Source: an uncultured Pseudomonadota bacterium (GTDB lineage Bacteria > Pseudomonadota > Gammaproteobacteria > Methylococcales > Methylomonadaceae). From it: a DNA stretch of 64,000 nucleotides. Location: assembly GCA_903834465.1 (NCBI GenBank), contig CAILJB010000076.1, positions 1-64,000 of the forward strand. Direction: 5' to 3'. The notes under the pieces are model-generated. The model was not told where the DNA came from and made no database searches. It saw only the letters and a list, made by a program, of their open reading frames with translations. Positions 1 to 64,000 of this stretch are shown here, one piece after another. Within the stretch, counting starts at the first letter, position 1, and each line of letters begins with the position of its first letter. The position numbers and the translations under genes are program-made.

Positions 1-2064
1 AATTCGACGCACGCCAGCCGCTACGCCGTTTTCGCTGATAATTTTGAAACATCCAATATCGCCAGCACGCGCAACGTGTGTGCCGCCGCATAATTCGGTG
101 GAGAATTCGCCGATTTTTAACACCCGAACTTCTGCACCGTATTTTTCACCAAATAACGCCATTGCACCTGCTTTGACAGCATCATCTTTTGCCATAATTT
201 GCGCCGAAACTGCATTATTCAAACGGATTTGTTCATTCACCAAACGTTCGATGGTCGAAATTTCGTCAGCGGTCAACGGTTCAAAATGTGAAAAGTCGAA
301 ACGTAACCGTTCGGTATTTACGAGCGAACCTTTTTGCGCGACGTGTTCACCCAAAGTCTGACGCAACGCGGCGTGTAATAAATGGGTCGCCGAATGGTTT
401 AATTCAGTCGCTTTGCGTTTCACCATATCAACAGCGGCAACCACGTTTTGTCCCACTTTCAACGCGCCAGTGCTGACTTTGCCTTGATGCAAAAATAAAC
501 TGCCTGCTTGTTTTTGCGTGTCGGCAACGTCAAACGTCGCGCCGTCTGCGCTAATCGTTCCACTGTCGCCAATTTGACCACCTGATTCGCCATAAAAAGG
601 TGTTTTATCTAAAACAATGACACCTTCATCGCCAGCGTTTAATTGTTCAACTGCTTCGCCGCCTTTGAATAACGCCACGATTTGCGCGGTGTCGTTTAAT
701 AATTCATAACCTGTAAATTCCGTTTGCGAATCAAGTTCGATATTTTTGTGAGCATCTGCGCCAAAATGACTCGCAGAACGCGCTCTGTCACGTTGCGCTT
801 CCATCGCTTTTTCAAAGCCGTCGTAATCGACAGTTAAATTATGTTCACGCGCAAAATCGGCGGTTAAATCCACAGGGAAGCCGTAAGTGTCGTAAAGTTG
901 GAAAACGGTTTCGCCTTCAATGACCGTACCTGCCATTTTTGCCACGCACGCTTCTAAAATTTTCATCCCTTGACCAAGCGTTTCTGCAAAACGTTTTTCT
1001 TCACGTTCTAACACTTTTTCAACTTGTTCGAGTTCTTTGCGTAATTCTGGGAAGGCATCGCCCATTTCTTGAGCGAGTGGCGCGACTAATTTATGGAAGA
1101 AAATTTCATTTACGCCCAAACGATAACCGTGACGAATCGCACGACGAATAATGCGGCGCAACACATAACCGCGACCTTCGTTTGACGGCATCACGCCATC
1201 GACAATCATAAACGCGCAAGAACGAATATGGTCAGCAATCACGCGCAACGAACTGTTTGTTAAATCTGTCGTATTTGTGACAGAGGCGGCGGCTTTAAGT
1301 AAGTTTTGGAACAAATCAATGTCGTAATTGTTATGCACATTTTGCATGACCGCCGAAATACGCTCTAAACCCATGCCCGTATCAACAGACGGTTTTGGCA
1401 ACGGTGTTAAAGTGCCATCCGCACTGCGGTCGTATTGCATAAACACCAAATTCCAAATTTCAATGTAACGGTCGCCATCTTCGTCTGGTGTACCTGGAGG
1501 GCCACCAAAAATGTTTTCGCCGTGGTCATAAAAAATTTCACTGCAAGGTCCGCAAGGCCCTGTGTCGCCCATTGACCAAAAATTATCTTTCGCGCCAATG
1601 CGTGATAAACGGTCAGGCAAAACGCCGATTTCGTTAATCCAAATGTTTGCCGCTTCGTCGTCTTCGTCGAAAACTGTTACCCACAATTTTTCTTTTGGAA
1701 TTTCAAGGACATTTACCAAAAATTCCCACGCAAAATGAATCGCTTCTTTTTTGAAATAATCGCCAAAACTGAAATTGCCGAGCATTTCAAAAAACGTATG
1801 ATGACGCGCGGTGTAACCGACGTTTTCTAAATCGTTATGTTTGCCGCCAGCACGCACGCAACGTTGACTGGTTGCGGCACGCGTAAATTCGCGCTGTTCA
1901 CGCCCTAAAAATAAATCTTTAAACTGCACCATGCCCGCGTTGGTGAAAAGCAACGTTGGGTCGTTGTGTGGCACGAGTGAACTTGAAAGCTCAACAGAAT
2001 GTCCATGTTGTTTAAAAAAGTTCAAAAATGCAGAGCGTACTTCTGCGCTAGTCATGTGTTTCAT
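1..2064 (-). CDS. alaS: Alanine--tRNA ligase, 3' end cut by window edge
   Basis: This is the N-terminal 688 residues of alanyl-tRNA synthetase (usual length about 870), which charges tRNA-Ala in the cytoplasm. The reading frame is open from an ATG at 2064 to the left edge of the window, so the C-terminal oligomerisation domain lies outside. The N-terminus ([24 protein letters not shown]) is the class II catalytic domain, and the editing-domain motifs [12 protein letters not shown] and [17 protein letters not shown] are present, including the metal-binding His and Cys residues. A second in-frame ATG lies at 2055 and could be the real start; neither has a clear ribosome binding site. It follows recX after 28 bases on the same strand, the common recA-recX-alaS order. 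Confidence 0.97.
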
Positions 2065-2092
2065 AAGGATTTTTTGTGTAAGTTAAAAATTT

Positions 2093-2560
2093 TTAGGAAT
2101 GAATAAAACGTAAATTTTTGGCGAATTGTTGAATTTGCGAACTCGAAAAACCACGTTGTAATAAAAATCGACTACGTTTTGACCAATCGTAGCAGGTGAT
2201 GGGTGCGATTTCGCCGTATTTTTTGCAATACGTTTGCGTTAATAAATCGAGCCAATCATCTGCTATTGTCAGTAAAACGTCATTTAAATTATTGGCAGCA
2301 ACATCTATGCCTCTTTGACTTAGTTCGTAACGAATCGCCGTTGCGCCATAGCCTTTTTTTAATCGATGCCGCGCATAATTTTCGGCAAAACGTTCATCAC
2401 TTTGCCAATTATTTGCGGCTAAATCATCGATGACAGCTTGAATATCGGTGCGCTGAAAACCTTTTTGCATCAATTTAGTGAGTAATTCTTTTTGCGAATG
2501 CTCACGACGCACTAATAGGCGCAAACAGTGATTTTTAATATCGTGAGCAACGGAATTCAC
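2093..2560 (-). CDS. recX: RecX, modulator of RecA
   Basis: The 155-residue product fits RecX, a small cytoplasmic three-helix-repeat protein that caps RecA filaments and limits recombinase activity. The N-terminal part (ending LLVRREHSQKEL) and the motifs SDERFAENYARHR and KGYGATAIRYEL are family features. The start is GTG at 2560, only 8 bases downstream of the recA stop, so the two are almost certainly cotranscribed, as is usual. Length is normal for the family. Confidence 0.93.
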   Translation of the reverse strand: MNSVAHDIKNHCLRLLVRREHSQKELLTKLMQKGFQRTDIQAVIDDLAANNWQSDERFAENYARHRLKKGYGATAIRYELSQRGIDVAANNLNDVLLTIADDWLDLLTQTYCKKYGEIAPITCYDWSKRSRFLLQRGFSSSQIQQFAKNLRFIHS

Positions 2561-2568
2561 AGTGAATT

Positions 2569-3624
2569 TTACAACGGTTCGCCTACATCAGTTTCGTCTT
2601 CAGTCGGTTCAAATTCTTTGACGGCAAGCAATGGTTTTTTAAAGGCTTCATCGCGGATTTGTTTTTCAAGTTCTTTGGCTTTAGCAGGATTTTCTTTGAA
2701 AAAGAGTTTAGCGTTTTCTTTGCCTTGCCCAATTTTTTCCGAGCCATAGCTGTACCATGAACCGGATTTTTGAACAAAACCGTAATTCACGCCTAAATCG
2801 ACCAATTCGCCTGCAAACGAAATGCCTTCTCCGTATAAAATTTCAAATTCGGCTTGTTTGAACGGTGGCGCGACTTTGTTTTTCACGACTTTCACGCGTG
2901 TTTCGTTACCGATAATGTCGTCGCCTTTTTTCACCGAACCGATGCGGCGAATGTCTAAACGCACTGAGGCATAAAATTTCAACGCATTACCGCCAGTCGT
3001 CGTTTCTGGAGATCCAAACATTACGCCAATTTTCATACGAATTTGATTGATGAAAATAACCAGTGTATTGGAGCGTTTAATGTTCGCGGTCAATTTACGC
3101 AGAGCTTGCGACATTAAACGTGCTTGTAAGCCCATGTGCGAATCGCCCATATCACCTTCGATTTCAGCTTTTGGTGTCAACGCAGCAACCGAATCGACCA
3201 CTACAATATCGACCGCACCAGAACGTACTAAGGAATCGGTAATTTCTAAGGCTTGCTCGCCCGTATCGGGTTGTGAAACGAGCAACTCCGCAATATCAAC
3301 GCCCAATTTTCCAGCATAGTTAATGTCTAAAGCGTGTTCAGCATCCACAAACGCCGCTGTGCCGCCAAGTTTTTGCATTTCTGCGATAACTTGCAGTGTC
3401 AACGTTGTTTTGCCTGATGATTCAGGGCCATAAATTTCAACGATTCGCCCGCGGGGCAAACCACCGCAACCCAGCGCAATATCTAAACTCAACGAACCCG
3501 TTGATACGACTTCAATATCTTTGGAAACATCGACATCGCCCATTCGCATGACCGAACCTTTGCCGAATTGTTTTTCGATTTGCATCAGCGCAGCGGCTAA
3601 GGCTTTTTTCTTATTTTCGTCCAT
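2569..3624 (-). CDS. recA: Recombinase RecA
   Basis: RecA, 351 residues, is the DNA-dependent ATPase that drives homologous strand exchange and LexA cleavage in the SOS response. The Walker A motif GPESSGKTT, the subunit-interface region, the [17 protein letters not shown] loop and the acidic C-terminal tail ([13 protein letters not shown]) are all intact. The start ATG at 3624 is preceded by a GAGGACT Shine-Dalgarno. I could not find a convincing CTGT-N8-ACAG LexA site in the 84 bases upstream, so SOS control is expected from the family rather than seen. It heads the recA-recX-alaS group. Confidence 0.98.
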
Positions 3625-3708
3625 TTGAGTCCTCGATTGTTCGTTGAAAAAGAGAGTCTTTTACTGCGTTTATTATCACACAGGGTTTGCGGTTCGGGTA
3701 CTTTTGAT

Positions 3709-4290
3709 TTACTTTTTATCTAAGTTCAAAGCCGCATTTAAACCGTCTGCCATGGCGGCATTTGTATCGCCTCGAACGTAATCCACGACAACAGGGACAA
3801 ATTTTTGCATTTGTTCAGGTTTCATACCAAGTTGTTGAAAAAGCGACACGGCGGTTAAAGCGGTGCTAATGGTTGAATCGCCTGATAAACCGGCTAATTT
3901 TTCTGCTAAACCACCTAAACCTGATTGTGGTTGTAAAGCGGGAACGGCTGACAGTAATGTTTGTACATCAGGAACTTGTTTCGACAAATTCGTAAAAGCT
4001 TCGGGATTCATGCGTGTTTTTGCCACTTGTAATAACGCCCCTGCGCCACCCATCGCTTGTTGTGGTGTCACGCCTAAACGTTGAACTAACAAATTTGTGA
4101 GTTCACCCGACTTTAAGGTTTTACCACTCTCAAGTAATTTTTGGGCTGCATCAGCGGTATCTGCACTATTTTCTAAAACGTGACTGCCTTCTTTGCTAAC
4201 GGATTTTAGTACGTCGCCCCAATTTTCTGCGTGAACAAGTGGCGCAGTAATCAAAGCTAAAAGTGTGGTGATGATTTTTAAAGATTTCAT
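3709..4290 (-). CDS. DUF2780 (VcgC/VcgE-like) exported protein
   Basis: The 193-residue product starts with a clear signal peptide (hydrophobic core IITTLLALITAPLV, cleavage expected after VHA) so it is periplasmic or secreted. The mature part, rich in Leu, Gln and Ala with LGVTPQQAMGGAGALL and GMKPEQMQKFVPVV, resembles DUF2780 proteins of unknown function; this is recognition by eye. I chose ATG 4290 rather than an upstream in-frame codon at 4344 because it is followed at once by the signal peptide and preceded by GAGG. It lies 4 bases behind zapE and is probably cotranscribed with it. Confidence 0.7.
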   Translation of the reverse strand: MKSLKIITTLLALITAPLVHAENWGDVLKSVSKEGSHVLENSADTADAAQKLLESGKTLKSGELTNLLVQRLGVTPQQAMGGAGALLQVAKTRMNPEAFTNLSKQVPDVQTLLSAVPALQPQSGLGGLAEKLAGLSGDSTISTALTAVSLFQQLGMKPEQMQKFVPVVVDYVRGDTNAAMADGLNAALNLDKK

Positions 4291-4294
4291 GAAA

Positions 4295-5323
4295 TTAAAC
4301 CTCGTGGGAAAAGTGATTAGAATAATGCGGTGATTGCATTTCAATTAGACGTGAACGAGTACGTTCAAAATCGTTTTTATTTTTACCATCGATATAAAGT
4401 TCATCAATGGCAACTTCTGCGCTACAAACCAGCGTGATTTTATATTCATACAACACATCAATCAAAGTGATAAAACGTCGCGCTTCATTATGTTTTTCAG
4501 GTGAGAGTTGTGGAATATGCGTTAAAACTAAACTATCAATTTGTTCTGCTAACGCTAAATAATCGCGTGCGCCTTTAGGTTGACCGCATAATTGTGCAAA
4601 TGAAAATATGGTACTGTTAGATTGTGTGCCATATTGTGAAACGGTTATTTCTGTTTGTTCGGTAAGCGGAAAAAAATAACGGGTCGCCGAATTATCGGAT
4701 TTTGTTAAACGATAATCTTGTTTGCCTGTGAGTTCAATTAACACCGTTTTTTCATGTAACAGCGCGATAAATGGCAATAATGACGTGCGTTGTAGCCCAT
4801 TCGGATAAAGATTATCGGGATGATAATTTGAGGTCATCACCACAATTACGCCTTCTTTAAAAAACGCTTCAAACAATCGACTAAGTAGCATTGCATCGGC
4901 AATATCACTAATGTAAAACTCGTCAAAACAAAGTAACTGCGTAGTTTCCCGAACGTGTTTTGCCAGCAAGGGCAGGGCATCTTGATTCGAATGTTCGTGA
5001 ATAAATAAATGCACTTCTTGCATAAAAACATGAAAATGCACGCGGCGTTTTTTCTGCAATTGGCACGCCTCGTAAAACCATGCCATCAACATCGATTTTC
5101 CACGCCCGACATCGCCATGTAAATATACACCTTGCCACATTGTCACCGTCGGGGATTTCCATTGCCAACGTTTCACGCGCGTTAATTTTTCACCGTAAAC
5201 ATGTAATTCATTAAGCAACGTTTGTAAGTGCTGTAATGCTGTCCACTGCTCAGTATCGAATTCGATGGTTTTGTCAGTAACATATTGTTCGTAGCGTTGA
5301 ACAAGCGAGAAATGATTAGTCAT
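4295..5323 (-). CDS. zapE: Cell division protein ZapE (AFG1-like ATPase)
   Basis: The 342-residue protein is a P-loop ATPase of the ZapE/AFG1 family, which in enterobacteria associates with the division septum and FtsZ. Walker A is GDVGRGKSM in the family context YLHGDVGRGKSMLMAWFYEA, Walker B is LLCFDEF, and MTSNYHPDNLYPNGLQR is a highly conserved family segment. The domain layout is a single AAA-type domain with the usual C-terminal part. It starts 3 bases after the tetR stop, so it may sit in a tetR-zapE-DUF2780 transcription unit. Confidence 0.92.
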   Translation of the reverse strand: MTNHFSLVQRYEQYVTDKTIEFDTEQWTALQHLQTLLNELHVYGEKLTRVKRWQWKSPTVTMWQGVYLHGDVGRGKSMLMAWFYEACQLQKKRRVHFHVFMQEVHLFIHEHSNQDALPLLAKHVRETTQLLCFDEFYISDIADAMLLSRLFEAFFKEGVIVVMTSNYHPDNLYPNGLQRTSLLPFIALLHEKTVLIELTGKQDYRLTKSDNSATRYFFPLTEQTEITVSQYGTQSNSTIFSFAQLCGQPKGARDYLALAEQIDSLVLTHIPQLSPEKHNEARRFITLIDVLYEYKITLVCSAEVAIDELYIDGKNKNDFERTRSRLIEMQSPHYSNHFSHEV

Positions 5324-5326
5324 ATC

Positions 5327-5893
5327 TTAATTTAACAAACTTTCATTGATTAAAATGATGGCGGCTTGTTTTGCGTGGCTAGCCGAACCAGAATGCCGTT
5401 TCATTTGTTCCGAAACAATTGCCCCTTCGATTAAAAGGCTTAATTGCAACGCTAACATTTCGGGCGATTTTGCACCACATTCTTGAGCGAGACTGCTCAT
5501 ATAGCCGCGAAAATTATCATAAAATTCAGCGGATACTTGATGGACAGGATTGCCTTCAATGGGAAATTCAGCCGCTGCATTGATAAACGCACAACCGCGA
5601 AATTCGGGAATTGCCATCCATTCTTCAATTACATCAAAAATTGCCAATAATTTGGTTTTTGGCGCATCAGCCCGACTATTTACTTGCTCAACAAACCAGA
5701 CATTAAAATCCGCATCGCGTTTGCGTAAAAAGGAAAGAATCAAATCATCTTTAGACGGAAAATATTTATAAAGACTCATTTTCGTCGTGTTTGCGGCTTT
5801 CACAATCGTATCAACCCCTGTTGCACGAATGCCTTGGCTATAAAACAGTTCTGTTGCCGCTTGCAGGATTCTTTCTTGTAGAGTTAAAGACAT
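5327..5893 (-). CDS. TetR/AcrR family transcriptional regulator
   Basis: This 188-residue protein has an N-terminal TetR helix-turn-helix (about residues 8-54: ILQAATELFYSQGIRATGVD through SLYKYFPSKDDL) and a variable helical ligand domain. TetR repressors bind palindromic operators as dimers and are released by a small ligand, which cannot be predicted here. A perfect 10-bp inverted repeat (5955-5976) lies in the 114-bp gap shared with the divergent membrane-protein gene at 6008, so autorepression and control of that neighbour is the natural reading. The zapE gene follows immediately. Confidence 0.92.
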   Translation of the reverse strand: MSLTLQERILQAATELFYSQGIRATGVDTIVKAANTTKMSLYKYFPSKDDLILSFLRKRDADFNVWFVEQVNSRADAPKTKLLAIFDVIEEWMAIPEFRGCAFINAAAEFPIEGNPVHQVSAEFYDNFRGYMSSLAQECGAKSPEMLALQLSLLIEGAIVSEQMKRHSGSASHAKQAAIILINESLLN

Positions 5894-5954
5894 AAATAAA
5901 TACGCTAGAAAACAGATTGATTACGACTATACAGGTCGGTATAATTACACGTCA

Positions 5955-5976
5955 ACATACTGACTGGTCAGTATGT
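5955..5976. promoter_or_regulatory. Putative TetR operator, perfect palindrome
   Basis: ACATACTGAC and GTCAGTATGT are exact reverse complements separated by TG. The site lies between the divergent tetR and membrane-protein genes. A degenerate related half (AGGTCGGTATAATTACA, 5932-5948) lies just beside it on the tetR side. Size and symmetry match TetR-family operators. Confidence 0.75.
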
Positions 5977-6007
5977 AATTACAACAAAAAATAATGAAGT
6001 AAATACA

Positions 6008-6391
6008 ATGGAAATATTACTGGTTGGTGCGGCATTGATGATTTTTGCGGTTTTGGCTTCGGCGTGGTTAATGACATTTGCGCGATGGTTTCCGATTAAA
6101 GGCATTGAAGGTGAATTTTTGCCAGACTACAAAACTCTGATTAGAGCGCATATTGATTTTGCTTTAATGGCGTTGTTTTGCTTAGGATTTTATGCCGTGA
6201 AAGTGCCATTATCTGTGACCGCTTGCTGGTTAGTGGTAATAGGCGGTATTACCAATCCTATGGTTTTTGTGATTGCCGCGTTTAATCCAACTTTTTGGGA
6301 AAAAACAATCTGGAAAGTCTATGCTGCCGCCAGTTTTATTATCACAACCATTGGTTTTGTTTGGGTTTGCTTTAGTTTATTGTCTTTTTGA
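6008..6391 (+). CDS. Small integral membrane protein, function unknown
   Basis: The 127-residue product is almost entirely hydrophobic, with about four predicted transmembrane segments (roughly residues 3-24, 47-64, 67-90 and 103-125) and the short charged loop FPIKGIEGEFLPDYK after the first. I do not recognise the family with certainty. It is divergent from tetR and shares its palindromic operator, so it is the likeliest regulated target. It is followed by a short start-like ORF at 6464 that runs into the 3' end of copB. Confidence 0.75.
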   Translation: MEILLVGAALMIFAVLASAWLMTFARWFPIKGIEGEFLPDYKTLIRAHIDFALMALFCLGFYAVKVPLSVTACWLVVIGGITNPMVFVIAAFNPTFWEKTIWKVYAAASFIITTIGFVWVCFSLLSF

Positions 6392-6463
6392 AATAGCTGT
6401 TGAGAAAACGTTTAAGGAGACGATATACACCGACGAAGCGAAAATATACATAAGGATTTCAAC

Positions 6464-6625
6464 ATGAATAAAGCTGTGTATTTACTGACTGCTAAAACCA
6501 AAAATGTACGCCAGCCAAAAATTTTGTATCTTCTGTTCCTTTATTGTTTTGTTTTAAATAGGTCGCTGTATTGCCAAATGTGCCATCCCAATCTACCCCA
6601 ATATACGGAGCAAATTCAGGGCTAA
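6464..6625 (+). pseudogene. Possible 5' remnant of a truncated gene
   Basis: An ATG at 6464 with a good Shine-Dalgarno (AAGGATTTCAAC just upstream) opens a 53-codon frame starting MNKAVYLLTAKT. After about nine codons it runs antisense through the end of copB and stops at 6625. The beginning looks like a genuine gene start (perhaps an oxidoreductase N-terminus) whose body was lost when the copAB block came to lie here. It could equally be chance; the identity of the lost gene is unknown. Confidence 0.3.
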
Positions 6626-7313
6626 ACTCGTAACGCAATCGCAATCCTGATTCCAATGAGCTTAAACCATTGCCTAAATAATGGGCTGAATCATTTTTGC
6701 CGTACACATTTGCTTCAATACGCGGTTGTAAAATTAAACGTTGTGTAATCAGTAAGTCATATTCTAATTCAAGTCGAAACGCTGTACGTCCTTGTTCATT
6801 GACATAAGTCGTTGCTTCTACATAAAGCCAATACGGGGCAAATCCTTGTACGCCAAATGCCAACCAACCGCGATTTAGCCCAAAACCGCTGTCATAACGC
6901 AAACCTAAATGCGAATCCCAAAACGGGGTAATTGCGTGTGACCAGAGCAATTCATTACGCGCATTCTGTGATTTGCCATTTTTAACGTCGCCTTCCATTC
7001 TAAGTAAAACCTTGTCGTACGTTTGTCCAAACCACGCTTGTGCATCATAAGTCATTGACGTATTGGTAGATGTTGTAATGCTTTCTAATCTATCAACAAT
7101 AAGCGCGGTTCGATAATCATCACTATGCCCACCATGAAAAGGTAAATCATTAAGCGTATAGCCATCAGAATACGCATTAGGATTGCGTTATTCGTCCTTA
7201 TTTGACGAAGATTCTGTTTGCGTGTCCTGCATATTATGATGTTGGTGATTCATTTCTTCGGCAGTTACTGGTGATAACAAGATGAAATTTAACAAAACAA
7301 TTAAAAATCTCAT
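6492..7313 (-). pseudogene. copB: Copper resistance protein B, interrupted by in-frame TAA
   Basis: The frame from ATG 7313 gives a signal peptide (MRFLIVLLNFILLSPVTA) and a Met/His-rich stretch (EEMNHQHHNMQD), then a TAA at 7190-7188, and continues in the same frame as RNPNAYSDGYTLNDLPFHGG and a complete CopB outer-membrane barrel ending HFWF. No frameshift is needed: one codon separates the two halves. CopB/PcoB is the outer-membrane partner of CopA in periplasmic copper tolerance. The gene overlaps the copA stop by ATGA, so it was translationally coupled. A TTA or CAA to TAA point change, or a sequence error, would explain it. An internal ATG at 7055 cannot make an exported product. Confidence 0.88.
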
Positions 7314-8941
7314 GAAACTACCACTACGCGAAACATACCTGTGTGCATGTGATAAAACAAATGGCAATGCAACGCCCAATAACCAAGTACGTCGGCGGTT
7401 ACTAAAAAACTAATACGCTGAGCTGGTTGCACAATTAGAGTATGTTTTCGAACTTGAAATTCACCTTCTTCGTTTTCTAATTCACTCCACATCCCATGTA
7501 AATGTACGGGGTGTGACATCATCGTATCGTTAACAAAGATGATGCGTAGTCGCTCTCCATGACGAAAGTGAATAGGAGTGGACTCACTAAACTCTACACC
7601 GTCAAACGACCAGCTATAGCGTTCCATATTTCCTGTTAGGTGCAATTCTATTTCGCGTTGAGGCGGTCTTTTATCCAATACCCCGCCAACAGTGCGTAAA
7701 TCCGCATAAGTCAGTACGCGCCGTCCGTTATTACGCAGTCCAACGCCCGCGTCATCTAAATTAGTTCGAGGAGTATCGACACGCATGTCAACTTCTGCGC
7801 CATATTCGGTTCTAGCGTGATGCACGGCTAATGTGCTACGCATATTTCCCATCATGTCCATCATTGATAACGGTTGAGCTTTATCTAAGGCGGGCACTTC
7901 AGCCTTTAAACCGTCTTGAACTGCCAATGTTGCACAAGCATAGCCAGTTCTGTCCATTGACTGTGCGAATATAGTGTAAGCGTCCGCAGTTGGCGAAATA
8001 AGCACGTCATAGTTTTCAGCCGCCCCCAAACGAAACTCATCGACTTCAACGGGTTCGACTAATTGTCCATCGGATTGAATTACTGTCATTTTTAAATCTG
8101 GAATACGAACATCAAAAAATGTTTGCGCGGCGGCATTCACAAAACGTAAACGGATTTTTTCGCCTTTTTTAAATAATCCTGTCCATTGATTTTGGGGTGT
8201 TTTACCATTAAGCAAATAGCAGTAAGTGTAAGCAGATATATCAGATAGATCCGTTGGATTCATTCGCATATCACTCCACATTTCATGTTTATTTATGGTT
8301 TTTTCCAAACCCTTTTCTGCAACGTCGTGAATGAAATCTGAAGCCGTTAATTTATTGAAATTATAGTAACCACTTTCTTTTTTTAATTTATCTAACACCC
8401 TCATTGGATTTTCATCCGTCCAATCGGATAGCACTATTACATAGTCGCGGTCAGCCTGAATTAAATCTTTTTTTAGAGGTTCAATAACAATTGCGCCGTA
8501 TAAGCCCAGTTGCTCTTGCATACCAGAATGTGAGTGATACCAATACGTTCCAGATTGTTGTATTTTGAAACGATAAGTAAATGTTGTATTAGGTTCAATG
8601 CCCGCAAAACTCACGCCGTGTGCGCCATCCATAAAATATGGCAATATTAAACCATGCCAATGAATAGAGGTTTTTTCATTCAAATTATTAGTGACGTGTA
8701 TTGTCACCGTATCGCCTTCTTGCCAATATAAGGTGGGAGCTGGAATGCTACCATTCACGGTGATAGCCAAACGTTGCTTATCTGTAAAATTAACGGTTGT
8801 TTCTGCAATCGTTAAATGAAATTCGCTTCCGCTTAATATTTGATTATTCTGCGCCGATGCTAATTTGAAACATGGTGATATGGCTAGCGTCGCTAAAGAT
8901 TGGATGAACTGACGGCGTGAATAAGGAGCGATAAATGGCAT
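7310..8941 (-). CDS. copA: Copper resistance multicopper oxidase CopA
   Basis: The 543-residue periplasmic multicopper oxidase oxidises Cu(I) and sequesters copper. A twin-arginine signal (YSRRQFIQSLATLAIS) shows folded export. All copper ligands are present: HWHG and HSH in the first cupredoxin domain, HPVHLHG near residue 475, and HCHLFYHMHTGM at 525-536 (type 1, 2 and 3 sites). It is slightly short for CopA, with only a small Met cluster (SMMDMMGNM) where many homologues have long Met-rich repeats. It overlaps copB by 4 bases. Its copper-related role fits a methanotroph, where copper controls methane oxidation, but that link is inference. Confidence 0.94.
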   Translation of the reverse strand: MPFIAPYSRRQFIQSLATLAISPCFKLASAQNNQILSGSEFHLTIAETTVNFTDKQRLAITVNGSIPAPTLYWQEGDTVTIHVTNNLNEKTSIHWHGLILPYFMDGAHGVSFAGIEPNTTFTYRFKIQQSGTYWYHSHSGMQEQLGLYGAIVIEPLKKDLIQADRDYVIVLSDWTDENPMRVLDKLKKESGYYNFNKLTASDFIHDVAEKGLEKTINKHEMWSDMRMNPTDLSDISAYTYCYLLNGKTPQNQWTGLFKKGEKIRLRFVNAAAQTFFDVRIPDLKMTVIQSDGQLVEPVEVDEFRLGAAENYDVLISPTADAYTIFAQSMDRTGYACATLAVQDGLKAEVPALDKAQPLSMMDMMGNMRSTLAVHHARTEYGAEVDMRVDTPRTNLDDAGVGLRNNGRRVLTYADLRTVGGVLDKRPPQREIELHLTGNMERYSWSFDGVEFSESTPIHFRHGERLRIIFVNDTMMSHPVHLHGMWSELENEEGEFQVRKHTLIVQPAQRISFLVTADVLGYWALHCHLFYHMHTGMFRVVVVS

Positions 8942-9017
8942 GAGATTGTTTAAATATTTTCATGAAAATTAGGATTGGTCAACGATATGTCAAACGTAAT
9001 TACTTGTAAACCAGGAA

Positions 9018-9045
9018 TCTCCCTGTTCCCTTTAGGGTAGGGAGA
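9018..9045. repeat. Hairpin-forming inverted repeat between SemiSWEET and copA
   Basis: TCTCCCT (9018-9024) pairs with AGGGAGA (9039-9045), and inside it CCCT (9028-9031) can pair with AGGG (9034-9037). It lies downstream of the SemiSWEET gene and upstream of copA on the minus strand. No T-tract follows on either strand, so it is a weak terminator candidate at best. The rest of the 175-bp gap shows nothing I can name. Confidence 0.45.
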
Positions 9046-9116
9046 ATGTCAATAAATCGCGCCTCATTAAATTCGTACTGAGTCTTGCAGTTCGCTAAAG
9101 TCTCAGCAATCGATTT

Positions 9117-9404
9117 TCATTCTTGTTTCTTCAATTTTTTCGATTTAAAAAACGTGTTGTAAATCTTAAAGCTCAAAATCAATGCCGCAAGAAACAGCGT
9201 AATGGCATTTGCAAAAATAATCGCGTTGTTTGAAATATAAATGCCGTAAATTAACCAGCATAAAACACCTAACGTAAACGTGCTATACATGGTAAGCGAT
9301 AAGGCTTCCGTGTCGCGAGTGCGAATGGTTAAAATCGCTTGTGGTAAAAAAGAAGTGGTTGTCAACGTTGCCGCAACATAGCCTAAAATTTCAAGTGTCT
9401 CCAT
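9117..9404 (-). CDS. SemiSWEET-type small sugar transporter (PQ-loop)
   Basis: The 95-residue protein has three transmembrane helices and the family motif SFLPQAI near residue 20, followed by the basic loop IRTRDTEALSLTMY. SemiSWEETs are half-size MtN3/SWEET proteins that dimerise in the inner membrane and let sugars equilibrate. The lysine-rich C-terminal tail (FKSKKLKKQE) should be cytoplasmic. It stands alone, divergent from the porin operon at 9540; the substrate is unknown. Confidence 0.88.
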   Translation of the reverse strand: METLEILGYVAATLTTTSFLPQAILTIRTRDTEALSLTMYSTFTLGVLCWLIYGIYISNNAIIFANAITLFLAALILSFKIYNTFFKSKKLKKQE

Positions 9405-9539
9405 TTGAAAATAGTTTCCTCAAATCAAAATAATGTAGCAAATTATACGAAGACTTGTCGTGTAATGCTTTAAAATCGCTATCGCGCGTCGATAAGCTAT
9501 AATACTACCGATATTTTACCCAACTTCATTCCGATAGAT

Positions 9540-10571
9540 ATGTCATTTTATCCACCTGCCAATCATCACACGTTGATTGGTGCATTTAGCTTGGCAATGA
9601 TTTGTTTTACGCTGCCGTCGTTTGCTGATAATGAAGCGTCGTGGCTGGATGCAATTACGCTTTCAGGTTATGCGAAATTAAAAGTAAGTTCACCAAATAA
9701 TGCGCCAACATCCGTTAATTTGGATGATGTGAGTTTGTTTGTATCGGGTAAATTCAATCGTTGGTTTAATCCTTTCTTAGAAGTCGAAGCCTATAATATC
9801 CCGCTTTGGGAAGAAGGACACGGCGCACAATTCAATAGCGCACAATTGATTGTTGAACGGATGTATAACGATATTGAAATAACGGACAATGACACGCTTC
9901 GCACGGGCAAATTTTTAGCACCGATTAACCATTGGAATATTGTTCATGCCGCACCACTTGTGTGGACAACAAATCGACCTTTAACGTCATCCTATTCGCG
10001 TGCTAATTACATTACCGGTGCGAACATTCGTCACGATTTTGATGTGTTGACGGGTCATGCACTTGAAGTTTATGTGCAACCCGTCGACGATTTTAACCAC
10101 AAACCCACAACCGAACATGAACGACATTATTTAACTGTCGCGGGGGCGCGTTGGATTACACACGAAGATTTAGATTATTACTTTGCCGTTTCTTTTCAAG
10201 ACGCGGAAGTTGAACATAATGTCGAACATCGAGATTCTGTTGGCATTGATGGTAATTGGCAAAATAAATGGTTTGAATTAGAAAGCGAATTTGTATTTAC
10301 GCATGTTGCGACAAATCAATTGCATTATCACAATCAAGACTGGGGCGGTTATGTGCAAATGGCTGTGCCGCTGGTCGAACATTTTAATTTGATTACGCGC
10401 TACGAACATTTTGAATTTGCGAACCAATTGGCGGCATCAAATACCGCGTTAGGGGGGGTGGTGTACCGTCCTATGCCACGTTTATCGTTTAAAGTCGAAT
10501 GGCAACAAACTGAAGGCAGTGTTTTTAATAATCAAACAGGGCTTTATAGTTCTATTGCGGTGTTATTCTAA
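9540..10571 (+). CDS. Outer-membrane beta-barrel (porin-like) protein
   Basis: The 343-residue product has a signal peptide (hydrophobic core IGAFSLAMICFTLPSFA, cleavage before DNEAS) and then alternating polar/hydrophobic strands rich in aromatic residues, ending in Phe (SSIAVLF), as in outer-membrane barrels. Segments such as LTRYEHF-like ITRYEHFEF and VVYRPMPRLSFKVEWQQ are strand-like. I do not recognise a named porin. Its stop overlaps the next start by one base (TAATG), making it the first gene of a four-gene operon with a periplasmic binding protein, a histidine kinase and a PLP-fold enzyme. A role in uptake or sensing of one ligand with these partners is inferred. Confidence 0.75.
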   Translation: MSFYPPANHHTLIGAFSLAMICFTLPSFADNEASWLDAITLSGYAKLKVSSPNNAPTSVNLDDVSLFVSGKFNRWFNPFLEVEAYNIPLWEEGHGAQFNSAQLIVERMYNDIEITDNDTLRTGKFLAPINHWNIVHAAPLVWTTNRPLTSSYSRANYITGANIRHDFDVLTGHALEVYVQPVDDFNHKPTTEHERHYLTVAGARWITHEDLDYYFAVSFQDAEVEHNVEHRDSVGIDGNWQNKWFELESEFVFTHVATNQLHYHNQDWGGYVQMAVPLVEHFNLITRYEHFEFANQLAASNTALGGVVYRPMPRLSFKVEWQQTEGSVFNNQTGLYSSIAVLF

Positions 10572-10996
10572 TGAAAGAGTTGATTATTTTAGGATTAGCC
10601 GCAGCGTTAATGCCGTTTTCAAGCGCAGAAGCGGATTTGTATATTATTGGTAATAAAGATTTGCCAACCTCACAACTTGAAAAAAGTGATATTGCGGCAA
10701 TTTATTTGTTGAAGAAAAAACACTGGGAAAATGGCGACGATATTATGCCTATCAATCTACCTGCCCAAGCGGATGCACGAACACATTTTACCGCGCAAAT
10801 TTTTGATAGTACGCCGGAAAAATTGGGCAGTTATTGGGATAAAATGCTATTTAAAGGCGAAACGCCGCCGGTTACGCAAAACTCTGAGCAAGCGGTGATT
10901 ATGTTTGTGGAACGCATTAAAGGCGCAATTGGCTATGTGGAAACAAAACCACAAAGTTCACAAATCAAAATTCTGCAACAATTTTCAACGAAGTAA
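10571..10996 (+). CDS. PstS-like periplasmic substrate-binding domain protein
   Basis: This 141-residue exported protein (signal peptide MKELIILGLAAALMPFSSAEA) resembles short phosphate-ABC-type binding domains: LPTSQLEKSDIAAIYLLKKKHWENGDDIMPINLP and the late segment VERIKGAIGYVETKPQ are typical of that fold. It is half the size of a true PstS and no ABC permease or ATPase genes are nearby, so transport is unlikely. Proteins like this occur beside sensor kinases, and here the kinase gene follows after 13 bases; a role as a periplasmic ligand-sensing partner is an inference. Confidence 0.72.
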   Translation: MKELIILGLAAALMPFSSAEADLYIIGNKDLPTSQLEKSDIAAIYLLKKKHWENGDDIMPINLPAQADARTHFTAQIFDSTPEKLGSYWDKMLFKGETPPVTQNSEQAVIMFVERIKGAIGYVETKPQSSQIKILQQFSTK

Positions 10997-11009
10997 TTTG
11001 GATAATTTC

Positions 11010-12926
11010 ATGTCACGTTTTTCGCTTTCTGTTCGTTTAACGCTGTTTTTTAGTTTTATCGTATTACTCGTAACCACGACGTTAAGCGCGGTAGTTTTTC
11101 ATCAATTTGGCGAAAAAATCAATCAACAAATTAGCCGCAATTTAACAGATATTGCCGATCACAAAGCCGCAGAAATCAATAACGTTCTGTTATTTGAACG
11201 TACAAATCTACTGTCATGGCGAGCTTCATCTGTCATGCTAGATGTAGTAGTGGATGATTTAGATAAACGCATTAACACGGAACTTAAAAATCTTAAACAG
11301 TATTATCACTTAAAAGGTGATTTATATGTATTCAATGCCAGCGGTGTGTTGATTGCATCGACGCAGCCGAATGTGTTAAAAACAAAATTGCCTGAGGCGT
11401 GGCAAACACAAAAAGATTATCAATTTATTTTTAAACATGAAGTTCCGTTCATTAAAGGCAATGTCGTTGCTCACGTCACGGCATTAAAACCGCCGCAACT
11501 AAAAATGCAAGGCTATTTAGTCATCACGCATTCGTGGGATGATATTATGAAGATGCTTGCGCCAACAGACAGTAATTTTGCCTTGCGTAAATCCAGTGAA
11601 CTTAATGCGGAACTGTTTACCGCAGAGGGCGTGGAATCAATCACATTGGGCGATGATTTTACTGAGCATCCGGTGTGGATTTTTAATCAAGAAAGTTATT
11701 TAGGTTCGATTTCAAAACCGATGATTGTGGGCGATTTTAATTTTCAAGTTGCAGCATTTATGCCTGAAAAATTAGCGCAAGAACCGTTGTTAGAACTTAC
11801 GAAAAATTTGTTGATTGCCGCGATTTTTGTTGGCATTCCGATGATAGTGTTGGTGAGTTTACTTAGTCATCATTTTGTCACACCGATTAAAAAATTGACT
11901 GCTACCATACGCGCTATTGAAGATTCGAATGATTTATCAATTCAAGTGCCAGTGTCAGGTAATGATGAGGTCGCGGATTTAGGCGATGCGTTTAATCGCA
12001 TGACGACGCGATTGAGTGAATTGTTTCATAAATGTTCAATCGTCGAAAAAGAATTAGAAGATTTAAATGCAAATTTAGAACATCAAGTCATTGAACGCAC
12101 CGCGCAGTTGCAAGAAACCTTGCAACAACTTAAATCGACGCAAACACAATTAGTTCAATCCGAAAAAATGGCTTCATTAGGACAATTAGTTGCTGGTATC
12201 GCGCATGAAATCAATAATCCTATCGGTGCTATTTACGCTAATATGCCGCCTTTAGAAGAGTATATCGGAGACATTGAAGGAACAGTTGAGTTTGCTCAAA
12301 GTTGTTTAGATGAGACGGGCGCACAAAAATTAGATGAACACATGACACAAATTGATTACACGTTTGTGATTGAAGATTTAGCGCAATTACTAAATAGTCA
12401 AAAACAAGCCGCTGATCGCATTCGTAACATTGTTTTATCGTTGCGGAATTTTTCGCGTTTAGATCAAGGTGATATTAAAACCGTGCGTCTCGAAGAAGGT
12501 TTGGATTCAACCCTGCAAATGTTGCATCACAATTATAAAAATCGCATTACCGTCGAAAAAGATTACGCACTCAATGACATGGTGGAATGCTATGCAGGTG
12601 AAATAAATCAAGTCTTTATGAACATTTTAGCAAATGCAATTCAAGCTATGCCCGACAAAGGTAGCATCATCATCACGACGGCGAAAGTAAATGAACAGGC
12701 GGTGATTAGCATCGCCGATACAGGCATAGGTATGAGTGCAGAAGTGAAAGAAAAAATTTTTGATCCATTTTTTACCACTAAAGATGTTGGCGAAGGCACA
12801 GGTTTAGGCTTGTCTATTTCTTACGGCATTATCGAAAAACACCACGGCACGTTAACGGTTGAATCTGAATTGAATCACGGGACGCGCTTTATTATTGCTA
12901 TTCCACTTCAAATCACGCCGGTTTAA
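11010..12926 (+). CDS. Membrane sensor histidine kinase with HAMP domain
   Basis: The 638-residue protein has TM1 at about residues 9-30, a periplasmic sensor region of about 235 residues, TM2 near 266-288, a HAMP domain, a coiled coil ([20 protein letters not shown]) and a HisKA/HATPase core. The phosphoacceptor is His399 in [11 protein letters not shown]; the N box is [10 protein letters not shown], with DTGIGM, FDPFFTT and GTGLGLSI following. ATG 11010 was chosen over an upstream frame opening at 10905 because the earlier start would lie inside the preceding gene and would put soluble residues before TM1. No response regulator gene is adjacent. The stop overlaps the next start by one base. 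Confidence 0.92.
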
Positions 12927-14236
12927 TGAATTTAGATTTTAATTCTACTGCCCAATTACTTATTTCGGGCGGCGACGAACGACTGGCATTAAATGCTTAT
13001 GGCGTGAACAAATACGGTTGTGCGCCTGCGCCAGACGATACCTTGTTATCGTTTAGTTCTTCGACGGCATCGACTATTTCGTCTGAAAGTTTTGCTATCG
13101 CTGACGCATTACGGTCACGATTAGCCTGTGAGTTTGAAACCACATCATCCAAACAAATTTATGTTCAAGAAGTCATGCGCCAAAAAAACGAATGGCGTGA
13201 ATTGATTGGTTTGGCGGCAGAAACCCGTTTGATTTTTTCACCGTCTGGCACGGACGTTCATGCTCTGATAGCAAATCAGGTTGCACCGAATACCCTGATT
13301 ATTATGGTGGAAGGTAATGAGACTGGAAGTGGTGTGAGTGCGGCGTTAGAGCAGGGAAATGGTGTTGAAGTTGTAACGATTCCATTACGTTTATTTGATG
13401 GTTTGCCACGTTTGATTGAGGAAATCGACACTGAAATTATTTCGCACGTTGAACGCGGCATTTCGCAACAACGCGACGTACTTTTGATTTTAGTTGACCA
13501 ATCTAAAACCGGCATGATTGCGCCTAGTCCGCATTGTGCGGTGCAATTGAAAACTAAATACGCAGAGCAACTCAATGTGTTAGTCGATGCGTGTCAATTT
13601 CGATTTTCGGCGATTACATTGAATGCTTATTTGCAACAGGGTTTTATGGTTGCCGTAACAGGATCAAAGTTTTTAGCCGCGCCATCTTTTTCAGCAATAT
13701 TATTGTTACCGGCTGGATTAAACGCATTTGCTAATGTCTTAGAAGAACCAATAAATTGGGGCTTATTACTTCGCATGGAAGTGGCATTGGTAGAATATCG
13801 GGCATTTTGCATTTTAACAGACTTACAAATTAGCACGGTAATGAATGATTTTTCTGTTGCTGTGCAAAATTATTTAACCGCTTCGCCATATTTTGAATCT
13901 TTATCAGTGCCGGCGTTAAATCGTGGGGATTTAATCAAAACGGCAAATTGGGACAATTTGCCAACTATTTTTCCTTTCGTGCTTTATCGCGACAATAAAC
14001 CGCTTTCACGTTCTGAAACGTTAGCGTGTTATCAATATTTACCATTGCAAAATCCACGCTGTCAAATTGGTCAGCCCGTCGCGTGCGGACAACGTGATAA
14101 CGTGGAAATTAGTGCATTACGTTTGTGTTTAAGTTCGCGTTTGATTGTTGACGCTGCTCGTAGCGAGCAGCACCGACAAATGTGTATTCAAAATGCACTA
14201 CGCGTTTTAGCAACACTGGAAACGTTAGTCGGGTAA
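12926..14236 (+). CDS. PLP-dependent fold type I enzyme, aminotransferase-like, function unknown
   Basis: The 436-residue cytoplasmic protein shows the outline of a class V-like PLP enzyme: a phosphate-binding turn region (FSPSGTDVHAL), a gly-rich segment (GNETGSGVSAAL), an Asp in VLVDACQF that would contact the pyridine nitrogen, and a probable Schiff-base Lys in VTGSKFLAAPSF. I cannot name a substrate. Its coupling to a porin, a binding protein and a sensor kinase is odd for an enzyme and suggests a common ligand or a signalling accessory role. The gene ends 12 bases inside the convergent triosephosphate isomerase gene. A gctgctcg-tag-cgagcagc inverted repeat (14153-14171) lies inside the coding region. 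Confidence 0.7.
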   Translation: MNLDFNSTAQLLISGGDERLALNAYGVNKYGCAPAPDDTLLSFSSSTASTISSESFAIADALRSRLACEFETTSSKQIYVQEVMRQKNEWRELIGLAAETRLIFSPSGTDVHALIANQVAPNTLIIMVEGNETGSGVSAALEQGNGVEVVTIPLRLFDGLPRLIEEIDTEIISHVERGISQQRDVLLILVDQSKTGMIAPSPHCAVQLKTKYAEQLNVLVDACQFRFSAITLNAYLQQGFMVAVTGSKFLAAPSFSAILLLPAGLNAFANVLEEPINWGLLLRMEVALVEYRAFCILTDLQISTVMNDFSVAVQNYLTASPYFESLSVPALNRGDLIKTANWDNLPTIFPFVLYRDNKPLSRSETLACYQYLPLQNPRCQIGQPVACGQRDNVEISALRLCLSSRLIVDAARSEQHRQMCIQNALRVLATLETLVG

Positions 14237-15307
14237 ACCAAAACGAATAATCTTGGCAAAATCTGTCGCATTCAAACTCGCACCACCCACTAATGCGCCA
14301 TCCACGCCTGCTAATTGCATCATTGACGCGATATTATCGGGCTTAACATTACCGCCGTATAAAATACGAACCCGCGCCGCGACTTGTTCGCCATATAAAT
14401 CCATGAGTAAATTACGAATAAAATCGTGAACTTCGGCAATTTTATCTAACGGCGCGGCTTTTGCGCCTTCACCAATCGCCCAAATCGGTTCATAAGCAAT
14501 AATGATTTCCGGCATGGTTGGACGTGCTACACCTTCTAACCCCATGCGAATTTGCCGCTCTAATAAATTAAACGTTTCACGCGCAAGATGGGCTTCGCGA
14601 TTTTCACCACAACAAAAAATGACTTGTAAACCATTCGCTAACGCCGCTTGCACTTTGCGTTGAATCGCATCATCACTTTCCCCCGCGCGTTCATTTAATT
14701 CGGCTTCTAAAAACGAGGCTAATCCGGTCAAGATATGGCTATTTTTGTCATCAAGCAAATGTTCAATCGTGGTTAATACTTGTGGATCATGATTTTCACG
14801 TTGTTTGAGACGGGCGAGTGTGTGCGTTAAAAAATCTTTTGATAAACGCCGCGCCACGCTAGAACTAAACCCAAAATATTTCCCTAAATTCGCACGTCTA
14901 TCAGAATGCCCCACAATCACGCGATCCACGCCAATTGCAGCTAACATATCGGCAGAAATTTCACCGGTAAACGCGCCTTTTGATTCAAAAAATGTATCTT
15001 GTGCCAGCAAAAAAACATTGCGCCCAATGCCGTATTCACGCCGTAAAAAATCGGGTTCAATATAATCGGCAAGTGTCGATAAACCCGTGAACGGAGGCGC
15101 AAAACCCATATCGACATCTTTAATATCCCGACACAAATCAAAAATACGCGCCGCCAATGCTACGCCTGCACGCGGAATTAAATTCATTTTCCAATTACCC
15201 GCCAAAAATGGACGAATCGCACTCGGATCGCCGTGTTCAGCAGGAATTTTGCGCCACTGATTTGCGGTGCGGTGACGATAATAATTACGATAAGTGGGTG
15301 AGTTCAT
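14225..15307 (-). CDS. tpiA: Enlarged triosephosphate isomerase
   Basis: The 360-residue protein is a triosephosphate isomerase, which interconverts dihydroxyacetone phosphate and glyceraldehyde 3-phosphate. The three active-site motifs are intact: GNWKMN (Lys), IVGHSDRR (His; usually HSERR) and AYEPIWAIGEG (catalytic Glu; usually AIGTG). The C-terminal phosphate loop ILYGGNVKP and ALVGGASL are normal. It is about 110 residues longer than the usual 250: some 40 extra at the N-terminus and about 60-70 inserted between the active-site His loop and IFCCGEN, including DPQVLTTIEHLLDD. Start ATG 15307 follows alignment with the conserved core; an upstream in-frame codon at 15367 is less likely. Another TIM gene may exist elsewhere. 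Confidence 0.87.
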   Translation of the reverse strand: MNSPTYRNYYRHRTANQWRKIPAEHGDPSAIRPFLAGNWKMNLIPRAGVALAARIFDLCRDIKDVDMGFAPPFTGLSTLADYIEPDFLRREYGIGRNVFLLAQDTFFESKGAFTGEISADMLAAIGVDRVIVGHSDRRANLGKYFGFSSSVARRLSKDFLTHTLARLKQRENHDPQVLTTIEHLLDDKNSHILTGLASFLEAELNERAGESDDAIQRKVQAALANGLQVIFCCGENREAHLARETFNLLERQIRMGLEGVARPTMPEIIIAYEPIWAIGEGAKAAPLDKIAEVHDFIRNLLMDLYGEQVAARVRILYGGNVKPDNIASMMQLAGVDGALVGGASLNATDFAKIIRFGLPD

Positions 15308-15317
15308 TGCGTGACCT

Positions 15318-15348
15318 TTGCTTTTCACTAAAAGTGCGATGCTATAAT
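15318..15348 (+). promoter_or_regulatory. Putative extended -10 promoter for the flavin reductase operon
   Basis: TGCTATAAT (15340-15348) is an extended -10 with a perfect TATAAT hexamer; TTGCTT at 15318-15323 could serve as a weak -35 with 19-base spacing. It lies about 37 bases before the flavin reductase ATG. Confidence 0.55.
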
Positions 15349-15385
15349 GCTTCAGTAAATTAACCAAATTATTGAAGGATTACCA

Positions 15386-15889
15386 ATGACCATTAGTGCA
15401 TCAGAATTTAAACAAGCCATGCAACACTGGGCAAGTGGCGTGACGGTTGTTACCACGCATTCACAGCAATTCGGTTTGCAAGGCATGACCGTGTCCGCCT
15501 TTTCTAGCGTTTCGGCTGAACCACCTCTTATTTTGTGTTGCTTAAATGGGGCGGCGGATACGATGAAAGGCATTGATGCAAGTCAAAGTTTTGCCGTAAA
15601 TGTGTTAGCACAAACACAGCAAAATGTGTCGAATCAATTTGCCGGCGGGTGCAGTCAAGAAGAGCGGTTTGCTTATCATGCGTGGCATACTGCTGTGACG
15701 GGTGCGCCCTTATTAAGTGAAAGTTTGATGTCACTGGATTGTAAATTAGTTGAAAAAGTGCAGGCGGGGTCGCATTGGATTTTGATTGGTGAAGTGCAAG
15801 CCAGCGAATCGCGTAGCGGCGAACCATTATTGTATTATCGAGCAGGCTATCATGGGTTGGCGACCGCTGACGATATAAATGCTATGTAA
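15386..15889 (+). CDS. Flavin reductase family protein (FMN-binding)
   Basis: The 167-residue protein matches the flavin reductase domain (HpaC/RutF-like): FKQAMQHWASGVTVVTT at the N-terminus, GMTVSAFSSVSAEPPLILCC in the flavin site, SFAVNVLAQTQQ and the C-terminal LLYYRAGYHG. Such proteins reduce FMN or FAD with NAD(P)H for a partner monooxygenase, or bind FMN as redox proteins. No flavin monooxygenase is nearby, so the partner is unknown. It is directly followed (stop then GTG) by the zinc-ribbon gene and the GspE/PilB-like gene, forming one likely transcript. Confidence 0.9.
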   Translation: MTISASEFKQAMQHWASGVTVVTTHSQQFGLQGMTVSAFSSVSAEPPLILCCLNGAADTMKGIDASQSFAVNVLAQTQQNVSNQFAGGCSQEERFAYHAWHTAVTGAPLLSESLMSLDCKLVEKVQAGSHWILIGEVQASESRSGEPLLYYRAGYHGLATADDINAM

Positions 15890-16189
15890 GTGCCAGTTAT
15901 GACCTGTCAACATACCAATCCCGTAGGTTATCTTTTTTGTAGCACTTGTGGACAATCTTTAAAATATCAACGATGTTGGTGTGGTTTCGTGTGCGCGGAA
16001 GAGGCGTTATATTGTGGACGGTGCGGACATTCTTTTGTGCTACAAAATGTGGACGAAGATTTGACTATCGAGAATGCACTGGAACGACGTTATGATTTGG
16101 ATTTATTAGTCAAATTGGCGGGCGTAGCCCATAAAGATAAAACGACCAATATAGTTGATGAATCGAATATTAAAAAAGGCAATAAGTAA
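15890..16189 (+). CDS. Small double zinc-ribbon protein
   Basis: The 99-residue protein carries paired cysteine motifs: CQHT..CSTC, then CWCGFVC and CGRCG, consistent with two zinc ribbons in the first 50 residues, followed by a polar tail (NALERRYDLDLLVKLAGVAHKD). Translation may begin at GTG 15890 directly after the previous stop, or at ATG 15899. Its stop overlaps the GspE/PilB-like start (TAATG). I do not know a function; tight coupling to a secretion-type ATPase suggests they act together. Confidence 0.72.
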   Translation: MPVMTCQHTNPVGYLFCSTCGQSLKYQRCWCGFVCAEEALYCGRCGHSFVLQNVDEDLTIENALERRYDLDLLVKLAGVAHKDKTTNIVDESNIKKGNK

Positions 16190-17865
16190 TGAAGCTCACG
16201 CACGAGATTTGTAGGCAATTTTATAAAAAAGCTGGCATTCTCGAAGAAACTATTAAAATTATAGCCAAAGAATCTGAAGGTAATGCTTATACGTTTGCTG
16301 AAATCGCAATTCAACGTGGTTTAGTAGACCGTGATGTGGCAGGTATGATTTTGGGGGACTCAATTGGTGCAACTTATCTGAATTTGTACCAAGCCTCTTT
16401 TCAAGACGACGTATTAGACTTATTGCCGCTGGAATTAGCACAACAATACCAAGCGATTCCCATTCGTCAAATCGGTGCAACACTTACTCTTGCCTGCACT
16501 CGTCCTAAAGATACTAAAGTCCAGTTGGCGTTATCACGAATTATCGATAGACCCATAGAATTAGTGCTATGTTTGCCAGATGAATTAAATGCAGCTTATG
16601 CTTTGCGTTATCAAACTGAAAGTAAAATAAATGAACTTGTACTTTCCTTTGATTTTAAAAAACTAAATACATTATCAATTGAACATTTAGTTGAATTACA
16701 TCCTATTATTGAAATGGCGGATTCGTTGCTGTTACTTGCGATGAAAGAGAATGCCTCGGATATTCACATTGAACCTAAAGAACATGATTGTATCATTCGC
16801 TTTCGAATTGATGGCATTTTAAGCGAACGCTTACGACTGCCGATTGGTCTCATAATACCGTTAACCTCGCGCTATAAAATCATGGCGGATATAAGTCTTG
16901 TTGAACATCGTATTCCTCAAGATGGAAGGATTAGTTTTCAAACATCTTTTAAAACTGTGGACGTACAAGTTTCAACTTTACCGATATTACACGGTGAAAA
17001 AACGGTTATACATTTTTTAGGTTCATTGGCAGAAACTGTGCCGATGAATTTGGATAGACTTAATATTTCAAAAGCTAATCTGCGTACTTTTAAAGAAACG
17101 TTAGCACAACCGAATGGCATTATTTTTATCACAGGTTCTATAGGTTCAGGTAAAAGTACCACGATTTACGCGGCGTTAAATCATATTAACAAACCGAGTA
17201 TCAATATCACTACTATCGAAGATCCGGTGGAATATGAGGTAGAAGGAATCAATCAAGTACAAGTCAATGTTAAAGCAGGACGTGATTTTGCGTCGGTGCT
17301 GCGTTTGATTTTGCACCAAGACCCTGATGTGTTATTAGTTGGCGAGATTCAAGATAAAGAAACCGCGCAAATTATCAGTAAAGCCGCATTAACAGGACGT
17401 TTAGTGCTAAGTACATTGCTCACTAATAATGCCCCGCAAGCCTTAACACGTTTAATTGATATGGGCGTTGAGCGACATGTTGTTGCACCCGCCATTATTG
17501 GCGTATTAGCACAACGTTTGTTACGGCGTTTATGCGAGCATTGCAAAACTGAGCATCAAAATTTGGATGTTGAGTTGTTGCATCGTTATTTTTACTGGAA
17601 AAACCCAGAATTACCCATATTTTACAAACCGGTTGGTTGCCCGCATTGTAATCATAAAGGCTACAAAGGACGCATTGCTATTCATGAGTTTTTAAAGGTT
17701 GACAACACCATACGCGATTATATTTTGCAAGGTCGTAGTTATGACGATATTTGTAATTATGTCTACAGTATTGGCTTTAGAGATTTACGTTTTGATGGTT
17801 TTGTAAAGGCTTTACAAGGTTTTACCAGCTTAGAGGAGGTTATTCGTGTTACGGCAGATAACTAA
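16189..17865 (+). CDS. GspE/PilB-family type II secretion/type IV pilus ATPase, divergent
   Basis: The 558-residue protein has the GspE N-terminal domain and the hexameric secretion ATPase core. Walker A is GSIGSGKSTT (normally GPTGSGKTTT), the Asp box is TIEDPVEYEVEGINQVQV, and Walker B is LLVGEIQDKETA (normally GEIRD). The C-terminal four-Cys zinc site is present (LCEHC and CPHCNHKGYKGR). The His box is altered: TGRLVLSTLLTNNA replaces TGH...TLHTNDA, so both usual histidines are missing. It is the only GspE-type gene in this window, while the gsp cluster at 33-40 kb lacks gspE and gspF. Whether it powers that system, or is a divergent paralogue with another role, is open. Confidence 0.85.
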   Translation: MKLTHEICRQFYKKAGILEETIKIIAKESEGNAYTFAEIAIQRGLVDRDVAGMILGDSIGATYLNLYQASFQDDVLDLLPLELAQQYQAIPIRQIGATLTLACTRPKDTKVQLALSRIIDRPIELVLCLPDELNAAYALRYQTESKINELVLSFDFKKLNTLSIEHLVELHPIIEMADSLLLLAMKENASDIHIEPKEHDCIIRFRIDGILSERLRLPIGLIIPLTSRYKIMADISLVEHRIPQDGRISFQTSFKTVDVQVSTLPILHGEKTVIHFLGSLAETVPMNLDRLNISKANLRTFKETLAQPNGIIFITGSIGSGKSTTIYAALNHINKPSINITTIEDPVEYEVEGINQVQVNVKAGRDFASVLRLILHQDPDVLLVGEIQDKETAQIISKAALTGRLVLSTLLTNNAPQALTRLIDMGVERHVVAPAIIGVLAQRLLRRLCEHCKTEHQNLDVELLHRYFYWKNPELPIFYKPVGCPHCNHKGYKGRIAIHEFLKVDNTIRDYILQGRSYDDICNYVYSIGFRDLRFDGFVKALQGFTSLEEVIRVTADN

Positions 17866-17901
17866 GTTTTAAGGTTTCAAAATGGTTTAATAGTAATGAT
17901 A

Positions 17902-17916
17902 TGTTATATTGTAACA
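17902..17916. promoter_or_regulatory. Putative Zur box upstream of zur
   Basis: TGTTATA-T-TGTAACA fits the gammaproteobacterial Zur consensus core (GTTATANYATAAC) with one mismatch, and extends to an 8-bp inverted repeat at 17899-17919. It lies 38 bases before the zur start, pointing to autoregulation by zinc. Confidence 0.75.
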
Positions 17917-17953
17917 TATAGAAAATTCAATTTAACTGGTTCGCCATTTTTCC

Positions 17954-18412
17954 ATGACTCATTCTCACAATCACACAGCGTGCGTTCAAGTCGCACTCAC
18001 GAATGCCGCACAACTCTGTGCAGAACGTGGCGTGCAACTCACACCGATACGGCAACAAGTTTTAGAACTCATCTGGGCAAATCATCACGCCGTCAAAGCC
18101 TACGATTTACTCGAACGTATCAAACCGCTTCAAAGTGCCGCTAAACCAGCGACGATTTATCGCGCCTTAGATTTTTTGATGGAACAAGGTTTTATTCATC
18201 GTGTCGAAAGTTTGAATGCGTTCATCGGTTGCACAGATTTACGCACCGTTCATGAGCAATTACTTTTGATATGTAAGCAATGCCAGGATGTTGAAGAACG
18301 TCAGGCGAATGCGGTCATGCAAAGTTTAGCGGATGAATTAAAAGAAGCAGGATTCACCGCGCATCATAAGGCTATTGAAATTCACGGAATTTGTCAGAAT
18401 TGCCAGCAATGA
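17954..18412 (+). CDS. zur: Zinc uptake regulator, Fur family
   Basis: The 152-residue protein has a Fur-type winged helix (LTPIRQQVLELIWANHHAVKAYDLL; PATIYRALDFLMEQGFIHRV) and two CxxC pairs (CKQC, CQNC) that form the structural zinc site, plus a His-rich N-terminus (THSHNH). Zur proteins bind Zn(II) and repress zinc-uptake genes. Assignment to Zur rather than Fur rests on the neighbourhood: a Zur-type palindrome in its own promoter, a better one before the next operon, and downstream ZIP, COG0523 and ZnuD-like genes. In E. coli numbering the C-terminal pair is the usual structural motif. Confidence 0.92.
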   Translation: MTHSHNHTACVQVALTNAAQLCAERGVQLTPIRQQVLELIWANHHAVKAYDLLERIKPLQSAAKPATIYRALDFLMEQGFIHRVESLNAFIGCTDLRTVHEQLLLICKQCQDVEERQANAVMQSLADELKEAGFTAHHKAIEIHGICQNCQQ

Positions 18413-18433
18413 AAATTGCGCTTGCCTACCAAG

Positions 18434-18448
18434 TGTTATAATATAACA
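18434..18448. promoter_or_regulatory. Putative Zur box upstream of the zinc-starvation operon
   Basis: TGTTATA-A-TATAACA is a perfect 7-1-7 inverted repeat and a full match to the GTTATANYATAAC Zur core. It lies 30 bases upstream of the first COG0523 GTPase start, where it would overlap the promoter and repress the operon when zinc is sufficient. Confidence 0.85.
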
Positions 18449-18478
18449 TATCAATAAAATTCCTTTCCCTTCAAAACC

Positions 18479-19630
18479 ATGACCACAAAACAACTTCCTA
18501 TCACCGTTCTTTCTGGATTTTTAGGCGCAGGAAAAACCACGCTACTCAATAACATCCTCGCTAATCGAGACGGTTTAAAAATCGCCGTTATCGTCAATGA
18601 CATGAGCGAAATCAATATCGATGCCGCGCTGGTCAAAAACGAAATGTCATTAAATCGCGCAGAAGAAAAATTAGTTGAAATGAGCAACGACTGTATTTGC
18701 TGCACATTGCGCGAAGATTTATTGATTGAAATTACCCAATTAGCAAAAGAAGGGCGTTTTGATTATTTGTTAATCGAATCAACAGGCATTGCAGAACCGT
18801 TGCCTGTGGCAGAAACGTTCACGTTTCGAGATGAAAATGACGTGAGTTTGTCAGATTTAGCGCGTTTAGATACGTTGGTAACAGTGGTTGATGCGGTGAA
18901 TTTCATGCGCGATTATTTAGAATCGCAATCACTCAAAGACATTCACGCCGAAGTCAGCGACGAAGATGAGCGCAATATTTCAGATTTACTGGTTGAACAA
19001 ATTGAATTTAGTAACGTGATTTTGATTTCTAAAATCGATTTGATTAGCAGTGATGAACGTGAAAATCTCACCGCGATTTTGAAAAATTTAAATCCTGACG
19101 CTGAAATTATTCCGATGGTAATGGGCAGTGTGCCGATTGCCAAAATTTTAAATACGCACAAATTCGATTTTGAAAAAGCCGAACAAGCCGCAGGTTGGTT
19201 GCAAGAATTACGCGGTACGCACAAACCCGAAACCGAAGAATACGGAATTTCGAGTTTTGTTTTTAGCGCAAATCGCCCTTTTTACACCACCCGTTTTTAC
19301 GATTATTTGCATCGTGACGAATGGGATAACGGCACATTGTTACGTTCAAAAGGCTTTTTTTGGTTAGCGTCACGTCCTGAATGGGTGGGTTCGTGGTCAC
19401 AAGCAGGCGGCACAATGCAATATGGTTGTGCGGGACGTTGGAAATCCGTCACCGATTGTCGGCAAGAACTCGTTTTTATTGGACAAAACATCAATCAAGA
19501 AAAAGCGATTGCTGAATTAAACGCCTGTTTATTAACCGATGAAGAATTTGCGGCAGGTGAAAACGTGTGGCGCGATTATCGAGATGAATTTCCTATTTGG
19601 TTTTTAGATGAAGAAGGTGAAACACCATGA
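18479..19630 (+). CDS. COG0523 GTPase, ZigA/YciC/ZagA type zinc metallochaperone
   Basis: The 383-residue G3E GTPase has Walker [10 protein letters not shown], the metal-binding CxCC motif ([12 protein letters not shown]), the ESTGIAEP switch, an SKIDL guanine-specificity motif, and the C-terminal domain typical of ZigA/YciC ([31 protein letters not shown]). ZigA and ZagA hydrolyse GTP to pass zinc to client enzymes when zinc is short. It follows a perfect Zur box, and its stop overlaps the start of a 54-residue peptide gene. The client protein here is unknown. Confidence 0.93.
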
Positions 19631-19791
19631 TGTCAGAAAAATTATTAAACCGTATTTTTCTGGTCGTTTTTTGCGTCACGCTCAGTTACGTTTTTGTTAA
19701 TTGGTTGCCCGATTCAGTTGCAAATTTTGTTTATGGTTCGACAAACAAAAAAGCTCTTGTTCATAACGTAACCTTTGAGTTTTCGCAATGA
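19627..19791 (+). CDS. 54-residue single-span membrane peptide in the zinc operon
   Basis: A 55-codon ORF begins at ATG 19627 (or the next ATG, 19630), overlapping the COG0523 stop, and ends with a TGA that overlaps the ZIP gene ATG (ATGA). Both overlaps argue that it is translated. The product has one hydrophobic helix ([19 protein letters not shown], about residues 6-24) and a short polar tail; it has one Cys and one His, so no obvious zinc site. The family is not recognised. It could be a small partner of the ZIP permease. Confidence 0.65.
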
Positions 19792-20573
19792 ATTTACCTT
19801 CTGATTTACCTTCTAGCATTATTGGTGCAAGCCTTTTAGTCAGTTTTAGTTCATTAAGCGGCTTATTTGTGTTGTGGATTAAGCCCGAAAAACTGCAAAA
19901 AATCGTGCCATATTTAGTTGCGTTGGCAGTTGGTGTACTTTTAGGCGATGCGTTCATTCACTTAATTCCCGATGCGGTGGCGCGTCAAGGTTCAGTATCA
20001 ACCGTTTGTTTAATGACGTTATTGGGTGTTTTTGTTTTCTTTGTGTTGGAAAAAATTGTACGTTGGCGACACGACCACACTGTCGATTTTTCTAATCAAG
20101 ATACGAATACCATTCAGCCAATGGCAAAAATGAATTTGGTTGGTGATGCGATTCACAATTTTGTCGATGGTATTTTGATTACGGGTAGTTTTTTAACGGA
20201 TCCAATTCTTGGTGTGACAACGGCTTTTGCGATTATCGCGCATGAAATTCCACAAAAAATTGGTGATGTGGGTGCGTTAATTTATGGTGGTTTTTCACCG
20301 AAAAAAGCCGTTTTGTATAATTTCTATTGCTCATTAACGGTTGTGGTTGGCGCGATATTTACGCTATTTCTCAGTCAAATCGCAGAATCGTCACTTGTGT
20401 TTTTATTGCCCATTGCGGCGGGTGGTTTTATTTACATTGCCACCACCGACATGATGCCTGCGTTACATGAACATTCTTCACTTCGCAATTTATTTGGACA
20501 AACAGCCATTCTCGCTTCGGGCATTGCGTTTATGCAATCGATTGTGGTTTTTGAACAATTCCTCCTTCCTTAA
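19788..20573 (+). CDS. ZIP family zinc transporter
   Basis: The 261-residue inner-membrane protein has about eight transmembrane helices and the ZIP metal-site motifs in TM4 and TM5: HNFVDG at about residue 123 and HEIPQK at about residue 152. A short His-containing loop (RWRHDHTVDF) lies before TM4, as is common in ZIPs. It should import Zn(II) into the cytoplasm. It lies in the Zur-box operon, translationally coupled to the small peptide before it and 13 bases from the DUF1826 gene after it. Confidence 0.93.
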   Translation: MNLPSDLPSSIIGASLLVSFSSLSGLFVLWIKPEKLQKIVPYLVALAVGVLLGDAFIHLIPDAVARQGSVSTVCLMTLLGVFVFFVLEKIVRWRHDHTVDFSNQDTNTIQPMAKMNLVGDAIHNFVDGILITGSFLTDPILGVTTAFAIIAHEIPQKIGDVGALIYGGFSPKKAVLYNFYCSLTVVVGAIFTLFLSQIAESSLVFLLPIAAGGFIYIATTDMMPALHEHSSLRNLFGQTAILASGIAFMQSIVVFEQFLLP

Positions 20574-20586
20574 CAACTTAAAAATT

Positions 20587-21267
20587 ATGAGCGCGTTACC
20601 CCACCAATTCAAATTTGAACCACAACCCACTTTTTCAACCGCGTGCGTTTCTTATCAACTGACCGATTTAACCGAAATTTATAAAGGTGACGTGAATTTG
20701 TGCGTGGTTAATCGAACGGTTGATACAGAAATTCACCACTTTGTTCACGAACTTTTTGCCGCGCAACGTCACGTTAGCGTGATTGAAAATTTTAATGTTG
20801 CGGGTTTTGATTTTGAAAATTTATTGCCACAAGCCAAACAGTTACGCGGTTACTCAGAATTTCACAAAGATATTGAACATTTAGTGACTGTTTTTTGTGA
20901 ATTATTTGACTTACAAACCGTTGGCTTGCGTTTGGGAATGTTTGATAAAGCGATGTGTCCAAAATTTCATGTTGACCATGTGCCATGCCGTTTGGTTTGT
21001 ACTTATGGTGGAATTGGCACGGAATGGATTGAAGACCGTTACATCAATCGCACGAAATTGGGCGTAGGTTCTGGTGGTTTAACCGATGATAAATCAGGAC
21101 TCATTCAAGCAGATTTAGATGTTATCAACACCACGCCAGCTTATGCGATTGGTTTATTAAAAGGTTCAAAGTGGGAAGGTAGCGAACAAAACGGCGCAGT
21201 ACATCGTTCACCAAAAGTCACTGAAAATGCGCCTTATCGACTTTTATTAACATTGGATTTTGCGTAA
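20587..21267 (+). CDS. DUF1826 family protein
   Basis: The 226-residue soluble protein resembles DUF1826, a family of unknown function often found beside COG0523 GTPases in zinc-responsive loci. Visible features are FHVDHVPCRLVCTYGG (His, Asp, His and Cys that could bind a metal), GTEWIEDRYINR, and the C-terminal AVHRSPKVTENAPYRLLLTLDF. The HxD...H pattern is reminiscent of an iron/2-oxoglutarate or cupin-like metal site, but this is speculative. ATG 20587 was chosen over an earlier frame opening because that would overlap the ZIP gene. The next GTPase starts 6 bases on. Confidence 0.8.
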   Translation: MSALPHQFKFEPQPTFSTACVSYQLTDLTEIYKGDVNLCVVNRTVDTEIHHFVHELFAAQRHVSVIENFNVAGFDFENLLPQAKQLRGYSEFHKDIEHLVTVFCELFDLQTVGLRLGMFDKAMCPKFHVDHVPCRLVCTYGGIGTEWIEDRYINRTKLGVGSGGLTDDKSGLIQADLDVINTTPAYAIGLLKGSKWEGSEQNGAVHRSPKVTENAPYRLLLTLDFA

Positions 21268-21273
21268 AAATTT

Positions 21274-22266
21274 ATGACAAATGAAAAAAACACTCGCGTT
21301 CCTGTCACCATTCTGACGGGCTTTTTAGGTGCAGGAAAAACGACGCTTTTAAATCGCATTTTGTCTGAAGAACATGGACAACGCATTGCCGTCATTGAAA
21401 ACGAATTTGGCGAAACAGGCATTGACAATGAATTGCTTATTCAAGGTGAAGAACAAATTATCGAAATGAATAACGGCTGTATTTGCTGCACGGTGCGTGG
21501 GGATTTAATCAGGATTTTGAGCGAATTAGCGCGAAAACGAGAACAAGGCAGTTTGCATTTTGACCGTGTGATTATTGAAACCACAGGGCTTGCAGACCCC
21601 GCGCCTGTTGCACAAACTTTTTTTGTTGAACCTGAAATTGCTTTCCACTATTTAGTTGATGCCATTTTGACCGTTGTTGATGCAAAACACGCTTTAAAAC
21701 AACTTGATTCAACGCACGAAGCAGAAGACCAAATCGGCTTTGCTGATCGTTTGCTGATTTCAAAAGTGGATTTAGTCACACCTGAAGAATTGGATTTATT
21801 AACGGTGCGTTTGAAACAAATTAACCTCAATGCGCCCATCAAACACGTTCATTTTGGCAAAACAGCCATCAATGAACTTTTAGATATTCGCAGTTTTGAT
21901 TTAAACGCCATTTTAGAAATTGAACCCAATTTTTTAAACGATGTTTCGCATCATCACGACAAAGGTGTTAGCTCATTTGCTTACCATTCAGACATTGCTT
22001 TTGATGCCGCAAAAATTATTTCTTTTATGGAGCTTACGGTTTCTATTTATGGCAACGATTTATTGCGCTACAAAGGAATTTTAGATATTCAAGGCTGCGA
22101 TAAAAAAGTCATTTATCAAGGTGTTCACATGATGTTTGATGAAACACTCGGTATTGCGTGGAAAGAAGGCGAAAAAAGAGCTTCGACATTAGTCTTTATC
22201 GGTCGTAATTTGCCGCCCAAACAAGATTTAAAAGAAGCCCTCGATAGTTGCAGGATTGCATTGTGA
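21274..22266 (+). CDS. Second COG0523 (CobW/YjiA-like) GTPase
   Basis: The 330-residue protein is a G3E GTPase of the CobW/YjiA type: Walker [10 protein letters not shown], the CxCC motif (GCICCTVRGDLI), the ETTGLADPAP switch, SKVDL, and a C-terminal CobW domain starting near SSFAYHSD. A short His cluster (SHHHDKG) between the domains could bind metal. Its TGA overlaps the GTG start of the FhcA-like gene (GTGA), so the two are translationally coupled. That makes the amidohydrolase its likely client, by analogy with other COG0523 chaperones; this is inference. Confidence 0.93.
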   Translation: MTNEKNTRVPVTILTGFLGAGKTTLLNRILSEEHGQRIAVIENEFGETGIDNELLIQGEEQIIEMNNGCICCTVRGDLIRILSELARKREQGSLHFDRVIIETTGLADPAPVAQTFFVEPEIAFHYLVDAILTVVDAKHALKQLDSTHEAEDQIGFADRLLISKVDLVTPEELDLLTVRLKQINLNAPIKHVHFGKTAINELLDIRSFDLNAILEIEPNFLNDVSHHHDKGVSSFAYHSDIAFDAAKIISFMELTVSIYGNDLLRYKGILDIQGCDKKVIYQGVHMMFDETLGIAWKEGEKRASTLVFIGRNLPPKQDLKEALDSCRIAL

Positions 22267-23939
22267 AAACTCGTTTAAAAGGCGGACAAATTTTCGACCC
22301 TGCACAAAATCTAAACGGCGTTGTGCAAGATTTGTGGTTTCAAGATGGTGTGATTATTCCAACGCCGCACAAAAATGAAATACCTGATGTGGATTACGAT
22401 ATTTCTGGCAAAGTTGTGATGGCGGGGGCAATTGATATTCACAGCCACATTGCAGGTGGAAACGTGAATACCGCGCGTTTATTACTGCCTGAACAACATC
22501 GAAATTTCATGGCGCGAAAACTCAATCATCCATTTGGCATTTCTCGTTGGTCAACCACAGAAATCGGTTATCGTTACGCGCAAATGGGTTATACAACCGT
22601 TGTTGAACCTGCCATTTTGCCTGCGAATGCGTTAGATGCTCACCTGCAAATGGCAGATATTCCGATTATCGACACCGCAGGTTTAGCGATTTTGGGTAAT
22701 GATGATTTTTTGTTGCGCTTACTTCGTGCAAAAGCAAGTCAAAATCAAATCAATGATTATGTTGCATGGACGTTGTATTCCACACGCTGTTTGGGTTTGA
22801 AAGTGATTAACGCAGGTGGCGCGAATGCGTTTAAAAACAACGTTCGCCATTTTGATTTAGACGATATTGTTCCCGATTACGGCGTGAGTTCGCGCCATAT
22901 TTTGCAAACTCTGCAACGCGCCGCGTGTGACATTCAGTTGCCGCATCCTGTTCATGTTCACTGTAATAATTTAGGCATTCCAAATAACGTAGACACCGCG
23001 ATTGCGACAATGGAAGCCGCGCAAGGTTTGCCAATGCACTTAGCGCATATTCAATTTTATGGTTACGGCAATCAAGGTGAACGCGGTTTTTCAAGTGAAA
23101 GCGCGAAATTGATTGATGCGTTTAACAAACATCCCAATATCACAATGGATGTTGGACAAGTTTTGTTTGGGCAAACGGTCACAATTTCGGGCGATGTGAT
23201 TGCTCAATTCAGCCGCCGTGATGATGCCAGTCCTAAAAAATGGGTGGTTTGGGATGGGGAATGTCAAGGAAGTGGCGGCGTTGTGCCGTATCGCTATCAA
23301 GCAAAAAGTTTTGTGAACAGTTTGCAATGGATAATTGGTTTAGAAATTTTCTTATTAGCGCAAGACCCTTGGCGATTGTTTTTCACAACAGACCATCCGA
23401 ATGGCGCACCTTTTACCAGTTATCCGCATTTGATTCGCTTGCTGATGGATTATGAATTTCGTTTGGAATGTCTGTCGCAATTAAATCCCCAATCCGTTGA
23501 AATGAGTTTGTTAAAAGAGCTGAAAAAAGAATTTTCACTTTATGACATTGCGATTATGACGCGCACCGCCGCCGCGCAAATGTTGGGCTTGAAAGATAGA
23601 GGGCATCTAAACGTTGGCGCAATGGCAGATATTGCTGTTTATCGTCCACAAGCTGATAAAGAAGCGATGTTTAATCATGCCGATTTCGTTTTTAAAAATG
23701 GCGAATTAGTGATTAAAAACGGTGAAGTGCAAGCACGAAAAAACGGGATGACTCAAATTGTGCAACCGCATTTTGAATCACAAATTAAACGTGATGTGCA
23801 AACGTATTACGACCAATTTTATAATTTGAAATTGCATAATTTTCAGGTAAAAGACGTAAGTTTTAGTCAAACCGACACAGAGCGATTTGTACTTCATTCC
23901 TGCGGTAAACCTTATGAATCAAGTTATGCAGCAAATTAA
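22263..23939 (+). CDS. fhcA: Formylmethanofuran dehydrogenase subunit A / FhcA-type amidohydrolase
   Basis: The 558-residue protein matches subunit A of formylmethanofuran dehydrogenase (FwdA/FmdA) and of the methylotroph formyltransferase/hydrolase complex (FhcA), which handles formyl-methanofuran or methylofuran in formaldehyde oxidation. The amidohydrolase metal site is retained: His60 and His62 in DIHSHIAGG, Lys180 in CLGLKVINAGG, His in HPVHVHCNN (228-233), and Asp377 in TTDHPNGAPF. Typical FhcA is about 550 residues. The start is GTG 22263, overlapping the preceding GTPase stop. None of fhcB, fhcC or fhcD is nearby, and the gene sits inside a Zur-type operon, so it is probably a second copy used in zinc shortage; that is inference. 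Confidence 0.87.
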   Translation: MKTRLKGGQIFDPAQNLNGVVQDLWFQDGVIIPTPHKNEIPDVDYDISGKVVMAGAIDIHSHIAGGNVNTARLLLPEQHRNFMARKLNHPFGISRWSTTEIGYRYAQMGYTTVVEPAILPANALDAHLQMADIPIIDTAGLAILGNDDFLLRLLRAKASQNQINDYVAWTLYSTRCLGLKVINAGGANAFKNNVRHFDLDDIVPDYGVSSRHILQTLQRAACDIQLPHPVHVHCNNLGIPNNVDTAIATMEAAQGLPMHLAHIQFYGYGNQGERGFSSESAKLIDAFNKHPNITMDVGQVLFGQTVTISGDVIAQFSRRDDASPKKWVVWDGECQGSGGVVPYRYQAKSFVNSLQWIIGLEIFLLAQDPWRLFFTTDHPNGAPFTSYPHLIRLLMDYEFRLECLSQLNPQSVEMSLLKELKKEFSLYDIAIMTRTAAAQMLGLKDRGHLNVGAMADIAVYRPQADKEAMFNHADFVFKNGELVIKNGEVQARKNGMTQIVQPHFESQIKRDVQTYYDQFYNLKLHNFQVKDVSFSQTDTERFVLHSCGKPYESSYAAN

Positions 23940-24398
23940 AACCCTTGAAAAAATCCCCGTTATCGTAATCAGTGGCTTTTTAGGAAGCGGCAAAACGACA
24001 CTGCTCAATTCATTGTTAAACCATTTGCCAAAAACGGCAGTGATTATCAACGAATTCGGTACAACGCCGATTGATCAAGATGTGTTACGAAAACATAACT
24101 CGCCCAAAGTCACACTCGTCGGCGGGTGTTTATGTTGTCAAACCCGTGATGCGTTACGGTTTTGACCGATTTGATGACGCTTTATCATGAGAAATTAGTG
24201 CGCTTAAAAGGCATTATTTACACGCTTGAAAATACTAAACCGTTGATTATTCAAGGCGCGAATGGCGTTTTATATCCAACCAGTTTTTTACCCGCACGCG
24301 AATCGGATGATGAAATAGGACGTTTAGTTTTTATTACTGATGGTGACGTGAGCGATTTAGCAGAAGCCTTTATGCAAAAACTGCGTCTTTCGGCGTGA
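23914..24398 (+). pseudogene. Decayed third COG0523 GTPase with internal deletion
   Basis: From ATG 23914 (or 23926) an intact N-terminus reads VIVISGFLGSGKTT and GGCLCCQTRDALR, then stops at 24165. The next frame carries only the CobW C-terminal domain (LTDLMTLYHEKLVRLKGIIY to RLVFITDGDV), ending at 24398. The 180 or so residues that should lie between, with the switch and guanine-specificity motifs, are missing and the frame is shifted, with the join near 24155-24175. It overlaps the 3' end of the fhcA-like gene by about 26 bases. Separate translation of the 78-residue C-terminal part cannot be excluded. Confidence 0.85.
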
Positions 24399-24434
24399 TT
24401 TCAACCAATATATTTTTATAGTTTAGGAAATTTT

Positions 24435-26528
24435 ATGTTTAAAAAAATTCACTTTTTACCCGCGTATTTTTTGGTTTTCGCCGCGCCACTTTATGCCGAA
24501 GATAGTGTGCAAAAGCTCGACGATATTATTATTACCGCACCTTTACAGGAAACAACCTCTGAATTTGCTGTACCCGTGACTGTCTTAGAAGATGATGAAC
24601 TGATGATGAAAATGGGGCATAGCATTGGCGAGACGTTGAAACAAGAGCAGGGAATTACCAGTCAATCATTTGGTCCTGGTGTTGGTACACCCGTTATTCG
24701 AGGTCAAAGTGGACCTAGAGTGCGCGTCTTATCCAGTGGTATTGGAAGTAATGATGTGTCGCAGTTAAGTCCTGACCATGCAACCAGTATTGAGCCTATC
24801 ATGGCAGAGCGCATCGAGGTATTGCGTGGACCCGCTACCTTACTTTATGGCAGTGGTGCAATGGGTGGTGTAGTTAATGTTATCGATAATCGCATTCCTA
24901 GTTTTATTCCTGATAAGCCGTTTGGCGGTGTTGTCGAGCAACGTTATGATTCGGCTTTCGATGAAACCAGCACAGCATTGAAAGCTGAAGGCGGAAAAGA
25001 CCATCTTGCTTATCATTTAGATGGTTTATTTCGTGACCGCAGTAATATGAGCATCGATGGGCAAGCTATTGATGCGCCCGCGGCACAATCTCTTGATTCC
25101 ACACTTAATGTCATTCAAAACAGTCATGGCATGATTCCAAATACTTATGCCCAAACTATCAATGGTTCGGCGGGCGTTTCATTAGTGGGTGACCCTGGAT
25201 TTGCAGGCGTTTCAATCAATCAGCTACATAACAATTATGGTATTGCCCCCGATGGTAGTGGCGGTTCAAATACTCGTATCGATATTCAACAAACTAAATA
25301 TGACTTCAAGAGCGAACTGAACAATCCTTTAAGTTTTGCCGAATTATTGAAGATGCGGATGGGTTATACCGATTACTATCACAAAGAATTAGATGGTGGT
25401 GAACCAGGAACAGCATTTAGCAACAAAACGTTTGAAGGTCGCATGGAACTTATCCATAAACCTATTGGATTATTTCGAGGGTTGGTTGGTTTTCAGGTAT
25501 TATCTAGCGACTTTTCTGCCTTTGATTTTACTGGCGCACAAACGATTGTTCCCAAATCCTTAATCAGTAGTTACGGCGTATTTGGTGTTGAATCATTTAA
25601 TTATGGTCCTGTTACTTATCAATTAGGTGGTCGAGTAGAAGAGAGTTCCATCGCGCCACAATCTGGCACAAATTATTCCTCACCAAATGGCTTGCCAATT
25701 AGTTCGTCTTATAATTATTTACCCGTTAGTGCTTCCGCTTCAGGGCTATGGAAACTTGATAAAAAAAATAGCCTCAATTTAGCTCTTACCCGTTCCCAAC
25801 GTGCGCCACAAGTTCAAGAATTGCTGTCTCATGGTTTTCACGATGCGACCCGCAGTTTTGAAGAAGGTAATCCCAACTTGCAAATGGAAACCTCTTACAA
25901 TCTGGATTTGGGCTATAAGTTCAAAGCTGATTGGGTGCGTGCTGAATTAGATTTATTTAATAATTGGGTAAATAATTACATCTATCAGCAACGTACAGGT
26001 CAATTTGTGTTGCAAAACCCAGACACGGGTGCAGCAGATGCGTGTTCGCTGAACACCGGTTGTACCGCCGTAGTTCAAAGTTATCAGGCTAACGCTATTT
26101 TCAGAGGCTACGAAAGTAAGCTAATTTTTCCAGTAATGGAGAATCACTACGGATTGGTCGATTTAACTTTATTTAGCGATTACACCCGTGGCACATTTGT
26201 TAATGGCGGCGATGTACCACGCATGCCACCGCTACGCTTTGGCTTCCAGTGGGATTATACCAAGCAACAATGGACAAGTAATCTACGGTTTACCCGCGCC
26301 CAAGCTCAAAACCATCCAGGTGCAGATGATACTTCTACGGCAGGTTATTATTTGTTGAGTCTCGGCAGCCAATATCAAATCAAAGATTTCCACGACGCAA
26401 AAATTATGTTGTTTGCTAAGGCAAATAACTTGCTTAACGAAAACATCCGAAATTCCGTTTCTTACTTACGCAATTTTTCGCCGGAGCCTGGACGCGGAGT
26501 GGAAGTTGGAATTCGGGTGAATTATTAG
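24435..26528 (+). CDS. znuD: TonB-dependent outer-membrane receptor, ZnuD-like
   Basis: The 697-residue protein has a signal peptide, a plug domain (IIITAPLQETTSEFAVPVTVLEDDEL; PVIRGQSGPRVRVL; RIEVLRGPATLLYGSGAMGGVVNVID) and a 22-strand barrel ending in a TonB-receptor-like ELGIRVNY-type strand (GVEVGIRVNY). The plug sequence is most like ZnuD, the zinc/heme receptor of Neisseria and relatives. The long His-rich loop of ZnuD is not obvious here. It lies 36 bases behind the decayed GTPase in the Zur-box operon and would bring zinc through the outer membrane. No separate Zur box was seen before it. Confidence 0.9.
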   Translation: MFKKIHFLPAYFLVFAAPLYAEDSVQKLDDIIITAPLQETTSEFAVPVTVLEDDELMMKMGHSIGETLKQEQGITSQSFGPGVGTPVIRGQSGPRVRVLSSGIGSNDVSQLSPDHATSIEPIMAERIEVLRGPATLLYGSGAMGGVVNVIDNRIPSFIPDKPFGGVVEQRYDSAFDETSTALKAEGGKDHLAYHLDGLFRDRSNMSIDGQAIDAPAAQSLDSTLNVIQNSHGMIPNTYAQTINGSAGVSLVGDPGFAGVSINQLHNNYGIAPDGSGGSNTRIDIQQTKYDFKSELNNPLSFAELLKMRMGYTDYYHKELDGGEPGTAFSNKTFEGRMELIHKPIGLFRGLVGFQVLSSDFSAFDFTGAQTIVPKSLISSYGVFGVESFNYGPVTYQLGGRVEESSIAPQSGTNYSSPNGLPISSSYNYLPVSASASGLWKLDKKNSLNLALTRSQRAPQVQELLSHGFHDATRSFEEGNPNLQMETSYNLDLGYKFKADWVRAELDLFNNWVNNYIYQQRTGQFVLQNPDTGAADACSLNTGCTAVVQSYQANAIFRGYESKLIFPVMENHYGLVDLTLFSDYTRGTFVNGGDVPRMPPLRFGFQWDYTKQQWTSNLRFTRAQAQNHPGADDTSTAGYYLLSLGSQYQIKDFHDAKIMLFAKANNLLNENIRNSVSYLRNFSPEPGRGVEVGIRVNY

Positions 26529-27496
26529 GCAACCCTGTCCGGTAATGTTTCGCCAGCAAAATATGCGGCTAAATTTGCCAACACTTTTTCGCCCATTGCA
26601 GTGCGTGTTTCAAGGGTTGCACTGCCCAAATGCGGCAATAATGCTACATTTTCTAAATCTAAAAAACCTTCATGAATGTTTGGCTCATTTTCATAAACAT
26701 CTAACCCTGCGCCGGCGATTTGTTTAGTTTTTAGTGCATCAATTAACGCCTGACTATCGACCACATCGCCGCGTGCCGTATTGATTAAATGCGCGGAAGG
26801 TTTCATAAATTTTAGCGTTTGAGCATTGATTAAATGTTTCGTACTTGCACCTGCGGGGCAATGCAATGAAACAAAATCGGCTTTTTGCAATAATTCTTCG
26901 AGCGAGTTGCAACGTTTAGCATTTAAATCTTGCGTGACATATTCATCTGCGGGACTTGGACTGAAATAAATAATATTCATGTCAAAACCGTGATGCGCTT
27001 TACGCGCCATCGCTTGTCCAATGCGACCAAAACCAATCAAACCCAGCGTTACACCCGTCACATTTGAACTAAGCATACTGGTCGGACACCAGCCCGCCCA
27101 TTTTTTTGCACGAACTAAACGATCGCCTTCTGCGCCACGTCGTGCGGTCATGAGCAATAACGTCATCGCAATATCAGCGGTGCTTTGCGTTAAAACATTC
27201 GGCGTGTTGGTAACGATTAAATGGTTGGCTTTTGCCGCTTCGATGTCGATGTGGTTATAACCGACACCGAAATTCGCTAAAATTTTGCAGCGTTTATTTT
27301 CAACATTTAAAACATCCGCAGGAAAGGAATCACAAACGGTTGGGCAAACAGCATCGTAATGTTGCAATGCCGCTTTGAATTCGTCAGCAGTCAAAGATCG
27401 GTCGGTTTCGTTTAATGTCACGTCATACAAATCACGCAATTTCGCTTCAACAGATTGTGTCCAACGGCGGGTGATAAAAACTTTTGGTTTGTTCAT
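26525..27496 (-). CDS. hprA: Hydroxypyruvate reductase / D-glycerate dehydrogenase
   Basis: The 323-residue D-isomer-specific 2-hydroxyacid dehydrogenase should reduce hydroxypyruvate to D-glycerate with NAD(P)H in the serine cycle. The Rossmann motif is GLIGFGRIGQAMA, followed by NTARGDVVD and the catalytic-His segment LLPHLGSATLETR; the ANFGVGYNHIDIEAA block is conserved. It lies downstream of the serine-glyoxylate aminotransferase gene, which makes its substrate, but a strong terminator separates them. The 3' end overlaps the convergent TonB receptor gene by 4 bases. A glyoxylate reductase activity is also possible. Confidence 0.92.
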   Translation of the reverse strand: MNKPKVFITRRWTQSVEAKLRDLYDVTLNETDRSLTADEFKAALQHYDAVCPTVCDSFPADVLNVENKRCKILANFGVGYNHIDIEAAKANHLIVTNTPNVLTQSTADIAMTLLLMTARRGAEGDRLVRAKKWAGWCPTSMLSSNVTGVTLGLIGFGRIGQAMARKAHHGFDMNIIYFSPSPADEYVTQDLNAKRCNSLEELLQKADFVSLHCPAGASTKHLINAQTLKFMKPSAHLINTARGDVVDSQALIDALKTKQIAGAGLDVYENEPNIHEGFLDLENVALLPHLGSATLETRTAMGEKVLANLAAYFAGETLPDRVA

Positions 27497-27532
27497 TTTA
27501 AAATCCTTAAATTTGTTTTCGCCATTCTAAAC

Positions 27533-27568
27533 AAAAAAAAAGGTTCAAAGCTATACACTTTGAACCTT
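27533..27568 (-). terminator. Rho-independent terminator after sgaA
   Basis: On the minus strand an 11-bp perfect stem (AAGGTTCAAAG / CTTTGAACCTT, loop of 7) is followed by a run of about ten Ts. It lies 20 bases past the sgaA stop and before hprA, so hprA needs readthrough or its own promoter. Confidence 0.92.
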
Positions 27569-27588
27569 TAAGCTAGTTTTTAAAAAAC

Positions 27589-28758
27589 TTACTTCGCCGC
27601 AGTCGAACGATAATATTCGATTGCCGCTGCAACGCCGCTACCGGCTTTGATGTCAAAACCGCTGTCTAACAACGCCATTTCAACACCGGCAATTGCGCCG
27701 AGCAATGACACGTCATTCATGTCACCAAGATGACCAATACGGAAAACTTTACCTGCTAATTCCGATAAACCACCACCGAGCGAAATATTGTAGCGATTAA
27801 ATGCGGTAGCGATAACTTCACGCGCATCTTTATTTTCAGGCACAACAACCGCTGTAACTGTGTTTGATTCAAAGCCTTTTTCAGCGCAAACTTCCAAACC
27901 CCAAGCTACAACCGCTCTGCGTACACCTTCACCTAAACGATAATGACGCGCGTAAACATTTTCCAAACCTTCTTCAAATAATAAATCCAATGCTTTACGC
28001 AATCCGTATAAAATTGGCAAATTCGGCGTGTAAGGGGTGTAACCAGTCGCATTTTGGTTGATTTGATCTTTCAAATCTAAGAAACAACGTGGATACGTTG
28101 ATGTTTCAACCGCTTTCAAGGCTTTTTGACTAAACGCTAAAAACGCGCCGCCTGCTGGCAACATGAAACCTTTTTGTGAACCACTAATTGCTGCGTCAAC
28201 GCCCCAATCATCCATACGGAAATCAACACAACCGATTGAACTTACACCGTCAACAAACAAAAAAGCGGGATGATTTGAAGCATTTATCGCTTTACGCACG
28301 CCAGCAATATCAGAGGTCACACCAGTTGCCGTTTCATTATGAGTAGCTAAAACGGCTTTGATTTCGTGATTAGTATCTTCTTTTAAACGTGCTTCTAATT
28401 TATCTAATGGAATGCCGTTACCGAATTCTTCACGATAAACTTCAACGTCAAAACCTAAGCGTTTTGCCATTTCTGACCATAAACGACTGAATTGTCCGAA
28501 GTTATAAATAATGACTTTATCGCCAGGATTTAATACGTTTGTGAACGCAACTTCCCAACCCGCTGTACCGGTTGCTGGAAAAATGAATGCTTGTCCTTCA
28601 GTTGTACCAAAGACTTTTTTCAAATCTTCGAGCAACGGTGCAAACAATAGTGGGAATGCGGCTGAACGATGATCTTGCATCGGAACGTGCATTGCACTTA
28701 ACACTTCGTGTGGAACGTTTGTCGGGCCTGGAATATAAAGGTGATTACGACCTGCCAT
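27589..28758 (-). CDS. sgaA: Serine--glyoxylate aminotransferase
   Basis: The 389-residue class V aminotransferase transfers the amino group of serine to glyoxylate, giving hydroxypyruvate and glycine, a key serine-cycle step. It begins NHLYIPGPTNVPHEVL, has the cofactor segment FPATGTAGWEVAF, the Asp in FVDGVSSIGCVDFRMD and the PLP lysine in SGSQKGFMLPAGGAFL. ATG 28758 was chosen because the core alignment starts there and a GAGAG ribosome site precedes it; an upstream in-frame codon at 28800 adds an unrelated segment. It is divergent from the mcl-mtkAB operon. Confidence 0.95.
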   Translation of the reverse strand: MAGRNHLYIPGPTNVPHEVLSAMHVPMQDHRSAAFPLLFAPLLEDLKKVFGTTEGQAFIFPATGTAGWEVAFTNVLNPGDKVIIYNFGQFSRLWSEMAKRLGFDVEVYREEFGNGIPLDKLEARLKEDTNHEIKAVLATHNETATGVTSDIAGVRKAINASNHPAFLFVDGVSSIGCVDFRMDDWGVDAAISGSQKGFMLPAGGAFLAFSQKALKAVETSTYPRCFLDLKDQINQNATGYTPYTPNLPILYGLRKALDLLFEEGLENVYARHYRLGEGVRRAVVAWGLEVCAEKGFESNTVTAVVVPENKDAREVIATAFNRYNISLGGGLSELAGKVFRIGHLGDMNDVSLLGAIAGVEMALLDSGFDIKAGSGVAAAIEYYRSTAAK

Positions 28759-28857
28759 GATTTTATCTCTCTTAAATAGAATGGTTAAAAAAACGCGCAA
28801 TCATGACATAGCGACCTTTAATCAGCAAGGTTTTACACGTCAAATGCGCGTTATGAA

Positions 28858-28885
28858 TTGACTTTACTCGCTTGAAAAGTAGAAT
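28858..28885 (+). promoter_or_regulatory. Putative sigma70 promoter of mcl-mtkA-mtkB
   Basis: TTGACT (28858-28863) and TAGAAT (28880-28885) are separated by 16 bases, matching -35 and -10 boxes closely. Transcription would begin near 28892 and give a leader of about 70 bases before the mcl start. Confidence 0.65.
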
Positions 28886-28912
28886 GACAGTGTTTTTAAT
28901 TTCAAATTTTAT

Positions 28913-28930
28913 TCCAGTTCTTAAACTGGA
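28913..28930 (+). terminator. Leader hairpin with T-tract before mcl (possible attenuator)
   Basis: TCCAGTT (28913-28919) and AACTGGA (28924-28930) form a 7-bp stem with a 4-base loop, followed by TTTTTATTTT. It lies between the predicted promoter and the mcl start codon, so it could end transcription early rather than after a gene. Confidence 0.55.
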
Positions 28931-28961
28931 TTTTTTATTTTCATTCCAAAGGAAAAACTCA

Positions 28962-29915
28962 ATGAGTCATACTTTATATACGGCGAACGTATCGCGCGTT
29001 CAACGCTGTGAATTAGCATTGCCTGGAACCAGCCCTGAATTTTTTGAAAAAGCCCTTAAAAGTGGCGTTGACGTTGTTTTTTTAGATTTGGAAGATGCCG
29101 TTGCGCCAGACGATAAATTGACGGCGCGTAAAAATGTGATTCAAGCAATTAACGATTTAGATTGGAAAGGTCACGGTATTACGGTTTCTGTTCGCATCAA
29201 CGGCTTAGACACGCAATATATGGTGCGTGATGTCGTGGATTTGGTTGAACAAGCGGGTAGTAAAATCGATACAATTTTAATTCCAAAAGTGGGCGTTTAT
29301 TCAGACGTTTATATGGTTGAATCGATGCTCAACCAATTGGAAATGCAACAAGGTTTGAAAAACAAAATTGGTATCGAAGCGTTAATTGAAACGGCGTTAG
29401 GTATGGCGAATGTAGAAGACATTGCAAAACAAGGCGCATTAGGCGGACGTTTAGAAGCGTTACACTTTGGTGTTGCGGATTATGCGGCAAGTAATCGCGC
29501 GAGAACGGTAAATATTGGTGGCTTAAATCCCGATTATCCGGGCGACCAATGGCATTTTGCATTAAGCAGAATGACGGTGGCATGCCGCGCTTACGGTTTG
29601 CGCCCAATCGATGGTCCTTTTGGCGACATTAAAGACCCAGAAGGTTATATCGCAGGGGCAAAACGTGCGGCGGCATTGGGTTGCGAAGGAAAATGGGCAA
29701 TTCATCCATCACAAATCGCGTTAGCCAACGACGTTTTCACACCACCTGAAGCCGAAGTAAATAAAGCGAAACGTATTTTAGAAGCTCTAAAAGAAGCCGC
29801 CGCACAAGGCAAAGGCGCGGCAGCATTAGATGGTCGTTTAATTGATGCTGCGTCAGAAAGAATGGCAAATAACGTTGTGCGTGCCGCAGAAGCAATTGCG
29901 GCTAAAACTAAATAA
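28962..29915 (+). CDS. mcl: Malyl-CoA lyase
   Basis: The 317-residue enzyme of the CitE-like family splits malyl-CoA into glyoxylate and acetyl-CoA, completing the serine cycle. Recognisable segments are QRCELALPGTSPEFFEKAL, VFLDLEDAVAPDDK (Mg-binding acidic residues), SVRINGLDTQYMVRDV, ILIPKVG, IEALIETALGMANVE and GKWAIHPSQI. ATG 28962 is preceded by AAAGGAAA; an earlier in-frame ATG at 28872 would translate through the leader hairpin and is rejected. mtkA starts 20 bases after the stop. A beta-methylmalyl-CoA side activity is possible. Confidence 0.95.
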   Translation: MSHTLYTANVSRVQRCELALPGTSPEFFEKALKSGVDVVFLDLEDAVAPDDKLTARKNVIQAINDLDWKGHGITVSVRINGLDTQYMVRDVVDLVEQAGSKIDTILIPKVGVYSDVYMVESMLNQLEMQQGLKNKIGIEALIETALGMANVEDIAKQGALGGRLEALHFGVADYAASNRARTVNIGGLNPDYPGDQWHFALSRMTVACRAYGLRPIDGPFGDIKDPEGYIAGAKRAAALGCEGKWAIHPSQIALANDVFTPPEAEVNKAKRILEALKEAAAQGKGAAALDGRLIDAASERMANNVVRAAEAIAAKTK

Positions 29916-29935
29916 CCAACAAAGAGGAATAATTT

Positions 29936-31123
29936 ATGGATATTCATGAATATCAAGCCAAAGAATTATTAAGTGGCTATGGTGTAAAAATCGCCGACGG
30001 TGGTTTAGCCTACAGCCCAGAAGATGCGGTGCAACGCGCCAGAGAAATCGGTGGTAATGTGTGGGTTGTGAAAGCGCAAATCCATTCCGGCGCACGCGGT
30101 AAAGCCGGTGGCATTAAAGTGTGTAAAACCCATGACGAAGTTGCTGCCGCTGCAGAAGCGTTACTCGGTAAAAAATTAGTGACGCATCAAACTGGCGCAG
30201 CGGGTAAAGTCTGTAACCGTTTATATATCGAAGCCGGAACGGACATTGCAAAAGAATTATATTTTTGTCTTTTAGTTGACCGTATTTCAGAACGCATCGT
30301 AATGGTTGGTTCACAAGAAGGCGGGATGGAAATCGAAGAATTAGCGGTTTCAAATCCTGATGCCATTAAGAAAATTTATATCGAGCCAGCCGTTGGTTTG
30401 CAAGATTTTCAAGCCCGCGAAATGGCGTTTACATTAGGTTTGGATGCGTCGTTAATTAACCATGCTGTTAAAACGATTAAAGGTTGTTACCGTGCATTGC
30501 GTGATTTAGACGCAAACATGCTGGAAATTAACCCATTAGTCATTACCGGCAATAACGAGTTGATTGCTCTTGATGCAAAAATGGGCTTTGATGAAAACGC
30601 GCTTTTCCGTCGTCAAAAAATCGCGGAATTGCGTGATAAAACTCAAGAAGACCCACGCGAAACCGCCGCTGCTGACCGTGGTTTGAGTTACGTTGGTTTG
30701 GACGGCGATATTGGCTGCATGATTAACGGTGCGGGTCTTGCGATGGCAACGATGGACATGATTAAACTTGCAGGTGGTGAACCTGCGAATTTCTTGGATG
30801 TCGGCGGTGGTGCGTCGGCAGAACGCACAGAAAAAGCGTTCCGTTTGGTGTTAGCTGATGCCAATGTAAAAGCGATGCTCGTCAATATTTTCGCAGGGAT
30901 TAACCGTTGCGATTGGATTGCCGAAGGCGTGGTGCAAGCGGTTAGAAAAATAGATATGAAAGTGCCGTTAATCGTGCGTTTGTCAGGCACAAATGTGGAA
31001 GAAGGGCGCAAAATTATCGAAGAAAGTGGTTTGCCGATTATTACCGCTGAAACCTTAGCCGAAGCGGCAGAAAAAGCCGTTGCCGCACGCAATCAAGTTG
31101 TCGCCAACCAAGCAGGAGCATAA
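29936..31123 (+). CDS. mtkA: Malate thiokinase large subunit (malate--CoA ligase beta)
   Basis: The 395-residue protein is a succinyl-CoA-synthetase-beta-like ATP-grasp subunit: [35 protein letters not shown] (nucleotide site), [12 protein letters not shown] and [15 protein letters not shown]. With MtkB it activates malate to malyl-CoA using ATP. Identification as malate thiokinase rather than succinyl-CoA synthetase rests on its position right after malyl-CoA lyase, plus sequence features such as [20 protein letters not shown] seen in serine-cycle homologues. The RBS is AGAGGAA, and mtkB begins 3 bases after its stop. Confidence 0.93.
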
Positions 31124-31126
31124 ATC

Positions 31127-32017
31127 ATGGCAATTTTTATTAACGAAACTACAAAAATTATTGTTCAAGGTTTTACCGGCAAAATTGGCAGTTTTCATGC
31201 TCAAGACATGATTAACTACGGTTCAAACGTCGTGGGTGGCGTGACACCAGGTAAAGGCGGACAAAAACATTTAGACCGTCCAGTTTTCAACACCGTAAAA
31301 GAAGCCGTCGAACAAGCCGGTGCAGAAGCGAGTATTATTTTCGTGCCACCCGCGTTTGCAGCCGATTCGATTATGGAAGCGGCAGACGCTGGCATTAAAT
31401 ATTGCGTAGCGATTACCGACGGTATTCCAACGCAAGACATGATGACGGTAAAAAACTTTTTGCGTCGTTTCCCAATCGAAAATCGCATGGTTTTAACTGG
31501 CCCAAATTGCGCGGGAACAATCAGCCCAGAACGTTCAATGCTCGGTATTATGCCCGGTCATATTTATATGCGTGGCAACGTGGGTGTGGTTGGACGTTCA
31601 GGCACATTGGGTTATGAAGCCGCTGACCAAATGAAACGTTTAGGCATTGGTATTTCAACCTCTGTGGGTATCGGTGGCGACCCGATTAACGGTAGTTCGC
31701 ACCGTGATATTTTTGAACAATTCGAGCAAGACGATGAAACGAAAGTCATTTTGATGATTGGTGAAATCGGTGGTCCGCAAGAAGTTGATGCGGGGATTTT
31801 TGCGAAAGAATACATGAAAAAACCTGTGATTGCCTATATCGCTGGTTTAACGGCACCAGAAGGTCGTCGTATGGGACACGCAGGCGCGATTATTTCGTCT
31901 GCGGGTGAAAGCGCGGCAGAAAAAGTAGCGATGCTTAAAGATTTAGGTGTAACCATTTGTCCAACGCCTGCGGCGATGGGTGAAACCGTGGCGAAAGTTT
32001 TGGCTAGGTTGAAGTAG
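31127..32017 (+). CDS. mtkB: Malate thiokinase small subunit (malate--CoA ligase alpha)
   Basis: The 296-residue subunit has the CoA-binding Rossmann fold (IIVQGFTGKIGSFHAQDM, normally GxTGxxG), the segment LTGPNCAGTISPERSMLGIMPG, and the phosphohistidine loop GRRMGHAGAIISS. It forms malyl-CoA with MtkA. The operon ends here: a hairpin follows and the phosphoenolpyruvate carboxylase gene that often accompanies mtkAB in alphaproteobacterial serine-cycle loci is absent. Confidence 0.94.
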   Translation: MAIFINETTKIIVQGFTGKIGSFHAQDMINYGSNVVGGVTPGKGGQKHLDRPVFNTVKEAVEQAGAEASIIFVPPAFAADSIMEAADAGIKYCVAITDGIPTQDMMTVKNFLRRFPIENRMVLTGPNCAGTISPERSMLGIMPGHIYMRGNVGVVGRSGTLGYEAADQMKRLGIGISTSVGIGGDPINGSSHRDIFEQFEQDDETKVILMIGEIGGPQEVDAGIFAKEYMKKPVIAYIAGLTAPEGRRMGHAGAIISSAGESAAEKVAMLKDLGVTICPTPAAMGETVAKVLARLK

Positions 32018-32040
32018 GTTTTAACTTACCGTGAGAAATT

Positions 32041-32071
32041 CCTCACCTAAAATCGTATGATTTGGGTGAGG
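32041..32071 (+). terminator. Terminator of mcl-mtkAB
   Basis: CCTCACC (32041-32047) pairs with GGTGAGG (32065-32071), extended by a T:G pair and AAATC/GATTT around a GTAT loop with one bulged A. T-rich sequence follows (TTTTTG, then a seven-T run before 32100). Confidence 0.7.
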
Positions 32072-32119
32072 ATGGTAGGTTTTTGCGATTTTTTTATTGC
32101 CATTATTTTTTGATTAGAG

Positions 32120-32539
32120 ATGTTAATGTCTGTGTTCCAACTTCATTCGCAATTGCAACAAGATTGTCTTCTGTTAGGAAAATTGGAGTTATGCCAAGTT
32201 TTGCTCGTAAATGATAGTCAATTTCCGTGGTTTATTTTAGTGCCACAGCGACATAATCTTCGTGAGATTTATCAATTAAATGCTGAGGAACAAATCCTGT
32301 TAATTCAAGAATCGAGTTATTTAGCAGAAAGATTGGCAACCATTTTTAACGCGGATAAATTGAATATTGCCGCAATTGGAAATTTAGTGCCGCAATTACA
32401 TGTGCATCATGTGGTGCGTTATCAAATTGATAAAGCATGGCCTGCACCGATATGGGGAAAATTTGCTGCCGTTCCTTATACAGAACAGCAGCGCGAAGAA
32501 CTATTAGCGAAATTAACGCCGTTAGTTTTATTGCAATAA
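32120..32539 (+). CDS. HIT family protein
   Basis: The 139-residue protein carries the histidine-triad motif as QLHVHHVVR near residue 94, the nucleotide-binding site of HIT hydrolases, which cleave nucleoside phosphoramidates or dinucleotide polyphosphates. The front part (LCQVLLVNDSQFPWFILVPQRHNLREIYQL) is typical of the short bacterial HIT group. Start is ATG 32120 or 32126. Its 3' end overlaps the convergent FliL-like gene by 12 bases. Substrate unknown. Confidence 0.88.
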   Translation: MLMSVFQLHSQLQQDCLLLGKLELCQVLLVNDSQFPWFILVPQRHNLREIYQLNAEEQILLIQESSYLAERLATIFNADKLNIAAIGNLVPQLHVHHVVRYQIDKAWPAPIWGKFAAVPYTEQQREELLAKLTPLVLLQ

Positions 32540-33034
32540 AAATTCGGTGAAAAAAGCGTCTTTAAAGCCAGCACTGGGTAAATGTGCATAATCTTTTTTC
32601 TTAACCTTTTTATGTGGATCGACAGGGGCATTTGCTACCGCCGCCTCTTCTTCAGCTTCTTCTATGCCTTCGGCTTTATCAATTGTTTTATGAATGACAT
32701 CAACGGCTTCTTGACGCAACGCTTCACGTTGTTCCATTGTTTGCAAACTGTCTATGGAACGATCGCTAAATAACATAATCAATTCATGTTTAAGTGCGGG
32801 CATGTGTTTTTTAATTTTTGCTCCGGTATCTTTGCCTTCAATCAATAATTGCACGTTGATGGACAAATATTTTTTAGGTTCAATTAAATTAACTACAAAT
32901 TTAGGGGTGATTTCTAAATACTCGATACCAGTTCCGTCACCTTTTGCCTCACCACCGCCTTCGCCGCCACCTTCATTAGCCAACGCAAAATTAGATATAA
33001 ATAACAAGCTAAATAGTAGAATAAATAAACGCAT
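32528..33034 (-). CDS. FliL-like exported protein
   Basis: The 168-residue protein has a cleavable-looking signal (FILLFSLLFISNFALA), a Gly/Glu-rich linker (NEGGGEGGGEAKGDG), and a FliL-type domain: YLEITPKFVVNLIEPKKYLSINV and VDVIHKTIDKAEG. FliL normally anchors to the inner membrane by the N-terminal helix and tunes the flagellar stator. Here the linker is acidic and no flagellar structural genes are beside it, so it may be a solitary FliL-domain protein; a FliK-like gene lies 30 kb away. ATG 33034 was preferred to an upstream in-frame codon at 33055 because the signal peptide starts there. Confidence 0.72.
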   Translation of the reverse strand: MRLFILLFSLLFISNFALANEGGGEGGGEAKGDGTGIEYLEITPKFVVNLIEPKKYLSINVQLLIEGKDTGAKIKKHMPALKHELIMLFSDRSIDSLQTMEQREALRQEAVDVIHKTIDKAEGIEEAEEEAAVANAPVDPHKKVKKKDYAHLPSAGFKDAFFTEFLLQ

Positions 33035-33116
33035 AAAACACTCCAAACAATTCAAAATTAGTGGGTTTAGTATAAACTAAATAGGAGAATTAACCGACTT
33101 ACTAAAATAAAGAACA

Positions 33117-35249
33117 TCATCGGTGATTAGTTGTACTATCATCCTCGTAAATGCCACTCAATTTGCGTTTAAATTCGTCAGTAATCAGTCCTGCATCTTG
33201 GCGACTTTTAATCACACGCGGCGTGATTAAAACAACTAATTCGGTTTTATTTTGATTTTGGGTTGTGCTACCAAATAATGTGCCTAATATAGGTACATCA
33301 TGTAGCAATGGCACACCCGTATTTCCAGCGGTATTGTTGTCCTTAATTAAGCCACCTAATACAACAGTTTCACCACTCTGCACGGCAACTGAACTGGTGA
33401 TTTCACGGGTTAAGATTGGTGGATTTCCACCAGAAGCGGGGACTTGACCAGGATCTTCAACACTTTGTGTTACTTCCATTGTTACAAAACCATTTGCATT
33501 GACACGCGGCTTAATTTTAAGTTTGACACCTGTTTTACGCTGTTGCATTTGGCTGAAAACGCTGTTGGTACTACCCCCTAACAAACTCGTACTGCTATTT
33601 AATGAGCCTATTGATCCCGTCATGAGTGAAATTTCCGTACCCACTTGCATATTTGCTTCTTGATTATTTAATACCATCAACGAAGGCGATGAAATAACGT
33701 TTACATGGCTGTTATCTGCCTCTGCGTTTAGAACTGCACTAATGTCAGCAGATCTACTTAAAAACGAATAACCGAAACCGCCACTCGCAGCATCTGCGGC
33801 AAGTGCAGTAAGACTGTTACTATTAACAATATTTGTACCACCGTTGTTATGATTAAAGTACCATTGAATGCCATATTTCAAATTATCGGTAAGTGTAACT
33901 TCAACAATTGTTGCATCAACCAAAACCTGCAACGGCATCACGTCTATTTGGTTAATAATGGGACGAATGACTTCATATTCTTGTGCCGTAGCAACGATAA
34001 TCAAAGAGTTATTCGCTTCGTCAGGAATAATTCGCACGTCGCCGACATTAGACACTTTTGCATCGCCCGTGTTACTGCTAGATGTTGTACGTTGAGTTGT
34101 AGTCTTTTTTATATCTGTTTTGTCAGTGGTTTTATTGGACAATTCGCCCGCTTTTTTATCGTTGGCAAGTTTTGGTTTTGAACGGCTAGATGAACTACTG
34201 CTGCCATTACTGAAAATATCGTTTAATGTATCTGCTAAATCAACAGCATCAACGTGTTGTACTTTATATACATTCACACCGCCGCCAGTTGTGGAATTCG
34301 CCCTGTCTAAGCGCGTCACCCATTGCTCAATATCTTTTAAATAACGAGATTGATGCGTAATCGCCAAAACTGCATTTAATCGTTCGATAGGAATAAAACG
34401 AAAAAATTGGTCGTCGTCACTTTTCGCTTTTTTATAAAATACTTCATCTAATTCTTTAATCAATGTTTCGGCATCGACATGCGCTAATGGAAATAAAGCA
34501 AACGAGCGTCCTTTTAAAATATCAATATCAAACGTGTTCACCATATCCACAATTCGCGCTAATTCGTCTGCTGCCCCTGAAACGACTAACAAATTACGGC
34601 GATTATCTACACTGAGTAAGGTTTTTTCATGTAATAAGGGTTTGATTAAATCGGAAATATTATCGACAGCAACATTTTTTACGGGAATGACACGCACTTG
34701 ATAACCGGATTTACCGCCATGATTTGAACCAAAATTTGCACTGTATAGCGCATCATTTAATGGTTCGATGTGATAAACACTACCATCTTTGACCAATGCG
34801 GCATTATTCATACTTAAAACCATTTCTAAAGTTGGCAGCAATTCTTCTTTACTCAATGGATCAGTGGTTTGTAACGTGACTTTACCAACAACTTTCGGGC
34901 TAAGAACATAATTTTGTCCCAAAATATCGCTTAACACGACTTTAGCGACTTCGCCTAAATCCGCATCATCAAAATTTAAACTGAATTCTCCTTTGCTTTT
35001 TTTACTGACCGTATTTTGTGCAGTTTGCTCTGTGGCAGCAGGCATAGCGTAATCAGAACTGGGATATAACTCACTTTTTGGTTTTTGTGAGTCATTTGCC
35101 GCAGGTTTATTTTGCAATTGTGCAATCGGTTCGCTAGAAATTGGCGTGTGCGAGGTTATTGGCAATTTTGGGCGTTGCGTGCAACTCGATAAGGTTAAAC
35201 AAGTCAGAATTGCAGAGGCGAGGGCGGTTAATTTTGGAGTTAAGTTCAT
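33117..35249 (-). CDS. gspD: Type II secretion outer-membrane secretin GspD
   Basis: The 710-residue secretin has a lipoprotein-type signal (ILTCLTLSSC, Cys about residue 23), an N0 domain (FSLNFDDADLGEVAKVVLSDILGQNYVL), three N-domain repeats (residues about 180-460, interrupted by a Ser/Lys-rich linker GSSSSSSRSKPK), and the C-terminal secretin core with VPLLHDVPILGTLFG and ELVVLITPRVI. It forms the outer-membrane channel for folded periplasmic proteins. It is the last gene of the gsp cluster, starting 2 bases after the GspC-like stop. Confidence 0.95.
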   Translation of the reverse strand: MNLTPKLTALASAILTCLTLSSCTQRPKLPITSHTPISSEPIAQLQNKPAANDSQKPKSELYPSSDYAMPAATEQTAQNTVSKKSKGEFSLNFDDADLGEVAKVVLSDILGQNYVLSPKVVGKVTLQTTDPLSKEELLPTLEMVLSMNNAALVKDGSVYHIEPLNDALYSANFGSNHGGKSGYQVRVIPVKNVAVDNISDLIKPLLHEKTLLSVDNRRNLLVVSGAADELARIVDMVNTFDIDILKGRSFALFPLAHVDAETLIKELDEVFYKKAKSDDDQFFRFIPIERLNAVLAITHQSRYLKDIEQWVTRLDRANSTTGGGVNVYKVQHVDAVDLADTLNDIFSNGSSSSSSRSKPKLANDKKAGELSNKTTDKTDIKKTTTQRTTSSSNTGDAKVSNVGDVRIIPDEANNSLIIVATAQEYEVIRPIINQIDVMPLQVLVDATIVEVTLTDNLKYGIQWYFNHNNGGTNIVNSNSLTALAADAASGGFGYSFLSRSADISAVLNAEADNSHVNVISSPSLMVLNNQEANMQVGTEISLMTGSIGSLNSSTSLLGGSTNSVFSQMQQRKTGVKLKIKPRVNANGFVTMEVTQSVEDPGQVPASGGNPPILTREITSSVAVQSGETVVLGGLIKDNNTAGNTGVPLLHDVPILGTLFGSTTQNQNKTELVVLITPRVIKSRQDAGLITDEFKRKLSGIYEDDSTTNHR

Positions 35250-35251
35250 GT

Positions 35252-35926
35252 TTATTGATTTTCAGTATTAACAGTTTCTACAGACGACGATTCGGTTTCA
35301 AATTCGGGTGTCATTTCAGGCGGTGTATTATTTTTTTGCATTACCGGAGCTGGTGCAGCAACAAGTGGTTTTTGCTGCGGAGGTGGTACAGCGTGATTAT
35401 TCGTATTTACTTGAGCGGAAACGGGCGATTTCGGTTTAGCTTTGCGTAATTGCAACGTTTTATTCTCGCCCGCTTGCGTTAACACGACATTATCGGGATG
35501 AATTTCGCTTACTTTCCAGCCATCGACCTCATCATTCAATTTGCATTTACGGTAATTATCTTTGGCAACTTTTGCATTAGTGCGACTAAAAAAAACCGTT
35601 ACAATTTTGGGCGTTGCGTAAATACCGGTGAGATCCCAATTAAAAACATCAGTTCTTTTTACGATAGCCGTAGACGTGTTTTCTGGCTCGGGTTCACTGA
35701 CCGGTTTACGTCCTTTGATAAATAACGGACGTTCCACTAAATCGCTGTAACTGTCTTCGCTTGTTTCAGTTAAATCAAGATTAGGCAAGGATTCTTCTAT
35801 ATCGGTATTATTTGTTTTTGCTTGTATAGGCGCAGACATTTCGGCGGCTGTATACCATTCTGTTGCTAACACAGCAACAAATAACGAATTCAGGGCAATC
35901 AAAACAAAAAGTGTTGGACGATTCAT
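35252..35926 (-). CDS. GspC-like type II secretion inner-membrane protein
   Basis: The 224-residue protein has one N-terminal transmembrane helix (LFVLIALNSLFVAVLATEW), a periplasmic linker with the ERPLFIKGRKP box typical of GspC/GspN proteins, a homology-region domain (FNWDLTGIYATPKIVTVFF; KLNDEVDGWKVSEIHPDNVVL), and a Pro/Gln-rich tail without a PDZ domain. GspC links the inner-membrane platform to the secretin. Short, PDZ-less forms occur in related gamma-proteobacteria. The start overlaps the GspM stop by ATGA. Confidence 0.8.
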   Translation of the reverse strand: MNRPTLFVLIALNSLFVAVLATEWYTAAEMSAPIQAKTNNTDIEESLPNLDLTETSEDSYSDLVERPLFIKGRKPVSEPEPENTSTAIVKRTDVFNWDLTGIYATPKIVTVFFSRTNAKVAKDNYRKCKLNDEVDGWKVSEIHPDNVVLTQAGENKTLQLRKAKPKSPVSAQVNTNNHAVPPPQQKPLVAAPAPVMQKNNTPPEMTPEFETESSSVETVNTENQ

Positions 35927-36510
35927 GCTGCCGGTTTTTTCATAAAACTAATTGCCTGAAAATTTACGCTTAATTCATTACTTGGATCAATTTGATGCGT
36001 GACTTTATTTCGCACACCGTGCATAGGACGAATATCGATTTGTTCAACAACAACCAGTGGCGAGGCAGTTTCAATTTTATGCAACACCGCGCGTAACACT
36101 TCGCTATTTCCGGTCATACGAACGTTAATTGGGATTCGATTAAAATTATTTTTTGTCACCACCGGCAAACCTTGCGTACTGCTTAATTGCCCGCCAGCAT
36201 CAATAATGGCTTGTTTAATCATTTCTTGTAATTCTGCCGAGGCTAACGCGCTGGTATTTTGCGTACTTAAATAATTTTGGTCAGCATATTGCGCTTTTAA
36301 GGCTTCCATTTCATCAATCACGCTTTGTTTACGCGCTAAAATTCGCTCATATTGCTGAAAGCGAAAACCTAACGCATTCTTTTCATCGCGCAACGCTAAT
36401 CCTTGATTGATTAACGGCAAAATAATAACGAAACTAATAAAACTAATCACCGCCAGTAATAAACCGACAGCGAGCCAACATTCATTTTTATTATTCTTCT
36501 GGAGTACCAT
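35923..36510 (-). CDS. gspM: GspM-like (PilO-type) type II secretion protein
   Basis: The 195-residue protein has an N-terminal transmembrane helix (WLAVGLLLAVISFISFVIIL), a coiled coil (ALRDEKNALGFRFQQYERILARK) and a ferredoxin-like periplasmic domain (RIPINVRMTGNSEVLRAVLHKIETASP), matching the GspM-b group. It pairs with GspL in the inner membrane. It overlaps gspL by 20 bases and gspC by 4. Confidence 0.82.
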   Translation of the reverse strand: MVLQKNNKNECWLAVGLLLAVISFISFVIILPLINQGLALRDEKNALGFRFQQYERILARKQSVIDEMEALKAQYADQNYLSTQNTSALASAELQEMIKQAIIDAGGQLSSTQGLPVVTKNNFNRIPINVRMTGNSEVLRAVLHKIETASPLVVVEQIDIRPMHGVRNKVTHQIDPSNELSVNFQAISFMKKPAA

Positions 36511-37720
36511 TTTCAGTCACCGCTTCTTCAGTTGTGGGTGCTTCAACAGTTGCTACTGTCTGCGATGGAGTGGGATCGCTAACAGGTTCTGCTGTTGTTT
36601 TCGATGTCACGTCACTGTTTTCGCTATTTGCAGGTTTGGTAATTTCCACAGAAATTTGAAACCGCTCCATACCACTGGCTTTGTCTTGCGTTACCGGCGA
36701 GGCAAAGTTGGCTTTTGCGAAATAATCGGACGCTTCCAAGTCAGCTAGCAAATTAGATGCCGTTGGAGATTCACCTTGCAATTGCAACTGTCCGTCGCTG
36801 TATTGCAAATAGGAAAGCCAGCTATCATCACGCATTAACTTACTTAGCTCATCTAATATGGCAACAACAGGCGGTGATGCTATTTTTTCATTGATAAGCA
36901 ATTGATTTTCTTCACGCAACGCATCCATATCAGCTTGTAGGGTTTTAACGGCTTTGACTTCTTTTTCAATTTTTGAAATTTTCGTTTGTAAGTCGTTGAC
37001 GGCTTGATATTCTAACCACACCGGTAATGCTAAACTGCTAAACCCTAAAAGAATTAGGGATGTCAATAATCCGGCGATAATACGCCGGGGTGTATTCGCG
37101 ATTTTGGGTTGTAAATGCGGCGGTAGTAAATTGTATGCCGAATGCAGTTGCTGTAAATGGTTTGGGCAATTTTCAACATCAATATAATGCAACGAAATGC
37201 CAAGTGTTTTGCATTCGGCATAAAGCGTTTCGAGAACGTTACGAGGCGTGAGTAATAATTGCACTACGAGTTGCGCGGCTTCATTGTCGATATGTTCAAG
37301 GCGTGTCGCAAAATAAATTTGCTCGGCTTTAAATGGGCTGTAACGGTCTAATTCATAACTGACCACTTGCGTTATATTTGCTTGCGCGGCTAATGGCAGA
37401 TTTAAGGATTTACTCAACGCTTCGTTATTTGATAAACGTAAAATAAACACAGCATTTTTAAAACGTTCGTCATTGTTGATTAAATTTTTAACTATTTCCG
37501 TACCAAAACCATCCCGTGTCAAAGAGGTTAAAAATTCTTGTTGTCCATTGATTTCGTAATGTAATTCAAATTGTTTTCCAACTGGACGCACAATGATTGC
37601 GCTGCGTGGCGCGTAAAAAAATTGCCGCAATTTTGTAGGTACTAAAAAACGTAATTCACGTCCCCACCAACGCAAAAAAGGTTTAAGTTCGACCTTAACG
37701 GAGGTATTCAGGTTCAACAT
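36491..37720 (-). CDS. gspL: Type II secretion protein GspL (PilM/PilN-like)
   Basis: The 409-residue protein has an actin-like N-terminal cytoplasmic part (YELDRYSPFKAEQIYFATRLEH), a transmembrane helix near residue 225 (IIAGLLTSLILLGFSSLALPVWL), a coiled coil and a PilN-like periplasmic domain (DELSKLMRDDSWLSYLQYSDGQLQLQGES), then an acidic Thr/Glu tail. GspL recruits the secretion ATPase to the platform. ATG 37720 is used; the frame also opens with TTG at 37729. Both lie inside the 3' end of gspK. Confidence 0.87.
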   Translation of the reverse strand: MLNLNTSVKVELKPFLRWWGRELRFLVPTKLRQFFYAPRSAIIVRPVGKQFELHYEINGQQEFLTSLTRDGFGTEIVKNLINNDERFKNAVFILRLSNNEALSKSLNLPLAAQANITQVVSYELDRYSPFKAEQIYFATRLEHIDNEAAQLVVQLLLTPRNVLETLYAECKTLGISLHYIDVENCPNHLQQLHSAYNLLPPHLQPKIANTPRRIIAGLLTSLILLGFSSLALPVWLEYQAVNDLQTKISKIEKEVKAVKTLQADMDALREENQLLINEKIASPPVVAILDELSKLMRDDSWLSYLQYSDGQLQLQGESPTASNLLADLEASDYFAKANFASPVTQDKASGMERFQISVEITKPANSENSDVTSKTTAEPVSDPTPSQTVATVEAPTTEEAVTENGTPEE

Positions 37721-38696
37721 AACGGGCAACGACTAATGAATTCATAGTTTCAGAAAAAAGGGACGGTGTATTTGTGGTATCTGATTGATTTTGCCACGTT
37801 AAAATTTGAAAAGGTAAGTTGTTTGCCCCGTCTATTTTTTCCATGACAACTTGCACCCGCGCTTGAGCATCATTGTCCAAATGCGTTTCGACAATAGCGG
37901 TTACAACAGAAATCTCAGGGGCGGCTTCGGTTTCAGTGGTGGTTTCAATATCGCCTGCCATTGCTTGCACGGCATTTGCCAGGAGCGGAATGACTGGCAA
38001 GGGGGCGTGGTGAACAATGCTTTGCTGGCGTGCCAAAAAATAAGCATCTAACAAATTCACATCCACGTCAGGCAAAACATCTAATACATCGCGCGTGGCG
38101 AGATTCAATGCAACTTCGGTTTGCCCCGCTGAATAAACGGTAAAAATCGGTTGCATCCAGGCAAACACATCCGTCGTCATGCCGCGCACCATTTGTAATT
38201 CTTCCAATGACCGAAACGGCTTATTGCGTGGCGCGTAATTCAATTTTGCGGCGTGATATTCGGTTTTTTCTGCACCAAAAGGACGTGTTGTTTCATCATC
38301 GTCGCGCCAATCTAAAATCGCATTTTCCAAATTAAGTTGCGCTGGCGTATCAAGTGGCGCGTGTATTAACACTTGATGCAATAAATTTGCAGTGACGCTG
38401 TTAATATCTATTTTTCCGGTTTCAGAAAGCAGACGAATTCGCGTTATGGCATTTTCGGATTCGATTTCGTAAATACTGCCATCAATGCGCCAACGTTTTG
38501 TTTCGTCGTCTTGCAGTAACATGGTTTGTGCGAGTGAAATGCCGGCTTTTACTTGCGCCATGGCTTGAGCGTTCGCTTTGATACCACTTACGCCCACCGT
38601 TTCACGTCGCATTGTGAGAGTAAAACTGCCCGCCATTAACATTAAAATGCTTAACACCCACAACACTAAAATCAAAGCAACACCACGTTGTTTCAT
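37695..38696 (-). CDS. gspK: Type II secretion minor pseudopilin GspK
   Basis: The 333-residue protein has the prepilin N-terminus (MKQRGVALILVLWVLSILMLMAGSF cut into pieces: QRG then VALILVLWVLSI) and the large GspK domain with the LILDWRDDDE-like segment AILDWRDDDETTRPFGAE, YAPRNKPFRSLEELQMVRGM and TVYSAGQTEVALNLATRDVL. GspK caps the pseudopilus tip with GspI and GspJ. The start overlaps the gspJ stop by ATGA. Confidence 0.92.
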   Translation of the reverse strand: MKQRGVALILVLWVLSILMLMAGSFTLTMRRETVGVSGIKANAQAMAQVKAGISLAQTMLLQDDETKRWRIDGSIYEIESENAITRIRLLSETGKIDINSVTANLLHQVLIHAPLDTPAQLNLENAILDWRDDDETTRPFGAEKTEYHAAKLNYAPRNKPFRSLEELQMVRGMTTDVFAWMQPIFTVYSAGQTEVALNLATRDVLDVLPDVDVNLLDAYFLARQQSIVHHAPLPVIPLLANAVQAMAGDIETTTETEAAPEISVVTAIVETHLDNDAQARVQVVMEKIDGANNLPFQILTWQNQSDTTNTPSLFSETMNSLVVARYVEPEYLR

Positions 38697-39361
38697 TGTG
38701 TTGCATCCGTTGCATCTTCAACTGGCACGCTCTCTAAATCGGCGTTACTGTAACCACTATCCACATTTAATGCGACGACCATTTCAGGCAAATAACGTCC
38801 ATCGTCGAGTTCTAATAAAATTTTCACTAAACGCGGTTGCTGTTCTTTTTCTAACCATTCGCTGTGCCACGCGTATTCACCGGTTTGGTCATTCAAACCA
38901 AAATACGATAATTCAAATTTTTGCACACCACGCACTAATTCGATTTCGTCTTGAAACCAGTCTTCACCTTCTGTTAACGGGAAAAAAGGCGTTAGAGCCA
39001 CAAAAATAAAACGTTGTTTATTTTTTTCTTTAAGTTCTAAATTGAACAATTGCAAACCAGCACGTTCAGCACTTGCAGGAAATGCCGAGACAAATTGCAA
39101 CGATTTTTTTTTGCCTTGAAATGAAAATACGCGCTCTTTTTCGGGATTAAAGTCATTCCATTGCGGCGTGGCATGGGCAAGATGATGATTAAAAAACTGC
39201 TGCACAATGGCAACTTCGTTCACATCGGCAATTTTGCGTTCGCCTTGTTCCCAACTTTTCGCGCCTATCGTCAAACTGCTAAACAATAACACCACCATCA
39301 AACTCAATAATGTCATGCCAATTAGCACTTCGATGAGGGTAAAGCCTTGCGATTTACTCAC
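38693..39361 (-). CDS. gspJ: Type II secretion minor pseudopilin GspJ
   Basis: The 222-residue protein has a prepilin signal with Glu5 (GFTLIEVLIGMTLLSLMVVLL), preceded by the leader MSKSQ and the cleavage Gly, and a soluble domain with QGERKIADVNEVAIVQQFF and ELSYFGLNDQTGEYAWHSEW. It forms the pseudopilus tip complex with GspI and GspK. It overlaps gspI by 8 bases. Confidence 0.9.
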   Translation of the reverse strand: MSKSQGFTLIEVLIGMTLLSLMVVLLFSSLTIGAKSWEQGERKIADVNEVAIVQQFFNHHLAHATPQWNDFNPEKERVFSFQGKKKSLQFVSAFPASAERAGLQLFNLELKEKNKQRFIFVALTPFFPLTEGEDWFQDEIELVRGVQKFELSYFGLNDQTGEYAWHSEWLEKEQQPRLVKILLELDDGRYLPEMVVALNVDSGYSNADLESVPVEDATDATQ

Positions 39362-39767
39362 TTTTAGCAGCCAATTTTAAAGTATTTAATTCTAAAACAC
39401 GGTCGTCTGTTTTGCCTTCATCACCCCACCAAACTAATACGTTTACGTTAAATAATTCGACGGGCAAAGCGTGTAAATCTAATTCTGGCGACATAAACAG
39501 TTGTGGTTTAACGCGCACACGCCAGTGATAAACATCGTTTTCTACGCCAATGGTTTCGCCGGTTTTTAATTGGTTTTCAACACCGGTTTTGGCAATCAAA
39601 TTATTGGCAATTTGCGCCGCGTTGGTGTAATCGTCAGCAATTTGCGCGGTGATGACACCGCTTGAAAAGATTTTAAGTAAAATTCCCAGCGACACTGCCA
39701 ATATCGAAAAGGCAATCAGTATTTCGAGCAATGAAAAACCGTGTTGATTATTCCGCCAGCGTGACAT
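39354..39767 (-). CDS. gspI: Type II secretion minor pseudopilin GspI
   Basis: The 137-residue prepilin has HGFSLLEILIAFSILAVSLG as methylation/membrane segment with the conserved Glu, and a small globular domain (TNAAQIANNLIAKTGVE; YHWRVRVKPQ). It belongs to the tip complex of the pseudopilus. It overlaps gspH by 20 bases. Confidence 0.9.
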   Translation of the reverse strand: MSRWRNNQHGFSLLEILIAFSILAVSLGILLKIFSSGVITAQIADDYTNAAQIANNLIAKTGVENQLKTGETIGVENDVYHWRVRVKPQLFMSPELDLHALPVELFNVNVLVWWGDEGKTDDRVLELNTLKLAAKSE

Positions 39768-40185
39768 GACCGGTGAGCCAATTGATATTTATTTCTTGAG
39801 AATGGGTATTTTTTTCTAATGTAATTCGCCCACCAATCGATGAACCATCCGGAAAAAATCGCAATTGTGCTACGCCATCGTGCAATTCATCTTTTGCGGT
39901 ATTGACGGTGACATCGATATTTTCGGGAATCGTGTAAATTTTATCCTGACCAGTTAAAAGATAACTGTTATTGCTGAGATTAAAATCTAACGTGGCTTGT
40001 TCATGCGATAACATTGCCTGACTACGAACGTAACGCAAACCTGATGTCAAATCGCGGGCGGCGGCTTTTAATGCCATGGCATCATTGCCGGACGAAAAAT
40101 TCACCGCCACCGCTGCATAACCTAACGCCACAATGCCTAAAACAACAATCAATTCAAGCAATGTGAAACCTGCGTTTGAGCGCAT
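39748..40185 (-). CDS. gspH: Type II secretion minor pseudopilin GspH
   Basis: The 145-residue prepilin begins MRSNAGFTLLELIVVLGIVA with conserved Glu5 and carries GspH features: KAAARDLTSGLRYVRSQAM, LRFFPDGSSIGGRI and NWLTGHVTL. It joins the major pseudopilin to the tip proteins. It follows gspG with no gap. Confidence 0.92.
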   Translation of the reverse strand: MRSNAGFTLLELIVVLGIVALGYAAVAVNFSSGNDAMALKAAARDLTSGLRYVRSQAMLSHEQATLDFNLSNNSYLLTGQDKIYTIPENIDVTVNTAKDELHDGVAQLRFFPDGSSIGGRITLEKNTHSQEININWLTGHVTLAE

Positions 40186-40605
40186 TTATTCCCAGTTGTT
40201 GATGTCTTGATCTTCGCTTTCGCCGCCTTCTTTATCGTCTGCGCCGTAGGTGAACAAATCAAATTTACCGTGTGTACCGGGTGAGACATAGTGATACTCA
40301 TTTTGCCAAGGATCAACAGGCGTTTTCGCTTTTCTCAAATAAGGACCATTCCAACGTTTTGAACCTTCGGGGGCTTCAATTAAGGCTTGTAAACCTTGGT
40401 CGCTCGTTGGGTATTTGCCCATATCGAGTTTGTACATATCAAGTGCCGCCGAAAAATCTTCAACTTGTACTTTTGCTGCTTTCGTCTTGGATTCGCCCAA
40501 ATGCTTCATTACTTGCGGTCCGACAATTCCAGCCAACATGGCAATAATTCCCAAAACAACGAGCAGTTCTAATAAGGTAAAACCAGATTGCGCTTTTGAT
40601 TTCAT
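40186..40605 (-). CDS. gspG: Type II secretion major pseudopilin GspG
   Basis: The 139-residue major pseudopilin has a type III signal peptide (KSKAQSG, FTLLELLVVLGIIAMLAGIV) and the strongly conserved calcium-site C-terminal half: LDMYKLDMGKYPTSDQGLQA, RWNGPYLRK, PVDPWQNEYHYVSPG and FDLFTYGADDKEGG. It polymerises into the piston that pushes substrates through GspD. It starts only 6 bases after leuA, so the gsp cluster appears to be transcribed with leuA. Confidence 0.96.
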   Translation of the reverse strand: MKSKAQSGFTLLELLVVLGIIAMLAGIVGPQVMKHLGESKTKAAKVQVEDFSAALDMYKLDMGKYPTSDQGLQALIEAPEGSKRWNGPYLRKAKTPVDPWQNEYHYVSPGTHGKFDLFTYGADDKEGGESEDQDINNWE

Positions 40606-40611
40606 AAATCT

Positions 40612-42156
40612 TTAAACCTCTGATTTTTGCGGATGTTGGCGCGTATTTGCCGTAAGCAGTTTATTGAGCGCGTTGATATACGCTTTCGCCGATGCCGTTA
40701 CGATGTCAGTATCTGCGCCTAAGCCATTCACAATACGACCTACTTTTTCTAAACGTACGGTCACTTCGCCTTGTGCATCAGTACCATTGGTAACATTATT
40801 GACTGAATACAATTCGAGCGAGGCATCCGATTTCACTAATTGCTCAATAGCTTTTAGCGTTGCATCGACCACACCGCCGCCTATTGAACTCCCCGTCACT
40901 TCTTGATTATTAACGCGCAATGTTACAACCGCATTTGGCACTTCGCCTGTTTCTGAACATACTTTTAATGAAACCAGTTTAATGTGTTCGTCTTCGGCTT
41001 CGATTGAGGTTTCAGAAATTAAGGTTTGTAAATCCTCATCAAAGATTTCGTGTTTTTTATCAGCCAATTGTTTAAAACGCGCAAACGCATCGTTTAATTC
41101 CGCTTCGCTTTCAAACTCAAAACCAAGTTCATTCACGCGACTTTTGAACGCATTACGTCCCGAATGTTTGCCTAAAACCATTCGATTCGCCGTCCAACCG
41201 ACATCTTCGGCTCGCATGATTTCGTAAGTTTCGCGACTTTTCAAAATACCATCTTGATGAATTCCAGCTTCATGCGCGAACGCATTTGCACCAACGATGG
41301 CTTTATTGGGTTGTACGGGAAAACCAGTAATCGACGATACCAATTTTGAACAAGTTAAAATTTCACGGGTATCAATGCGCGTTTGGCAATCAAATACATC
41401 GTGGCGTGTACGAACGGCCATCACCACTTCTTCAAGTGACGCATTACCGGCACGTTCGCCCAAACCGTTAATCGTGCATTCGACTTGGCGTGCGCCATTC
41501 ATGACGGCTGAAAGCGAATTTGCGACTGCTAACCCCAAATCATTATGACAATGCACAGAAAAAATGGCTTTGTCCGAATTTGGAATACGCTCAATCAAGT
41601 TTTTAATTGTCGCGCCAAATTGTTGTGGAATGCTGTAACCAACGGTGTCAGGAATGTTGAGCGTTGTTGCACCGGCATCAATAACCGCTTCTAAAATCCG
41701 ACACAAAAAATCCTCGTCTGAACGACCCGCATCTTCAGGCGAAAATTCCACATCATCGGTATATTGTCGCGCCCGTTTTACAGCTTTTACGGCGTGTTCA
41801 ATCACTTGTTCAGGCGACATATTCAATTTCATTTGCATGTGAATCGGCGATGTCGCAATAAATGTATGAATCCGCGATTGTTTTGCACCTTTCAATGCTT
41901 CACCGGCACGATCAATGTCTTTATCTAACGCTCTGGCAAGTCCACAAACCGTGCTGTCTTTAATGACATTTGCGACCGCTTGAACTGCTTCAAAATCGCC
42001 AATACTTGCTGCTGGAAAACCTGCCTCAATGATGTTTACTTTTAAACGTTCTAACGCTCGCGCAATTCTAATTTTTTCATCACGAGTCATCGATGCGCCC
42101 GGACTTTGTTCGCCGTCGCGCAGAGTTGTATCAAATATAATCAATTGGTCTTTCAT
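40612..42156 (-). CDS. leuA: 2-isopropylmalate synthase
   Basis: The 514-residue enzyme makes 2-isopropylmalate from 2-oxoisovalerate and acetyl-CoA, the first committed step of leucine synthesis. The catalytic HMGL-like barrel has [45 protein letters not shown] and [10 protein letters not shown]; the C-terminal LeuA regulatory domain (about 390-500) should bind leucine for feedback inhibition. A Leu-rich leader peptide ORF and hairpins precede it, so attenuation by leucyl-tRNA level is likely. pssA lies upstream on the same strand and gspG 6 bases downstream. Confidence 0.96.
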
Positions 42157-42159
42157 AAA

Positions 42160-42262
42160 ATTCCGTCCACTCAGGAATGTTCAGTCATTTATTGACTGAT
42201 ACGGATAAAAATAAATTAGGTAAATAGGAAGGTGTGAAGTTTATTGCCCCTTAGGGCAATAA
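42160..42262 (-). promoter_or_regulatory. leuA leader hairpins
   Basis: Three inverted repeats lie between the leader peptide and leuA: TTATTGCCC/GGGCAATAA (42241-42262, 9-bp stem, which covers the leader peptide's stop codon), TCAGTCA/TGACTGA (42181-42199) and ATTCC/GGAAT (42160-42178, next to the leuA start). Stalling at Leu codons would cover the first stem. No stem is directly followed by a clean T-tract, so the mechanism may be Rho-dependent or translational instead of a classic intrinsic attenuator. Confidence 0.55.
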
Positions 42263-42343
42263 ATTTAAAGATAGGCGCAAACAAGCCACTGCGTAAAAAA
42301 CGCCTGCATGAAAGTCATAATGTGATATACGTTGAATGCTCAT
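42251..42343 (-). CDS. leuA leader peptide (Leu-rich, 30 residues)
   Basis: A 31-codon ORF reads from ATG 42343 to TAA 42251-42253, ending CLRLSLNLLP with five Leu in the last nine residues. Its stop lies in the loop of a 9-bp hairpin and leuA follows 94 bases later, the arrangement of amino-acid-biosynthesis leader peptides. A good promoter ends 7 bases before the ATG, so the peptide message would be nearly leaderless. Function is regulatory translation rather than the peptide itself. Confidence 0.68.
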   Translation of the reverse strand: MSIQRISHYDFHAGVFYAVACLRLSLNLLP

Positions 42344-42350
42344 GTGTGCG

Positions 42351-42379
42351 ATTATCTCTAAATGACAACAGTATCTCAA
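42351..42379 (-). promoter_or_regulatory. Putative sigma70 promoter of the leuA leader
   Basis: On the minus strand TTGAGA (42379-42374) and GATAAT (42356-42351) are spaced by 17 bases. Start of transcription would fall about at 42344, immediately before the leader peptide ATG. Confidence 0.65.
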
Positions 42380-42386
42380 GTGAATT

Positions 42387-43136
42387 TTAGCCCTTGCGAC
42401 CTTGCAATTTTTTACGGCGCATAATCAATGTTACCAATGGCCCTGAAATTGCGTAACCTAAAAATAGCAAAAATAACATCGTTTGCGGCTGCGCCATCAC
42501 GAATGCAATGGCAAGCATCACGGCTATTGCGACGAAAAAGGGGACTTTGCCTTTTAAATCGATTTCTTTAAAACTCGAATAACGAAAATTACTTACCATC
42601 AGTAAGCCTGTGGTAATCGTTAAAACGATTGCGATATATTTTAATGTTTCAACATCCCAACCGTGTTCTAAACACAGCCAAATAAATCCCGCCAAAATTG
42701 CCGCCGCCGCAGGACTTGGCAAACCTTGAAAATAACGCTTATCGGCAGATGTAAGTTGGGTATTAAATCGTGCTAAACGCAATGCCCCCCCTGCGGTATG
42801 GACAAAAGCGGCAAATAGTCCAACTTTGCCTAAACTCGAAAATGCCCATAAATACATCACTAATGCCGGGGCAACGGCAAATGAAACCATGTCAGACAAA
42901 CTGTCGTATTGTGCGCCGAACTCGCTTTGGGTATTGGTTAAACGCGCCACGCGACCATCTAATCCGTCCAAAATCATCGCCACAAAAATTGCCACAACAG
43001 CAATGTCAAAAGAGCCATTCATGGCAGACGTTATGGCGTAAAATCCTGAAAATAATGCGCCAGTAGTGAATAGATTGGGAAGTAAATAAATGCCACGACG
43101 GCGAATAGTTAATTTTTCAACGGTCATAAGTGCCAC
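42387..43136 (-). CDS. pssA: CDP-diacylglycerol--serine O-phosphatidyltransferase
   Basis: The roughly 249-residue inner-membrane enzyme makes phosphatidylserine from CDP-diacylglycerol and serine. The CDP-alcohol phosphotransferase signature is complete (DGLDGRVARLTNTQSEFG followed by AQYDSLSD), within a set of six to eight hydrophobic helices. Translation may start at GTG 43136 or ATG 43127 (MTVEKLTIRRRG). The type is the Bacillus/archaeal-like integral-membrane form commonly linked to ilvC and leuA in proteobacteria. Confidence 0.94.
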   Translation of the reverse strand: MALMTVEKLTIRRRGIYLLPNLFTTGALFSGFYAITSAMNGSFDIAVVAIFVAMILDGLDGRVARLTNTQSEFGAQYDSLSDMVSFAVAPALVMYLWAFSSLGKVGLFAAFVHTAGGALRLARFNTQLTSADKRYFQGLPSPAAAAILAGFIWLCLEHGWDVETLKYIAIVLTITTGLLMVSNFRYSSFKEIDLKGKVPFFVAIAVMLAIAFVMAQPQTMLFLLFLGYAISGPLVTLIMRRKKLQGRKG

Positions 43137-43178
43137 AAGTTGTGATTTCGATGAGATGAATTATACACGATTCAATGA

Positions 43179-44492
43179 TTACTGACTGCGTCTTGGGTCA
43201 AACGCCGTTTGCACGGTTTCTGCGAATAAATTTGCAGCCAACACCAATGTAAACATAAATAAAAATGCCGCTGTGAGCGACCACCACACCACCGGTTCGC
43301 GTGCCATTTCTAACCGTGCGCCGTTAATCATATTGCCCCAACTGTAAGTGCTAGCATCTACGCCAATATTGATATATGCCAACGCCGCTTCGGCTAAAAC
43401 CAATGAACTAAAATCTAAAACAACCGAAATTAAAACAATGTGCATCACGTTGGGCAAAATGTGGCGCAACAAAATAGTATGTTTTTTCACACCCAACGAA
43501 TACGCGGCTTGCACATATTCCATTTCGCGTAGTTTCAACGTTTCTGCGCGTAATAACCGACACAATCCTGTCCAACTGGTCATGCCTAGAATTAAACATA
43601 AAAATAGCAAACGTATATCGGCGCGGACGACGAGACTGGTAAAATCGCTCTCATGATTTGCCATATAAATTTGCACCATCAATACTGACGCGCCAATCAA
43701 TAATATGCTGGGAATGGAATTGAGCGTGGTATATAAAAACTGTATTGCATCATCAAGCCAACCTCGAAAAAATCCTGCCAAAATTCCCAAAATAAGTGAT
43801 AACGGTAACAAAATCAGTGTTGTTAATGTGCCTAATACTAAACCGGTGCGAATGCTTTTAATCGTTTGATAAAATACATCTTCGCCCACTTTATCCGTGC
43901 CAAAAACATGGTAATAATTCGACAGGTAAATTAACGTAGTGCTGGTTGTCATCAAAACAAAAAAGGTAAGTGATAATAGATTAAATTTTATTTTAAATCG
44001 TGAACCCCAAATTATCACCGCAAAAATACCAACGCCTTGCAAAAAACCAATCGTGGTTTTTTGAATAATATCGCTCAGCTTTTGGCTGTCATCCTCTAAA
44101 TGCTGTCCACCAAATTTCAAACGCGGATAATCCCAACGCATACTGCCGTCGGGTTGTGAAATCATTTCTTTGTTATATAGCGTCGTCGCAAACGGTTCAG
44201 AATACGTTTTTTCAGCGTGTTCACGCAACGGCGTTGCCCAATAATCTAACACGCTAATAATTTCGTTATTTGAGGGCGTATTTTCTGATGAGTGCGGTTT
44301 AAAATGCAGCGAATCAAGCAAACCAATGGTCATAAAAAATAACAAAATGATAAGTGACACCATGCCGACTGTGCTTTGTCGTAATGTTGCTAAGGGACGT
44401 TTTAAATGCTCTTTACCTCGCAAATAATAGGTTAACCCAGCGACTAAAAAGAGTAATCCAAAAATTAGCGCGTCCGTCCATAACATCACCAT
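43179..44492 (-). CDS. ABC transporter permease (OppC/DppC-like) with long N-terminal extension
   Basis: The 437-residue membrane protein ends in a binding-protein-dependent permease domain: TGLVLGTLTTLILLPLSLIL, the EAA loop YVQAAYSLGVKKHTILLRHIL, and the OppC-like tail SWGNMINGARLEMAREPVVWW. Before it are two helices, a periplasmic region of about 100 residues (HFKPHSSENTPSNNEI to DDSQKLSDIIQ) and further helices, which is more than typical OppC. No ATPase, second permease or binding protein is beside it. It may serve a peptide or microcin-C-like importer encoded elsewhere. Confidence 0.82.
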   Translation of the reverse strand: MVMLWTDALIFGLLFLVAGLTYYLRGKEHLKRPLATLRQSTVGMVSLIILLFFMTIGLLDSLHFKPHSSENTPSNNEIISVLDYWATPLREHAEKTYSEPFATTLYNKEMISQPDGSMRWDYPRLKFGGQHLEDDSQKLSDIIQKTTIGFLQGVGIFAVIIWGSRFKIKFNLLSLTFFVLMTTSTTLIYLSNYYHVFGTDKVGEDVFYQTIKSIRTGLVLGTLTTLILLPLSLILGILAGFFRGWLDDAIQFLYTTLNSIPSILLIGASVLMVQIYMANHESDFTSLVVRADIRLLFLCLILGMTSWTGLCRLLRAETLKLREMEYVQAAYSLGVKKHTILLRHILPNVMHIVLISVVLDFSSLVLAEAALAYINIGVDASTYSWGNMINGARLEMAREPVVWWSLTAAFLFMFTLVLAANLFAETVQTAFDPRRSQ

Positions 44493-44528
44493 AAGAAAAA
44501 CCTATTTCGAAAATTAAAAAGAATTTTA

Positions 44529-46004
44529 TTATTTCACCATCACGCAATTACGACCATTGTGTTTTGCTTGATAAAGTAAATAATCCGCCGCCGCAATCAT
44601 ATCATCTAAATTCGGACATAAATCCGTCGTCACTCCAATACTCAGTGTTACGCTAATTTTCACATCCGCAGAAATCGCAATTTCACAATTTGCCACCGAT
44701 GCGCGAAAATTATCAAATAACTCAAATGCTTGAGCAATATTCAAGGAAGGGGCAAGTATACAAAACTCTTCGCCACCGTAACGGGCAATCACATCACTAC
44801 GACGAAAACGATCATCCATCATTTTACCGATTTGTTTTAACACAATATCGCCGGCATCGTGACCATAATTATCATTAACCCGTTTAAAATAATCTATATC
44901 AATCATCGCGACGGCTAAACGGTTATTTCGATTTGCCAATGCCAGCATCGGAATGCCTAAACGCAATAATTGGCGACGATTATTTAAACCCGTTAAAAAA
45001 TCAGTGACAGCGGCTTTTTCAAAGGAAATCATTTTTTGATAGTGAATGGCGTTATCTAAAGCAATTGAAATTTTCGACGTAAATACTTCAAGTAAATTTC
45101 GATCATTTACGTCAATACTTTCTTCGCTACACACCAATGCGACGGCCGCTTTGTTGTCGCTTGTATCTAAATAAAATGCGGTGTAATTATTATCAAACTG
45201 ATTTTTACGTTCAACCAACGCGCGTTGCATCAGAGTAGAAAGTGCTTTATGTCCGCAGGTTTCATCTAAGTTACATTTTAAACAACATTCAAATTCCTCT
45301 GTCGCGGCAATAATTTTCATATTATTAGGCAACGAGGATGTAATGTTATGCTCAACCTCGGTACATTCTTCAATGCAAATAATGCCTTGAGGTTTGCAAT
45401 CTAAAAATAAACTCAGTTGCGTTAAAATCCCCGATGCGAATTCGTGCATCGATTGAATTTTAAAGAGAGAATCAGAACTGTGTAGAATTCTCTCCAATCC
45501 AAATCGCGTTTTGTTCAGCGACATAATGGTTTCATAAGCGCGTAACGAGGCAATCACTGACGTAAATAATTTTTGTGAGGTGAGTTCGTTTTTGGCTTTG
45601 TAATCGTTAATGTCGTAATCAACAATCACGCGCTCTTCGGGAGCTTGTCCTGGTTGTCCCGTTCGCAAAATAATTCGCACATCGTGATTATTGAGTTCGT
45701 TACGAATCGTTTTGACTAATTGCAAACCCGCGTCTTCGGTTTCCATCACAACATCGAGCAATATGACGGCGATATTTTCTTCTCGCGCTAACAGTTCTCG
45801 CGCTTCCGTAGCAGAATACGCGCTCAGTAATTCGACCGGACGATATTTAAACGTGATTTTAGTCAAAATCAAGCGAGACACCGCATGAACATCAATATCG
45901 TCATCAACGACCAATATTCGCCAAGGTTTTGTGTACGAAGTGGTTGCTGAGTGGTGTTCAACATTCGCGTTATTTTTTAAATTAAGTGGTTTTTTTTCAG
46001 TCAT
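44529..46004 (-). CDS. Response regulator with DUF3369-like region and GGDEF domain
   Basis: The 491-residue protein has a receiver domain (ILVVDDDIDVHAVS; phosphoacceptor Asp in VILLDVVMETED; Lys in DYKAKNELT), a middle DUF3369-like sensor region (about residues 175-330, with a Cys-rich stretch FECCLKCNLDETCG), and a GGDEF domain (DFLTGLNNRR, ARYGGEEFCIL). It should make cyclic-di-GMP when phosphorylated. The histidine kinase gene 18 bases upstream is its obvious partner. Confidence 0.93.
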   Translation of the reverse strand: MTEKKPLNLKNNANVEHHSATTSYTKPWRILVVDDDIDVHAVSRLILTKITFKYRPVELLSAYSATEARELLAREENIAVILLDVVMETEDAGLQLVKTIRNELNNHDVRIILRTGQPGQAPEERVIVDYDINDYKAKNELTSQKLFTSVIASLRAYETIMSLNKTRFGLERILHSSDSLFKIQSMHEFASGILTQLSLFLDCKPQGIICIEECTEVEHNITSSLPNNMKIIAATEEFECCLKCNLDETCGHKALSTLMQRALVERKNQFDNNYTAFYLDTSDNKAAVALVCSEESIDVNDRNLLEVFTSKISIALDNAIHYQKMISFEKAAVTDFLTGLNNRRQLLRLGIPMLALANRNNRLAVAMIDIDYFKRVNDNYGHDAGDIVLKQIGKMMDDRFRRSDVIARYGGEEFCILAPSLNIAQAFELFDNFRASVANCEIAISADVKISVTLSIGVTTDLCPNLDDMIAAADYLLYQAKHNGRNCVMVK

Positions 46005-46022
46005 AATTTCACGTTTACCGAA

Positions 46023-47963
46023 TTAAATTTGTTCGCCCGCGTTTAACCGCCGCGCAAAATTGAGAATAAATGTCGTGCCTTTACCTTCGACACTGTGAAC
46101 TTGTATCGTGCCTTTTAACGTTTGATGCACGATGTTATAAACCAAATTCAATCCCAAACCACTGCCACCATTACCGCGTTGCGTTGTGAAAAAAGGATCG
46201 AAAATTTTACTTTGAATTTCTGAGGGAATACCTTTGCCATCGTCGCTGTAACGCAATTCTATTTTGTCATCTGGCAATTGCCGTACGGTCAAACTAATCG
46301 TGCCGTGTTGGTCGGGTTCGTAAGCGTGCAGCAATGAATTCATCACAAAATTGGTCAAAATTTGAGAAACGGCTCCTGGATAACCCAGCAAGCATAAATC
46401 CGGCGGACAATTCAACACCACATGGATATGTGTTTTTTTCAGGGCAGGGCGTAGACTTAATAAAACTTCTTCAATGTACGTTTTTAAATTAAATTCCCGC
46501 TGATTATCACTGGTTTGATCGACGGCAACTTGTTTAAAACTTTGAATTAAATCTGCGGCGCGGTGACAGTTAATTGTCATTAGTTGGGTCGATTGTTTTG
46601 CGGTGTCAAAATAGGCTTCTAATTCATCACCACCCAATTCGCCTTGCTGATAAAGTATCACTACTTTTTCTGTTTCAACATTTAAAAACGATGCTGAGGT
46701 TAATGTAATGCCAATTGGCGTGTTGATTTCATGTGCAACACCTGCAACTAAACTGCCTAATGCTGCCATTTTTTCAGCCTGCACTAAATTTTCTTGCGTT
46801 TCTTGTAACAAAATAAGCGAATGTTCGGCTTCGTCTTTGGCAATCGATAATTGCTTAGTACGTTTTTGAACCTGATTTTCAAGTTGAGCTTGTTGAACAT
46901 GTAATTCATCAAAAGCGTATTTCAATCGTTCTGTCATTAAATTAAACGCATTCGCTAATGCGGCAATTTCGCTATCACCCGCCACGACGGCAGAGACGGT
47001 ATAATTGCCATTGATAATTTGATGCGTGACATCGCAAAGTTTATCGATTGGTTTCACAATTTTACGTCCAACTAATATCGCAATAAATAACGCAAATCCA
47101 ATCAAGCCCAACGTAATCCACGCTACGCGCCATTGCAGTTTATTCAAGGTAGCAAAGGCTTCGGCTTGATCTAAATGCGCCATGATGCACCCCCCGCCCA
47201 CTTCAGGAACAAAACGAAAACTGTGAATGATTTGTACATTACGACGATCAACATCAAGCATTTCCGCATTACCCATCATCAAACAATGGTGCATGGCGTG
47301 ATCATTTGACACTTCGCTGGTGCTATTTGTATCAAGCAAACGCGGTTGGGTAATGAAAAAACCTTTTGAATCCATGATGAATACGTCACCCGATGCACCT
47401 AAACTGGGATCACTGGTAAAAATTTGCTGTATGGCATTCATCGGAAACGTCACCACCAATTGTTCAGTGTTGTTTATGTTGTGGGCGGTGATGTAATAGA
47501 ATTGTTGTTGGTTTTTATTTGGTAAGCTAAAACCGACCAATTGTTGCGCTTGAAACGGTATTATGTCTGCAAGTGATAATACAGGTTGTCCAACTGTAAT
47601 TTCATTACCGTTGATTTGTATGAGCGTCGCACTTAATGCTTGTTCATCATTGATAAAAATTTGTAATACTTGTTTTAAACAGGCGTTTATTTTAGTTTTA
47701 TCACGCCTTTCGCATTGTGTTGAAAGATGTTCAATAAAACGTGCGGCGCGATCATTTGTATTTTTGAGCATGATGTTAAGTTGTTCATGTCGTGCATCAG
47801 CAATATGACCAACCGCGCGAATATTACTGGTTTTAATCGTATCAAATAGATAATCGTAACCGAGATAACCTAAAATCCCTGTCGGCAACAGTAAAAATAT
47901 CAAGGTCATCATGACAAGACGAGCTTTAAGCGAATGCGGAAAATAAGCGGTTATTTTTTTCAT
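46023..47963 (-). CDS. Membrane sensor histidine kinase
   Basis: The 646-residue kinase has TM1 near residues 14-37 (VMMTLIFLLLPTGILGYLGY), a periplasmic sensor of about 260 residues, TM2 (WITLGLIGFALFIAILVG), HAMP, coiled coil and the kinase core with phosphoacceptor His in GVAHEINTPIGIT, ATP-site NFVMNSLLHAY, SDDGKGIP, FDPFFTT and GGSGLGLNL. ATG 47963 was chosen instead of an earlier in-frame codon at 48041 because it starts the short basic lead into TM1. The next gene encodes a REC-GGDEF protein, giving a kinase-diguanylate cyclase pair. Its core resembles that of the kinase at 11-13 kb. Confidence 0.92.
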   Translation of the reverse strand: MKKITAYFPHSLKARLVMMTLIFLLLPTGILGYLGYDYLFDTIKTSNIRAVGHIADARHEQLNIMLKNTNDRAARFIEHLSTQCERRDKTKINACLKQVLQIFINDEQALSATLIQINGNEITVGQPVLSLADIIPFQAQQLVGFSLPNKNQQQFYYITAHNINNTEQLVVTFPMNAIQQIFTSDPSLGASGDVFIMDSKGFFITQPRLLDTNSTSEVSNDHAMHHCLMMGNAEMLDVDRRNVQIIHSFRFVPEVGGGCIMAHLDQAEAFATLNKLQWRVAWITLGLIGFALFIAILVGRKIVKPIDKLCDVTHQIINGNYTVSAVVAGDSEIAALANAFNLMTERLKYAFDELHVQQAQLENQVQKRTKQLSIAKDEAEHSLILLQETQENLVQAEKMAALGSLVAGVAHEINTPIGITLTSASFLNVETEKVVILYQQGELGGDELEAYFDTAKQSTQLMTINCHRAADLIQSFKQVAVDQTSDNQREFNLKTYIEEVLLSLRPALKKTHIHVVLNCPPDLCLLGYPGAVSQILTNFVMNSLLHAYEPDQHGTISLTVRQLPDDKIELRYSDDGKGIPSEIQSKIFDPFFTTQRGNGGSGLGLNLVYNIVHQTLKGTIQVHSVEGKGTTFILNFARRLNAGEQI

Positions 47964-48149
47964 GTGATGCGTGAGAGTCAACCGTTGACGTGAGAAATCA
48001 CGCCATAATAATCGCCTCACAAGCAGAACAAAATGAGACAAATTGTCGCAGTGATGTTTTTACAAGGGTTTTTATTCGTGGTTTTGCTTTTTTTTCATCT
48101 AAACCGGTTAGAATAGGCGCAACGTTAATTATTTCGTCCGAGGACTTTT

Positions 48150-48632
48150 ATGAACACCCAAAAATTGATTACCGCTTACAGTGAATTCATGCACCATTTG
48201 CATGACACGATGGAAGAGACATTGAATTCATTTACCGATGCGTTTGAAATTTCTAAAGAAAAAACTAATGAAAGCATTGATTTAACTAGCGAAGAATTGG
48301 AACACGTTTCAAATCAAGTCAAACGCGATATTGAACATGCTGCTCAAAATTTGCCGGCACACGATAACAATTCATTGAGCGAATGGTTAAAGTTCGACAT
48401 TGAATTAGTTGAAAATTTAACGTGGGATGCGTTTTTAAGTGTGGCGGATAAAACGCGCATTGAATTGGCGAAATTAGAACAACTCGCTGAAACACATAAA
48501 TATCAAAGTGGCGATATTACGATTGCGGGTACATTTATTTGTGATGATTGCGGCAAAGAGATTGCGTTTAAAACAACTAGCCGAATTCCACCTTGCCCAA
48601 CATGCCATAATCACACGTTTGTTCGATTATAA
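48150..48632 (+). CDS. Zinc-ribbon protein, DUF1451-like
   Basis: The 160-residue protein is helical and acidic (AYSEFMHHLHDTMEETLNSF; EELEHVSNQVKRDIEHA; SEWLKFDIELVENLTWDAFL) with a C-terminal zinc ribbon formed by ICDDCGKEI and PPCPTCHNHTF. This matches the DUF1451 family of unknown function. The RBS is CGAGGAC before ATG 48150. It is divergent from the histidine kinase and stands upstream of the HD-domain gene by 73 bases. Confidence 0.8.
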   Translation: MNTQKLITAYSEFMHHLHDTMEETLNSFTDAFEISKEKTNESIDLTSEELEHVSNQVKRDIEHAAQNLPAHDNNSLSEWLKFDIELVENLTWDAFLSVADKTRIELAKLEQLAETHKYQSGDITIAGTFICDDCGKEIAFKTTSRIPPCPTCHNHTFVRL

Positions 48633-48705
48633 AATTTACAACTACCCCACGCTGTCGATAAATCTACAGTCATTTTTACTTTCTACATTTTAGGCGTGTT
48701 TTATT

Positions 48706-49491
48706 ATGATCAATAATGGGCTATTGGAAATTTTACTTTTGGCGCAACACAAAGCCGATATTAAATTAGCTCTACACAGTAAACGTGTGGCGTGTTATGC
48801 CTTAGAGTTAGCAAAAGCACTCAATCAATCCTCGGATTTTAAAAAACGTATTTTTCTTAGTGGTTTAGTTCACGACATTGGTTTTTTAAAACTGGATGTT
48901 GATTTCGCTAAAATTTCGCGCGACATGACGCTGCATACAGACGTTGATTTGATTCACCGTCACGTTATCGAAGGCGAACATTTGCTTTCGAAAGTAATTG
49001 CTGATACTGAAATTTTAGAAATTGTACGTCATCATCACGAAAAATTTAACGGCGAAGGTTATCCTGACAAGTTGAAAGGCGAAGAAATTTCACTCGCTTC
49101 ACGAATTATGGCAGTCGCTGATTTATATGATGCCATGATGGTTGGTGAAATGTTTGGTGAAGAGCGTTCTATTCCTGAAGACATCATTCACTATTTCAGT
49201 TATACCGCCAGCGGTGCAGAACTTGACCCCGAATTGGTTAAAACCTTTTTGAGTTTATTGCAAAAAAATCCCGTATTTTATTTACCAGTTAAAAATAACG
49301 AATTGAATTTGTACAAACTTGTTTATTTAACACCTGGTAAATTAGAATCCGGTGATTTATGTGACCAATACGGCACGGTTTTGGTTCGCCAAGGTGCTGA
49401 ATTGACACAACATATACTCGATAATATTCGTTCAACCTATCCGGGACAAAAAATTATTTATGTTCCAGAACCAGAACCAGAAAACGCTTAA
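48706..49491 (+). CDS. HD-GYP-like phosphodiesterase domain protein
   Basis: The 261-residue protein has an HD metal site (LHSKRVACYALELA; LSGLVHDIGFLKLD) and an HD-GYP-type segment with RHHHEKFNGEGYPDKLKGEEI, so cyclic-di-GMP hydrolysis is plausible. A C-terminal region of about 60 residues (VYLTPGKLESGDLCDQYGTVL) is separate and unknown. There is no receiver domain. With the nearby REC-GGDEF cyclase it could form a local cyclic-di-GMP circuit. Confidence 0.85.
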   Translation: MINNGLLEILLLAQHKADIKLALHSKRVACYALELAKALNQSSDFKKRIFLSGLVHDIGFLKLDVDFAKISRDMTLHTDVDLIHRHVIEGEHLLSKVIADTEILEIVRHHHEKFNGEGYPDKLKGEEISLASRIMAVADLYDAMMVGEMFGEERSIPEDIIHYFSYTASGAELDPELVKTFLSLLQKNPVFYLPVKNNELNLYKLVYLTPGKLESGDLCDQYGTVLVRQGAELTQHILDNIRSTYPGQKIIYVPEPEPENA

Positions 49492-49519
49492 CTTTAACAT
49501 TTCAAACAAAGGAAAACTC

Positions 49520-49828
49520 ATGTCAGAATTCAACAATGTCACCGTCGTCAAAAAAGCGAATGTTTATTTTGGTGGCAACGTCAGCAGTCGCACGCTTAAA
49601 TTTACCGATGGTTCAACCAAAACATTAGGTTTTATGCTTTCAGGTGAATATGTATTTAATACCGCTGCAGCTGAAATTATGGAAATTTTGAGCGGCGAAT
49701 TAGATGTGTTATTACCTAATGAAGATTGGAAAGCGATTAAAGGCGGCGAGGCGTTTGATGTACCAGAAAATGCTCAATTTACCGTGCGAATTCATCAACC
49801 CACCGATTATATTTGTTCGTTTGTATAA
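49520..49828 (+). CDS. ppnP: Pyrimidine/purine nucleoside phosphorylase
   Basis: The 102-residue cupin-fold protein is PpnP (formerly DUF1255/YaiE), which phosphorolyses several nucleosides to base and ribose 1-phosphate. Conserved parts are ANVYFGGNVSSRTLKF, KTLGFMLSGEYVFNTAAAE, MEILSGELDVLLP, and the cupin-like FDVPENAQFTV. ATG 49520 has AAAGGAAAA before it; the earlier frame start at 49460 overlaps the preceding gene and is rejected. Confidence 0.92.
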   Translation: MSEFNNVTVVKKANVYFGGNVSSRTLKFTDGSTKTLGFMLSGEYVFNTAAAEIMEILSGELDVLLPNEDWKAIKGGEAFDVPENAQFTVRIHQPTDYICSFV

Positions 49829-49849
49829 TCTTTGACCGAATAATTTGAT

Positions 49850-50341
49850 GTGTTTGTTAAAAAGCCGCCTGAAAAAGTCGCTATATTTATAGATGTATTG
49901 CATTGTCATTATGCAACACGAGAGCAATATCAACGTGCTTTGGACTATCGTGCTTTTTGGACAATGGCAACGGATAATCGTGAAGTCGTTGCCGCGCTTG
50001 CTTACGATTTCGATTGTTATGATGTTGATGAGAACGTACAACGCGCTTTGCTCGAAGAATTAGGGATTAACGTAAAAGTTAAACCGTGTGAAACGCAACG
50101 TCCGTATCATCAAAACGACTGGAGCGTTGGCATTACTCTCGATATGATTGAGCAAGCCGCCAGGGCTGATGTGATTGTTTTACTGACAGGCAATGATAAT
50201 TTTGATGTATTGCTGAATAAAATTCGCCTGACTTATGGCATGACCATGACTATCGAAGTTTATGCGGTTGCGACGACAACACCTTCATTTAAACACGCTG
50301 CACATCGCTTTATTCCCATTGAAGAAGCCTTATTGCTGTAA
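49850..50341 (+). CDS. NYN domain (LabA/DUF88-type) protein
   Basis: The 163-residue protein has the PIN-like NYN fold of putative RNases: AIFIDVLHCHY (first acidic residue), VAALAYDFDCYDVDEN, and VGITLDMIEQAARADVIVLLTGNDNFDVLL (second and third acidic residues). The first acidic pair lacks the usual DGxN. It begins with GTG 49850, 21 bases after ppnP. The RNA substrate is unknown. Confidence 0.85.
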   Translation: MFVKKPPEKVAIFIDVLHCHYATREQYQRALDYRAFWTMATDNREVVAALAYDFDCYDVDENVQRALLEELGINVKVKPCETQRPYHQNDWSVGITLDMIEQAARADVIVLLTGNDNFDVLLNKIRLTYGMTMTIEVYAVATTTPSFKHAAHRFIPIEEALLL

Positions 50342-50375
50342 CCCAATTTTTAAATTTTAGTTTAGGAAAAACACT

Positions 50376-51965
50376 TTGATTTCTACCGCAAACATCACCA
50401 TGCAATTTGGCGCAAAGCCTTTGTTTGAAAACATTTCTGTTAAATTTGGCGACGGTAATCGCTACGGTTTAATTGGCGCAAACGGCTGTGGTAAATCCAC
50501 ATTTATGAAAATTCTAAGCGGTGATTTAGAACCTTCGGGCGGAAACGTCAGTCTGTCGCCAAATGAACGTTTAGGCAATTTACGCCAAGACCAATTCGCG
50601 TTTGAAGATTATCGCGTCATCGACGTAGTGCTAATGGGTCATAAAGAAATGTGGGCGGCAATGTCAGAGCGTGATGCGATTTACGCTAACTTGGAAGCCA
50701 CCGAAGATGATTATATGCACGCGGCAGAACTCGAAACCGTGTTTGCTGAATTCAATGGTTACACTGCCGAATCTCGCGCGGGAGAATTGTTGTTAGGCTT
50801 GGATATTCCAGTTGATCAACATTTTGGTTTAATGAGTGCGGTGGCACCAGGTTGGAAATTACGCGTGTTATTAGCGCAAGCATTGTTTGCCAATCCTGAC
50901 ATTATGTTGCTCGACGAACCAACCAACAACTTAGACATTAACACAATTCGCTGGTTAGAAGATATGCTTAACGAGCGTAATTGCACGATGGTCATTATTT
51001 CGCACGATCGACATTTCTTAAACAGCGTTTGTACGCATATTGCTGATATGGATTACGGCGAGTTGCGTGTTTATCCAGGTAATTATGACGATTACATGGT
51101 GGCATCTTCGGAAGTTAAAGCGCGATTATTAGCCAGTAATGCAAAGAAGAAAACGCAAATTGCTGAATTACAAACATTCGTTAGACGTTTTTCTGCCAAT
51201 GCGTCAAAAGCTAAACAAGCCACTTCACGCGCTAAACAATTAGACAAAATTCAACTCGACGAAGTCAAACCGTCTAGTCGTGTGAATCCATTTATTCGTT
51301 TTGACCAAACGAAAAAATTGCATCGTTTAGCCGTGGAAGTCGAAAATTTGAGTAAAGGTTACGGCGACGAACCGTTATTTAAAAAATTGAATTTAATGAT
51401 TGCTGCTGGCGATAGAGTAGCTGTGATTGGTGCGAACGGGATTGGTAAATCAACATTGCTCAAAACGTTGGTAGGCGAACTAACGCCTGATACAGGCGAG
51501 GTAAAATGGTCTGAAAATTCTGAAATCGGTTATTTCGCACAAGACCATGCCGATGATTTTGCTGAAGATGAAACGTTAATTAACTGGATGACACAATGGC
51601 GTAAAGAGGGCGATGATGATCAAGCCATTCGCGCCACGCTTGGACGGTTATTGTTTTCACAAGATGATATTAACAAATCAGTCAAAGTCGTATCTGGTGG
51701 CGAACAAGGACGGTTATTGTTTGGTAAATTGATGTTACAAAAACAAAATATCTTGGTGTTAGACGAACCGACTAACCATTTAGACATGGAATCGATTGAA
51801 TCGCTCAATACCGCATTGGAGCAATATCCCGGAACGTTAATTTTCGTCAGTCATGACCGCGAATTCGTGTCATCGTTGGCAACGCGCGTCATTGAAATTA
51901 CGGCGCATGGTATTGTCGATTTCAATGGAAATTACGAAGATTATTTAGAAAGTCAGGCGAAATAA
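50376..51965 (+). CDS. ybiT: ABC-F family ATPase YbiT
   Basis: The 529-residue soluble protein has two ABC modules with Walker [10 protein letters not shown] and GANGIGKST, signatures [17 protein letters not shown] and [15 protein letters not shown], and Walker [11 protein letters not shown] and [10 protein letters not shown], joined by a charged linker ([27 protein letters not shown]). ABC-F proteins act on ribosomes. The first module's signature is the distinctive YbiT form, without LSGG. Translation probably starts at TTG 50376, preceded by TTTAGGAAAA. Confidence 0.92.
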
Positions 51966-51971
51966 TCAGCC

Positions 51972-52679
51972 GTGAAACATTTGGTTTTATTGCATGGCTG
52001 GGCAATGCACAGTCAAATGTGGGGCAATTTCGCCGAGCAACTTTCGCAACATTGTCGCGTAACACTTATTGATTTACCGTTGCGCGATAATTTAGATAGC
52101 ATTGCAGATGCCATTGTTGCTGGATTGGATGATGAACCGTTTTATCTTTTAGGTTGGTCATTCGGTGGAACGGTTGCATTAAAGATGGCAGAGCGTTATG
52201 CAAATCGCGTTCAAGGTTTGATATTGCTGGCATCAAATCCATGTTTTGCCGAAGCTGAATCATGGGCCGGTACGCCAGTGGAAACATTGAATGCTTTTGC
52301 TCAACAGTTTCATGACAATCCAGCGGCAACGTTGCAACGCTTTTTGACATTACAAGTGCAGGATTCGCCCAAATTTTTGAAAGAGGTCAAAGCGCGTTTT
52401 GCTATGAAACCTACGCCAAAACTTGCAGCATTAGAAACAAGTTTTGTACTGCTTCAAAATAGCGATTTACGTTCTGTTTTGCAAAATTTAACCTGTCCAG
52501 TTGCAGCGATTTTGAGCGATAACGATGCCTTTGTGCCAATCGCCGTAAGTGAACCATTACAAGCCTTAAAATCGGATTTGAATATAACTATTTTGAATAA
52601 TGCAGGACATATTCCTTTTGTGACACAACCTGAAAATTGTTTAAACGCAATTCACGCTTTTTTTGATGGTATTAGATAA
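51972..52679 (+). CDS. bioH: Pimeloyl-ACP methyl ester esterase BioH
   Basis: The 235-residue alpha/beta hydrolase removes the methyl group from pimeloyl-ACP methyl ester in biotin synthesis. It shows LLHGWAMHSQMW (oxyanion region), the nucleophile LLGWSFGGTVAL, an Asp in AILSDNDAFVP and the catalytic His in LNNAGHIPFV. It begins with GTG 51972, 6 bases after ybiT, and overlaps bioC by 14 bases. Adjacent bioC removes remaining doubt about the role. Confidence 0.94.
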   Translation: MKHLVLLHGWAMHSQMWGNFAEQLSQHCRVTLIDLPLRDNLDSIADAIVAGLDDEPFYLLGWSFGGTVALKMAERYANRVQGLILLASNPCFAEAESWAGTPVETLNAFAQQFHDNPAATLQRFLTLQVQDSPKFLKEVKARFAMKPTPKLAALETSFVLLQNSDLRSVLQNLTCPVAAILSDNDAFVPIAVSEPLQALKSDLNITILNNAGHIPFVTQPENCLNAIHAFFDGIR

Positions 52680-53448
52680 GACAAAAATTAAACAATCGTT
52701 TGCTAATGCGTCGTTGACTTACGATAACGTTGCCCAGTTACAGCGCAACGTCGGGCGGGATTTGTTACAGGCGTTTTTACCGAAACATTTAACAGGCATT
52801 GTGCTTGATTTAGGCTGTGGCACAGGTTTTTTAACGAAAACCTTATTGCCACATTGCGCGGATGCTGATTTGGTTGCGTTAGATTTAGCGTTGCCGATGC
52901 TGCAAACGACACGAGAAAAATTGAATGATTCGGTGCGTTATGTTTGCGCGGATGCAGAGCAATTGCCCTTTACAGAGCAAAGCGTTCAAACGGTATTTTC
53001 TAATTTAGCCTTGCAATGGTGTTTACCACTGAATAACGCATTAAACGAATTGCATCGTATTTTAAAATTCGACGGCGAACTTATTTTCAGTACATTCGGT
53101 TCACAAACGCTGTGCGAGTTAAAAAGTGCTTGGGCAAAAGTCGATGATTACGCGCATGTCAATGAATTTTACAGCTTAAAACAATTACAAGTTTTGTTAG
53201 AAAACGCTGGTTTTGTTGACACTGAAATTAGTAATTCTAATTATGTTTCGCGTTATGACTCTGTTTTAGCGTTAATGCACGAGTTAAAACACATCGGCGC
53301 ACACAATGTGAATACGCAACGCAGCAAAACATTGACGACCAAAAAAGCCTTAAAAACAATGATGGCGCATTATCCATCTAACGAATCCGATGACGTAGTC
53401 GCGACGTTTGAAGTGATTACTGTTAGGGCGCGTAAAAAAATTCGCTAA
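52666..53448 (+). CDS. bioC: Malonyl-ACP O-methyltransferase BioC
   Basis: The roughly 260-residue SAM methyltransferase methylates malonyl-ACP to prime pimelate synthesis. Features are the N-terminal KIKQSFANASLTYDNVAQLQ, motif I VLDLGCGTGFLT, VRYVCADAEQLPF and SNLALQWC. The start is ATG 52666 inside the bioH gene (or the overlapping TTG just before it), so translation is coupled. BioC, BioH and BioD are here; bioA, bioB and bioF are not in the window. Confidence 0.93.
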   Translation: MVLDKTKIKQSFANASLTYDNVAQLQRNVGRDLLQAFLPKHLTGIVLDLGCGTGFLTKTLLPHCADADLVALDLALPMLQTTREKLNDSVRYVCADAEQLPFTEQSVQTVFSNLALQWCLPLNNALNELHRILKFDGELIFSTFGSQTLCELKSAWAKVDDYAHVNEFYSLKQLQVLLENAGFVDTEISNSNYVSRYDSVLALMHELKHIGAHNVNTQRSKTLTTKKALKTMMAHYPSNESDDVVATFEVITVRARKKIR

Positions 53449-53518
53449 TGCTCAGGCGAATGAGTTGGCATATAATGCGCCGGTAATTTTTATATTTTCA
53501 CCTTTAGGAAAAATCATT

Positions 53519-54082
53519 ATGAAAAAACTAACCCTTTGGATGTCACTTGGCGCGTTTATGTTTACGTCTGTGGCGAGCGCACATGGTCCAGTTCGTCAAA
53601 AACTCGAAGAAGACGTCACCATCAATGCACCGGCTGCAAAAGTTTGGAACATTATTAAAGAATATAACGATTTATCTTGGTTGCCAGTGGTCAAAGGCGT
53701 TACCGCAACAGGTGGCAATGAAAAAGGTGCATCACGCACATTGACATTGAAAAATGGTGGCACGATTACAGAAGAATTAAAAAAATACGATGCCGCAAAA
53801 ATGTCTTACGACTATAAAATCACAGACATCAGCACCACACACACTATCGTACATTCGGGCGTAGAAGAAAAAGTGCCTGTATTCCCAGTGGACAACTACG
53901 CGGCAAGTATCAAAGTTGAAGACAAAGGCGGTGCGTCTGTTGTGTCTTGGAAAACCGGTTATTACCGCGCGTATATGAATAACAATCCACCAGCAGAAAT
54001 GAACGAAGAAGCGGCAAATACAGCTGTTTCAGCGGTGTTGAAAGAAGGTTTAGCAAATTTAAAATCTTTGGCTGAAAAATAA
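53519..54082 (+). CDS. Periplasmic SRPBCC protein, MxaD-like
   Basis: The 187-residue protein has a signal peptide (LWMSLGAFMFTSVASAHG) and a START/SRPBCC fold (EEDVTINAPAAKVWNIIKEY; WLPVVKGVTATGG; KYDAAKMSYDYKITDIST). MxaD-type proteins belong to this family and assist periplasmic methanol dehydrogenase; the next gene, a YVTN propeller, is also typical of methanol-oxidation neighbourhoods. A TATAAT hexamer lies about 45 bases upstream (53472-53477). No methanol dehydrogenase genes are in the window, so the function remains inferred. ATG 53519 is set by the signal peptide and AGGAAAA. Confidence 0.75.
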   Translation: MKKLTLWMSLGAFMFTSVASAHGPVRQKLEEDVTINAPAAKVWNIIKEYNDLSWLPVVKGVTATGGNEKGASRTLTLKNGGTITEELKKYDAAKMSYDYKITDISTTHTIVHSGVEEKVPVFPVDNYAASIKVEDKGGASVVSWKTGYYRAYMNNNPPAEMNEEAANTAVSAVLKEGLANLKSLAEK

Positions 54083-55042
54083 GTGTTAAAAGTTTCCACA
54101 TTGACGGTAGCGATGGGTGTCGCTGCCGTTTTTTTATATCACCCTGCTAATGCTCAACCGTTCGCCTATATTACCAATCAACTGGGTGATAGCGTTTCAG
54201 TTATTAACGCTCAAACAAATACGGTTCAAAACACGATTTCTGTGCAAGGCAAACCCGCCGGTATTGCAGTTTCGCCCGATGGTCAACGGGTTTATGTTTC
54301 TACACCGGAAGCGAAAGGCATCGCGATTATTGATACACATAAAAATGCCGTTGTTTCGACGGTAAAATTGAGTGAAGGCGCGTTAGGCATTGCCGTTTCA
54401 CCAGATAATAATCGTTTATATGTTGCCGATTGGTATGAAAATACCGTCAGTGTGTTGGATACGCAAAGTTTACAAGTTATCGGTGTTATTGCCGTTGAAA
54501 AATCGCCGTCAGGTTTGATGGTGAGTTCGGATAATCGTTTTTTGTATGTGGCGAATCGATTGAGTAATTCGGTTTCACAAATTGATTTGAAAACGCTGCA
54601 AACGCGAAATGTTACGCCTGTTGGGCTACATCCCTTTGGTTTGACGTTGGATTCGAAAAACGAGCGGCTTTATGTAGCGAATGTTCAAAGTGATGATGTC
54701 AGTGTTTTGGATACGAAAACCATGCACAATATCGCTACCATGAAAGTAAACAAATTGCCGTATGCCGTGACGCTGGCGAAAAATGACACATTGCTTTTTG
54801 CGACCAATCAAGAAGACGGCAATATTTCCGTCGTCGACACCCGAACATTAAAAGTTATAAAAGAAATTACTGTCGGCGACAAACCGGAAGGTATTTCAAC
54901 GCATTCAGATGATGTTCATGTTTATGTTGCTAACTGGTTTGATAATAACGTTTCGGTGATTGATGCGAATACGCTGACCGTCACAGATACCATCAAAACC
55001 GGTTCGGGCAGTCGAGCATTTGGACAATTTTTCAGTCGTTAA
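54083..55042 (+). CDS. YVTN-family beta-propeller protein, exported
   Basis: The 319-residue protein has a signal peptide (VAMGVAAVFLYHPANA) and about seven repeats of the type VSVIDTxT...I.VG..P.G..VSPD...LYVAN (for example NSVSQIDLKTLQ, DVSVLDTKTMHNIATM, NVSVIDANTLTVTDTI). Such propellers are periplasmic; in methylotrophs they often accompany PQQ-dependent alcohol dehydrogenase systems. The GTG start at 54083 follows the MxaD-like stop directly, showing one operon. The ligand or partner is unknown. Confidence 0.87.
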   Translation: MLKVSTLTVAMGVAAVFLYHPANAQPFAYITNQLGDSVSVINAQTNTVQNTISVQGKPAGIAVSPDGQRVYVSTPEAKGIAIIDTHKNAVVSTVKLSEGALGIAVSPDNNRLYVADWYENTVSVLDTQSLQVIGVIAVEKSPSGLMVSSDNRFLYVANRLSNSVSQIDLKTLQTRNVTPVGLHPFGLTLDSKNERLYVANVQSDDVSVLDTKTMHNIATMKVNKLPYAVTLAKNDTLLFATNQEDGNISVVDTRTLKVIKEITVGDKPEGISTHSDDVHVYVANWFDNNVSVIDANTLTVTDTIKTGSGSRAFGQFFSR

Positions 55043-55046
55043 TCCT

Positions 55047-56420
55047 ATGTCATCACGCGCGGTACTTCATTCACTTCCTTATTTTTCGGATAGCGCAGCA
55101 CTTTTCGCGCCGTTTGCCGATGAGGCGTGGGCGGTGTTTTTGGACAGCGGTTATCCTCGCAGCGCACAGGGACATTATGACATTATCAGCGCAAATCCTG
55201 TTTGTACATTAGTGACGCACGGCGACACCACAACGATTACCAGTACAAACGAAGTTATTATTTCAACGGAAAATCCATTTGAATTGGTCAAAAGTGAATT
55301 GACGCGCTACGGCGAATTATTTGAATCGCCCGATTTCGATTTACCGTTTAATGGCGGGGCGATTGGTTATTTTGCTTATGATTTAGCGCGACGGTTAGAA
55401 TTTGTGCCGCAGATTGCTCAAGATGCCGAATACGTTGCAGATATGGCAATTGGCATTTATAACTGGGCAGTGATTGTCGATCATAAAACAAAGCAGAGTT
55501 ATTTGATTTGTTACGATAACACACAGACGACTGATTTAATCGCGCGTTTTAATGTGTTGTCTGCAATAAAATCAACCTCATTTGTAGTCACTAGCGATGT
55601 TCAGGCGAATTATTCATCAGACGGTTATTCACGCGTTTTTCAAAAAATTAAACATTACCTCAAAGAAGGTGATTGTTATCAAGTTAATTTAACACAGCGA
55701 TTTTCAGCAAAGTGTGAAGGCGATACATGGCAAGCTTATCAAGCCTTGCGTGAAATTAACGCCGCCCCATTTAGCGCGTATTTAAACTTTCCCGATGTAA
55801 AAATTCTAAGTTCTTCACCAGAACGTTTTTTAAAACTCACCGGTCGGCATGTCGAAACCAAACCAATTAAAGGTACTCGTCCGCGTAAATCGGAACATAT
55901 TGAAAATGACGCGCAAATTGCCAATCTGTTAAATAGTCCAAAAGACCGTGCGGAAAACGTGATGATTGTCGATTTATTACGAAATGACATCAGTAAAGTA
56001 TGCAAAAACGGTTCGGTGCAAGTGCCAAAATTGTTTGAAATCGAAAGTTACAGCACCGTGCATCATTTAGTCAGCACGGTCACAGGCGAATTAGCCGACA
56101 ATCAACACGCATTAGATTTGCTGCAACATTGTTTTCCGGGTGGGTCGATTACCGGCGCACCGAAAATTCGAGCGATGGAAATTATCGAAGAACTCGAACC
56201 GCATCGGCGTGGTATTTATTGTGGTTCAATTGGCTATATTGGTTTTAATGGCAACATGGATACTAACATTGCCATTCGCACGCTGGTGCAATCAGACGAT
56301 ACGATTCGTTTTTGGGCGGGCGGCGGAATCGTGAATGATTCTGTGGTCGAAGAAGAATATCAAGAAAGTTTCGACAAAGCCGCGGCAATGTTTCAAGTTT
56401 TAAAACGTTTTCAAACATGA
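55047..56420 (+). CDS. pabB: Aminodeoxychorismate synthase component I
   Basis: The 457-residue chorismate-binding enzyme makes 4-amino-4-deoxychorismate on the way to p-aminobenzoate. The lysine-containing PIKGTRPR motif (not PIAGT) favours PabB over anthranilate synthase; YQVNLTQRFSA, LRNDISKVCKNGSV and GSITGAPKIRAMEIIEELEP are conserved. In a methylotroph p-aminobenzoate feeds both folate and tetrahydromethanopterin. Start ATG 55047 is 4 bases past the propeller stop. The stop overlaps the following kinase gene (ATGA). Confidence 0.93.
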   Translation: MSSRAVLHSLPYFSDSAALFAPFADEAWAVFLDSGYPRSAQGHYDIISANPVCTLVTHGDTTTITSTNEVIISTENPFELVKSELTRYGELFESPDFDLPFNGGAIGYFAYDLARRLEFVPQIAQDAEYVADMAIGIYNWAVIVDHKTKQSYLICYDNTQTTDLIARFNVLSAIKSTSFVVTSDVQANYSSDGYSRVFQKIKHYLKEGDCYQVNLTQRFSAKCEGDTWQAYQALREINAAPFSAYLNFPDVKILSSSPERFLKLTGRHVETKPIKGTRPRKSEHIENDAQIANLLNSPKDRAENVMIVDLLRNDISKVCKNGSVQVPKLFEIESYSTVHHLVSTVTGELADNQHALDLLQHCFPGGSITGAPKIRAMEIIEELEPHRRGIYCGSIGYIGFNGNMDTNIAIRTLVQSDDTIRFWAGGGIVNDSVVEEEYQESFDKAAAMFQVLKRFQT

Positions 56421-56962
56421 GAGTTGTGAAATTAGGCGGAAGTTTGCTCGAAACGGGGCAGCTTTTCGATTGTCTTTCACACATTGCAAAATCAAATCAA
56501 CAAACGGTGGTGGTTTGTGGTGGCGGTGAATTTGCAAATCAGGTTCGTCAAGCACAAAAACAATGGTATTTTGACGATGTTGCCGCACACGAAATGGCAA
56601 TTTTAGCCATGCAACAAACTGCAATTCTGTGTCAAAACAAATGCCCTGAATTTGCAATTTGCTCGTCAGTTGCAGATATTACACAAAACCGTTTTGTTAT
56701 TTGGTCGCCAACTATTACGGAATTAAATAATGCCCAAATACCTGCTACATGGAAAATTACCTCTGACAGTTTAGCGGCATGGTTAGCTGGCAAATTAAAC
56801 GCCGAAAAATTAGTGTTAGTTAAATCTTGTGATATTGATTCAACATTGAGCGTTTGTGAATTAACGGCGCAAGGCATTGTCGATTTAAAATTTAACGATT
56901 TCGTCTCCAACACAAAATTTGATTTAAATATCACGTCTGCAACGGATTTTCTGGCTTCATGA
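56417..56962 (+). CDS. Amino acid kinase family protein, MfnE-like
   Basis: The 181-residue protein has the amino-acid-kinase glycine motifs VVKLGGSLL and VVCGGGEFAN and a late segment ITSDSLAAWLAGKLNAEKLVLVKS that resembles MfnE, the archaeal kinase that phosphorylates the aminomethyl-furan precursor of methanofuran. Methylotrophs make a related cofactor (methylofuran) for the Fhc complex. It is translationally coupled to pabB before it and bioD after it (ATGA at both ends). The specific substrate is inferred from resemblance and the presence of an fhcA-like gene. Confidence 0.72.
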   Translation: MRVVKLGGSLLETGQLFDCLSHIAKSNQQTVVVCGGGEFANQVRQAQKQWYFDDVAAHEMAILAMQQTAILCQNKCPEFAICSSVADITQNRFVIWSPTITELNNAQIPATWKITSDSLAAWLAGKLNAEKLVLVKSCDIDSTLSVCELTAQGIVDLKFNDFVSNTKFDLNITSATDFLAS

Positions 56963-57618
56963 AACAAGGTTATTTTATCACTGGCACAGATACCAATGTC
57001 GGCAAAACGTGGGCGACATTGGCATTGATGACATATTTTAAACAGAAAGAATTTTTTGTTATTGGCATGAAACCGGTGGCTTCGGGTTGTGAAAAAATAA
57101 ATGGAGAATGGCGCAATGCCGATGCACTTGCCATTCAACAGCACAATTCTAAAACGGTCGATTATTCGCTCATCAATCCTTACGCTTACGAGTTGCCGAT
57201 TTCGCCGCATTTAGCAGGCGTGGAAAATCCCGTTGATTTGGAAAAAATCGTCGCTAATTTTGAAATATTGCAAAATGTAGCCGATGTGGTAATTGTCGAA
57301 GGGGCAGGCGGTTGGTATGCACCGTTAAATAATAGTGAAACGATTGCTGATTTAGCGAGAAAATTAAACTTACCAATTATTTTGGTAGTGGCAATTAAAT
57401 TAGGTTGTATCAATCACGCGCAACTGACGCTTGAAGCAATTAAAAATGCCGGATTAAATTGCGCGGGTTGGTTGGCGGTTTGTAATGATACGGATTTTGA
57501 TTGTGTGGATTTAACAATCGAGAGTTTAGAGAAGCGTTTGTTAGCCCCTTTTCTTGGTGTTTTACCTTATTCGGACATAGCAGATTATGCCTACTTGGCG
57601 CAACACATCAATTTATAA
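56959..57618 (+). CDS. bioD: Dethiobiotin synthetase
   Basis: The 219-residue P-loop ATPase closes the ureido ring of dethiobiotin from diaminopelargonate and CO2. The P-loop is FITGTDTNVGKTW; MKPVASGC and VEGAGGWYAPL are the conserved substrate and Mg loops, followed by KLGCINHAQLTLEAI. It overlaps the kinase gene by 4 bases, and bioC/bioH lie 4 kb upstream. The 130 bases after it, before aroQ, show no feature I can support. Confidence 0.94.
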   Translation: MKQGYFITGTDTNVGKTWATLALMTYFKQKEFFVIGMKPVASGCEKINGEWRNADALAIQQHNSKTVDYSLINPYAYELPISPHLAGVENPVDLEKIVANFEILQNVADVVIVEGAGGWYAPLNNSETIADLARKLNLPIILVVAIKLGCINHAQLTLEAIKNAGLNCAGWLAVCNDTDFDCVDLTIESLEKRLLAPFLGVLPYSDIADYAYLAQHINL

Positions 57619-57748
57619 AAATACACAAGTTCACAAAAATAACGACAAGAATTGCTTATTTTTACGCAGTTTGTGCTTAAACTGGACAAACTGTGACAAC
57701 ACGGTAAAATTACCCGTCTTTTAACTGCTTATTCAAAAATAGAGTGTC

Positions 57749-58195
57749 ATGGCGATAATTACTGTTTTAAATGGCCCAAATTTAAACTTATTGGGCGTAC
57801 GCGAACCCAGTCATTACGGCAATAAAACCCTCGCGGATATTCAATTTACCCTTGAACAAGAAGCGCAATTTTTACAACATTCACTCACGTTTCACCAAAG
57901 TAATGCTGAACACGAACTCATTGAACTGATTCATGTCGCTTATGCCAATCGTGTTGATTTTATTATTATCAATCCGGCGGCGTTTACGCACACGAGCGTT
58001 GCGTTGCGAGATGCGTTACTGGCAACAAAAATCCCTTTTATTGAAGTCCATTTATCAAACGTTCATGCGCGTGAACAGTTTAGAAAACACTCCTATTTTT
58101 CCGACATCGCGCAAGGCGTGATTTGTGGATTAGGCGCAATGGGCTATGAATTGGCGTTACAAGCCGCTCACCGATTATTAACCGAGAGATCTTAA
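57749..58195 (+). CDS. aroQ: 3-dehydroquinate dehydratase, type II
   Basis: The 148-residue dodecameric enzyme dehydrates 3-dehydroquinate in the shikimate pathway. It shows [18 protein letters not shown] (catalytic Tyr and Arg), [17 protein letters not shown] (His/Asn), [20 protein letters not shown] and [13 protein letters not shown]. It heads the conserved aroQ-accB-accC group; accB follows after 6 bases. Confidence 0.96.
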
Positions 58196-58201
58196 ATCAC
58201 C

Positions 58202-58645
58202 ATGGATATTAGAAAAATAAAAAAACTCATCGAGATTATTGAAGCCTCAGATATTGCCGAGATAGAAATTAAAGAAGGTGAAGAATCGATTCGAATCAAT
58301 CGTTATACTGCAACGACTTCTGCACCAGCCGTTTCTTACGCGCCAGCTGCACCAACGGCAACTGTTATTAACTTAGGCGAACCTGCACCAGCGGCAAAAC
58401 CTGAAATTAAAGGTCATGTTGTTAAATCACCGATGGTTGGTACGTTTTACCGTTCTGCTTCACCAGGCAGCAAAGTCTTTGTTGACGTAGGTAGCAGTGT
58501 GCAAGCAGGCGATACGTTGTGCATCATCGAAGCAATGAAAATTTTGAATCAAATTGAAGCCGATAAAAGTGGCACCATTACGCAGATTTTGGTGGATAAC
58601 GCTGAACCCGTGGAATATGGTCAACCGTTGTTTATCATTGAATAA
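58202..58645 (+). CDS. accB: Acetyl-CoA carboxylase biotin carboxyl carrier protein
   Basis: The 147-residue carrier has an N-terminal helical part ([20 protein letters not shown]), an Ala/Pro linker, and a biotinyl domain with the biotin-accepting Lys in [11 protein letters not shown]. It carries carboxybiotin between AccC and AccAD in fatty acid synthesis. The start ATG 58202 follows aroQ closely, and accC begins 11 bases after its stop with a GCGAGG ribosome site. Confidence 0.97.
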
Positions 58646-58656
58646 AGCGAGGCGTT

Positions 58657-60000
58657 ATGTTTGATAAAATCGTTATCGCTAATCGCGGTGAAATCGCGTT
58701 GCGCGTGTTACGCGCGTGTCGTGAGTTAGGCATTAAAGTCGTTGCCGTGCATTCTGAAGCTGACCGTGATTTAAAGCACGTTCGTTTAGCAGATGAATCT
58801 GTATGTATTGGCCCAGCAAATTCGGCAGACAGTTATTTAAATATTCCCGCCATTATCAGTGCCGCCGAAGTGACTGATGCGGAAGCCATTCATCCAGGTT
58901 ATGGTTTTTTATCTGAAAATGCCGATTTTGCGGAAAAAGTAGAGCAAAGTGGTTTTGTATTTATTGGCCCTAAAGCGGATACGATTCGTATGATGGGCGA
59001 TAAAATTTCAGCAAAAAATGCCATGATTGCAGCCGGTATTCCATGTGTTCCAGGAAATAATGACCCCTTGTCAGATAATGCCAAAGCGAATTTAAAACTC
59101 GCGCAAGAAATTGGTTATCCGGTCATTATCAAAGCCGCAGGCGGGGGCGGTGGTCGAGGAATGCGAACAGTTCATACCGAAGCGGCATTACTTAACGCCA
59201 TTTCGATGACGAAAGCCGAAGCAGGCAGTGCGTTTGGTAATCCAACCGTTTACATGGAAAAATTTTTAGAAGATCCTCGCCATATTGAATTTCAAGTTAT
59301 GGCGGATATGCACGGCAACGCAATTCATTTAGGTGAGCGTGATTGTTCGATGCAGCGTCGTCATCAAAAAGTGGTCGAAGAAGCCCCAGCACCATTCATT
59401 ACCGAAGAACAGCGTAAATTTATTGGTGAACGTTGCGCGAAAGCCTGTATTGATATTGGTTATCGCGGGGCAGGAACGTTTGAATTTTTGTATGAAAAAG
59501 GCGAATTCTTTTTTATTGAGATGAATACCCGTGTGCAAGTTGAACATCCGGTAACAGAAATGGTGACGGGTTTTGACATTGTTAAAGAACAGTTGCGTAT
59601 TGCGGCGGGTGAAAAATTATCGATAACGCAAGACCAAGTTAAAATTCAAGGTCATGCGATTGAATGCCGTTTAAATGCCGAAGACCCTAAAACATTTATG
59701 CCTTGCCCTGGCACCATTGAGCAATTCCACATGCCAGGAGGCCCTGGAATTCGTTGTGAAACGCACATTTATAACGGTTACAAAGTGCCACCGTATTACG
59801 ATTCGATGATTGGCAAATTGATTGCACATGGTGAAACACGCGAAAGTGCGATTGCACGAATGAATACTGCGTTAAATGAAATTATCATCGACGGAATCAA
59901 AACCAATATTCCTCTGCAACACGACATCATGACCGACAGCGCATTTGCAGCGGGTGGACAAAATATCCATTATTTAGAAAAAAAGTTAGGGATTTATTAA
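58657..60000 (+). CDS. accC: Acetyl-CoA carboxylase biotin carboxylase
   Basis: The 447-residue ATP-grasp enzyme carboxylates the biotin on AccB. Visible are the N-terminal [36 protein letters not shown], the ATP loop [48 protein letters not shown] and [11 protein letters not shown]. Length is normal. A 28-bp perfect palindrome follows, separating accC from prmA. Confidence 0.98.
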
Positions 60001-60012
60001 GCCTTTCCAGCG

Positions 60013-60040
60013 TGGAGTACAAATTTAAATTTGTACTCCA
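60013..60040 (+). terminator. Long palindrome after accC, probable terminator
   Basis: TGGAGTACAAATTT and its exact reverse complement AAATTTGTACTCCA lie back to back (14-bp arms, no spacer), 12 bases past the accC stop, followed by TTTCCTCTTC. A hairpin with a small loop of the central AATT bases would form in RNA. The weak T-tract suggests a terminator that may be leaky into prmA. Confidence 0.65.
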
Positions 60041-60078
60041 TTTCCTCTTCATCACGTTTTATTTCTCCGTTTGCGATT

Positions 60079-60954
60079 ATGCCGTGGCACCAACTTACCG
60101 TAACAACGACTGAACAATCTGCGCCCAAAGTCGCAAAACATTTCACCCATTTAAAAGCCGTTTCTGTAACCTATTTGGACGCAGAGGATGAACCGGTTTA
60201 TGAACCGCGCATCGGCGAAACTAAAATTTGGACAAATACGCAAGTCGAAGCCTTGTTTGAACTTGATGTGAATCCCGAAGAAGTCAAAGCGGCGATGAAC
60301 AAAAAGTTCAAAACCATTGGTAATTCGTGGCAATACCAATTCATTGAAGACCAAGCGTGGGAACGAGCGTGGATGGAATTTTATCATCCGATGAAATTTG
60401 CCAATCGTCTTTGGGTTTGTCCCACTGACCAAGAACAGCACGAAGAAGGCACGGTTTGTTTAACACTAGATCCTGGTTTAGCGTTTGGAACAGGCACGCA
60501 TCCAACAACCGCATTATGTTTAGAATGGCTGGCAAGTAATGATTTAACTGATAAAACCGTGATTGATTACGGCTGTGGTTCGGGAATTTTAGCGGTTGCC
60601 GCCATTTTACTCGGTGCAAAAGTCGCACACGCAGTAGATATTGACCCGCAAGCTCTGACTGCAACCCGTGATAATGCGTTGAAAAATAATGTGGTAGACA
60701 AAATTCATTGTTATTTGCCGGAAGATTTCACGCCGTTTCAGGCAGATGTGGTGTTGGCAAATATTTTGGCAAAACCACTGATTGATTTATCCACTTCGAT
60801 TAGCGCGTTAGTAGTTGAAAATGGCGCGTTGATATTATCAGGTATTTTAGCCGAACAGGCGGATTCGGTAATTGCCGCTTACGAGCAAGATATTGATTTT
60901 GCACCGCGCGTACAGCAAGAAGATTGGATTCGATTAAATGGTCATAAACGTTAA
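60079..60954 (+). CDS. prmA: Ribosomal protein L11 methyltransferase
   Basis: The 291-residue SAM enzyme trimethylates ribosomal protein L11. The N-terminal substrate domain ends near AWERAWMEFYHPMKF, followed by LDPGLAFGTGTHPTTALCLEWL, motif I VIDYGCGSGILAVAA, and VLANILAKPLIDL. ATG 60079 is preferred to an in-frame codon at 60031, which lies in the accC palindrome region. Its TAA overlaps the next ATG by one base (TAATG). Confidence 0.95.
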   Translation: MPWHQLTVTTTEQSAPKVAKHFTHLKAVSVTYLDAEDEPVYEPRIGETKIWTNTQVEALFELDVNPEEVKAAMNKKFKTIGNSWQYQFIEDQAWERAWMEFYHPMKFANRLWVCPTDQEQHEEGTVCLTLDPGLAFGTGTHPTTALCLEWLASNDLTDKTVIDYGCGSGILAVAAILLGAKVAHAVDIDPQALTATRDNALKNNVVDKIHCYLPEDFTPFQADVVLANILAKPLIDLSTSISALVVENGALILSGILAEQADSVIAAYEQDIDFAPRVQQEDWIRLNGHKR

Positions 60955-61151
60955 TGTCTACGGTAAAAAATGAAACACAAATTGCTTGTGCGTTATGCGG
61001 TTTAGCTGTAAAAATTGACGGCTTCACGCTCCAAAGCCTGCATGGAGAACAAAAATTCTGTTGTGCAGGTTGTTTAAGTATTTATCAATTGTTTCATGGC
61101 GAGCAATCCGCTCCGCCAACTTCTCACGTCTCACCTAAGGAAAAATCATGA
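60954..61151 (+). CDS. Small metal-binding protein, P-type ATPase N-terminal-like
   Basis: The 65-residue protein has CALCGLAV and KFCCAGCLSIYQL, the cysteine pattern of the metal-binding domain found at the front of some copper- and cation-transporting P-type ATPases, and a short polar tail. No ATPase follows. It is coupled to prmA (TAATG) and to the next membrane-protein gene (ATGA). A copper-handling role is possible but only inferred. Confidence 0.7.
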   Translation: MSTVKNETQIACALCGLAVKIDGFTLQSLHGEQKFCCAGCLSIYQLFHGEQSAPPTSHVSPKEKS

Positions 61152-61681
61152 AAGCCTGCGAATCTTGCTCTCGCGTTACCATTGGGAAAAATTATAAAGC
61201 CGTTCCTGTTTGGAAACGCGGCATCAGTATGGTGTTAATTTACCTGCCAATTATTACGTTACCGTTTATTTTTATCAGCGCGTATTTGACCTATTACCAT
61301 TTGATTATGATGGGCGCGAAAGATGTGAAAACATTACGAGATTTTTTGCCTGCGCGTGACAGCCACCGTTACAATTTGAAAAATCAAATAACAATGGATG
61401 GTTCGTTTAAAGCGAGTACTTCGCAATCTAAATTATTTTGGATTTTGAATTGCACTTGGTATTGCCCCGTGAGCGTAGCGTTGTTTGAATGGCACGCTTA
61501 TATGGTGAAATTGGTGGAAAACTGGTGGTGTCCGTTCACACACGCGAAAAAAGAAACGTATAACAATGCAACTATTGATAAATCGTTTTGGCATATTTAC
61601 CCTAACGATGCGGCAAAATTAAATCCTGACGATTTGCATAATCCGATTTGGAATGAAGACGAAGCAGTTAAAAAAGACTAA
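61148..61681 (+). CDS. Membrane-anchored protein of unknown function
   Basis: The 177-residue product begins KACESCSRVTIGKNY (a CxxC pair), has a hydrophobic helix (VLIYLPIITLPFIFISAYLTYY, about residues 28-49), and then a soluble Trp/Lys-rich part (ILNCTWYCPVSVALFEWHAY; NWWCPFTHAKKETYNNA) with further Cys. I do not recognise a family. It lies between the Cys-rich small protein and dusB, and all are tightly packed, so cotranscription is likely. Confidence 0.65.
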   Translation: MKACESCSRVTIGKNYKAVPVWKRGISMVLIYLPIITLPFIFISAYLTYYHLIMMGAKDVKTLRDFLPARDSHRYNLKNQITMDGSFKASTSQSKLFWILNCTWYCPVSVALFEWHAYMVKLVENWWCPFTHAKKETYNNATIDKSFWHIYPNDAAKLNPDDLHNPIWNEDEAVKKD

Positions 61682-61687
61682 ACGGCA

Positions 61688-62650
61688 ATGCAAATTGCCG
61701 AGTACAAACTTTCCAATAATTTAATCCTCGCACCCATGGCGGGAATTACCGACGCGCCATTTCGAGAAATTTGCACGCAATTTGGCGCAGGTTTAACGGT
61801 TTCTGAAATGGTCGCGTCAAATCCTATTTTGCGACATCATCCTCGCACGTTATTACGCGCCGAACACAGCGCAAATAGTGGTTTGCGTTCTGTGCAAATC
61901 TTAGGGACAAATCCACACGACTTAGCGCAAGCGGCGCGATTTAATGTTGAGAATGGCGCACAAATTATCGACATCAACATGGGCTGCCCGGCAAAAAAAG
62001 TCTGTTCGGTTGCCGCAGGGTCGGCATTATTGCGCGACGAAACGCTAGTAAAACAAATTCTTGATGCCGTGGTAAATGCTGTCACTGTTCCGGTGACGTT
62101 GAAAATTCGTACTGGTTGGGATAGCGAAAATCGCAACGCACTCACCATTGCAAAAATTGCTGAAGAGGCTGGCATTGCAGCGTTGACCATTCACGGTCGT
62201 ACTCGTGCTTGTAAATTTGAAGGTCACGCTGAATACGAAACCATTAAGCAAGTCAAACAAGCTGTGAATATCCCAATTATTGCGAATGGTGATATTGATT
62301 CGCCGCAAAAAGCGCGTTTTGTATTAAACGAAACGGATGCCGATGCGATTATGATTGGACGCGCTGCACAAGGTAATCCGTGGTTATTTGAGCAAATTTC
62401 ACATTTTTTAGCGCACGGCGTATTACTCGAATCACCCTCTATAAACGAAATTTACCGTATTTTGACGCAGCATTTAGAAAATCTGTATTCTTTTTATGGG
62501 GCGAATTTAGGTGTGCGTTTGGCGCGTAAACATATTGGCTGGTATTTTCGACAAGTGGATAGTGTAGATTTATCGCTTAAACAAAAAATCAATCAAACCA
62601 CCAATCCCACTGAACAACTAGCGTTAGTGCGTTTAGCTCTAAGCCAATGA
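61688..62650 (+). CDS. dusB: tRNA-dihydrouridine synthase B
   Basis: The 320-residue flavoprotein reduces specific uridines in tRNA. It has LAPMAGITDAPFREICTQFG, IDINMGCPAKKVC with the catalytic Cys, VTLKIRTGW, LTIHGRTRACKFEGHAEY, IIANGDIDSP and MIGRAAQGNPWLF. The prmA-dusB link is standard in Gammaproteobacteria, though two extra genes are inserted here and fis does not follow. It is convergent with the fliK-like gene, 4 bases apart. Confidence 0.96.
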   Translation: MQIAEYKLSNNLILAPMAGITDAPFREICTQFGAGLTVSEMVASNPILRHHPRTLLRAEHSANSGLRSVQILGTNPHDLAQAARFNVENGAQIIDINMGCPAKKVCSVAAGSALLRDETLVKQILDAVVNAVTVPVTLKIRTGWDSENRNALTIAKIAEEAGIAALTIHGRTRACKFEGHAEYETIKQVKQAVNIPIIANGDIDSPQKARFVLNETDADAIMIGRAAQGNPWLFEQISHFLAHGVLLESPSINEIYRILTQHLENLYSFYGANLGVRLARKHIGWYFRQVDSVDLSLKQKINQTTNPTEQLALVRLALSQ

Positions 62651-62654
62651 ACGA

Positions 62655-64000
62655 TTAAACCGTTTCATTCAATAGCGATGTACCGCTGACCGAATACGCG
62701 GATTTCATTGGTTGAAAATTATTGTGAGCGCTCATCAAACCAGCAATTAAACCAACATGTTGTAACTGTTGTTTTAAGGCATCGAGATTTTGACTAATCA
62801 ATGCTGTCGTTTGTGGTTGTTGATTTTTGAAATAAGTATTCACTACGCCATTTTGATACGAAATAACGCATTGTACTTCACCCAATTTTGGCGGCGTGAG
62901 CGTTAAATTCACTGACCAATGCTGACTTTGAGTATCGACTGTTTGATTGGCTTTATCGCGCTGGATTTCCATCTTTAACGATTCTGCCTGATTATTCATC
63001 AAAAAAGGCAATTCAAATGCCCACACCTGTTTGCCACCGTCTTCTTTTGGCAATGAATGAAGTTGGTCAATAACAATTTTTGCCAGCGCATTTTCTGTTT
63101 TACTTTGTAATTGTTGCAACTCTTCCACTTGTGTGTCGGTCAAGGCTAATTCATTTTGTTGCGCGATGCCGTGTTTAAGCGTGTGCATCAAATTAAATAA
63201 ATCACTTTTAAAATCGGTAGGTTCAGGTTCATTAAGCGGTGCATTATTCACTAACGGTAGCGTTGTATTTTTTACATCGTTACTAGGTTTCAAATTCGGT
63301 AAAATTTCTGTTGCCAGTGTTTTTAACGATTGAGGAATATTTTCAGAGCGCGAAAGTTGTAATAATTGCGTGTGTAATTCGGCTTCATTTTGGTCAATCA
63401 ATTGCGTCAGTTCTTGCGTAGGCGTTGTTTCGCGTTTCAATAAATTTTGCAATAACGTTGAAACCAGTTGTTTTAATTCGTTAGTCACACTGGTGTGTTG
63501 CAACAAATTCAGTAACGGCATTTTTAAATCAACGGACGGCGTAGGCGTTTGTGTAACGGTTGTGGGTGCAGGCGAGGGCGTTTTTACTATATTGCTTGCC
63601 GCGCTTTTTGCTTCAAAAAAAAGTCCCGATGAATAAATCAAATGTTTCAGTTTTTGAGGATTAAATAATTGTTCGTTGGGCGGTAAATGGTCGAACAAAG
63701 CCGCCGCATTTTGTTTCAATGTGGTTGCCAACGTATCGTTTTTAATTTCTAACTGCGGTAAATCAGTGCGTAATTGATTCAGTAAAACGCTTGGCGACTC
63801 ATGACGCGGTAAAAGTTGCTTCATAAACGCGGCAATTTTTTCTTCATGAAGAGAAGCGGGCGTGGCAGCAGTTGCAGATAATTGTTTAAATTCCGGCATC
63901 GCACCAATCTTGGTAATCGCTAACGTTAAGGCTTGTCCAACTTTTAACGATTCGCCTGTTTGCGAAGGCAAAAGTTGCAATTGGTTTCGCTCAATGCTGA
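62655..64000 (-). CDS. fliK: FliK-like flagellar hook-length control protein, 5' end beyond window
   Basis: The frame is open to the right edge, so the start lies outside. At least 448 residues are visible, Gln/Leu/Thr-rich with a Pro/Thr linker (TPSPAPTTVTQTPTPSVD), and a C-terminal FliK domain: WAFELPFLMNNQAESLKMEI, WSVNLTLTPPKLGEVQCVI and ALKQQLQHVGL. FliK measures flagellar hook length and switches export specificity. Homologues without flagellar genes also exist; here the only other candidate flagellar gene is the FliL-like one at 32.5 kb. Confidence 0.75.
   Translation of the reverse strand, partial: SIERNQLQLLPSQTGESLKVGQALTLAITKIGAMPEFKQLSATAATPASLHEEKIAAFMKQLLPRHESPSVLLNQLRTDLPQLEIKNDTLATTLKQNAAALFDHLPPNEQLFNPQKLKHLIYSSGLFFEAKSAASNIVKTPSPAPTTVTQTPTPSVDLKMPLLNLLQHTSVTNELKQLVSTLLQNLLKRETTPTQELTQLIDQNEAELHTQLLQLSRSENIPQSLKTLATEILPNLKPSNDVKNTTLPLVNNAPLNEPEPTDFKSDLFNLMHTLKHGIAQQNELALTDTQVEELQQLQSKTENALAKIVIDQLHSLPKEDGGKQVWAFELPFLMNNQAESLKMEIQRDKANQTVDTQSQHWSVNLTLTPPKLGEVQCVISYQNGVVNTYFKNQQPQTTALISQNLDALKQQLQHVGLIAGLMSAHNNFQPMKSAYSVSGTSLLNETV

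Follow-up and report, generated by a model that had tools for sequence, protein, structure and literature searches.

Our analysis places a second catalytic A subunit of Fhc, the formyltransferase/hydrolase complex that releases formate from formyl-methylofuran, in a zinc operon of a Methylococcales methanotroph. We consider this protein, FhcA2, to be probably a Zur-controlled replacement subunit for zinc shortage, which would be swapped for the resident FhcA1 in Fhc and kept metallated. The operon lies in the 64,000-nucleotide stretch of DNA that was analysed (the window), where it occupies positions 18434-26528 of the + strand directly after a zur-like gene.

The genes stand in the order that a sequence-only reading of the window had listed. 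The gaps of at most 36 bases and the stop/start overlaps that it described were also found, several of the overlaps being of 4 bases. The same arrangement is seen again in relatives and is therefore not a matter of chance. The first gene (18479..19630, +; cobW and CobW_C) encodes a COG0523 GTPase that reaches 591.4 bits against the ZigA equivalog NF038288, slightly under the cut-off of 600, and is therefore named ZigA-like. It is followed by a 54-residue peptide (19627..19791, +), which matches no family in profile searches and has an 85% identical counterpart in L007/L101, by a ZIP metal transporter (19788..20573, +; PF02535, E 7.7e-41), by a DUF1826 protein (20587..21267, +; PF08856, E 2e-57) and by a second, YjiA/PRK11537-like COG0523 GTPase (21274..22266, +; NF008578, 282 bits against a cut-off of 361), the candidate chaperone of FhcA2. 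Downstream of FhcA2 (22263..23939, +), the third COG0523 gene (23887..24398, +) was rightly called decayed: compared with an intact relative it is missing approximately residues 108-272, and the frame shifts at the junction of this internal deletion. Intact versions occur in relatives, for example in L103. The last gene (24435..26528, +) encodes a TonB-dependent receptor with NF038289 (ZnuD) as its best match, and we name it ZnuD-like since its 396.5 bits do not reach the cut-off of 950.

The perfect Zur-like box that had been reported is likewise present. The 15-bp perfect palindrome TGTTATAATATAACA (18434..18448, no strand), conserved upstream in relatives, lies 30 bases before the start of the ZigA-like gene and is the sole perfect match in a scan of the 2.82 Mb assembly. 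Allowing one mismatch adds a single further site, a Zur-box-like palindrome at 17902..17916 (no strand), 5' of the zur-like gene, and three places in the assembly match with up to two mismatches. The zur-like gene itself (17954..18412, +) encodes a Fur-family regulator (Pfam FUR, E 4e-11), for which the Zur equivalog NF008646 was the best of six families listed; its score of 140.2 bits is below the cut-off of 167, hence the name Zur-like. Relatives of this gene were found near FhcA2 in several loci, and the gene is probably autoregulated via 17902-17916. In 37 FhcA2 loci the contig includes the start of ZigA; a box stands upstream with at most one mismatch in 29 of these and with at most two in 36. 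This count leaves out 16 of 53 loci, four of which have a box (at most two mismatches) and twelve none. Among the twelve are L169, L170 and L174, despite 4-13 kb of upstream DNA. The 62 control fhc loci (472,965 bases, some overlapping) contained no box at up to one mismatch and two at up to two mismatches. Zur control of the operon is thus strongly supported by conservation. A sigma-70 scan listed no promoter at the box; it gave 15 sites, where shuffled sequences gave 23.3 on average.

In all of the 53 fetched loci FhcA2 has one or more genes of the zinc cluster nearby; these loci span the family codes f1, f91 and f93 and cannot be counted as independent because they are related. The location of an FhcA gene in a zinc operon is confirmed as real and conserved. 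One could argue that FhcA2 is nevertheless no more than an additional FhcA of the ordinary kind, a passenger that raises Fhc capacity or merely persists, with incidental zinc regulation. Indeed, FhcA2 is accessory and is lost or broken in some relatives: it has an in-frame stop in G013/L007, is broken in G096, survives only as remnants in G041, G052 and G088, and was not found in G040, G063, G081 and G109 of the same genus, while no FhcA of any kind was found in G119. Neither a zinc gene nor a box was found near the FhcA2-like copies L164, L166 and L167, and such copies, the box-less loci and the unchanged metal ligands fit a passenger as well. However, a passenger would not be expected to keep the zinc context in every locus across three family codes, nor the dN/dS of 0.034-0.101 obtained for eight FhcA2 pairs, which indicates purifying selection. 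In addition, paralogues of zinc enzymes recur in the known Zur regulons treated in the available portion of PMC2770081. We therefore hold the passenger explanation to be improbable.

The start of FhcA2 is probably the GTG at 22263 and not the TTG at 22248, because the former overlaps the stop of the preceding gene as GTGA. The ligands of the binuclear site (four His, Lys as carboxylysine, and Asp, as given in the accessible part of PMC11656701), including both His of HVH, are retained in all 51 FhcA2 rows when alignment columns are assigned from motifs, in agreement with the sequence-only reading. Since the ligands are unchanged, no zinc independence is visible in the sequence. The protein matches TIGR03121 (one_C_dehyd_A) over nearly its whole length with 658 bits (cut-off 392.75) and, aligned to 5t5i, keeps two of the three residues named as docking methanofuran. 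Both of these findings speak against the explanation that FhcA2 is Zur-controlled but acts outside Fhc, hydrolysing formyl-amides or amides on its own in zinc scavenging or in the recycling of formylated compounds. Many amidohydrolases work alone, FhcA2 stands beside fhcB, fhcC or fhcD in 0 of 53 loci, and three of its relatives are solitary genes at ilvD-bioA or cysD sites, all of which would suit such an enzyme. However, fhcD is found in 53 of the 54 genomes searched, the sole exception being 78% complete, and two alphaproteobacterial MAGs with fhcD have one FhcA each over the cut-off, which is related to FhcA2; no fhcB, fhcC or fhcD was seen beside it. A free hydrolase thus appears unlikely.

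The fhcA of the window is not the only one in its genome: another, fhcA1, with a higher score, lies on a different contig (C78), where it is overlapped by fhcB (TIGR03129, 368 bits; cut-off 328). The expectation of a backup FhcA therefore stands as far as two fhcA genes and the well-supported Zur control are concerned, but the spare belongs to a separate lineage and is no copy of the resident. A recent duplication of FhcA1 was ruled out by the 50% identity of the two proteins and their different clades. In the tree, FhcA2 and three stand-alone copies form a set of 54 rows (SH-aLRT 99) that joins a 69-row group (SH-aLRT 100) including PDB 6s6y, which we take to be the Fhc complex of Methylorubrum extorquens, and 37 FhcA1 rows are separate from this group (support 98). 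The tree thus groups FhcA2 with Methylorubrum-type FhcA and indicates an inheritance separate from that of FhcA1. The M. extorquens FhcA is homologous to FhcA2 over nearly the full length (517 bits) and shares its ligands, the Asn at the gate position and the HVHCNN motif, whereas in FhcA1, of the same enzyme family, the gate residue is Lys and the motifs are HGCN/GCG. The available text of PMC8141765 describes fhcABCD as part of a single C1 gene cluster in M. extorquens; FhcA2 is instead encoded away from B, C and D, in the zinc operon. It is a possible, though tentative, scenario that methane-oxidising gammaproteobacteria captured this alphaproteobacterial-type FhcA into the Zur regulon and swap it into Fhc during starvation, with dedicated COG0523 loading and possibly a non-zinc metal.

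Partner subunits for FhcA2 are available in the genome: the search gave one copy each of fhcC and fhcD, and fhcB is seen beside fhcA1. The fhcD-fhcC pair is located apart from fhcB-fhcA1, and likewise neither fhcB nor fhcA1 was seen in the fhcD-fhcC regions of G616 and G025, two genomes that have FhcA2 and for which FhcA1 is not listed. Both were inspected as candidate cases of a natural replacement of FhcA1; their split, being shared by the genome of the window, may say little on this point. Under the replacement reading, Zur would repress the operon until falling zinc makes it leave the box at 18434-18448, and the ZIP and ZnuD-like import proteins, the COG0523 metal chaperones and FhcA2 would then be made. 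FhcA2 would take the place of FhcA1 on the single FhcC, the single FhcD and the FhcB that accompanies FhcA1, and would be metallated via privileged delivery by a COG0523 GTPase, tighter binding or tolerance of another metal. We favour this reading because two fhcA genes share one fhcC and one fhcD, because the zinc context and the box are conserved and control fhc loci are nearly box-free, because fhcD is almost always present and two fhcD-bearing MAGs have an FhcA2-related protein as their sole FhcA, and because a separate lineage has kept its ligands under low dN/dS. A further reason is that knock-down of the subunit A and B genes had a strongly negative effect on fitness on methane in Methylococcus capsulatus, as stated in the available part of PMC13108547. 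Counting against it are the unchanged ligands, the difference in lineage between FhcA2 and the resident subunits to be fitted, its accessory nature, the box-less loci, the stand-alone copies and an imperfect chaperone link.

FhcA2 could save zinc in a different way if FhcA1 bound an additional structural metal through cysteines and FhcA2 had lost this site, as zinc-free ribosomal proteins have. At three positions all 31 family sequences of FhcA1 carry Cys; at one of these all 51 FhcA2 sequences have Asn, and at another Gly. However, the three Cys are uncoupled (8, 9 and 13 of 13) in 13 further FhcA1-classed rows, which include three pairs of duplicates and three rows (L133, L134 and L195) on the other side of the tree (support 83). 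Moreover, Methylorubrum-type FhcA is naturally without the Cys, and FhcA2 often retains one (37 of 51). Because the three Cys are not found together beyond the family, we demoted this site to a weak rival and regard it as highly improbable.

For the suggestion that FhcA has its own GTPase chaperone, the support is correlative. Of 29 genomes with FhcA2, 27 have the YjiA-like GTPase, as do 7 of 93 without FhcA2; over these 122 genomes both, FhcA2 only, GTPase only and neither number 27/2/7/86 (p 2e-18), and in ZigA-positive genomes only 23/2/5/11 (p 8e-5), both uncorrected for kinship. Strict coupling was rejected owing to exceptions in both directions. Among the genomes with the GTPase and no FhcA2, G041 and G052 are those with remnants, the contig of G106 stops short of the position at which FhcA2 is found in its genus, G108, G120 and probably G057 have kept the GTPase with FhcA2 missing between the GTPases, and G111 has a different arrangement. 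Perhaps, then, a COG0523 GTPase chaperone helps FhcA2. The third COG0523 protein was ruled out as its client-specific partner, since it persists in operons without FhcA2 (G026, G060, G097 and G004).

Among COG0523-linked, Zur-regulated paralogues, the available portion of PMC2770081 (Haas et al., 2009) names HisI, PyrC, gamma-carbonic anhydrase, HemB, CysRS, ThrRS, amidase, QueD, DksA-type proteins and FolE2, three families being without zinc-binding residues, and its main text has no mention of formylmethanofuran or methanofuran. FhcA2 resembles these systems in the Zur-box operon with COG0523 GTPases, the housekeeping paralogue elsewhere in the genome and the zinc-enzyme family, but differs in being a subunit of a multi-protein one-carbon complex and in keeping all metal ligands, which only some of those paralogues have lost. 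Ribosomal protein S4, with its zinc and zinc-free forms (PMC3087516, as far as its available text goes), is similar in having a second form with its own transfer history linked to zinc economy; however, the spare S4 is without the zinc-binding residues. PyrC, like FhcA2, is an amidohydrolase-type enzyme.

To our knowledge, few clients of the COG0523 GTPase family are known, and FhcA2 is a candidate; it is an amidohydrolase, and its metal content and activity could be measured. Such tests look practical because the named carriers include some not labelled as MAGs, among them Methylomonas sp. LW13, M. koyamae, M. fluvii and Methylobacter psychrophilus. If the capture of a foreign subunit is true, the central formaldehyde pathway would contain a subunit exchange that depends on metal. 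The spare, which many methanotrophs carry, probably serves to let methane oxidation continue in zinc shortage. The formaldehyde-to-formate route of methanotrophs would then be one more pathway with a spare for zinc shortage, which suggests zinc supply as a possible limit on biological methane oxidation.

Our gene reading of the window, made from ORF lists and profile searches, recovered the order that the sequence-only reading had described, on the plus strand and with intergenic gaps in the operon of at most 36 bases. A zur-like gene (17954-18412; Zur family, 140 bits against an NCBI cut-off of 167) precedes a ZigA-like COG0523 gene (18479-19630; 591 bits, NCBI cut-off 600), a 54-residue peptide (19627-19791), ZIP (19788-20573), DUF1826 (20587-21267), a YjiA-like COG0523 gene (21274-22266), the gene of FhcA2, the FhcA-type protein (22263-23939), a decayed COG0523 gene (23887-24398) and a ZnuD-like gene (24435-26528; 396 bits, NCBI cut-off 950). 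The Zur, ZigA and ZnuD genes are named "-like" because all three score below these cut-offs; FhcA2 lies well above its own (658 bits, cut-off 392.75). Its preferred predicted start is the GTG at 22263, which overlaps the upstream stop as GTGA.

A pattern search places the perfect palindrome TGTTATANTATAACA between the zur-like and ZigA-like genes (18434-18448). It fits what we take to be the gammaproteobacterial Zur consensus, and because relatives also carry it ahead of their zur-, zigA- and znuD-like genes we read it as a predicted Zur box. Zur boxes have been presented as palindromes, for example of 7-1-7 form (PMC6103462). Searched over the whole genome of the window's organism with up to two mismatches, TGTTATANTATAACA occurs at three places in total: this one, a one-mismatch palindrome at 17902-17916 ahead of the zur-like gene, and a two-mismatch site on another contig (C47). 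Since just two sites have at most one mismatch, the Zur regulon of this genome may be small. The near-perfect palindrome at 17902-17916 adjoins the 5' side of the zur-like gene, which is likely autoregulated through this predicted box.

The FhcA2 type (A2) was found in at least 29 of 122 genomes in the family survey, 28 among the matches listed (66-100% identity) plus a broken copy in genome G096, and the order survey has 51 or more places with 66-100% identity to it, in 48 of 201 genomes, among the matches listed; fragments may be missed by these counts. Scanning named genomes by pattern yielded 32 loci, taking in Methylobacter, Methylomonas, Crenothrix, Methylicorpusculum, Methyloprofundus and two alphaproteobacterial MAGs. 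Three of the 51 order places form a separate small clade outside the zinc context: stand-alone copies about 70% identical to FhcA2, in regions L164 (12717-14372, between bioA, which follows ilvD, and bioD), L166 (12779-14425, with the same upstream genes as L164, judged by sequence start) and L167 (1037-2695, minus strand, adjoining cysD). Neither a Zur-like box nor fhcBCD was found in these three fetched regions, and three genomes (G607, G624, G617) have both A2 and such a copy.

Of 56 regions fetched, 53 carry A2. At least one zinc-cluster gene lies near A2 in all 53 (a single one each in L116, L171 and L172; some loci, L116 and L171, are cut by contig ends), and fhcB, C or D in none. Boxes were sought within 9 kb upstream of A2. 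Where the contig includes the start of ZigA (37 loci), the box is perfect in 17, has at most one mismatch in 29 and at most two in 36; the exception, L165, has fewer than 300 bases before ZigA. The other 16 loci include four with a box (L123, L172, L185, L187) and 12 without; in nine of these 12 no more than 3 kb of sequence precedes A2. The 62 control loci (472,965 bases of A1 and other fhc regions, partly overlapping one another) gave no box at one mismatch and two at two. We consider it fairly probable that A2 is a replacement A subunit for zinc shortage under Zur control, with confidence slightly lowered because no box was found in three loci despite ample sequence upstream (L169, 4.3 kb; L170, 9.4 kb; L174, 12.8 kb).

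A second fhcA, which the sequence-only reading had proposed to look for, does exist: TIGR03121 has two matches in the genome, the window's and one of 770 bits on contig C78. The latter, fhcA1, overlaps fhcB (TIGR03129, 368 bits, cut-off 328). The fhc genes are split between contigs, fhcB-fhcA1 at C78:6463-9395 and the single copies of fhcD and fhcC together at C64:81389-83067; genomes G616 and G025 likewise have fhcDC without A or B close by. The resident type (A1) is arranged fhcB-A-D-C in seven regions (L188, L190-L195) and in L228. Two genomes have a second, very divergent fhcB-A-D-C set (L188 6466-11134 and L189 11720-16412, both in flipped coordinates), which shares about 43-44% identity in FhcA and about 30% in FhcC with the usual proteins; G033 has this set adjoining the usual operon.

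The tree of both FhcA that had been suggested (quick maximum likelihood, 116 rows, 112 different, LG+G4, two broken A2 rows dropped; long branches flagged, including L034 and L035) places them in separate groups. A2 and the three stand-alone copies form one clade of 54 rows (SH-aLRT 99), nested in a 69-row group (100) with PDB entry 6s6y, same-phylum genomes of other families and two alphaproteobacterial MAG rows; 37 A1 rows are set apart (98). A2 matches 6s6y at 517 bits, against 421 for FhcA1. The two alphaproteobacterial MAGs, whose completeness is not given, have fhcD and a single FhcA match over the cut-off, an A2-like one, so members of this wider FhcA lineage can apparently act as a working A subunit. 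This fhcA adjoins folE (L034 3-2095; L035 5449-7802), and no fhcB, C or D lies beside it. A2 may have come by transfer or by ancient duplication. Its near-identity in genomes G537 (family f93; L174 12758-14416) and G043 (f1; L120 12830-14488), with end branches of 0.002 and 0.003, suggests a recent transfer between families. Around the G537 copy only pieces of ZIP and DUF1826 were seen, and no box was found.

The ligands of FhcA-type proteins are four His, Lys and Asp (PMC11656701), and all six are retained in 51 of 51 aligned A2 rows, bearing out what had been noticed in the window. The position of the archaeal FwdA gate lysine is Asn in 51/51 A2 and 13/14 Methylorubrum-type rows, and Lys in 44/44 rows classed A1 (three duplicate pairs included). 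Counted by hand, the named methanofuran contacts Leu235, Phe274 and Met323 of M. wolfei FwdA correspond to Leu, Phe and Ala in A2. dN/dS is 0.034-0.101 for A2 (eight genome pairs) and 0.025-0.098 for A1 (seven pairs with finite dS). Against A2 being functional counts that it is often lost: it has an in-frame stop in L007 (G013), is broken in G096, is left as fragments in G041, G088 and G052 and in G108 and G120 is missing from between the two COG0523 genes; in the same-genus G063 the zur-, zigA- and znuD-like genes are direct neighbours and the middle module is missing. The different forms of decay or truncation in relatives, in L007 (7992-9668), L214 (1648-2246), L210 (11977-12291) and L215 (11333-11749) suggest repeated loss.

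Fhc turns formyl-H4MPT into formate with methylofuran as carrier (PMC8141765). The enzymes to which its A subunit belongs carry either [Zn-Zn] or [Ni-Ni] at their centre, and the archaeal relatives have [Zn-Zn] (PMC11656701). Knock-down of the annotated subunit A and B genes in Methylococcus capsulatus gave fitness values of -2.70 and -3.08 (PMC13108547). Zinc starvation would thus put an important enzyme of a methanotroph at risk, and FhcA2, as a Zur-controlled second A subunit, could take the place of A1 and cover the loss. Because the ligands are unchanged, the benefit would come from how the metal is delivered, how tightly it is bound or which metal is used, and not from zinc independence. 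The YjiA-like GTPase directly upstream is the best candidate chaperone; it occurs in 27/29 A2 genomes and 7/93 others (raw counts, kinship ignored). Nine zinc-enzyme families with paralogues in Zur regulons were described by Haas et al. (2009; PMC2770081), whose main text does not mention formylmethanofuran, and no description of a Zur- or zinc-linked formylmethanofuran spare appeared in the titles and abstract openings searched, a scope with most subscription journals outside it. FhcA2 would join the known Zur-regulon paralogues and be unusual among them as a subunit of a complex, with an ancestry unlike that of the subunit it would replace.
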